A stretch of DNA of 37,492 nt from Pseudomonadota bacterium (lineage in GTDB: Bacteria > Pseudomonadota > Gammaproteobacteria > Xanthomonadales > Rhodanobacteraceae), in assembly GCA_021794575.1 (NCBI GenBank), contig JAJYQO010000097.1:1-37492 (forward strand), read 5' to 3'. Within the stretch, counting starts at the first letter, position 1, and each line of letters opens with the position of its first letter. The notes under the pieces are model-generated. The model saw only the letters and a program-made list of their open reading frames with translations, did no database searches and was not told where the DNA came from. Positions 1 to 37,492 of the stretch are shown here, in pieces. The position numbers were made by a program, and so were the translations under genes.

Positions 1-108
1 TGGGCCAAGGACATGCAGGGCAATTTCACCGCCGCGCAAAAGACGGTGGCGCAGCGCGCGCGCGCCAACGGACTGGCTGCGCTGGGCCAGTGGACGCGCG
101 GCGCCTGA
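1..108 (+). CDS. C-terminal end of an unidentified protein (partial)
   Basis: Frame 1 is open from the window edge to a TGA at 106-108, giving 35 residues that start WAKDMQGNF and end GQWTRGA. The peptide is rich in Ala, Gln and Arg and looks helical, like the tail of a phasin-like or other coiled-coil protein, but it is too short to name. A perfect intrinsic terminator follows 45 bases later, which supports this being the true end of a transcribed gene. The function is not known. Confidence 0.55.
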   Translation, partial: WAKDMQGNFTAAQKTVAQRARANGLAALGQWTRGA

Positions 109-152
109 GGGCAGGGTTGCTCACAGTCGCGCGGTGCGAGCCGCGCATGCGG

Positions 153-178
153 AACGGGCGCCTCACGGCGCCCGTTTT
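153..178 (+). terminator. Rho-independent terminator after the partial gene
   Basis: A perfect 10-bp stem (AACGGGCGCC at 153-162 and GGCGCCCGTT at 167-176) encloses a TCAC loop and runs into a short T stretch. It lies directly downstream of the 1-108 reading frame. Confidence 0.8.
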
Positions 179-186
179 CGTTCGGC

Positions 187-299
187 TCATGCCGGCTGGC
201 CGGACCCGTCGAAGCGCAGTTCGAGCGTGGTTATCATGTCGTCGAAGTCTGGGCTGTAGCCTGCGTTGAGGTACGCCTGGACGTGCTTGTCAGCATCAC
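187..299 (-). pseudogene. Remnant of an unidentified gene's 3' end
   Basis: On the minus strand a frame ending in TGA at 189-187 reads through residues such as DADKHVQAYLNAGYSPDFDD and then TTLELRFDGSG. It has a balanced, protein-like composition, unlike the Arg/Ala-rich noise usual in non-coding frames of this GC-rich DNA. An in-frame stop lies just upstream and no start with a ribosome binding site is visible. It is therefore either a decayed 3' end or a very short gene. I do not recognise the family. Confidence 0.3.
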
Positions 300-317
300 G
301 ATGCGCTCATGCACTTG

Positions 318-347
318 AAAAGACGCGGCCCACGTGCCGCGCCTTTT
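318..347 (-). terminator. Terminator of the secreted peptidase gene
   Basis: Positions 318-329 and 336-347 form a 12-bp stem with one G-U wobble and a 6-base loop. It is A-rich on one side and ends TCTTTT on the other, so it can act in both directions. It lies 51 bases downstream of the stop codon of the minus-strand peptidase gene, and also faces the plus-strand approach. Confidence 0.7.
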
Positions 348-397
348 CGAGTGTGGCGGGGGCCATCCATGGCCTCGCGCTGCACTGAGCGGCTGGT

Positions 398-2809
398 TCA
401 GCAGCGCGCGCCGCGGTTGCGGCGCAGCGCGGCGCCGCCGGCCAGTGCGGCCAGCGCCGCCAGACTCAGCAGGCCGAGACCGCCGCCGCCGCCACTCGCG
501 ACCGGAGGCGGCGGCGGGACCGCGGCGGTGACCATGCGCGTCGCGGTACCGGTGGTGTTGAAGGCGGCATTGGTGCAGGTGAGCGTGGCGGTGTAGGTGC
601 CGGCGTTGGCGTAGGTGACGGTGACGGTGCCGCTGGTCGAGGTGCCGGGACTGGCGCCGCTGCCGAAATTCCAGCTCAGGCTGGTACTGCCGGGTGCGCC
701 GTTGGCCGAGCAGTTGCCGCTGAAGCTGACCGTGCCGCCGGGCTGGATGCTGACGTTGCCGGCCGGCGCGCTGATCGTCGCCATCGGCAGGGGTGCTACC
801 GCCACCGCCGAGTTGTAGGCGTTGACCAGGCCCCAGCCATAGACGCCGTTGGGTGTGCCGCTGCCGTTGCTGGCGCTGTTGTTCAAGGCCAGGGCGCCGG
901 CCTTCAGCATGTTGTACCCGTTCTGGCCCGGGAAAGCCTGATCGAGCAGGGCCAGGATCGCGGCGGTGGCCTCGGGTGTGGCCGAAGTGCCGCAGAAGGT
1001 GGCGCTGGGCGGATTGGTGTTGTTGTTCTGGCCGAAACCGCCGACGCCGGTGACGTCGACGCAGTCCACGGCGGTGAAGTCGGGTTTCTGTCGGGTGGTG
1101 ACGCCGGTGGCCGGCTGCGAGAACAGTACCGGTCCTTCGGAAGCATAGGGCTCGATGGGATAGCCGCCGCTGCTGCTGGCCTGGGATTGGTCGATGGCGG
1201 TGGTGGTGATCTCGTAGGGCTGCGGCAGTGCCGACTGTCCGTAGATGCTGCCGACCGGCGTGTTGGGCACCAGCACGAAGCTGTGGTTGTTGGCGAATAC
1301 CAGCACCTTGAAATTTTTACCCGGCGTGCCGTTGCGATAGTCGATGTGCAACTGCAGGTTCTGTGTGCTGCTGGTGTTGTTGGTGTACTGATTGCCTTGC
1401 ACCGGCTGCGGGCCGGGCGAGGTCAACGTGCCCGGGCTGCTGCCGAGGTCGCAGTAGTTGGGCGAGGGCGGTGCCGTCGAGCTGGACGCCGGCCCGACGT
1501 TGATGCCCATGTTGCAGGCCAGGATGTTGCCGCTGCTGTCGGTCAGGAACACGTCGTAGTCATTGAGATCGTTGGGCGTGGTCGCGGTCAGCGGCACCGG
1601 CCAGGTGTCGTCCCACTCGACGACGTAGGTGACGGTGTCGCCGGCGGCCACCGGAAAACTCATATAGGGCAGCGGATTGCCGGCGGTGCCGAAGTTCTGC
1701 GCCTGCGTGTAGGTGTAGGCGTTGCTGGTGCTGTTGGCCGAAGGACTGATCGTGGCGCTGATCGTCGTCGGGTTCCAACTGCCGGCCCAGAACTGCTGGG
1801 CGTCGTTGCCGGCGGCGGTCAGCAACTGGATGCCGGGATTGGCGCTGGCGAAGTTTTTCACCGCGGTGGCGAAATTGCCGTCGGTGAACATGGCCACGCC
1901 GGGAAAGCCCAGGTCGTCTGCGACGATGGTGGGTTTGAAGCCGCCCTGAGCCTTGCCGAAATTGGTCAGGCACTGCACGAAATCGACGGTGGTGGCCGGC
2001 CCGCAGAAGCCCAGCGCGGCGCCCGGCGCCATGTCGTAGACGATCTCCATCATCGCGGCGCCTTCGTTGCCGCTGCCGCCGCCGTTGACGCTGGTATCGA
2101 TGTACGGCGCCGGATTTTGGGGCAGATCGCCGGTGGCCTGGTCCTGGGTGATGTCGCTGGAAGTGGCCGGCGTGGTTGCGGTCGCTGGGGTCACGGTGCC
2201 GACGCCGTCGGAAATGATGCCCACCGAGACGCCGAGGCCGGTCAGACCGGTAGCCTGACGGAACTGCGCCGTGCCCAGGATCTGGTCGCCCTGCGTGTTG
2301 ACCGATCCGCTGCGCGGCCGGGCGCCGACCGGCGGCAGGTTGCGCCGCACCACCGCGTAGCGCGGGATGGTCACGCGCAGCACCTGCGGCAGCGCCGCGA
2401 TGGAATACAGCGCGCTGGGGGGTACCCAGGCCTGCACCACGCCCAGCGGCGCGCTGTCCAGCACGCGTGTGGCGCCCAGCGACTGCAGTGTGGCAACGGT
2501 TGGCGCGCCGCGCCGTGGGTCGTAATGCAGGTAGACCTGCACTTGGCCGCTGGCGTTGAAGCGCGCGGCCAACGGGGAGGGGCCGGAGGGTTGCGCTTGC
2601 GCGGCCAGCGCGCGGGTCTGCATGGCACGCGCCTCGAGAGTGCCGGCGACCGCTGCGATATGCGCGATGCGCGGTGCGAGTTTGGTCAATATGGCGGCGC
2701 TCGGCGCGCTCGGCGCGCTCGGCGCGACCGTGGGTGCCATGGCGGCGCTGGCCAGCAGCGGTACGGCGGCCAGTGCCAGTGCGTACTTCAGTCGGTGAAG
2801 CATGTGCAT
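398..2809 (-). CDS. Secreted S8/S53-like serine peptidase with PKD-like domain and C-terminal sorting tail
   Basis: The predicted protein has 803 residues from the ATG at 2809, which follows AAAGGGG; an ATG two codons later is equally possible. A signal peptide lies near residues 4-24. The peptidase core has Asp201 (GIISDGVG), the oxyanion-type Asn335 (TAAGNDA) and Ser609 (CGTSATPEA). Where subtilases have His-Gly, this protein has Glu249-Gly250 followed by APGA at 261-264. That matches the S53-like group with an Asp/Glu/Ser set rather than classical Asp/His/Ser. A PKD/Ig-like domain spans about 676-763. The end is a Pro stretch, a Gly run, a hydrophobic helix and an Arg-rich tail, resembling GlyGly-CTERM sorting signals. 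It is probably an exported or surface-anchored protease; the substrate is unknown. An in-phase 9-bp repeat encodes Ser-Ala-Pro triplets near residue 31. Confidence 0.85.
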   Translation of the reverse strand: MHMLHRLKYALALAAVPLLASAAMAPTVAPSAPSAPSAAILTKLAPRIAHIAAVAGTLEARAMQTRALAAQAQPSGPSPLAARFNASGQVQVYLHYDPRRGAPTVATLQSLGATRVLDSAPLGVVQAWVPPSALYSIAALPQVLRVTIPRYAVVRRNLPPVGARPRSGSVNTQGDQILGTAQFRQATGLTGLGVSVGIISDGVGTVTPATATTPATSSDITQDQATGDLPQNPAPYIDTSVNGGGSGNEGAAMMEIVYDMAPGAALGFCGPATTVDFVQCLTNFGKAQGGFKPTIVADDLGFPGVAMFTDGNFATAVKNFASANPGIQLLTAAGNDAQQFWAGSWNPTTISATISPSANSTSNAYTYTQAQNFGTAGNPLPYMSFPVAAGDTVTYVVEWDDTWPVPLTATTPNDLNDYDVFLTDSSGNILACNMGINVGPASSSTAPPSPNYCDLGSSPGTLTSPGPQPVQGNQYTNNTSSTQNLQLHIDYRNGTPGKNFKVLVFANNHSFVLVPNTPVGSIYGQSALPQPYEITTTAIDQSQASSSGGYPIEPYASEGPVLFSQPATGVTTRQKPDFTAVDCVDVTGVGGFGQNNNTNPPSATFCGTSATPEATAAILALLDQAFPGQNGYNMLKAGALALNNSASNGSGTPNGVYGWGLVNAYNSAVAVAPLPMATISAPAGNVSIQPGGTVSFSGNCSANGAPGSTSLSWNFGSGASPGTSTSGTVTVTYANAGTYTATLTCTNAAFNTTGTATRMVTAAVPPPPPVASGGGGGLGLLSLAALAALAGGAALRRNRGARC

Positions 2810-2966
2810 TGCCCCTTTGAGCGGATGAGCTCGTCGATTGAAATCCCTATTCCGGCGACTGCGGGGCAGTTGACGGCTTCGCCTCCCCAACCGCGCGGTG
2901 GGACGAGTCTAGCGTCATGCCGACTGAACGCCGTGAACGGGCTATGCGATCGCGCCTGCGGGGTGC

Positions 2967-4094
2967 TCAGGCGGTGGCGTGTCGATGGCGGAATACCCAG
3001 ACCGCAACCAGGGCCAACAGCAGTACCGGCCCCAGGTTGGCCAGCCACGCCGGAATGCTGTAGACGATGGCCAGATTGACCAGCGCGCGTTGCAGGAAAA
3101 ACCAGCCCACCGCGATCAGCAGACCGATCAGCAGGCGCTTGCCGAAGCCACCCGCGCGCAGCGTGCCGAAGGCCAGCGGCAGTGTGCACAGCACCAGCAT
3201 CAGCACGTTCAGCGGATAGAACAGGCGCTGCCACAAGGCGTCGGTGTACAGGCGCGCGTCGAGGCCGTTGCCATGCAGGTAGTCGATATTGCGCAGCAAG
3301 TCGCGGACGGCCTGGGCGTTGGGGCTCAACACCGACAGCTCCAGCAGGCGTGGACTGAGGTGGGTGCGCCAGGGTGCCGTGACGCGCACGTCGCGCACGG
3401 CGCCGGCGGCGCCGAAGCGGGTCTGCCGCAAGTCATCGAGCTGCCAGCGGCCATCGGCATAACGCGCGCCGGCGGCCCAGTCCACTTCCAGCAGCCTGCC
3501 TTGCGCGTCGAAGCGGTAGATGCGCACGTCGCGCAGGTCCACGCCGGCCCCCATCACTTCGCGCGTGGCCAGTGCGCTGCGCACGTTGACGATGGCGTCG
3601 CCGTCGCGCGCCCACAGCCCGCTGCCGGTGGCGGCAGCGATGTTGCGCGCGGTCAATGCCAACTGGATGGCCTGCGCGCGGGCCTCGGCGGGCGGCATGG
3701 CGTACTCGGCGTCCAGCAGCGCCAGCACGCTGAGCAGGGCCACCAACGCCAGCGCCGCGGCGCCGATACGCAGCCGCGACATCCCCGCCGCGCGCAGTGC
3801 GGTCAGTTCGTTACTGGCAGCTAGCCCGCCCAGGCCGAGCAGGACACCGATCAGCGCAGCATTGCCGTACATCTCGAAAAAACGCCGCGGCAACGTCAGC
3901 AGGATATAGACAGCCGCCTGTCCCAGTGTGTAGCCGTTGCGGCCCAACTCGCCGAGTTGGCGCGCGAACTGCAGGACGGCGTCGAAGCCCACCAGCATCA
4001 GCCAGGTCAATACGATCGGACCGAAGATGCCGGCGATCAGCAGCTTGTCGGCGCGCTTCAGGCGCGGCAGCGCGGGCAGCCAGGACAGACTCAC
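2967..4094 (-). CDS. lptG: LPS export ABC transporter permease LptG
   Basis: LptG is one of the two inner-membrane permeases of the LptB2FG complex, which extracts lipopolysaccharide and passes it to the LptC/A/D bridge. The 375-residue form starts at a GTG at 4094 that overlaps the lptF stop (GTGA), with GGGG about ten bases upstream. An in-frame start at 4142 would add 16 low-complexity residues and is less likely. The first membrane helix (IFGPIVLTWLMLVGFD) follows the KRADKLL segment, helices 2-3 follow, then a periplasmic beta-jellyroll-like domain, and three more helices close the protein (LPLAFGTLR conserved region). The order lptF-lptG, divergent from pepA, is the usual gammaproteobacterial arrangement. 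Confidence 0.93.
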   Translation of the reverse strand: MSLSWLPALPRLKRADKLLIAGIFGPIVLTWLMLVGFDAVLQFARQLGELGRNGYTLGQAAVYILLTLPRRFFEMYGNAALIGVLLGLGGLAASNELTALRAAGMSRLRIGAAALALVALLSVLALLDAEYAMPPAEARAQAIQLALTARNIAAATGSGLWARDGDAIVNVRSALATREVMGAGVDLRDVRIYRFDAQGRLLEVDWAAGARYADGRWQLDDLRQTRFGAAGAVRDVRVTAPWRTHLSPRLLELSVLSPNAQAVRDLLRNIDYLHGNGLDARLYTDALWQRLFYPLNVLMLVLCTLPLAFGTLRAGGFGKRLLIGLLIAVGWFFLQRALVNLAIVYSIPAWLANLGPVLLLALVAVWVFRHRHATA

Positions 4095-5203
4095 GCGCGC
4101 ACCCCGCGCGGTTGCCGCGCGCGGTGCTGCTGGCGGAACCACAACAGCGCGAAGCCGGCCACCGCGAGCAGCACCAATGCCATCAACCAGATACCACCGC
4201 GCTTGCCGCTCATGATCTCGGCGCGACCGATGCCGAGAGCGTTGGCGAATACCAGGTAGGCCAGCACTGCCAGCAGCAGGCGGCCGTAAAACGGTTCGCG
4301 CGGATTCTGCCGCGCCAGCGGTAGCGCCAACAGCGCCAGCACCAGCACACTCAGTGGCGCGACGATGCGCCAGGCCAGTTCGGCGCGGTCGGCCGGCGCG
4401 TGCGAGCGCAGCAGCGCCAGCGTGCTCTGCTCGTGCGGCGAGCCGGCGCCGGCGTTGCCGGCATCGGCATTGATCGAAGCCAGCGAGACGTCGTTGCGGC
4501 GATAGTCCAGCAATCGCCAGTCGTCCTGGCCCAGCACACCGCTGTAGCGATGGCCATCGCGCAGCACCAGGAAGCGGTCGCCGCTGCCCGGGTCGACGAA
4601 CATGCGCCCGCGCGCGGCGGTGACCAGATCGACCTCGGGCGCGCCCTGCGCGTGCGCTTTTTCACTGGCGACGAACACGCGCGTCAAGCGCTGGCCATCG
4701 GGGCTCAATGCCTGCGTGTAGATGACGCCATTGCCGCCGGGCAGTTCGGTGAAGCGGCCGGCCTCCAGCCCCGCGGCGATCACCGAGCGGTTGGCGTTGT
4801 CGACCAAAGTTTGCGATGCCGCCGCCGACCACGGCCCCAGCCACAATGCGATGGCGCCGACCACCAGCAGCGTCGGCGTGGCCAGCAGCAGCGCCGGACG
4901 CAGCAACCCGGCCGGCCCCATGCCGGAAGAGCTCAGCACGTGCATCTCGCTGTCGCGATACAGCCGCGCCAGGCCCAGCAGCACGCCCAGGAACAGCGCT
5001 ACCGGCAGCAGCGCCGAAAGCGCATCGAGTACGCGCAGACCCAGCACCGGAAACATCACGCTGGCCGGATAGCGTCCCGCCGCCACTTTCGAGAGCACAT
5101 CCGAGAGCGTGCCGCCCACGGTCACCACCAGCAGCAGCGCCGCGCTGCCCAGTGTGCCGAAAGCCAGTTCCTTCAGCAGATAGCGATCGAGGATGCGCAA
5201 CAT
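4091..5203 (-). CDS. lptF: LPS export ABC transporter permease LptF
   Basis: LptF is the partner permease of LptG in the lipopolysaccharide extraction complex. The 370-residue protein begins MLRILDRYLLKELAFG, with the typical amphipathic start and first helix. Two further helices, a large periplasmic domain (about 130-265) and three C-terminal helices (LSVLVLALLALPLARQNPRE region) follow. Length and layout match the YjgP/YjgQ family. The gene is divergent from pepA across 88 bases and overlaps lptG by four bases, so the two permeases are probably made in equal amounts. Confidence 0.93.
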   Translation of the reverse strand: MLRILDRYLLKELAFGTLGSAALLLVVTVGGTLSDVLSKVAAGRYPASVMFPVLGLRVLDALSALLPVALFLGVLLGLARLYRDSEMHVLSSSGMGPAGLLRPALLLATPTLLVVGAIALWLGPWSAAASQTLVDNANRSVIAAGLEAGRFTELPGGNGVIYTQALSPDGQRLTRVFVASEKAHAQGAPEVDLVTAARGRMFVDPGSGDRFLVLRDGHRYSGVLGQDDWRLLDYRRNDVSLASINADAGNAGAGSPHEQSTLALLRSHAPADRAELAWRIVAPLSVLVLALLALPLARQNPREPFYGRLLLAVLAYLVFANALGIGRAEIMSGKRGGIWLMALVLLAVAGFALLWFRQQHRARQPRGVRA

Positions 5204-5207
5204 CGAC

Positions 5208-5213
5208 TAAAAT
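5208..5213 (+). promoter_or_regulatory. Possible -10 element of pepA
   Basis: TAAAAT lies in the short lptF-pepA divergent region and matches five of six bases of the sigma-70 -10 consensus. No good -35 is seen at 17 bases upstream. Transcription would begin near 5220 and leave a leader of about 70 bases before the pepA start. Confidence 0.35.
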
Positions 5214-5291
5214 CGGACCGTGCCGCGATGCGGCTTCATCCGCAAAGTCTAGCCCGTGCCAGCGTGCGCGGGCCTTCCTGGAGCATTGCCC

Positions 5292-6776
5292 ATGAGCGTT
5301 GAATTCAGTCTCGACAGCCTCGCTGCCGAAACTTGCGAGGCCGGCTGCATCGTCGTCGGCGTCCACGAAAAAGGCGTACTGGGCGCCACCGCGCAGCGCG
5401 TCGACGCCGCCAGCGGCGGCCTGATCGCGCGCCTTGCCGCCAGCGGCGACTGCACCGGCAAGGCCGGCAGCAGCCTGCTGCTGCATGCGCTGCCAGGCGT
5501 GCGTGCCGAGCGCGTGCTGCTGGTGGGGCTGGGCGCGGAAGGGCCGCTGGAACCCGCGCGCTACCAGCGCGCCGCGCTGGAAGCGGCGCGCGCGCTGGCG
5601 GCATCGCCCGCGCAATTGGCGGTGAGCTTTCTGGGCGAGACCGAAGTAACCGGCAAGGACGGTGCCTGGAAGTTGCGCACGCTGGCGCTGGCCATCGTGC
5701 AGCATGCCTACCGTTACACCGCCACGCTGAAGCCGCAGGGGCCGAGCGTGCGCCTGGCGCGTGTGGTGTTCGCGGCCGAAGCCGCCGCGGCGCGCGGCCT
5801 CGATCAGGCGCGCGCCATCGGCATCGGCAGTGATTTCGCGCGCGAGCTGGCCAACCTGCCGCCCAACGTCTGCAACCCGGCTTATCTCGCCGAGCGCGCG
5901 CGGCAACTGGCCGCCGGGCATGCCGGCGTCAGCGTCGAGATCCTCGAGCGCGCCGACATGGAAAAACTCGGCATGGGCTCGCTGCTGGCGGTGGCGCGCG
6001 GTTCGGCCAATCCGCCCAAGCTGATCGTGCTGCGCTGGAACGGCGGCGGCGCGGCGAAGCCTTACGCGCTGGTGGGCAAGGGCATCACCTTCGATACCGG
6101 CGGCATCAACCTCAAGGTGCAGGGCGGCATCGAGGAGATGAAATACGACATGGGCGGCGCCGCCGGCGTGCTGGGCGCGTTTCTGGCCGCGGTGGAGCTG
6201 CAGCTGCCGATCAATCTGGTGTGCGTGGCGGCGGCGGTGGAGAACATGCCCGATGGCGATGCCTACCGGCCCAGCGACGTGCTGACCACGATGTCCGGCA
6301 AGACCGTCGAAGTGCTCAACACCGACGCCGAGGGTCGCCTGATCCTGTGCGACGCGCTGACTTTCGTGCAGCGCTTCGAGCCGCAGGCGATCGTCGATGC
6401 CGCCACGCTGACCGGCGCCTGCGTGATCGCGCTAGGCAAGCATGCCTCGGGACTGATGAGCAAGCATGACGATCTCGCGGCCGAGCTGCTGGCCGCCGGC
6501 GAGGACACGCTGGACCGCGCCTGGCGTCTGCCGCTGTGGGACGACTACCAGAGCCAGCTGGAGAGTGCTTTCGCCGACTTCGCCAACATCGGCGGCAAGG
6601 GCGCCGGCGCGATCACCGCCGGCTGTTTCCTGGCGCGCTTCGCCGAGGGGCAGCGCTGGGCGCACCTGGATATCGCCGGCACCGCCTGGAACGAGGGCCG
6701 CAAGGGCATGGCCACCGGCCGCCCGGTGCCGCTGCTGGCGCAGTGGCTGATCGACCGCGCGCAACAGGCGGCGTGA
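5292..6776 (+). CDS. pepA: Leucyl aminopeptidase PepA (M17)
   Basis: This is a cytosolic, two-metal M17 aminopeptidase that removes N-terminal residues, preferring Leu; in E. coli PepA it also binds DNA at cer sites and carAB. The ATG at 5292 is preceded by GGAG at 5280-5283 with an 8-base spacer, giving 494 residues, close to the family norm. An upstream in-frame start at 5256 lacks a site. Visible motifs include [13 protein letters not shown] (Lys and Asp ligands), [11 protein letters not shown] and the family signature NTDAEGRL, carrying the metal-binding Asp and Glu. In many gammaproteobacteria holC and valS follow; here a decayed transposase and heptose genes do. Confidence 0.95.
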
Positions 6777-7042
6777 GGTCTTTCTGCGCGGCGCCGCCGG
6801 CGTTACGCGCCGCGCGACCGCCTGGCGCGGCGATCGGTCGCTATCGTCTGCACCGCCGCTGCTGATGCGCGTGGCGGCTGCGCCCGGCGTCGGCGGGTAG
6901 GAACGGCTCGGTATCAGTCCGCGCCATAACAGGCGGTCGTATCTCTAGCGTGGGGATGCGGTGCGCGCGTGTCCAGAGCAGTTTGCGAAATCTCCCCACG
7001 CCGCCGCTGTCGAAGTGAAGTGACTCGCTCGGAGCTTGCAGC
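6777..7042 (+). other. Non-coding gap after pepA, with hairpins
   Basis: No convincing gene is present. A 9-bp GC stem (6786-6794 with 6807-6815) follows the pepA stop but has no T run, so it is only a weak terminator candidate. A second inverted pair, GTGGGGA at 6950-6956 and TCCCCAC at 6993-6999, lies upstream of the transposase remnant and may be part of the original insertion sequence end. A GGAG at about 7030 precedes the transposase ATG. Confidence 0.4.
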
Positions 7043-7390
7043 ATGGCTTCCGCCCGCTGGGATTGTTTCGATCAGGAGATCCGGCAGCGCCAGCTGCGGG
7101 CGCCGGGCGATCCGCTGGTGGCGCTGAACACCATCGTGCCCTGGGGCATGTCCGCAAGACGCTCGAATCGATGCGCAGCGAAGGCCGTGACCCACGCAAA
7201 GGCGGGCCGCCGCCGCACGATGGGTGCGGATGTTCAAGGTGCTGGTGCTGCGCGAGCTGTATGCACTGTCGGACGAGCAGGTCGAGTACCAGATTGCCGA
7301 CCGGCTCTCGATCCAGCGCTTTCTCGGCATCGACCTTGCCCAAGAGGCGCCCGACTACACAGCGATCTGGCGGCGTAGCCGCAAAGCCGG
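7043..7390 (+). pseudogene. Decayed IS5-family transposase, N-terminal part
   Basis: Three frames together give a recognisable IS5-type transposase N-terminus. Frame of 7043: DCFDQEIRQRQLRAPGDPLV and ALNTIVPW. Next frame from about 7145: RKTLESMRSEGRDPRKGG. Third frame from about 7224: MFKVLVLRELYALSDEQVEY, QIADRLSIQRFLGID and DYTAIW. The DEQ.EYQI.DRLS..RFL pattern is typical of the family's N-terminal domain. At least two frameshifts (near 7143 and 7220) separate the blocks, and homology stops after DYTAIW, so the DDE catalytic core is missing. No matching right-hand inverted repeat was seen before gmhB. It marks an old insertion between pepA and the heptose genes. Confidence 0.8.
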
Positions 7391-7496
7391 TCGCACAGAT
7401 GACGCCACCATGCCGCCGCGAGACCGTGCCGCAGCGTCGCCCGCGGCTCGGATGCGGTGTCCTGCGTTCCCGACGCAGCGCGGTCGCCCGCTGCGG

Positions 7497-8057
7497 CTAC
7501 GGCACCAGCGCCACGCGCACGGCATCAAGATCGGCGAACACGCGCACGTCCTGCGCGGATTCTGGCGCGGTGCCTGACAGCAACCACAAGCGCCCGACGC
7601 CGGCGCGGCGGCCGGCCTCGATGTCGCCGGCGCTGTCGCCCAGCAGGATCGAGCGCGGCAGATCCAGATGCAGGTCGCGCATGGCGTCCAGGATCATGCC
7701 TGGCGCCGGTTTACGGCAGGCGCATGCGCGCCGGTAGACAGTGTTGCCCGCATCGGGATGGTGCGGGCAGTGGTAGATGGCGTCGAGCAGCGCGCCCTGA
7801 CCGGCCAGATGTCCGCGCAGCCAGCCGCTGTAGGCGTGGTACTGGTCCTCGCTGTAGTAGCCGCGCGCGATGCCGGCCTGGTTGGTCACCACCACCAGGG
7901 CGTAGCCCAGCGCATGCGCGTGCCGGCACAGCGCGAGGATGCCCGGCACCAGTTGCGTGTCCTCGGGTCGGTGCACATAGCCGTGGTTGACGTTGATGAT
8001 GCCGTCGCGGTCGAGGAACAGGGCCGGGCGCGGCTGTCGGGCGGTGGCTGGAGGCAT
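7497..8057 (-). CDS. gmhB: D-glycero-beta-D-manno-heptose-1,7-bisphosphate 7-phosphatase GmhB
   Basis: This HAD-superfamily phosphatase removes the C7 phosphate from heptose-1,7-bisphosphate, the third step toward ADP-heptose for LPS inner core. The 186-residue protein from the ATG at 8057 has the nucleophile motif FLDRDGIIN (residues about 14-22), VVTNQAGIARG, the cap and zinc-loop region CPHHPD followed by CACRKPAPG, and the Mg-binding LLGDSAGDIEAG motif. These are characteristic of GmhB rather than HisB. An upstream extension to 8447 runs through the divergent gmhA-hldC gene and is rejected. The pair is divergent with 109 bases between starts, so one regulatory region may serve both. Confidence 0.92.
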   Translation of the reverse strand: MPPATARQPRPALFLDRDGIINVNHGYVHRPEDTQLVPGILALCRHAHALGYALVVVTNQAGIARGYYSEDQYHAYSGWLRGHLAGQGALLDAIYHCPHHPDAGNTVYRRACACRKPAPGMILDAMRDLHLDLPRSILLGDSAGDIEAGRRAGVGRLWLLSGTAPESAQDVRVFADLDAVRVALVP

Positions 8058-8166
8058 CGCGGCATTCTGGCAGGAGCGGGCCGCTCCGGCGCCGATCGGA
8101 CAGCGCCATCGCATCCGCGCACGCGTCGTCGTTATGCTGGTGCCTTTGCCGCCGGGGACGTCCGTC

Positions 8167-9228
8167 ATGAGCATGACGCTGCTGGAAATCCAGGCGCAGT
8201 TCGCCGACAGCGCCGCCACCAAGCAGCGCGCGCTGGACGCGCTCGCCGTGCCCACCCTGCGCGCCGCCGAGGTGCTGGCGGCGCGGCTGACCGCTGGCCG
8301 CCAGGTGCTGGCCTGCGGCAACGGAGGTTCCTCGGGCGACGCGCAGCACCTGGCCTCGGAGCTGGTCAATCGCTTCGAGCGCGAGCGCATCGGTCTGCCC
8401 GGTATCGCGCTGACGCCCGACTCCAGCGTGCTGACCGCCATCGCCAACGACTACGCCTACGAGCGCGTGTTCGCGCGCCAGGTCGAGGCGCTGGGCCGGC
8501 CCGGCGATGTCCTGGTAGCCATCACTACCTCGGGCAATTCACGCAACGTGCTGGAGGCGGTGCGCACGGCGCAGGCGCGCGGGCTGTGGGTGCTGGCGCT
8601 GACCGGCAAGGACGGCGGCGCGCTGGCGCCACTGCTGCGGCCGGAGGACGTCGAACTGCGCGTGCCCGCCGGCAGCACCGCGCGCATCCAGGAAGTGCAC
8701 CTGCTGCTGATCCACACGCTGTGCACCTACCTCGACCGCGCTTTTACCGGGACGGTTGCGCCGGTGGGCAAGGTGCACGCCGGCGTCGAGACGTTGCGGC
8801 CGCTGCTGGCCGGGTGCCGCCCGCTGGTATTCACCAACGGGGTGTTCGACCTGCTGCACCGTGGCCACGTGCATTACCTCGAAGCCGCGCGCAGCGAAGG
8901 CGCCTGCCTGGTGGTGGGCGTCAACGACGATGCCTCGGTGCGGCGGCTGGGCAAAGGCGCCGGGCGTCCGCTGAACACGCTGGAGGACCGCATGGCGGTG
9001 TTGGCCGGCCTGGCGGCCGTGGATTACCTGCTGCCGTTCTCGACCGATACGCCGATCGCGCTGATCGAGGCGCTGCAGCCGGATGTGCTGGTCAAGGGCG
9101 GCGACTGGGCGCCGGATGCGATCGTGGGCGCCGGCCTGGTGCGCGGCCGCGGCGGGCGCGTGCTGTCCATCCCCTTCGCGCACCAGCGCAGCACCACGGC
9201 GCTGGTCGAGCGCATCCGCGGCGGCTGA
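8167..9228 (+). CDS. gmhA-hldC: Fused sedoheptulose-7-phosphate isomerase (GmhA) and heptose-1-phosphate adenylyltransferase (HldC-type)
   Basis: The 353-residue protein starts at ATG 8167, eight bases after GGGGA. Residues 1-195 are a SIS-fold GmhA: ACGNGGSSGDAQHL, Glu65 in ASELVNRFE, ITTSGNSRN and His178 or His183 in RIQEVHLLLIHT correspond to the substrate loop and catalytic Glu/His. Residues about 217-353 are the nucleotidyltransferase half normally at the C-terminus of HldE: FTNGVFDLLHRGHVHYL with the HxGH motif, RPLNTLEDRM, VLVKGGDW and HQRSTTALVERIR. The protein would join steps one and four of ADP-heptose synthesis and lacks the kinase (step two), which must be elsewhere. GmhB for step three is divergent next door. 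Function is firmly inferred per domain; the fusion itself is unusual. Confidence 0.92.
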   Translation: MSMTLLEIQAQFADSAATKQRALDALAVPTLRAAEVLAARLTAGRQVLACGNGGSSGDAQHLASELVNRFERERIGLPGIALTPDSSVLTAIANDYAYERVFARQVEALGRPGDVLVAITTSGNSRNVLEAVRTAQARGLWVLALTGKDGGALAPLLRPEDVELRVPAGSTARIQEVHLLLIHTLCTYLDRAFTGTVAPVGKVHAGVETLRPLLAGCRPLVFTNGVFDLLHRGHVHYLEAARSEGACLVVGVNDDASVRRLGKGAGRPLNTLEDRMAVLAGLAAVDYLLPFSTDTPIALIEALQPDVLVKGGDWAPDAIVGAGLVRGRGGRVLSIPFAHQRSTTALVERIRGG

Positions 9229-9324
9229 GCGGACGGCGCGGTTCGCCGGCAGGTTCCATTCCATGCCGGGCTGGCGTGCGCGGCCGATGGATGGACGCGG
9301 GCATCGGGCCGCGGCCGGTTCGCC

Positions 9325-10971
9325 TCAACGCGATGCCGGAGGCGTGGCGTCAGCCGCGGTGGCGGCCATCTCCGTCGCGCCCCGCGCCGCGAGGATGCGC
9401 ACGATGGCATCCAGATCCTGCGTGGGGTCGGGCGGCGCCCAGTCGCCGTCGGGCCGGATCGGGCGCTGGTAGTTGTTGAGCATCAGGCTGAACGCCAGGT
9501 GGCGGCCATCCTGCGTCTCCAGAAAGCCCGACAGCGTGTACATGTGCGCCAGCGTGCCGGTCTTGGCCTGGACGCGGTCGCCCTGCGGCAGCTCGCGCAG
9601 GCGGTACAGCAGCGTGCCGTTGCGGCCGCTGTGCGGCAGGGCATCGATCAGGTCGGCCGCCCACGGCTGTCGCGCGATCCAGGCCAACAGTGTGGTGGTG
9701 GCGCGCGGACTGACCATGTCCTGGCGCGACAGTCCGCTGCCCTCGGTGAAATGCGCCTGTTCGCGGTTGATGCCGATCCGTGCCAGCAGCGTGCGCATCG
9801 CGCACAGACCCCACTGTGAGGTCCAGTGCAGCACCCAGCCGCAGGAACCCGCGCCACTCTGCTGCCAATACCGCCCCACCTGCAGCAGCAGCGTTTGCGC
9901 ATAGAGATTGTCCGAACGCAGCAGCATGTGCCGCAGCAGTTGCGCCAGCGGCGGCGAATGCAGTGTCGCGATGCGCACGCGATGGGGATAGCGCGGCAAC
10001 GGGCTGGATTGCGGCCAGTGCAGCACGCGCAGCCTGCCGGACAACGTCACGCCGGCGCGGTCCAGCGCATCCAGAAGATCCTGCCCGGCCATGCGCGCAG
10101 GATCGGGCGCCGCCAGCGTGTACTCGCGCATGTGCACGCCGCGCGGCAGGCTGCCGGTCACATACAGCGTGTCGTGGCCCAGCGGACGGTACAGCAGCAG
10201 GCTGGAGTCGTCATCGGGCGTAGCGTCGACACTGAGGTTCCGCACCCGCACGCCGGCGCTCTCCGGCTGCACCGCGACTTTGCAGCAACGCGGCCCATCG
10301 CGGCTGACGCTGACGCGGATCGTGCCCTCGCGCACGGTCAGCGCGCCGACCTGCGGCGCGTAGTCGGTTAACAGGTCTCCGGCACCCCAGCCGTCGCCGA
10401 ACGGTGGGTCGCGGAACAGGGTGTCGTCCACGACCAGATTGCCGTTTACATGGGTGATGCCGGCGGCGACCAGGCGCGCGGCCAGGGTGTCGGCCCAGTC
10501 GGTGCCGTCGGTGCCGTCGGTGTCGCCGGTTTCCGTGCCCAGCGCCGGATCGCCGCCGCCCGCCAGGATCAGGTCGCCCTGCACGACGCCGTGGCCGTCG
10601 GCATGATCGCCGGCATACAGCGTGGTGGTGAAACGCGTCGCCGGCCCCAGCAGGTCCATCGCCAGCGCGGCGGTGAACAGTTTGGCGTTGGAGGCCGGCA
10701 CGAACAGCTTGCCGGCATCGTGGGCGTACAGCGTCCGGCCGGAGGTCAGATCCACCACGTCGATGCCCCAGCGTGCGCTGGCGAAGCGCGGCCGCGCGAT
10801 GAAGGTCGAGATCGCCTGCCTGAGCGCGGTGCTGCCGGTCGCCGCCGCGGGCGCCGGCATGCCCGCGGCCGCAGGGGCGGCCACGTCGGTGCCGCCCGGT
10901 GCCGCGTGCGCGGCGACGGGCAGGGCCAGCAGCAGGGCCAGCAGCAACATACCTGCGCGGCGTTCGACCAT
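9325..10971 (-). CDS. dacB: D-alanyl-D-alanine carboxypeptidase/endopeptidase (PBP4, S13)
   Basis: This periplasmic low-molecular-mass penicillin-binding protein trims and cuts peptidoglycan cross-links. The 548-residue protein begins with a signal peptide (to about Ala24) after AGAGGTGA. The three active-site motifs of the S13 family are present: SNAK with Ser94 and Lys97, Ser353-Asp354-Asn355, and Lys470-Thr471-Gly472. The long insert between motifs one and two is characteristic of PBP4. A small tandem repeat near 10500 encodes Thr-Asp-Gly copies (TDGTDGTD). It converges with gmhA-hldC and is divergent from the Pr6Pr gene. It is somewhat longer than E. coli DacB because of the Ala/Pro-rich N-terminal linker. 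Confidence 0.93.
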   Translation of the reverse strand: MVERRAGMLLLALLLALPVAAHAAPGGTDVAAPAAAGMPAPAAATGSTALRQAISTFIARPRFASARWGIDVVDLTSGRTLYAHDAGKLFVPASNAKLFTAALAMDLLGPATRFTTTLYAGDHADGHGVVQGDLILAGGGDPALGTETGDTDGTDGTDWADTLAARLVAAGITHVNGNLVVDDTLFRDPPFGDGWGAGDLLTDYAPQVGALTVREGTIRVSVSRDGPRCCKVAVQPESAGVRVRNLSVDATPDDDSSLLLYRPLGHDTLYVTGSLPRGVHMREYTLAAPDPARMAGQDLLDALDRAGVTLSGRLRVLHWPQSSPLPRYPHRVRIATLHSPPLAQLLRHMLLRSDNLYAQTLLLQVGRYWQQSGAGSCGWVLHWTSQWGLCAMRTLLARIGINREQAHFTEGSGLSRQDMVSPRATTTLLAWIARQPWAADLIDALPHSGRNGTLLYRLRELPQGDRVQAKTGTLAHMYTLSGFLETQDGRHLAFSLMLNNYQRPIRPDGDWAPPDPTQDLDAIVRILAARGATEMAATAADATPPASR

Positions 10972-11053
10972 GGTTCACCTCTTGCTTGCGACGGCTGGCA
11001 CTATTCTGCCTCCGCACCGCCGCCGCGCGGTGGCAGACGGCTCCCTAGTCGCG

Positions 11054-11698
11054 ATGAACGTCGAAAGTCCCCAGGCCCGCATCTGGTTGTTCGGCACCGC
11101 CGCACTGGCGCTGGTCGGCCTGGCGGTGCAGTTCGTCTGGATGCAAGGGCAGGCCGTGCACGTGGACGCTTGGTGGATGACCCTGCGCTTTCTCAGCTAC
11201 TTCACCATCCTCAGCAACGCTCTGGTCGCGCTGACCTGTGCCGCCGCCGCTCTGGGGCCGCACAGTGTTGCCGGACGGCTGGCGCTGCGCCCGGCGCTGC
11301 GCGGCGCGGTGCTGCTGTACATCCTGATCACCGCGCTGATCTACCACCTGGTTTTGGCCGGGCACTGGCATCCGCACGGCGCTGCGCTGCTGGCCGACAC
11401 CCTGCTGCACACGGTGGTGCCCGCGCTGTACGCGCTGGGCTGGCTGTGGATCGCGCCGGCGCGCGGCCTGCACTGGCGGCATCTGCCGGGCTGGCTGCTG
11501 GTGCCGGCGCTGTATTTCCTCTGGGCCATGCTGCTGGGCGGCGTGCTGCACGCCTATCCCTACCCGTTCCTCAACCTGGCGCGGCTGGGGCTGGAATCGC
11601 TGCTGCGCAACGCCGCCGTGCTGCTGGGCGTGTTCGTGCTGCTGGGCGCACTGCTGGTGCTGCTGGATCGTGGGCTGATGCGGCTGCGTGGGACGTAA
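11054..11698 (+). CDS. Pr6Pr-type six-helix membrane protein
   Basis: The 214-residue protein has about six hydrophobic helices and almost no soluble part. Features typical of the Pr6Pr family (related to FAR-17a/AIG1-like proteins) are RFLSYFTILSNALVAL, ITALIYHLVLAG, LLHTVVPALYALGWLW and the YPYPFLNL segment before the last helix. Its biochemical role is unknown. The ATG at 11054 has no clear ribosome binding site, but upstream in-frame starts run through dacB on the other strand. It stands alone, divergent from dacB by 82 bases, with the integron-type cassette downstream. Confidence 0.8.
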   Translation: MNVESPQARIWLFGTAALALVGLAVQFVWMQGQAVHVDAWWMTLRFLSYFTILSNALVALTCAAAALGPHSVAGRLALRPALRGAVLLYILITALIYHLVLAGHWHPHGAALLADTLLHTVVPALYALGWLWIAPARGLHWRHLPGWLLVPALYFLWAMLLGGVLHAYPYPFLNLARLGLESLLRNAAVLLGVFVLLGALLVLLDRGLMRLRGT

Positions 11699-11819
11699 GG
11701 CCACACGCGTCCCTGTGCATCTGGGGCGGACGATGGTCTGCGCACGCGTTCATTTCCGGCTGCACGCCGCGCAAATCACCGTGAAGCCGGCCGGACGACA
11801 TCCTCTTGTTCTGGATTGT

Positions 11820-11873
11820 GGCTAACGCCTGAGTCAAGCGGCGGCGCAGCCGTCCGCCTTGGACGAGTTAGCC
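11820..11873 (-). other. Integron attC recombination site
   Basis: Read on the minus strand, 54 bases begin GGCTAAC and end GTTAGCC, a perfect inverted pair of core sites. The 3' core context CTTGACTCAGGC-GTTAGCC matches canonical attC ends. The inner arms (TCCAAGGCGG and CCGCTTGA) pair imperfectly with unpaired bases, as folded attC sites do. Strand exchange by an integron integrase would occur after the G of GTTAGCC, between 11826 and 11825. The site lies 58 bases downstream of the VOC stop codon in the correct orientation. Confidence 0.8.
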
Positions 11874-12340
11874 ATATTTGTCGATGATAGCTACGGCGTC
11901 CGCTGCATTGAAATGATTAGAACCAGCATGCTCACGCAGAGTACGGAGCCTGCACCAGGCGCTGAGAAACCCACCAGATGTTACCGTGAGGATCTCTTAT
12001 TCCGCCTTGCCGATCGCCGTACGGCATATCACTGACCTCCATCTCCGGTTTGCCTCCCGCAGCAATGGCCTGCTCCATAGCCTTATCGGCGTCCTCGACG
12101 AAGATGTAGCAAGCAGTAGGCATGGGTGGATAGCTACCACCAGCCTCACTGACCATGATGGTGGACGTGCCGACACGAACCTGTGCGTTCGCGATGCGGC
12201 CATCAGGGCGCAGACTGCGCAGCACCTCGGTACCACCGAACCCCTTGACCAGGAACGAAACAAACCGCTCCGCGTCCTTGACGAAGAAATACGGCGTGAT
12301 GGTGCCAAAGCCTGTAGGGATGTACATGGATTTACCTCAA
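11826..12340 (-). mobile_element. Solitary integron gene cassette carrying a VOC-family gene
   Basis: The proposed cassette is about 515 bases. It starts after the G of GCGTTGAGG (minus strand, 12343-12335), which resembles a 3' attC core, and ends at the attC core at 11826. It contains a single ORF whose ATG lies 13 bases after the boundary, with GAGGT of the boundary acting as ribosome binding site, as commonly seen in cassettes. Base composition and codon use are less GC-rich than the flanks. No integrase gene or neighbouring attC array is in the window. The attC end is well supported; the 5' boundary is an inference. Confidence 0.6.
11932..12327 (-). CDS. VOC (glyoxalase/bleomycin-resistance) family protein
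   Basis: The 131-residue protein has the paired beta-alpha-beta-beta-beta layout of the vicinal oxygen chelate superfamily: an N-terminal module (ITPYFFVKDAERFVSFL, then VRVGTSTIMVSEAGG) and a second one (CYIFVEDADKAMEQAI, then RQGGIRDPHGNIWWVSQ). The GGIRDPHGN.W end is typical of PhnB-like VOC proteins. The substrate cannot be told. A GAGGT ribosome binding site lies seven bases upstream of the ATG at 12327. It is the only gene of the proposed integron cassette, and VOC genes are recurrent cassette cargo. Lower GC than its neighbours supports acquisition. Confidence 0.82.
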   Translation of the reverse strand: MYIPTGFGTITPYFFVKDAERFVSFLVKGFGGTEVLRSLRPDGRIANAQVRVGTSTIMVSEAGGSYPPMPTACYIFVEDADKAMEQAIAAGGKPEMEVSDMPYGDRQGGIRDPHGNIWWVSQRLVQAPYSA

Positions 12341-12429
12341 CGCTTCATGCGGGTTCTAGGCAGTACGACTTTTGCAGTGCGTGGCTGACCTTCGCGGGGC
12401 CATTAGCGCGGGTTGGCGAGATGCCAGAG

Positions 12430-12541
12430 TGTAATGACCCAGTGAAATTCTGCTCAGGTGTTACCGTGAGGAGGAGACATCATGAGCATCGTGATGGAAG
12501 AAGAGATCAAGCGTTGGACCGCGCGGCGGAAGTCGGCGCGG
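12430..12541 (+). mobile_element. Left-end fragment of an IS3-type element with truncated DUF1153-like orfA
   Basis: TGTAATGACCCAG at 12430 has the 5'-TG start and GACCC context of IS3-family ends. A strong GAGGAGGAG site precedes ATG 12482, from which MSIVMEEEIKRWTARRKSA is read. This matches the start of the short DUF1153/helix-turn-helix helper protein encoded before an IS3-type transposase. After Ala at about 12540 the similarity stops and the frame becomes unrelated Arg/Ala/Pro-rich sequence, so the element was cut by a deletion. The next 154 bases to the transporter gene show nothing recognisable. Confidence 0.55.
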
Positions 12542-12695
12542 GGGGTGAATCTGCCGGTTCATCCTGTTGCATGGCAAGCGCGAGCCGCGGGCTGCGAGTG
12601 GCCGAGGTCGGGCCGTTTCTGTTTCGTCTCGCCGTGCGCGGCGGAGCGGCAAACAGGCGCCGCCATGGGCGCGGCAAGTGCGCTGCGCCCGCCCG

Positions 12696-13625
12696 TCACT
12701 CCGCCACGTTCTTCGCCTCGGCGGTGGCCAGCAGTTCCGGCTGCGCGTCGCGGCCGCCGCGGCGCGCCAGCAGCGGATGCGCGAATACCGCCAGCAGGAT
12801 GATCGCCACGCCGACGTAGAACCGGCCTTCCAGCACGCGTTGCTCATGCAGCAGCACGATGGCCAGCACGATGGCGTACACCGGCTCCAGGTTGGTGATC
12901 AACTGCATGCCGAAGGCGCTGATGTTGCGCAGCGCGTGCAGCGACAGCGCGAACGGCAGCAGGGTGCAGGCATAGGCCAGGGTCAGCAGCAGGATGGCGT
13001 CGTGTCGATCGGGCAGCGGGTAGGCCGCCCCCGCGTGCGGCAGCAGCGGCGCCAGCAGCGTCAGGAACGCCGCGCCGGAGCCCAGCTCCAGCGCGGTGAC
13101 GGCCAGCGGGTCGGCGTGTTCGACCAGCCGCTTGTTGAGCGCGCTGAAGCTGGCCACCAGCAGCGCCGAAAGCACGCCCACCGCCACCCCCAGGCGCATG
13201 GCGGCCGGCACGCCGTCGACCACCAGCGCCACGCCGGGCAGCACCGCCAGGGCCAGCAGCAGCTCGCGCGCATCGAAGCGGCGCCGCGCCAGCAGCGGCT
13301 CCAGGAACGCCAGGAACAGCGGCGCGATGGCGATGCAGGTGGCGGCCACCGAGGCGTTGGCCAGCTTGATGGCGCCGTAGAAGGTCAACCAGTGCAGCGA
13401 CACCAGCACGCCGATGCCGGCATAGGCCAGGCGCAGGCGCGACGGCAGCGCGCGCAGCGCGCGCCACACGCGCGGCACCAGCAGCAGGGTGCCGCTGACC
13501 AGCAGCATGCGCCACCACACCAGCGGCAGCGCGGCCAGGGTGATCAGCTTGCCGAGGATGGCGGTGAAGCCCCACAGGAACACGCAGAAGTGGATCTGCG
13601 CGCGCGCCTTGGCGGCGGGACTCAT
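12696..13625 (-). CDS. EamA/DMT-superfamily transporter
   Basis: The predicted inner-membrane protein has 309 residues from the ATG at 13625; a GTG three codons upstream (13634) is also possible. It has about ten helices in two EamA halves. Marker segments are FCVFLWGFTAILGKLI near the start, HWLTFYGAIKLANASVAATC, and in the second half TLAYACTLLPFALSLHALRN and LEPVYAIVLA, which is the conserved Glu-Pro of the family. Members export metabolites or amino acids; the substrate is not predictable. It lies downstream of acetoacetyl-CoA synthetase on the same strand (about 40 bases), possibly co-transcribed. A few C-terminal residues are polar and not conserved. Confidence 0.85.
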   Translation of the reverse strand: MSPAAKARAQIHFCVFLWGFTAILGKLITLAALPLVWWRMLLVSGTLLLVPRVWRALRALPSRLRLAYAGIGVLVSLHWLTFYGAIKLANASVAATCIAIAPLFLAFLEPLLARRRFDARELLLALAVLPGVALVVDGVPAAMRLGVAVGVLSALLVASFSALNKRLVEHADPLAVTALELGSGAAFLTLLAPLLPHAGAAYPLPDRHDAILLLTLAYACTLLPFALSLHALRNISAFGMQLITNLEPVYAIVLAIVLLHEQRVLEGRFYVGVAIILLAVFAHPLLARRGGRDAQPELLATAEAKNVAE

Positions 13626-13665
13626 GGCGGACACATGGCGCGGACGCGCCTGCGGATGGTGTGCA

Positions 13666-15642
<1,977 letters not shown>

Positions 15643-15696
15643 GCGCGAATCCTCGGGGCTGCGCGCCATGCTACGCACAAGCACGGGCGGGTCCAA

Positions 15697-15719
15697 ACGC
15701 CCCGCGTCCGACGGGGCGT
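15697..15719 (-). terminator. Hairpin between etfA and acetoacetyl-CoA synthetase
   Basis: On the minus strand ACGCCCC and GGGGCGT form a 7-bp stem with a 9-base loop, followed by TTGG. It sits 17 bases downstream of the etfA stop and upstream of the next start, so it probably ends or attenuates the etfBA transcript. The T run is short. Confidence 0.5.
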
Positions 15720-15735
15720 CTGCATCGCGGGTGTG

Positions 15736-16677
<942 letters not shown>

Positions 16678-16690
16678 GCTGCGCTCCTTC

Positions 16691-17437
16691 TCAGACCAGG
16701 CCCTTGGACTTCAGCGCGGCCACCAGTTCGGCCACGTCCTTCACCATCACGCCCTTGCTGCGCCCGGGCGGCGGTGCGTAGTGCAAGGTCTTGAGGTGAT
16801 CGCCCGGTTCGACGCCCAGCGACGCCAGTTCCAGTATCTCGATGGGCTTGCTCTTGGCCTTCATGATGTCCGGCAGCTTGATGAAGCGCGGCTCGTTGAG
16901 GCGCAGATCGGTGGTGATCACGGCCGGCAGGTCGACTTCCAGCGTCTCGAGGCCGGCATCGACCTCGCGCGTCACGCGCGCCTTGTCCTCGCCGATCTCG
17001 ACCTTGCTGGCGAAGGTGGCCTGCGGACGGTCCCACAGCGCGGCCAGCATCTGTCCGGTCTGGTTGCAGTCGTCGTCGATGGCCTGCTTGCCCAGGATCA
17101 CCAGTCCGGGTTGTTCCTTCTGCACCAGCTTCAGCAGCACGCGCGCGGCGGTCAGCGGCTGCACGGCATCGGATGTGGCGACATGGATGGCGCGGTTGGC
17201 GCCCATGGCCAGGCCGTTGCGCAGATGCGCCTGCAGGTCGGTCGGACCGATGCCCACCACCACCACCTCGCTGGCGACGCCTTTCTCGCGCAGGCGCAGG
17301 GCTTCTTCCAGCGCGATCTCGTCGAACGGGTTGGGCGAGAGCTTGACGCCGTCGCTGACCACGCCGGAACCATCCGGCTTGACCTGGATACGGACGTTGT
17401 AATCCACGACGCGCTTGTAGCCGACCAGAATTTTCAT
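16691..17437 (-). CDS. etfB: Electron transfer flavoprotein beta subunit
   Basis: EtfB is the AMP-binding partner of EtfA in the soluble electron carrier. The 248-residue protein starts MKILVGYKRVVDYNVRIQV, with AAGGA seven bases upstream. Conserved parts include NPFDEIALEEALRLRE, VVVGIGPTDLQAHLR, KQAIDDDCNQTGQMLAALW and TREVDAGLETLEVDLPAVIT, the region that contacts acyl-CoA dehydrogenases. It is the first gene of the etfBA pair. The 209-base region upstream carries a dispersed-type repeat. Confidence 0.95.
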   Translation of the reverse strand: MKILVGYKRVVDYNVRIQVKPDGSGVVSDGVKLSPNPFDEIALEEALRLREKGVASEVVVVGIGPTDLQAHLRNGLAMGANRAIHVATSDAVQPLTAARVLLKLVQKEQPGLVILGKQAIDDDCNQTGQMLAALWDRPQATFASKVEIGEDKARVTREVDAGLETLEVDLPAVITTDLRLNEPRFIKLPDIMKAKSKPIEILELASLGVEPGDHLKTLHYAPPPGRSKGVMVKDVAELVAALKSKGLV

Positions 17438-17504
17438 GTGCTGTCCTTCGAGTGCGGACCTGCGCGGTGCGCAGGGAGGGCCTGGCCGGCGAAGTCTCCG
17501 TCGT

Positions 17505-17570
17505 CGTCATGCCCGCGCGCGGGCACCCGCCTGCGGAGCATCCATGGGTTGCCGCGCACGGGTCATGACG
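17505..17570. repeat. Short palindromic dispersed-type repeat
   Basis: A 66-base unit is bounded by CGTCATG at 17505 and CATGACG at 17564. Next to the left end lies a self-complementary GCCCGCGCGCGGGC at 17511-17524, and TCCATGGG occurs in the middle. This architecture resembles the GTCAT...ATGAC intergenic repeats common in Xanthomonadaceae and Rhodanobacteraceae. Only one copy is in the window, so its dispersed nature is inferred. It lies between etfB and the ATP-grasp gene. Confidence 0.5.
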
Positions 17571-17646
17571 CCGTACGGGCCGGGAAACCGCCTGGCCAGC
17601 ATCCAAGTTTACCTGCTGCGCCGCGCGCGCCGGCGTCAACGCGCGA

Positions 17647-18549
17647 TCAAGTGCCCAGCAGCGCGGCGGCCAGCCGCCGCGTCGCGTCGGGCGCGAAATC
17701 CAGGAACAGCGAGGGCTCGATCAGTTCCAGCTCGATCACGCAGGGTGTGCCGGCGGCATCGCGCAGCAGATCCACCCGGGCATACAGCGGCGGCGCGGCA
17801 TCCGGCAGCAGCCGTGGCAGCACGTCGAGGATGCGTCCGGCCAAGGCCAGTTCATCGGCGGCCGGCGTACGCGGCTGGATGTGCTCGGGCGCGAACAGCG
17901 CGCGTGTGGGCGCCGCGTCGGTGCGCAGCAGCGGGCCCTTGCGGATGGCGTGGCTGTACGCGCCGCCGAAGAACAGCAGCGCGGTCTCGCCCTCGGCATC
18001 CACGCGCGCCAGATAGGGCTGGATCAGCGCGTGCCTGCCGCTGCCCTGGATGCCGCGCAGGTGCGACAGCATCGCGGCCTGCGCGTCCGCGCCGTGACGC
18101 ATGGTGTCGCGCGAGCCGGCGCTGATGCTTGGCTTGATCACCAGTTCGGCCTGTGGCCAGCGCTGTCGCGCGGCCGCGAGCGCCTCCGGCGTGTCAGCGT
18201 CCGGCGCCACGAAGTGCGTGGGCACGATGGCGATGCCGTGCCGGGCCAGTTCCTCGAGATAGCGCTTGTCCGCATTCCAGCGCAGCAGCGGCAGCGGGTT
18301 CGACAGCCGCGTGCACGCGGAAACCCGCTCGGCCCAGCGCAGGAACTCGGGCAGTCGCCAGCTGTAATCCCAGGTCGAGCGGACCAGCACGGTGTCGAAG
18401 CCGCCCCAGTCCACGGCGGCATCGTCCCAGCAGACGATGACGGGCGCCGCGCCGGCTTCGCACAGGGCTGTTTGCAGCGGAAACAGATCCTCGTCGCGCT
18501 GCAGCGCGTCGCGGGTGCTGACCAGGGCGATGCGTTGCGCAGAGCTCAT
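17647..18549 (-). CDS. ATP-grasp protein, DcsG-like/glutathione synthetase-like
   Basis: The 300-residue protein from ATG 18549 (GGAG five bases upstream) begins with a Rossmann-like part (RIALVSTRDA), then TVLVRSTWDYSWRLPEF, LLRWNADKRYLEELARHGI and VIKPSISAGSRDTMRHG, followed by EGETALLFFGGAYSHAIRKG and the Mg-binding end YARVDLLRD and IELELIEPSLFLDF. The RSTWDY, NADKRYL and ELIEPSLF blocks typify the ATP-grasp branch that includes DcsG, which closes the D-cycloserine ring. Most members are unstudied and no cycloserine genes are nearby, so the substrate here is unknown; it should ligate a carboxylate to an amine using ATP. The gene is single and divergent from dusA by 95 bases. Confidence 0.8.
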   Translation of the reverse strand: MSSAQRIALVSTRDALQRDEDLFPLQTALCEAGAAPVIVCWDDAAVDWGGFDTVLVRSTWDYSWRLPEFLRWAERVSACTRLSNPLPLLRWNADKRYLEELARHGIAIVPTHFVAPDADTPEALAAARQRWPQAELVIKPSISAGSRDTMRHGADAQAAMLSHLRGIQGSGRHALIQPYLARVDAEGETALLFFGGAYSHAIRKGPLLRTDAAPTRALFAPEHIQPRTPAADELALAGRILDVLPRLLPDAAPPLYARVDLLRDAAGTPCVIELELIEPSLFLDFAPDATRRLAAALLGT

Positions 18550-18644
18550 GCGGACTCCGGACAAAACGCGCAGGCTAGCGGTGCAGCCGCCGCCGCGCCA
18601 TGCGCCGTGCTGCGGCGCGCCGGACGATCGCGGACAATAGGCGC

Positions 18645-19646
18645 ATGCATGCCGCCGTGCCCTTGCCGGCGCTCGCGCCGGCCAGTCCTTGGCGCCTGTG
18701 CGTGGCGCCGATGATGGACTGGACCGATCGCCACTGCCGCGCGTTTCACCGCGTGCTGGCGCCGGGCGCGCGCCTGTACACCGAGATGCTGCACGCGCAG
18801 GCGCTGCTGCACGGCGCTGCCGCGCACCTGCTGGAGCAGGCACCGGGCGAGCGGCCCACGGCCTTGCAACTGGGCGGCAGCGATCCCCTGCAGTTGGCCG
18901 CCGCCGCACGCATCGGCGCGGCGCACGGCTACGACGAGATCAACCTCAACGTCGGCTGCCCTTCCGAACGCGTGCAGGCCGGCCGTTTCGGCGCCTGTCT
19001 GATGCGCGAGCCGGCGCTGGTGGCCGACTGCGTGCGCGCCATGCAGGACGCGGTGAGCATTCCGGTCACCGTGAAGTGCCGCATCGGCGTGGACGAGCAG
19101 GACGCCGAGGCCGATCTGGACCGCTTCGTCGAGACCCTGCTGCGGCGCACGCGCTTGCGGGTGCTGATCGTGCACGCGCGCAAAGCCTGGCTGAGCGGCT
19201 TGTCGCCTGCCGAGAATCGCAGCGTGCCGCCGCTGGACCATGCGCGCGTGTATCGCCTCAAGCAGCGCCACCCGCAGCTCACCGTGGTGCTCAACGGCGG
19301 GTTGACCGACGCCGCGGCCGCGCAGGCGCAACTCGCGCACGTCGATGGCGTGATGCTGGGCCGCGCCGCCTATCACGATTCCTGGGTGCTGGCGTGCCTG
19401 GACGCCGAATTGCGTGGCGTGCCGCCGCCGCTGCGCGCCGACGCTCTGCGCGCGCTCAGGCCTTATGTCGAGTCCGAACTGGCGCGCGGCACCGCGCTCA
19501 AGCACATCACCCGGCATTTGCCGGGCCTGTATCTGGGTCAGCCCGGCGCGCGCCGGTTCCGGCGCGTGCTGACCGAGGGCGCTGTGCGCGCCGATGCCGG
19601 CTGGGGACTCATCGAGCAGGCGCTGGCGCAGGTCGAGCGCATTTAG
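18645..19646 (+). CDS. dusA: tRNA-dihydrouridine(20/20a) synthase DusA
   Basis: DusA uses FMN and NADPH to reduce uridines at positions 20/20a of the tRNA D-loop. The 333-residue protein starts at ATG 18645 and shows VAPMMDWTDRHCR (FMN site), YTEML, LQLGGSDP, INLNVGCPSERVQAGRFGA with catalytic Cys105, VKCRIGVDEQD, IVHARKAWLSGLSP and GVMLGRAAYHD. The HARKAWL.GLSP.EN block marks DusA rather than DusB or DusC. A hairpin without a T run (19646-19652 with 19672-19678) overlaps its stop; the following 250 bases to the PepSY gene hold nothing recognisable. Confidence 0.93.
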   Translation: MHAAVPLPALAPASPWRLCVAPMMDWTDRHCRAFHRVLAPGARLYTEMLHAQALLHGAAAHLLEQAPGERPTALQLGGSDPLQLAAAARIGAAHGYDEINLNVGCPSERVQAGRFGACLMREPALVADCVRAMQDAVSIPVTVKCRIGVDEQDAEADLDRFVETLLRRTRLRVLIVHARKAWLSGLSPAENRSVPPLDHARVYRLKQRHPQLTVVLNGGLTDAAAAQAQLAHVDGVMLGRAAYHDSWVLACLDAELRGVPPPLRADALRALRPYVESELARGTALKHITRHLPGLYLGQPGARRFRRVLTEGAVRADAGWGLIEQALAQVERI

Positions 19647-19896
19647 CCCGCGGCGGCGGCAATTGTGCGTGCGCGGGCGCCAGCCCTCCGGCGTCGCGCG
19701 GATGCTGCTGCGCAGCGCGACCCTGCACCCGCGCATCGAAGCCTGCGCCGATCGCGAGCGGGCGTTGTTGGGTGCCGGAGCGCCGCTGCCCCACCGGCCG
19801 TGTGATGCGGATGGTTCCGGCGGTCGGTTCAGGCGCGATTCCGGCGCCCGGTGCGCGAACGCGGCAAGCTAGCTGAACAAGCTGAATGGCCGTGCC

Positions 19897-20151
19897 ATGA
19901 TGACGTTCAATCGAATGTTCCCCGCGCTGGCGTTGATGCTGTTGTTCGGCGTCGCGCTGGCCGCGGAGAAACCCGAGATCACCCTCGACCAGGCCGTCGC
20001 CAGGGTGCAGCAGGAAACCGGCGGCAAGGTGCTGTCTGCCGATGCCATGCGCGTGGGCCGACGCGAGGTGATCTACCGCATCAAGGTGATCACGCCTAAG
20101 GGCGTAGTCAAGGTGATGCAGATCAGGACCGAACTGAAGGAGAAACGCTGA
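19897..20151 (+). CDS. Small exported PepSY-domain protein
   Basis: The 84-residue protein has a signal peptide (MMTFNRMFPALALMLLFGVA, cleaved near Ala22-Ala23) followed by a single PepSY fold: ITLDQAVARVQQETGGKVLS, VIYRIKVITPKGVVKVMQI. PepSY proteins of this kind are periplasmic and often modulate a partner protease or sensor. Its TGA overlaps the ATG of the response regulator (TGATG), and the regulator's ribosome binding site lies inside this gene, so translation is coupled. It is therefore most likely an accessory of the PhoP/PhoQ-like system. Two adjacent ATG codons open the gene, with no strong site. Confidence 0.8.
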   Translation: MMTFNRMFPALALMLLFGVALAAEKPEITLDQAVARVQQETGGKVLSADAMRVGRREVIYRIKVITPKGVVKVMQIRTELKEKR

Positions 20152-20843
20152 TGCGCATTCTGCTGGTGGAAGACGAGGCCGCGCTGCGCGAGACGCTGGC
20201 AGCGCGCCTGAAGCGAGAGGGCTACGCCGTGGACATGGCCGTCGATGGCGAGGACGGCCTGTTCCAGGGCCGCGAGGTGCCGTTCGATCTGGCCATCATC
20301 GACCTCGGCCTGCCCAAGCTTTCCGGCATGGATCTGGTCAATGCGCTGCGCGAAGCCGGGCAGCGCTTTCCGATCCTGATCCTGACCGCGCGCGGCTCCT
20401 GGCAGGACAAGGTCGAGGCGCTCAAGCACGGCGCCGACGACTATCTGGTCAAGCCGTTCCATGTCGAGGAGCTGCTGGCGCGCATCAACGCGCTGGTGCG
20501 CCGCGCCAGCGGCTGGTCCAAGCCGGTGCTGCGCTGCGGCCCGGTGGTGCTGGACACCACCGCGCAGACGGTCACCGTCGACGCCAAGCCGGCCGATCTC
20601 ACCAGCTACGAGTACAAGGTGCTGGAGTACCTGATGCTGCACGCCGGCGAACTGGTGTCCAAGGCCGACCTCACCGAGCACATCTACCAGCAGGACTTCG
20701 ACCGCGATTCCAACGTCCTGGAAGTATTTATCGGCCGCCTGCGGCGCAAGCTCGATGCGGACGGCACGCTGAAGCCCATCGAGACCGTGCGCGGTCGCGG
20801 CTATCGCTTCGCCATTCCGCGCAGCGAGGCCGATGAGGGCTGA
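20151..20843 (+). CDS. phoP: OmpR/PhoP-family response regulator
   Basis: The 230-residue regulator has a receiver domain with the acidic pair in LLVEDEAALRE, phosphoacceptor Asp51 (IIDLGLP), ILTARGSW and Lys in DDYLVKPFHVEELLARI, followed by a winged-helix domain (LTSYEYKVLEYLMLHAGELV, VFIGRLRRKLD, TVRGRGYRF). The sequence is closest in style to PhoP, and the partner kinase has the PhoQ-type H-box, so a role in sensing envelope stress, divalent cations or cationic peptides is likely but not proven. GGAG precedes the ATG within the upstream PepSY gene, and the 3' end overlaps the kinase gene by 11 bases. Confidence 0.9.
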   Translation: MRILLVEDEAALRETLAARLKREGYAVDMAVDGEDGLFQGREVPFDLAIIDLGLPKLSGMDLVNALREAGQRFPILILTARGSWQDKVEALKHGADDYLVKPFHVEELLARINALVRRASGWSKPVLRCGPVVLDTTAQTVTVDAKPADLTSYEYKVLEYLMLHAGELVSKADLTEHIYQQDFDRDSNVLEVFIGRLRRKLDADGTLKPIETVRGRGYRFAIPRSEADEG

Positions 20844-22224
20844 TCCGACCCGGCCTCTCTCGCTGCTCGCCCGTTCGGCCTGGGCCTCGCTGCTGGCGCT
20901 GGTGGCGTTCCTGGGCGTCACCGGTTTCGCGCTGGACCGCGCGTATTACGAAGGCACGCGCACCGCCGAACGCGACCGGCTGCAGAGTTATCTGTACGCC
21001 TATCTGGCAGGCTTCGACATGCGCCGCGACGGCACGCTGATTCCGCCGGACGCGCCGCCGCAGCCCGACTTCGACCGTCCGGGCTCGGGGCTGTACGCGG
21101 TGATCAGCGACCGCAAGGGTACGCGCTGGGCATCGCGCTCGGCGCGCGGCCGCGAGTTGCCCGCCGCCGGCGAGCTGCAACCCGGACAAACCGATTTCCG
21201 CGGTCCGCTGTATGGCTCATCGGTCGGGCACGTGTTCGTGCTCAGCGAGGGCATCGCCTGGGACGTGCCCGACGGCACGCCGCGCCACCTCACGCTGCAT
21301 ATCGCCGAATCCGATCAGGCCTTCGAACGCCAGATCGGCGCCTACCGACGCACCCTGTCGCTGTGGTTGCTGGGCCTCGGCGTGGCGCTGCTGGCCATGC
21401 AGCAGATGCTGCTGCGCTGGAGCCTGTCGCCACTGCGCCGCGTGCGCGCGGAACTGCTGCGCGTACAGCGCGGCGTGGCCAGTACGCTCTCCGACGATTA
21501 TCCGCCGGAGATCTCCGGCCTGACGCGCGGATTCAACACCATCATCCGCGCCGAGCGCGAGAACCTGGAGCGACAGCGCAACACGCTGTCCGACCTGGCG
21601 CACAGCCTGAAGACGCCGCTGGCGGTGATCCGCGCGCGCTTCGAGTCCGGCGCCGACGCGCCGCCGCAGGTCTGCCACGACGTGCTGGAACAGGTGCGGC
21701 GCATGGACGGCATCGTGGCGTACCAGTTGTCGCGTTCGGCGGCCAAGGGACGCCAGACGTTCGCCGCGCCGGTGCGCGTGGCGCCGCACGCCGAATCGCT
21801 GGTGCTGGGACTGGAGAAGGTGTACGCCGCGCGCCAGGTGTTGTGCGAGTTCGACATCGATCCGGATGCGCATTTCTACGGCAGCGAGGGCGACCTGCTG
21901 GAGATCCTGGGCAACCTGGTCGAAAACGCCTTCAAGTGGGCCCGCTCGCGCGTGTTGCTGAGCGTGCATCGCATACACGAAGCCGCCGCGCTGCGCGAAG
22001 GCTTGGAGATCCTCGTCGAGGACGATGGCCCGGGCATTCCGCCAGAGCGCGTCGAACACCTGCTGCAGCGCGGCGCACGTGGCGACGAACGCGTGCAGGG
22101 CCACGGCATCGGCCTCGCCATCGTGGTCGATCTGGTGCACGCCTATCGCGCCGAACTGGCCGTGAGCCGTTCCGGCGCGCTGGGCGGCGCGCACTTCCGC
22201 CTGCGCTTTCCGCCGATCCGCTGA
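20833..22224 (+). CDS. phoQ: PhoQ-like sensor histidine kinase
   Basis: The 463-residue kinase has transmembrane helices at about 12-34 and 175-195 enclosing a periplasmic sensor domain of about 140 residues, then a HAMP-like linker. The H-box is LSDLAHSLKTPLAVIRARFE with His257, the form found in PhoQ of pseudomonads and xanthomonads. N-box GNLVENAFKWA, G1 VEDDGPGIPPE and G2 GHGIGLAIV are present. The obvious acidic cluster of enterobacterial PhoQ is not seen in the sensor, so the ligand may differ. The start overlaps the regulator gene; both are co-transcribed with the PepSY gene. Confidence 0.85.
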   Translation: MRADPTRPLSLLARSAWASLLALVAFLGVTGFALDRAYYEGTRTAERDRLQSYLYAYLAGFDMRRDGTLIPPDAPPQPDFDRPGSGLYAVISDRKGTRWASRSARGRELPAAGELQPGQTDFRGPLYGSSVGHVFVLSEGIAWDVPDGTPRHLTLHIAESDQAFERQIGAYRRTLSLWLLGLGVALLAMQQMLLRWSLSPLRRVRAELLRVQRGVASTLSDDYPPEISGLTRGFNTIIRAERENLERQRNTLSDLAHSLKTPLAVIRARFESGADAPPQVCHDVLEQVRRMDGIVAYQLSRSAAKGRQTFAAPVRVAPHAESLVLGLEKVYAARQVLCEFDIDPDAHFYGSEGDLLEILGNLVENAFKWARSRVLLSVHRIHEAAALREGLEILVEDDGPGIPPERVEHLLQRGARGDERVQGHGIGLAIVVDLVHAYRAELAVSRSGALGGAHFRLRFPPIR

Positions 22225-22227
22225 GGA

Positions 22228-23004
22228 TCAACTCGCCGGCCGCTTTGGTGCCGGGCCGTACAGTGCGCCGAGCAGCCGCGCCACGGCCGGCGCGGCGCGC
22301 GCCAGCAGCGCCGGCTGCGAGAAGTGCAGTTCGCTGACCACGGCGAAGAATTCCTCGGGGCTTTCGGCGGCGTAGGCATCGATGGCGGTGTTGCGGCCGC
22401 GGTCCACCTGCTTTTTCAACGTATCGAACGCTTGCTGGAAGGTGTCGATCCACTCCCGCCGCGACAGTCCGGGCGGCAGCACGGGCATGCCGTCCATGGC
22501 GCCGTCGAGCTGGTCCAGCTTGTGTGCGATCTCGTGCACGACAACGTTGAAGCCGTCGTACGGATGCGCCAGGTCGTGGGCCACGTCGGCCCAGGACAGC
22601 ACCACCGGGCCGCGCTCCCATGCCTCGCCGATCAGCTCTTCGTCTTCTTCGCTGACCACGCCGGTATCGGCGTCCTCGTGCTGGCGGCGCACGCGGAACT
22701 CGCCCGGGTACACGATCACCTCGCGCCAGCCGCGCAGCGCGGCGAAGCCCGACTCCAGCACCGGCAAACAGGCCTGCTGGGCGATCAGCAGGCAGCGCAG
22801 GTCGTCCAGTTCGGCGCCGGCCACGGCGCTGAAGCGCTTGCGCGCCAGAAACAGCGCGCACAGCTCGCGCAGACGCCGTTGCCGCGGTTCATCCAGCGCG
22901 GCGATCAAAGGCGCCTGCAGCAGCGCTTGTCGCCAGAGGGGATCGGGAATGGCTCGCGGCGTGCCGATGCGCGCGCGCAGCGCGGACAGCCAGGCGACCG
23001 GCAT
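22228..23004 (-). CDS. mtfA: MtfA-like zinc peptidase (M90)
   Basis: MtfA is a cytosolic zinc metallopeptidase; in E. coli it binds the glucose repressor Mlc and affects the PTS. The 258-residue protein carries the gluzincin-like VVVHEIAHKLDQLDG with His157-Glu158-xx-His161 and the downstream AYAAESPEEFFAVVSE helix, which supplies the third ligand and is the family signature. VIVYPGEFRV and WADVAHDLAHPYDGFN also fit. The physiological target in this lineage, where glucose PTS and Mlc may be absent, is uncertain. It follows a small secreted protein gene by only six bases, and converges on the PhoQ-like gene with a 3-base gap. Confidence 0.92.
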   Translation of the reverse strand: MPVAWLSALRARIGTPRAIPDPLWRQALLQAPLIAALDEPRQRRLRELCALFLARKRFSAVAGAELDDLRCLLIAQQACLPVLESGFAALRGWREVIVYPGEFRVRRQHEDADTGVVSEEDEELIGEAWERGPVVLSWADVAHDLAHPYDGFNVVVHEIAHKLDQLDGAMDGMPVLPPGLSRREWIDTFQQAFDTLKKQVDRGRNTAIDAYAAESPEEFFAVVSELHFSQPALLARAAPAVARLLGALYGPAPKRPAS

Positions 23005-23010
23005 GGACGC

Positions 23011-23418
23011 CTACTGGATCGAGCCCGGCAGCAACGATTGCCAGCTCAGCACCGGACGCGCGCGCAGCGGTTGCGCAGCCGGGCGCAGCGCGCCGCCGGC
23101 TGCGGGCGAAGGATCGGCGCTGCCGGAGTCGCCACCCGCCGTGCGCGCGGGGCGTTTTGCAGCGGGCGCATGTCGCGGATGGGCCGCCACCAGCACCCGG
23201 ACCGGAGCGGGTTGTGTCTGCGCCGCCGCGCGCGCGGCGCTGCCGCCGGCGACACGGATTGCGGCGGCAGGCTGGAGGGTCGGGTCGAAGGCATCGGCGC
23301 GGGTCGCCGGGCTCGCGGGCTCGGCGCCCGGCACGGGCATGCTGTCGGCGACGCGCGCATGCGCGCACGAGGCATATCCGCCCAGTCCCAGGGCGGCGAG
23401 CAGCAGCAAAGCCTTCAT
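23011..23418 (-). CDS. Small exported Ala/Pro-rich protein of unknown function
   Basis: The 135-residue product starts at ATG 23418 after a strong AGGAG six bases upstream. A signal peptide (MKALLLLAALGLGGYASCAHA) precedes a low-complexity, basic, Ala/Pro/Arg-rich mature part with no recognised domain and no cysteine. It ends with LSWQSLLPGSIQ. The gene is six bases upstream of mtfA and probably co-transcribed. The ribosome binding site and signal peptide make it a likely real gene; the function is unknown. Confidence 0.6.
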   Translation of the reverse strand: MKALLLLAALGLGGYASCAHARVADSMPVPGAEPASPATRADAFDPTLQPAAAIRVAGGSAARAAAQTQPAPVRVLVAAHPRHAPAAKRPARTAGGDSGSADPSPAAGGALRPAAQPLRARPVLSWQSLLPGSIQ

Positions 23419-23555
23419 GGTGACACTCCTGCGCGCGTTGACTGGGATCGTCGCAAAAAACAGCGGGCCGTGCCAGTGAACGGTGCGATGGTCGGGCGGA
23501 GCCCCCGCGGCGGCGGCACGAGGCAGCGGAGTTCGCGCGCCGGATGCGCAAGGGC

Positions 23556-23753
23556 TCAGGCGTGCACCCCGGCGGTGAACGCCCACAGCACGATCACGCA
23601 CATGATTACCACGTAGATGCGCAGGCCCCAGAACACGCTTTGCTGCCAGGGCTTGAGCTGTTGGCGATGCACCGGACGCAGCGGCGTATCCCAACCCTCG
23701 TCGGCGAGCAGAGCCTTGAGTTCGTCGCTGCTGTATTGATCGAGATCTTTCAT
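23556..23753 (-). CDS. Small single-span membrane protein downstream of the Nramp-like transporter
   Basis: The 65-residue protein begins with a polar cytosolic part (MKDLDQYSSDELKALLADEG) and ends with one hydrophobic helix (VFWGLRIYVVIMCVIVLWAF). Its GGAGG ribosome binding site overlaps the stop codon of the Nramp-like gene, with three bases between stop and start, so the two are coupled. It may be an accessory subunit of the transporter. No known family is recognised. Confidence 0.75.
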   Translation of the reverse strand: MKDLDQYSSDELKALLADEGWDTPLRPVHRQQLKPWQQSVFWGLRIYVVIMCVIVLWAFTAGVHA

Positions 23754-23756
23754 GGT

Positions 23757-25133
23757 TCAGCCTCCGAACAAGTGGGGAAATACGGTGACCAGGCCGTACA
23801 GCACGTTGCACAGGATCAGCGCCGCCATGATCGCGACGGCCGCTGCGTTGCGGCGCGGACTGTTGACGTAGTCGCCCATCAGCTCGCGGTCATTGAGCAG
23901 CATCAGCAAAAACAGCATGGCCGCCGGCATGAACACGGTGGCGATCACCTGCACACTGAGGTTGAGAAAACCCAGCGGCAGGTTGGGAAACAACACCACG
24001 CCGGCGGCCAGTACCGTGCCCATCACCGCCGGGGCATAGAAGCGCCAGGCCTGCGCAGGTCTGGCGTTGAGCGAGCGCGGCAGGTCGAAGGCCTCGCCGA
24101 TGGCCCACGCGGTGCTGGCGGTGATCACCACCGAGGCGATCAGACCGGCCTCGACCAGGCCCAGCGCGAACAGTTTCATCGCCGTGTCGCCGAGGTAGGT
24201 GCGCAGCGCGTTCAGCACCGCGTCGGCGGTCATGTCCCTGGCGTCCGGCAGGTGCGAGAGCACCACCGCGCCGAGGATGATGATGGCGATGGCCACCAGC
24301 ACCATGCCGGCAACTCCCAGCATCAGATCGCGCCGGCTGGCCGGGATGTCCTTGGGCAGCAGGCCCTTGTCGACCACGCAGGACTGCTGGAAGAACAATT
24401 GCCAGGGCGCGATGCTGGTGCCGATGTTGGCCGACAGCAGCACCAGGAAAGTCGCCGACAGCACGCCGCCCGGCAGCACCCAGCCGCCACCGGCGAAGGC
24501 ATGCGCCACCTCGCTCCAGTCCGGCTTGGCCATCCACACCAGCGGCACGAACACCAGGTTCAGCGCGGCGATCACCAGCGCCACGCGCTCCCACGCCCAG
24601 TAGCGCAGGAACACCAGCGTGCCGACCACGAAGGCCAGCGTCAGCGGCACGCTGACCGCGTAAGGAATGCCGAAGGCCAGCCCGCCGATGCGGATGCCGA
24701 TGAACTCGGTGACCAGCGTCAGCACGTTCGCCAGCACCAGATCGACCAGCGAGAAGATGCCCCAGAACGGCCCGTAGCGCTTCCAGATCAGTTCGGCGTG
24801 GCCGCGCCGTGTGACGGCACCGAGGCGTATGGTCATCTCCTGCACGATGTAGGCAATGAAGCCCAGTCCCAGCATCATCGGCAGGAAGATGCCGAGGCCG
24901 TATGCCGCGCCGGTCTGCGCGTAAGTCAGCACGCCGCCGGCGTCGTTGTCGCCCAGCATCACCAGCAGGCCGGGACCGACCAGCGCCAGCACCAGCAGCA
25001 GACGGTTGCCGGCGGTGCGCGGCCGCGCGCGCAGTTCGGCGATATGCAGGCGATCGCGCAGACGCTGGTTGAAACCGGCGCGCGTGCCTTGATCGAGGCC
25101 GGGATCGTGCAGGATGTTGGGTGGCGTGTTCAT
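23757..25133 (-). CDS. Nramp-family transporter with altered metal-site motifs
   Basis: The 458-residue protein has about eleven helices and clear Nramp similarity (GPGLLVMLGDNDAGGVLTYA, QEMTIRLGAVTRRGHAELI). In canonical MntH, helix 1 carries DPGN and helix 6 carries MPHN. Here the equivalents are Asp62-Asn-Asp-Ala-Gly-Gly67 and, at about 242-245, Ala-Pro-Trp-Gln. The soft Met ligand is thus lost. This places the protein in the Nramp-related groups of unproven substrate, so it should not be called a Mn/Fe transporter without test. ATG 25133 has only a weak site; an ATG eight codons upstream is an alternative. It is coupled to the small membrane protein downstream. Confidence 0.87.
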   Translation of the reverse strand: MNTPPNILHDPGLDQGTRAGFNQRLRDRLHIAELRARPRTAGNRLLLVLALVGPGLLVMLGDNDAGGVLTYAQTGAAYGLGIFLPMMLGLGFIAYIVQEMTIRLGAVTRRGHAELIWKRYGPFWGIFSLVDLVLANVLTLVTEFIGIRIGGLAFGIPYAVSVPLTLAFVVGTLVFLRYWAWERVALVIAALNLVFVPLVWMAKPDWSEVAHAFAGGGWVLPGGVLSATFLVLLSANIGTSIAPWQLFFQQSCVVDKGLLPKDIPASRRDLMLGVAGMVLVAIAIIILGAVVLSHLPDARDMTADAVLNALRTYLGDTAMKLFALGLVEAGLIASVVITASTAWAIGEAFDLPRSLNARPAQAWRFYAPAVMGTVLAAGVVLFPNLPLGFLNLSVQVIATVFMPAAMLFLLMLLNDRELMGDYVNSPRRNAAAVAIMAALILCNVLYGLVTVFPHLFGG

Positions 25134-25173
25134 GGACGAATTCCGGTGTGCGCGCATGGGTCTGGAAATACCT

Positions 25174-25368
25174 TTACGGCGTGTCAGTTCGCGCGCACCG
25201 GGCGCCTGCGGACGCAACGTGCCCGGCGCGCGCCCAGCGCATTTCGATGCACGTGCACGTGCGCGCCGACATCGCCATGGGCGAAGTCGGATGCAGTGAA
25301 TGCAGGGGTTCATGCAGCGGCGCGCGCGCAACGCTGCCAGCCAACACGGAAAGATCGAACAGCGGCAT
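25174..25368 (-). CDS. Possible small ORF or leader peptide upstream of the Nramp-like gene
   Basis: A near-perfect ribosome binding site (GGAGGTGAG) lies at ideal spacing from ATG 25368 and opens a 64-codon frame that begins MPLFDLSVLAGSVARAPLHE and contains a Pro/Leu/His-rich stretch (PLHEPLHSLHPTSP). The stop is 40 bases before the transporter start. There is no homology I recognise, and the second half is Arg/Ala-rich. The region from here to the enoyl-CoA hydratase stop holds no other gene. The strong site argues for translation; whether the product matters or the ORF is a regulatory leader is open. Confidence 0.4.
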   Translation of the reverse strand: MPLFDLSVLAGSVARAPLHEPLHSLHPTSPMAMSARTCTCIEMRWARAGHVASAGARCARTDTP

Positions 25369-25554
25369 GGCTCACCTCCAGTCGGCGGACCGGAGGCGAG
25401 CGGGACGTTACGAGTGCCCGCCCGCGCTCGCGGCACGGTCTGTCGTCAGGGCAGCGAGACGTGCATGGCGCACGGTCGCTGCGGGGGTACTCGGATAGCT
25501 GTCCATGGGACTCGGCATCGGCCTTGAAGACGCTTCGGGGCGACCCGCGAAACG

Positions 25555-25576
25555 CGCGCACTTTAGTTTGTGCGCG
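25555..25576 (-). terminator. Hairpin after enoyl-CoA hydratase
   Basis: CGCGCAC and GTGCGCG form a 7-bp stem around an 8-base AT-rich loop, 64 bases downstream of the hydratase stop. It is followed on the minus strand by CGTTTCG, so it is a weak terminator, or possibly an operator for the downstream transporter operon. Confidence 0.4.
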
Positions 25577-25639
25577 GCGACAGGGTCAACCGTTTGCAGC
25601 ATACGGCCGGCGTGCGATCGCGTTGCGCCGCACCCGACA

Positions 25640-26422
25640 TCACGCGCCTCTGAACACTGCCTTGCGCCGCTCGATGAACGCGCGCGTGCCCTCGCGCATG
25701 TCGGCGCTGGCAAAACACAGAGCGAAGGCCTGCTGTTCGAGCAGCAGCGCCTGATCCAGCGCGCATTCGCCGCCCTCGATCACGCTGGCCAGGATGTGGC
25801 GCAGCGCGATCGGCGCCGACCGGGCCAGCTGCTGCGCGACGCGTTCGACCTCGGCATCGAGCTGCTCGGGTTCGACCACACGTGTCAGCAGGCCCAGCGC
25901 CTGCGCGCGTGCGGCATCGATGGGCGCACCCAGCAGGCACAACTCCAGCGCCGCGCCGCGCCCGCACAGGCGCGACAGCCGCTGCGTGCCCCCGAAACCC
26001 GGGACCAGCCCGAGATTGATCTCCGGCTGGCCCAGGCGCGTGTGCATGCTGGCGATGCGCAGATGGCAGGCCATGGCCAGCTCCAGACCGCCGCCCAGCG
26101 CATAGCCCTGGATGCGCGCGATCACCGGCTTGCCCAGCGTTTCGATGGCGCGCATCAGTGCCTGACCCTGCCGCGCGAAGTCCTGCGCCTGCGCGGGATC
26201 GAGGTCGGCCATTTCGGCAATGTCGGCGCCGGCCACGAAGGCCTTCTCGCCGGCGCCGGCCAGCACCAGCACGCGTACGCTGTCGTCGTGGCGCGCCTGC
26301 TGCACGGCGCTGGCGAGTTCCGTCAGCACCTGCCGGTTCAGCGCGTTGAGCTTGTCCGCGCGGTCGATGGTCAGGCGCCGCACGCCAGCATGGTCCTGAC
26401 TGATCAGGGTGGTGTAGGACAT
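25640..26422 (-). CDS. Enoyl-CoA hydratase/isomerase (crotonase family)
   Basis: The 260-residue protein starts at ATG 26422, seven bases after GGAG. Crotonase features are all present: the CoA-binding start (DRADKLNALN), the oxyanion-hole segments AFVAGADIAEM and GYALGGGLELAMACHLRIA, and QPEINLGLVPGFGGTQRLSR. Both catalytic Glu positions (in GLELA and PEINL) are kept, so it should be an active hydratase of beta-oxidation. Upstream extension would run through the fkpA promoter region. The exact pathway (fatty acid, phenylacetate or butanoate type) is not determined. It is divergent from fkpA. Confidence 0.9.
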   Translation of the reverse strand: MSYTTLISQDHAGVRRLTIDRADKLNALNRQVLTELASAVQQARHDDSVRVLVLAGAGEKAFVAGADIAEMADLDPAQAQDFARQGQALMRAIETLGKPVIARIQGYALGGGLELAMACHLRIASMHTRLGQPEINLGLVPGFGGTQRLSRLCGRGAALELCLLGAPIDAARAQALGLLTRVVEPEQLDAEVERVAQQLARSAPIALRHILASVIEGGECALDQALLLEQQAFALCFASADMREGTRAFIERRKAVFRGA

Positions 26423-26738
26423 CGCGATACTCCATGGATCAATTTGCAAAACCGGGCATCTTGCCGCCCGATTCAAAGCGACTACATGCCAGCAAACAGG
26501 CGCGGCAAAGCCGCACCACCTTCGTCGCGACCGGCACTTGCGTGCTCGTCGCGGCGGCACATCGGAGCGGTTTTGCGAACCGCCCCATTTTGGTATGCGC
26601 AGTCGCGGTCCGCGCGGCGACTTGACCCGATGGCCGCGTGGTCCGAATGTTAAGGCGTCGGGAACCTTTGAGGCCCGGCACGACTCTACGCTCGGCACGG
26701 TTTCGAGCCGAGCACGATCCCATCCGAGAGAGAACCGC
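26423..26738 (+). promoter_or_regulatory. Divergent intergenic region between enoyl-CoA hydratase and fkpA
   Basis: No gene is seen in these 316 bases. A possible fkpA promoter has TTGACC at 26622-26627 and a poor -10 (GAATGT) 17 bases later. A 6-bp hairpin, GCGGTT at 26567-26572 with AACCGC at 26578-26583, lies near the middle. GAGAGAGA just before the fkpA start is the likely ribosome binding site. Confidence 0.35.
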
Positions 26739-27506
26739 ATGCGCATGCTTGCCCAGTCCACCGTGCTGCTTCTGGCCGCTAGTCTGCCCCTCAGCGCGTT
26801 TGCCCAATCGGCATCGGCGCCGGCCGCCACCAGCTCGGCACCCGCGCGGGTCGCGCCGATTCCCGTCAACCGCGAGCAGCTCTCTTACGCCATCGGCTTC
26901 GAGGTCGGCAGCAATCTGGCCAACAACAAGGTGGATGTGGACAGCAAGCGCCTGATCCAGGGTTTCGACGATGCCTACGCCAAGGAAACCCCGGCGGTTC
27001 CCATTGCCGACATGCGCCAGCAGTTGGCCGGTCTGCAACAGCACCTGCGCGCGCAGGCCATCGCCGCCTATCGCAAAGTGGCGGCTGCCAATCTGCAAGC
27101 CAGCGAAACTTTCCTGGCACAGAACAAAGTCAAGCCCGGCGTGATCACGCTGCCCGACGGCATCCAATACCGCGTGCTGGAAAAAGGCACCGGCACGCAG
27201 CATCCCACCGCGACCTCCACGGTCACGCTGAACTACCGCGCCGCGCTGCCCAACGGCCAGGAGTTCGCCAGTTCCTACGCCAACGGCAAACCGATCACGT
27301 TCGTGGTCGACAAGATGATCCTGGGCTGGCAGAAGGTTCTGCCGCTGATGGTGCCGGGCGACCGCTGGCAGGTGTTCGTACCGCCGCAGTTCGCGTTTGG
27401 CGCCGCCGGCCAGCCGCCGCGCGTCGGCCCCAACATGGCGGTGGTCTTCGAAATGAAGCTGATCAAGATCGGCGGCAACGGCAACGGCAACGGCAACGGC
27501 AAGTGA
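26739..27506 (+). CDS. fkpA: FKBP-type peptidyl-prolyl isomerase, FkpA/Mip-like
   Basis: The 255-residue exported folding factor begins with a signal peptide (MRMLAQSTVLLLAASLPLSA...FA). An N-terminal helical dimerisation domain (QLSYAIGFEVGSNLANNKVD, FDDAYAKETPAVP, a long helix around 85-125) precedes the FKBP domain (VITLPDGIQYRVLEKGTGTQ, VTLNYRAALPNGQEF, GWQKVLPLMVPGDRWQVFVP, FAFGAAGQPP, VVFEMKLIKI). It acts in the periplasm on protein folding and may contribute to virulence as Mip proteins do. The gene ends with a (GGCAAC)4 tract that encodes a Gly-Asn tail. Confidence 0.92.
   Translation: MRMLAQSTVLLLAASLPLSAFAQSASAPAATSSAPARVAPIPVNREQLSYAIGFEVGSNLANNKVDVDSKRLIQGFDDAYAKETPAVPIADMRQQLAGLQQHLRAQAIAAYRKVAAANLQASETFLAQNKVKPGVITLPDGIQYRVLEKGTGTQHPTATSTVTLNYRAALPNGQEFASSYANGKPITFVVDKMILGWQKVLPLMVPGDRWQVFVPPQFAFGAAGQPPRVGPNMAVVFEMKLIKIGGNGNGNGNGK
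27474..27497 (+). repeat. GGCAAC hexanucleotide repeat at the fkpA 3' end
   Basis: Four perfect copies of GGCAAC, followed by a GGCAAG variant, encode Gly-Asn repeats just before the fkpA stop. The unit length keeps the frame, so copy-number changes would only vary tail length. Confidence 0.85.
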
Positions 27507-27619
27507 GCCGCCGGCGTGGCCGTCCATCAGGCTGCCGCATGCGTGCTGCGCCGCGGCTTGCATCGGGCGCCGCGGCCCGTGCCTTGCGAAACCGTAAGTG
27601 CTGCTGTGCAAAATTCTTG

Positions 27620-27649
27620 TTGACAGCCGCGACAGACTGGCGCTAGGTT
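27620..27649 (+). promoter_or_regulatory. Promoter of the leu-ilv operon
   Basis: A perfect -35, TTGACA at 27620-27625, is followed after 18 bases by TAGGTT at 27644-27649, a partial -10. Transcription would start about seven bases on, at or next to the leader ATG at 27656. The DNA before it is comparatively AT-rich (GCAAAATTCTTG), unlike the flanks. Confidence 0.65.
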
Positions 27650-27655
27650 CGGTCC

Positions 27656-27820
27656 ATGATCCAGTCCGCGCCCACCGTTACCGCCGCCCGCCGCGCATCG
27701 CGCGCCGCGCGGCTGCACGTGGACGTGGTGCCGCCGGTCGTGGCCGCGGGTCTGCCCGCCGCCACGCCGCTCTACCTTCTCGCGCTCGTTCTTATTATTA
27801 GCCCCTCGGGAGCGGGATAG
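27656..27820 (+). CDS. Branched-chain amino acid leader peptide (attenuator)
   Basis: A 54-codon frame ends TAG at 27820. Codons 39-48 read Leu-Tyr-Leu-Leu-Ala-Leu-Val-Leu-Ile-Ile, that is five Leu, two Ile and one Val in ten. They use CTT, CTC, GTT and ATT, codons seldom used in the neighbouring genes, where CTG, GTG and ATC dominate. A second, Val-rich patch lies at codons 22-29. Stalling at the cluster when charged tRNA is scarce would leave 27808-27816 free to form the antiterminator. No ribosome binding site is visible, which fits a leaderless start at the predicted +1, although a later GTG start is possible. Confidence 0.8.
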   Translation: MIQSAPTVTAARRASRAARLHVDVVPPVVAAGLPAATPLYLLALVLIISPSGAG

Positions 27821-27868
27821 GTCGCGCGTCTAAAGGTCCAGCAGACGAACCACCAGAACCCCGCTCCC
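27808..27868 (+). promoter_or_regulatory. Antiterminator pairing of the ilv/leu attenuator
   Basis: GGGAGCGGG at 27808-27816, inside the last codons of the leader peptide, is perfectly complementary to CCCGCTCCC at 27860-27868, the left arm of the terminator. Forming this 9-bp helix prevents the terminator. A ribosome at the leader stop (27820) would cover the first segment and favour termination. A small intervening helix, CGTCT 27827-27831 with AGACG 27843-27847, can also form. Confidence 0.75.
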
Positions 27869-27888
27869 GCAACGGAGCGGGGTTTTTT
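27857..27888 (+). terminator. Intrinsic terminator of the ilv/leu attenuator
   Basis: CCCCGCTCC at 27859-27867 and GGAGCGGGG at 27874-27882 form a perfect 9-bp stem, extended by AA/TT, and run into six T residues. It lies 48 bases before the leuA start and is the best intrinsic terminator in this half of the window. Confidence 0.92.
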
Positions 27889-27936
27889 GTTGCCTGGTCC
27901 GCCTGCTGCCCGAGCGCAAACGCCATCGGAGCAGCC

Positions 27937-29562
<1,626 letters not shown>

Positions 29563-30492
29563 CGGCCGCATCAAGCCCTGGCACGAGGCCACCGTGCATG
29601 TCGGCGCGCACGCGCTGCACTACGGCTCCACGGTGTTCGAGGGCGAGCGCGTGTACGCCACGCCGGACGGCCCGCGCTACTTCCGTCTGCGCGAGCACAC
29701 CGAGCGCCTGTTCCGCTCGGCGCGCATCCACGACCTCGCCATCCGCCACACGCCGCAGGAGATCGAACAGGCCTGCAGCGATGTGGTGCTGGCCAATGCG
29801 CTGAGCGGCGCCTACGTGCGGCCGCTGGTGTACCGCGCCGGCTTCACCTTCAGCCTGGCGCCCGATCCCGAGGTGCCGGTGGAGGTGGCGATCCTGGCAT
29901 TGCCGTGGGGCAACCTGCACGGTGCCGGTGTGCACGAGGGTATCGACGTCTGTGTGTCGTCCTGGCACCGGCCGGCGCCCAACACGCTGCCTACCGGCGC
30001 CAAGGCCGGCGGCAATTACCTGTCCAGCCAGCTGATCGCCCAGGAGGCCAAGCGCGGCGGTTTCGGCGAGGGCATCGCGCTGGCGCCCAACGGCCTGCTC
30101 AGCGAGGGCGCCGGCGAGAACCTGTTCCTGGTGCAGCGCGGACGCCTGTACACGCCGCCGGTGGCGGCCGGTATCCTCGCCGGCATCACCCGCGACAGCG
30201 TGCTGACGCTGGCCGCCGATCTCGGCATTCCGGTCAGCGAGTGCGACCTGCCGCGCGAACTGCTGTACACCTGCGATGAGGTGTTCCTCACCGGTACCGC
30301 AGCGGAGATCACCCCGGTGCGCTCGGTGGACCGCAAGCCGGTGGGCAGCGGCAGGCCCGGCCCGGTGACGCGCGCACTGCAGGATGCCTTTTTCGGCCTG
30401 TTCGATGGCCGCAACGCCGATCGCCACGGCTGGCTGACGCCGCTGGTGGCCAGCGCAGCGCAGGCCGGCCAGCACCGGCTGGAGGTGGCGTG

Positions 30493-31908
30493 ATGGCCGG
30501 GCGCACGCTGCTGGACAAGATCTGGGACGCGCACGCGGTGGCGCCGGAAACCGTCGCCACGCCGGCCGTGCTGTACGTCGACCTGCACCTGGTGCACGAG
30601 GTCACTTCGCCGCAGGCCTTCAGCGAGCTGCGCACGCGCGGCCTGCGCGCGCGCCGGCCGGAGCGCACGCTGGCCACCATGGACCACTCCACGCCGACGC
30701 TGCCGGCCGGCGCGGACGGGACGCCGCCTTTTGTCACGCCGGAAGCCGCGCAGCAGGTACGCACGCTACGCGAGAACTGCCGCGAATTCGGCATCGATCT
30801 GCTGGATTTGGACAGCGCGCAGCGCGGCATCGTGCACGTGATCGGCCCGGAACTGGGCGCCACCCAGCCGGGCATGACCATCGTCTGCGGCGACAGCCAC
30901 ACCAGCACGCACGGCGCTTTCGGCGCGCTGGCCTTCGGCATCGGCACCAGCGAGGTCGGCCATGTGCTGGCCACGCAGTGCCTGCTGCAGCGCAAGCCCA
31001 AGGCTATGGCCGTCGAGGTGCACGGCCGCCTGCAGCCGGGTGTGGACGCCAAGGATCTGGTGCTGCACATCATCGGCCGCATCGGCGTCGACGGCGGCAC
31101 CGGCTGCGTCATCGAATACCGCGGCGAGGCGATCCGCGCGCTGTCGATGGAGCAGCGCATGACCGTGTGCAACATGTCCATCGAGGCCGGTGCGCGCGCC
31201 GGCATGATCGCACCGGACGACACCACCTTCGCCTGGCTGCGGGGCCGCGCGCGCGCCCCGCAGGGCGAAGCCTGGACGCGCGCGCTGGCACACTGGAAAA
31301 CCCTGCACAGCGATCGCGACGCCCGCTTCGACCGCGTGGTCGAGATCGATGCCGCCGCCGTGCGTCCCACGCTGAGCTACGGCACGCATCCCGGCATGGT
31401 GGTGGACATCGAAGCCAGCGTGCCGCAGGCCGGCAACGCGCTGCAGCAGCGCGCGCTCGACTACATGGGCCTGCGCGCCGGCGCGCGCCTGGCCGGCACG
31501 CCGGTGGACGTGGTGTTCGTGGGCAGTTGTACCAACGGGCGGCTGTCCGACCTGCGCGCCGCGGCCGCCGTGCTGCGCGGCCGGCGTCTGGCGCGCGGCG
31601 TGCGCATGCTGGTGGTGCCGGGCTCGGCGGCGGTCAAGCACGACGCCGAACAAGAGGGGCTCGACGCGGTGTTCCGCGCCGCCGGCGCCGAGTGGCGCGA
31701 ACCGGGCTGCTCGATGTGCATCGCCATGAACGGGGACCTGGTGGCGCCGGGCCAGCTCGCGGTCAGCACCAGCAACCGCAATTTCGAGGGCCGCCAGGGG
31801 CCGGGCGCGCGCACCGTGCTGGCCAGCCCGGCCAGCGCCGCCGCCGCCGCCGTGGCCGGCCACATCGTCGACCCACGCGCGTACACCATCGAGGAGGCGG
31901 TGGCATGA
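30493..31908 (+). CDS. leuC: 3-isopropylmalate dehydratase large subunit
   Basis: LeuC with LeuD isomerises 2- to 3-isopropylmalate and holds the [4Fe-4S] cluster. The 471-residue protein starts at ATG 30493 within ATGA, with GGAGGT six bases upstream. Aconitase-family motifs include [33 protein letters not shown] (cluster Cys) and [13 protein letters not shown] (the CxxC pair), plus [20 protein letters not shown]. All three cluster cysteines are present. Length matches the proteobacterial LeuC1 type. Confidence 0.96.
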
Positions 31909-32480
31909 AACCGATCCGGCACGTCCACTCGCGCAGCGTGGTGCTGGCGCACGACAACATCGACACCGACCGCATCATCCCGGCGCGCTTCCTCACCACC
32001 ACCACGCGCGAAGGCCTGGGCCGGCATGCGTTCCAGGACTGGCGCTACCGCAGCGATGGTTCGCCCGACCCGGACTTCGTGCTGAACCGTGCCGAGGCCG
32101 CCGGCTGCTCGATCCTGGTGGCCGGGCGCAATTTCGGCTGCGGCTCTTCGCGCGAACACGCGCCATGGGCGCTGCTGGATGCCGGCATCCACGCCGTCAT
32201 CAGCAGCGAGATCGCGGACATCTTCCGCAGCAACGCGCTGAAGAACGGCCTACTGGCGATCACCGTGGCCGATGCCGAGCACCGCTTCCTGCTGCGCCAT
32301 CCGGGCCTCGAGCTGCGCATCGATGTCGTCGCCGGCGAAATCGCGTTGCCCGACGGCGGCCGCTTCGGCTTCGCGCTGGATGCGTTCGCGCGCCACTGCC
32401 TGACCGAGGGCATCGACCAGCTCGGCTTTCTGCTGCGCCAGCATGCCGCCATCCAACGCCACGAGGAACAATACGCATGA
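31905..32480 (+). CDS. leuD: 3-isopropylmalate dehydratase small subunit
   Basis: LeuD is the swivel-domain partner of LeuC. The 191-residue protein starts at ATG 31905 (ATGA overlap with leuC; GAGGAGG upstream). Typical segments are [56 protein letters not shown] and an extended C-terminal helix. The substrate-specifying loop (TTTTREGLG) fits isopropylmalate rather than homoaconitate. The stop overlaps leuB by four bases. Confidence 0.95.
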
Positions 32481-33574
32481 GCGCCGCGCAGATGTCCACC
32501 CACATTGCCTTGCTGCCTGGTGACGGCATCGGCCCCGAGGTCACCGCCGCCGCCGTGCAGTGCCTCGAGGCCGTCGCCGAGATCCACGGTTACAGCTTCA
32601 GTTTCAGCGAGCATCCGATCGGCGGCTGCGCCATCGACGCCTACGGCACCGCGTTGCCGGAGACCACGCGCGCGGCCTGCCTGACCAGCGATGCCGTGCT
32701 GCTGGGCGCGGTGGGCGGGCCGAAGTGGTCCGACCCGCGCGCGGCGGTGCGTCCCGAACAGGGCCTGCTGGCGCTGCGTGCGGCGATGGGCGTGTACGCC
32801 AATCTGCGTCCGCTGCAGGTGCATCCGCGCGCGGCGCAGTTTTCGCCGCTGCGTCCGGAGAAGCTGCGCCAGGTGGATTTCCTGTTCGTGCGCGAGCTGA
32901 CCGGTGGCATCTACTTCGGCACCAAGACGCGCGAGTCCGACGCCGCCAGCGACCTGTGCCGCTACAGCGAGGCCGAGATCGAACGCGTGCTGCGCCGTGC
33001 CTTCACGCTGGCGCGCGAGCGCCGCCGCAAGCTGACCTCGGTGGACAAGGCCAACGTGCTGGAGACCTCGCGCCTGTGGCGCGCCACCGCGCAGCGCTTG
33101 GCCGCGGAGTATCCGGACGTGGCGCTCGAGCACCAGTTGGTGGACTCGATGGCCATGCTGCTGCTGACCCGCCCGCACAGCTTCGACGTGATCGTCAGCG
33201 AGAACCTGTTCGGCGACATCCTCACCGACGAGGCCGCCGCCATCGCCGGCTCGCTGGGCCTGCTGCCGTCGGCTTCGCTGGGTGATGGCCCGTGCGGTCT
33301 GTACGAGCCCATCCACGGTTCGGCGCCGGACATCGCCGGGCAGGGCATCGCCAACCCGGCTGGCGCCATCGCCAGCGCGGCGCTGCTGCTGCGTTATTCG
33401 CTGGGTCTTCCGGCCGCGGCCGGCGCGCTGGAAAGCGCGCTGTGGCTGGCGCTGGACGAAGGTGTGTTGACACCCGACCTGGGCGGCCACCACTCGACGA
33501 CGGCGCTCACCGAAGCGGTGATCGGCCACTTGTGGTCGCAGTCGGCGGTAGATGCCGCGGTGGCGCGCGCATGA
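32477..33574 (+). CDS. leuB: 3-isopropylmalate dehydrogenase
   Basis: LeuB oxidises and decarboxylates 3-isopropylmalate to 2-oxoisocaproate with NAD. The 365-residue protein starts at ATG 32477 (ATGA with leuD), with GAGGA ten bases upstream. It has [21 protein letters not shown], the Arg-rich substrate part ([16 protein letters not shown]), [43 protein letters not shown] (metal Asp) and [20 protein letters not shown] with the NAD-specific region. It overlaps ilvD by four bases. Confidence 0.96.
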
Positions 33575-35247
33575 GCAGTTCGCATCGCAAACCGCTGCGC
33601 AGCGACGCCATCAAGAGCGGCCCCGACCGCGCTCCGGCGCGCGCCATGCTGCGCGCCACCGGCCTCGATGACGCCGCGCTGCGCAAGCCGCTGGTGGCGG
33701 TGGTGCACACCTGGTCGGATGTCTCGCCCTGCAACCTCAACCTGCGCGATCTGGCCGCCGCCGCCGCCGCGGGCGTCCGCGCCGCCGGCGGCACGCCGGT
33801 GGAGTTCAACACCATCGCGGTGACCGACGGCATCGCCATGGGCACCGCCGGCATGCGCGCCTCGCTGGTCTCGCGTGAGGTGATCGCCGACTCGATCGAA
33901 CTGGCCGTCGAGGGCCACTGCCTGGACGCCGTGCTGGTTCTGTGCGGCTGCGACAAGACCATTCCGGCCGCGGCGATGGCGCTGGCGCGCATGGACATCC
34001 CGGGCCTCGCGCTGTACGGCGGCAGCATCGCCCACGGCGTGCTGGGCGCGCGCCACCTCACCGTGCAGGACGTGTTCGAGGCGGTGGGCGCGCACGGCGC
34101 CGGCACGCTGGATGACGCCGGCCTGCGGGCGGTGGAAACCCACGCCTGCCCGGGCGCCGGCGCCTGCGGCGGCCAGTTCACCGCCAACACCATGGCCATG
34201 GTGCTGACCGCGCTGGGGCTGTCGTTGCCCGGCGCCAACGACGTGCCGGCCACCGATTCGGCCAAGCGCGCGATTGCGCAGCGCTGCGGCGAGCAGTTGA
34301 TGCAACTGCTGGCGCACGGTCCGCTGCCGCGCGAGGTGCTGACCCCGGCCGCGTTCCGCAACGCTGCGCGCATGGTCGCGGCCACGGCGGGCTCCACCAA
34401 CGCCGTGCTGCACCTGCTGGCGATCGCGCACGAGGCCGGCGTGGCGTTCACGCTGGAGGACTTCGAAACCGCCTCGCGCAGCACGCCGGTGATCGCCGAT
34501 CTCAAGCCCGCCGGTCGCTACACCGCCGTCGAGTTGAGCGCCGCCGGCGGCACCATGACCGTGGCGCGCATGCTGCACCAGGCCGGCATGCTGGAGGACA
34601 CACCCACGGTCAGCGGCCGTGGGCTGTTCGCTGAGATCGCCGCGGCGCCGCCGCCGCCGGAGGGGCAGGACGTGGTGCGGCCGGTCAGCGCGCCGCTGAA
34701 ACCGCGCGGCGGCTTCACCATCCTGTACGGCAATCTGGCGCCCGAGGGCTGCATCCTCAAGCTGGCCGGCGCCGGCCGCACGCAGTTCGAGGGTCCGGCG
34801 CGCGTGTTCGAGAACGAGTCCGAGGCTTTCGCCGCCGTGCAGGCGGGTGCCATCCGCGCCGGCGACGTGGTGGTGATCCGCAACGAAGGTCCGGCCGGCG
34901 GCCCCGGCATGCGCGAGATGCTGGCGGTGACCGCCGCGCTGGTCGGCCGCGGCCTGGGCGGTTCGGTGGCGCTGATCACCGACGGCCGCTTCAGCGGCGC
35001 CACGCACGGCGTGATGGTCGGCCACATCGCACCCGAGGCCGCGCGCGGCGGTCCGATCGCGCTGCTGCGCGACGGCGATGCTCTGCGCATCGACGGCGAA
35101 ACGCGCCGCATCGATGCCTTGATCGATCTCGAAACGCGCCGCGGCGGCTGGACGCCGCGCCCGCCCACGGTCACACGCGGCGCGCTGGCCAAGTACGCGC
35201 GCATGGTCGGCTCGGCCGCGCGCGGCGCCATCACCGAAACCGAATGA
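33571..35247 (+). CDS. ilvD: Dihydroxy-acid dehydratase
   Basis: IlvD dehydrates dihydroxyisovalerate and dihydroxy-methylvalerate, the shared third step of Val/Ile synthesis. The 558-residue protein is the short form. Fe-S cysteines appear as Cys54 (SPCNLNL), Cys127 (LCGCDKT) and Cys199 ([12 protein letters not shown]). Other signatures are [15 protein letters not shown] and [20 protein letters not shown]. Length and Cys spacing (73 and 72 residues) fit the [2Fe-2S] plant/cyanobacterial-like class better than the longer E. coli enzyme; that cluster type is an inference. The start overlaps leuB (ATGA). Confidence 0.94.
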
Positions 35248-35275
35248 ACACCCCTTTCCCGAGGAGATACCCACG

Positions 35276-36313
35276 ATGAACCCTACCCAGGAAGCTTCGC
35301 TGCAAGCGCTCAAGGGCCGCCGCATCGGCGTGCTCGGCTACGGCAGCCAGGGTCGCGCGCATGCGCTGAATCTGCGCGATTCCGGTCTCGATGTACGCAT
35401 CGGGCTGCGCCCGGGCGGCGCCACCACGGCGCAGGCGCGCGCCGACGGCTTCAGCGTGGCCGCGCCGGCCGAAGTGGTCAGCGGCAGCGACCTGGTCGCC
35501 GTGCTTACCCCGGACATGGTGCAGCCGCAGCTCTATCGCGAGGCGATCGCGCCGCACCTGCACCGCGGCGGCGCGCTGTTGTTCGCGCACGGCCTCAACG
35601 TGCACTTCGGCATGATCGAGCCGCGCGCCGACATCGACGTGGTGCTGGTGGCGCCCAAGGGCCCCGGCGCGCTGGTGCGGCGCGAATACGAGCGCGGCGC
35701 CGGCGTACCCTGCCTGTTCGCGGTGCATCAGGACGCCAGCGGCCATGCGCGCGAGTGCGTGCTGGCCTACGCCGCCGGCATCGGCGGCGCGCGCACGCAG
35801 CTGATCGAGACCAGCTTCCGCGAGGAGACCGAAACCGACCTGTTCGGCGAGCAGGCGGTGCTGTGCGGCGGCGCCACCGAACTGGTGCTGCAGGGCTTCG
35901 AGACCCTGGTCGAGGCCGGCTACCAGCCCGAGGTGGCCTATTACGAGTGCATGCACGAGCTGAAGCTGATCGTCGATCTGCTGTACGAGGGCGGCCTCGC
36001 GCAGATGCACAAGTACGTGTCGGAGACTGCCCAGTACGGCGACCTGACCCGCGGCCCGCGCGTGATCAACGCGGAAACGCGGCAGCGCATGCGCGAGGTG
36101 CTGGCCGAGATCCGCGACGGCCGCTTCGCGCGCGAATGGGTGGCCGAGTATGCCGCCGGCAATCCCAACTACAAGGCGCTGAAGCAGCGCGACCTGGAGC
36201 ATCCCATCGAACAGGTGGGCGCCGCGTTGCGCGCGCAGATGGGCTGGCTGCGCGTCGGCAAGGACGCGGCGCCGCGACCCAGGCCGGCGCACAAGCGCGC
36301 CGCGGGGGCCTGA
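35276..36313 (+). CDS. ilvC: Ketol-acid reductoisomerase (class I)
   Basis: IlvC rearranges and reduces acetolactate with NADPH and Mg. The 345-residue protein starts at ATG 35276, with GAGGAGA eight bases upstream and 28 bases after ilvD. It has the Rossmann motif [10 protein letters not shown] (residues 21-30), Arg45 in the cofactor loop (GLRPGG), [15 protein letters not shown] with Lys128, metal ligands Asp188 and Glu192 (DLFGEQ) and Glu224/Glu228 (YYECMHE). The short C-terminal domain makes it class I, unlike the long E. coli enzyme. The last 15 residues are a basic, non-conserved tail. Confidence 0.95.
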
Positions 36314-36314
36314 G

Positions 36315-37492
36315 ATGGCCGACACCGGCACCGTGGAGACGCTGCTGCGCAGCGGCGCGCAGTGGCTGGTGGCGGCGCTGGAAGCCGAGGGGGTGGACAC
36401 GATCTTCGGCTATCCGGGCGGCGCCATCATGCCGGTGTACGACGCGCTGGTGGACAGCAAATTGCGCCACATTCTGGTGCGCCACGAGCAGGGCGCGGCG
36501 CTGGCCGCCGACGGCTACGCGCGCGCCGGCGGCCGCATCGGCGTGTGCCTGGCCACCTCCGGACCGGGCGCCACCAACCTGCTCACCGGCATCGCCAACG
36601 CGTATCTCGATTCGGTGCCGATACTGGCCATCACCGGCCAGGTTGCCAGCGGGCTGATGGGCACCGATGCGTTCCAGGAGGTCGACATCTTCGGCATGAG
36701 CCTGCCGGTGGTGAAGCACAGCTTCATCGTGCGCCGCGCCGAGGATGTGGCCGCCACCGTGCACGCGGCCTGCGCCATCGCGCGCAGCGGGCGGCCGGGA
36801 CCGGTGCTGATCGATCTGCCCAAGGACGTGGCGCTGGCGCGCGCTGCTGCCGCGCCGGCGTTGCCGCAGGCCGCGGCGGCGGAAACGCCGCCGGATGCCG
36901 CTGCGCTGGCCGCTGCCGCCGCGCTGCTGGCGCGCAGCGAGCGGCCGCTGCTGTACGTGGGCGGCGGCGTCGGCATCGCGCGCGCCGACACGGCGCTGCG
37001 CGCGTTCGTGGCTGCCACCGGCATGCCGGTGGTATCCACGCTCAAGGGTCTGGGCGCCATCGATCCCGGCGCGCCGGAGTTCTTGGGCATGCTCGGCATG
37101 CACGGCAGTCCGGCGGCCAACCACGCGGTGCAATCCTGCGACCTGCTGCTGGTGGCCGGCGCGCGTTTCGACGACCGCGCCACCGGCAAGCTGGACACCT
37201 TCGCGCCCGGCGCGCGCGTCATCCATATCGACGCCGATACCGCCGAGATCGGCAAGCTGCGCGGGGTCGATGTCGCGCTGGGCGGCTCGCTAGCGCATGC
37301 GCTGCGTGCGCTGACGCAGTCCGCGCCGCGCGCGAGCGTGGACTGGCGCAAGCACTGCGCGGCGCTGCGCGACCTGTACGCCAACCGCTACGACGCACCC
37401 GGCGACGACATCTACGCCCCGGCGCTGCTGCACGAACTCTCGCGCGCCGCCGGCCCCGAGGCCATCGTCACCTGCGACGTCGGCCAGCACCA
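36315..37492 (+). CDS. ilvB: Acetolactate synthase large subunit (partial, cut by window end)
   Basis: The catalytic subunit of acetohydroxyacid synthase joins two pyruvates, or pyruvate and 2-oxobutyrate, with ThDP. The frame begins at ATG 36315, one base after the ilvC stop, and stays open to the window edge (392 codons seen). Motifs are FGYPGGAIMPVYDAL, RHEQGAALAADGYARA with catalytic Glu58, LATSGPGATNLLTGIANAY, DAFQEVDIFGM and the central-domain LLVAGARFDDRATGKLDTFA. The ThDP/Mg-binding GDG...N part lies beyond the edge. Whether it is ilvG or ilvB, and whether a small subunit follows, cannot be seen. Confidence 0.95.
   Translation, partial: MADTGTVETLLRSGAQWLVAALEAEGVDTIFGYPGGAIMPVYDALVDSKLRHILVRHEQGAALAADGYARAGGRIGVCLATSGPGATNLLTGIANAYLDSVPILAITGQVASGLMGTDAFQEVDIFGMSLPVVKHSFIVRRAEDVAATVHAACAIARSGRPGPVLIDLPKDVALARAAAAPALPQAAAAETPPDAAALAAAAALLARSERPLLYVGGGVGIARADTALRAFVAATGMPVVSTLKGLGAIDPGAPEFLGMLGMHGSPAANHAVQSCDLLLVAGARFDDRATGKLDTFAPGARVIHIDADTAEIGKLRGVDVALGGSLAHALRALTQSAPRASVDWRKHCAALRDLYANRYDAPGDDIYAPALLHELSRAAGPEAIVTCDVGQH

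Follow-up and report, generated by a model that had tools for sequence, protein, structure and literature searches.

The window analysed here is a stretch of 37,492 nucleotides. Between the convergent genes Pr6 and EamA it carries one VOC/glyoxalase-fold gene with an attC site behind it, the truncated left end of an insertion sequence (IS) and a fragment of an integron integrase (intI) gene (Table 1). The gene order hldE-dacB-Pr6-EamA-AACS is kept in much of the genus. The gap between Pr6 and EamA measures 997 bp in the window versus 22 bp in the congeners G002 and G003, and in five other congeners (G006, G007, G008, G011 and G012) it holds an unrelated block with an oxidoreductase. The original prediction had named conservation of the gene and its flanks at this position in all close relatives as an outcome contrary to it, and this outcome did not occur; no congener with a readable Pr6-EamA junction has the VOC gene or the attC there.

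The Pr6-EamA junction is a variable spot in its own right (L065-L069). In the five genomes, the block encodes an NAD(P)/FAD-type oxidoreductase together with apparent GIY-YIG and zinc-cluster genes. It is absent from G002, G003 and the genome studied here (G000), and a search for the oxidoreductase elsewhere in this genome did not find it. Since the tree is unrooted, it gives no polarity for gain versus loss of the block.

Table 1. Features of the Pr6-EamA interval and its flanking genes, with positions in the window.
Feature	Positions	Strand	Basis
Pr6 (name of convenience), left flank; conserved membrane-protein gene, no Pfam match	11054-11698	+	Synteny hldE-dacB-Pr6-EamA
116 bp beyond attC	11704-11819		No match in congeners
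attC	11820-11873	-	R'' GGCTAAC 11873-11867, R' GTTAGCC 11826-11820 (cassette strand); same type as in the family's arrays
VOC/glyoxalase-fold cassette gene, 131 aa, intact	11932-12327	-	PF00903, E 1.8e-10
5' leader of the cassette, with ribosome-binding site and, near 12361, a putative degenerate 5' boundary	12328-12361	-	Alignment with L093 leader
67 bp between cassette and IS end	12362-12428		76% identity across 70 bp with a locus of congener G002
Truncated left end of IS (transposase/DUF1153 start MSIVMEEEIKRWTARRKSA)	12429-12542	+	Copies in relatives and on Xanthomonas plasmids are 82-85% identical in nucleotides
intI pseudogene fragment, about codons 25-61 of the model	12546-12649	+	nhmmer, E 1.9e-8
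EamA transporter gene, right flank	12696-13634	-	PF00892 and synteny

A genuine attC site with a shortened spacer

The 54-base element behind the VOC gene has perfect 7-base ends (GGCTAAC...GTTAGCC) and folds into a hairpin in which one arm has bulged bases, so that sequence and fold agree with the perfect ends and imperfect inner arms described originally. We aligned 36 attC that stand in arrays of same-family genomes, the window excluded, and used them as a covariance model. The structure of this alignment was well supported, with 94% of cells paired, 8 pairs changed on both sides and none of 500 shuffles as good. In a scan of the whole window, the element was the only convincing site, scoring 66.4 bits (E 1.1e-16) on the plus strand versus 16.5 bits on the minus strand. 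This polarity matches a cassette gene reading on the minus strand, as had been predicted, and the site thereby held up in a covariance search with a model of its own family. Folded with 5-7 flanking bases, the plus strand was better than all of 200 shuffles. Sites near-identical to this attC occur in arrays across the family; an Rfam search of the region gave no match.

An element that sits 3' of a gene end might be a chance inverted repeat or a transcription terminator taken for attC. However, the covariance score, unmatched by any other strong hit in the window, already refutes this reading, terminator prediction does not flag the element, and its polarity and bulged bases are attC-like; we give this explanation practically no weight. 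The element is a real site of the attC type, and it stands behind a single gene and in that gene's orientation, which is the anatomy of an integron cassette. By default, IntegronFinder 2 reports a CALIN from at least 2 attC without intI, and the window has one; single-attC cases can be true positives, as IntegronFinder notes (PMC9024848).

The spacer between L'' and R'' is 5 bases long in 121 of 127 sites of relatives versus 2 bases in the window attC, which has a 3-nt deletion. The orientation and shape of the central spacer influence recombination efficiency (PMC2727003), and the window attC is therefore probably impaired. It probably belongs to the same attC type as the Xanthomonadales-like clade (PMC8352920), our own model being trained on attC of the window's family, but the window copy differs by the spacer deletion. 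The attC type and the IS matches together point to a family within the Xanthomonadales as the source.

The VOC gene and its leader

The VOC gene has a GC content of 59% and a GC3 of 67%, versus a GC3 of 88-95% in neighbouring genes, which bears out the lower-GC VOC gene first noted beside the attC. Its protein has 18 relatives in the genome collection searched. Because the closest of them, L093 in MAG SZAS-56 (84% identical protein), is flanked by attC on both sides, the VOC gene is, as judged from sequence, cassette cargo. The homologues L096 and L102 also have an attC adjoining the gene, and several other VOC relatives have none beside it. The L093 and window cassettes share a homologous leader and an attC after the stop codon, but L093 is part of a small array with other cassettes and its attC is of a different subtype. 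Homologues of the cassette protein were absent from the viral contigs searched, and the plasmids searched yielded only distant VOC proteins (<60% identity).

Between the window gene and L093, dN is low (0.09) while synonymous sites are saturated, so the protein has stayed conserved throughout its history. This subfamily shows changes from H to N and from DPFGH to DPHGN where its VOC relatives have histidines, at positions that we take to be metal sites. Solved structures that match the protein by sequence include TioX and Rv0577. Because the usual metal-ligand histidines are missing, ligand binding, as in VOC proteins of the bleomycin-resistance type, appears more likely than metal-dependent catalysis. 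A bleomycin-resistance gene is among the recurrent cassettes of Xanthomonas (PMC12444791).

Alignment of the window leader with that of L093 scored 34, and none of 300 shuffles scored above 28. GTTGAGG, which the original prediction took for the cassette boundary, is present at 12335-12341, but it aligns with GTGAGGTAATC in the leader/ribosome-binding region of L093, whose true G^TTAGCC boundary lies about 20 nt farther out. By this alignment, the 5' boundary in the window probably falls about 20 bases further upstream than GTTGAGG, near 12361, where the core, G^TTRRRY in a typical cassette, is degenerate (CCTAGAA). Promoter prediction recognised none for the VOC gene. We also considered the 13-bp direct repeat GTTACCGTGAGGA (11979-11991 and 12460-12472) as a recombination scar and rejected it; one copy is VOC coding sequence (the conserved DPHGN motif) and the other lies in the IS leader.

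Integrase and IS remnants beside the cassette

The original prediction saw no intI in the window and placed the cassette away from any visible integrase, which does not hold. A nucleotide HMM built from 15 intI genes found the fragment listed in Table 1; the next match in the window had an E value of 0.1, and the reversed window gave nothing better than 1.2. A scan with the TIGR02249 protein HMM alone misses the fragment. A DNA search of relatives with 12345-12700 gave matches that fall on the relatives' intI, and the intI genes of many relatives match the very codons retained in the window. The fragment, about 104 bp or 37 codons long, is damaged by a TGG to TGA stop and a 2-base deletion that shifts the frame. 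Integron intI usually reads away from the cassettes, and here too the remnant diverges from the adjacent cassette, reading rightward at about 220 bp from the VOC gene, as in a decayed integron. The IS stub is cut and fused directly to the middle of the N-terminal region of intI, which suggests a deletion spanning the IS-intI junction.

The 67 bp between cassette and IS are delimited by the cassette start and the IS end, and the stretch that they match in G002 is intergenic (L116:1501-1569), with no intI or integron detected at that locus. An attI, as expected of a complete integron, is not recognisable in these 67 bp, which show no similarity to the attI regions of relatives. On the other side, the 116 bp beyond attC may be where a further cassette, now lost, began; a search for a second-cassette ORF there gave no significant match.

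Origin of the locus and integron decay in the genus

We consider it probable (roughly 80%) that the locus (11704-12694) represents a chromosomal integron decayed to a single cassette, a relic of an already documented kind, the inactivated chromosomal integron. The original prediction had left two possibilities, a lone cassette at a secondary site or an integron relic. The second is now favoured and the first has become unlikely, because an intI piece in canonical orientation lies so close to the gene. An integron with intI, attI and at least one cassette would formerly have stood between Pr6 and EamA. An IS would then have inserted on its integrase side, a deletion would have joined intI, from about codon 25 on, to the interior of the IS, and the remaining intI would have been lost up to the end of EamA. 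Left over would be the frameshifted piece of some 37 codons, the IS stub, and a single cassette whose VOC gene is intact and whose attC lacks 3 spacer bases. Judging from its anatomy and the homologous cassettes elsewhere, the cassette was presumably captured through IntI recombination of a folded attC, and any expression of the VOC gene would come from a local promoter. With 3 spacer bases missing from the attC and no intact intI detected in the genome, the cassette has probably become an immobile, fixed gene.

The decayed integron is supported by the attC, with its high score, right polarity and occurrence of its type in family arrays, by the VOC homologues in the L093, L096 and L102 cassettes, by the divergent intI fragment with the IS stub at the junction, and by the 22-bp gap in G002 and G003. 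Further support comes from the genome at large, where no intI exceeds the cut-off and two other intI relics are present, on contigs C97 (with three attC) and C9. Against it stand the lack of a recognisable attI, with the expected place taken by 67 bp matching a congener locus without detected intI, and the shortness of the intI piece. The intI piece and the cassette may also have arrived independently, and the draft assembly of 100 contigs could hide an intact intI.

It is conceivable that IntI acting in trans put a lone cassette into a non-classical attG site, the adjoining intI and IS pieces being unrelated debris. The locus has a single attC, many attC loci elsewhere in the genus have no intI match in the flanks examined, which mostly span about 5 kb, and integration at attG has been described (Loot et al. 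2024, as cited in PMC12444791). Those lone cassettes, as presented there, resemble the window in being single and chromosomal, but the window cassette has an adjacent intI fragment, in canonical orientation, and the R' box at its far end has the complete GTTAGCC core seen between array cassettes, which alone is no bar to an attG target. We regard this origin as very unlikely. An integron fragment (intI end and first cassette), already truncated, might instead have been brought from elsewhere by the IS or by recombination. An IS stub does lie within the relic, and in X. oryzae pv. oryzicola an intI locus ringed by transposases is reported away from ilvD (PMC12444791). However, the relic has a single IS end and shows no target duplication, and the cassette region has no second copy elsewhere in the genome; such an import seems improbable.

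The normal place of intI in Xanthomonas is downstream of ilvD, and the gene has often been inactivated (PMC12444791). As described there, in part after Gillings et al., intI of inactivated integrons and CALINs is broken by frameshifts, stops and large deletions while the cassettes stay, also away from ilvD. The window shares with these integrons the broken intI, the cassette left in place and the distance from ilvD. It differs in that the relic lies between Pr6 and EamA, has only one attC and leaves no remnant near ilvD (33292-35247, plus strand), where window scans gave no attC or intI signal; adjacency to ilvD, as in Xanthomonas, was accordingly rejected. A further difference is that this 2.5-Mb genome has several separate intI relics.

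The draft assembly contains no intI above the TIGR02249 cut-off, and the window locus, with only its damaged fragment, is no complete integron. On its contig C97 (L149, 34565-37371), near the contig end, intI has an in-frame deletion of about codons 47-290 and is accompanied by three attC with cassettes and a likely attI; this is a second decayed integron. Contig C9 (L153, 73355-76240) has an N-terminal intI fragment (codons 1-70) and one weak attC, followed by co-oriented RibD-like, VOC-like, methyltransferase and SnoaL-like genes, and is probably a third, more decayed one. The genome thus probably holds three dead integrons, including that of the window.

Genus-wide, intI fragments and attC are common at many loci. 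In the congener G009, the stretch directly 5' of the EamA gene holds a GNAT gene, a decayed attC and an attI-like sequence (contig C97, L154, 5141-6092). This one-cassette remnant is on the opposite side of the EamA gene from the window relic, and no intI was detected in its contig. One speculative idea, which we rate as rather doubtful, is that the genus has no single ancestral ilvD platform and takes up whole small integrons again and again at many loci, perhaps at preferred sites (such as either side of EamA, as in the window and G009), and then destroys each, leaving permanently captured cassette genes scattered over the chromosome.

The locus shows a route from a mobile cassette to a fixed chromosomal gene. 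It also shows that an attC that looks "solitary" can be what is left of a true integron, its integrase having decayed too far for protein HMMs to detect. Tools that seek only intact IntI proteins would call the window locus an orphan attC, and some of the orphan attC in surveys may therefore be misread as secondary-site insertions.
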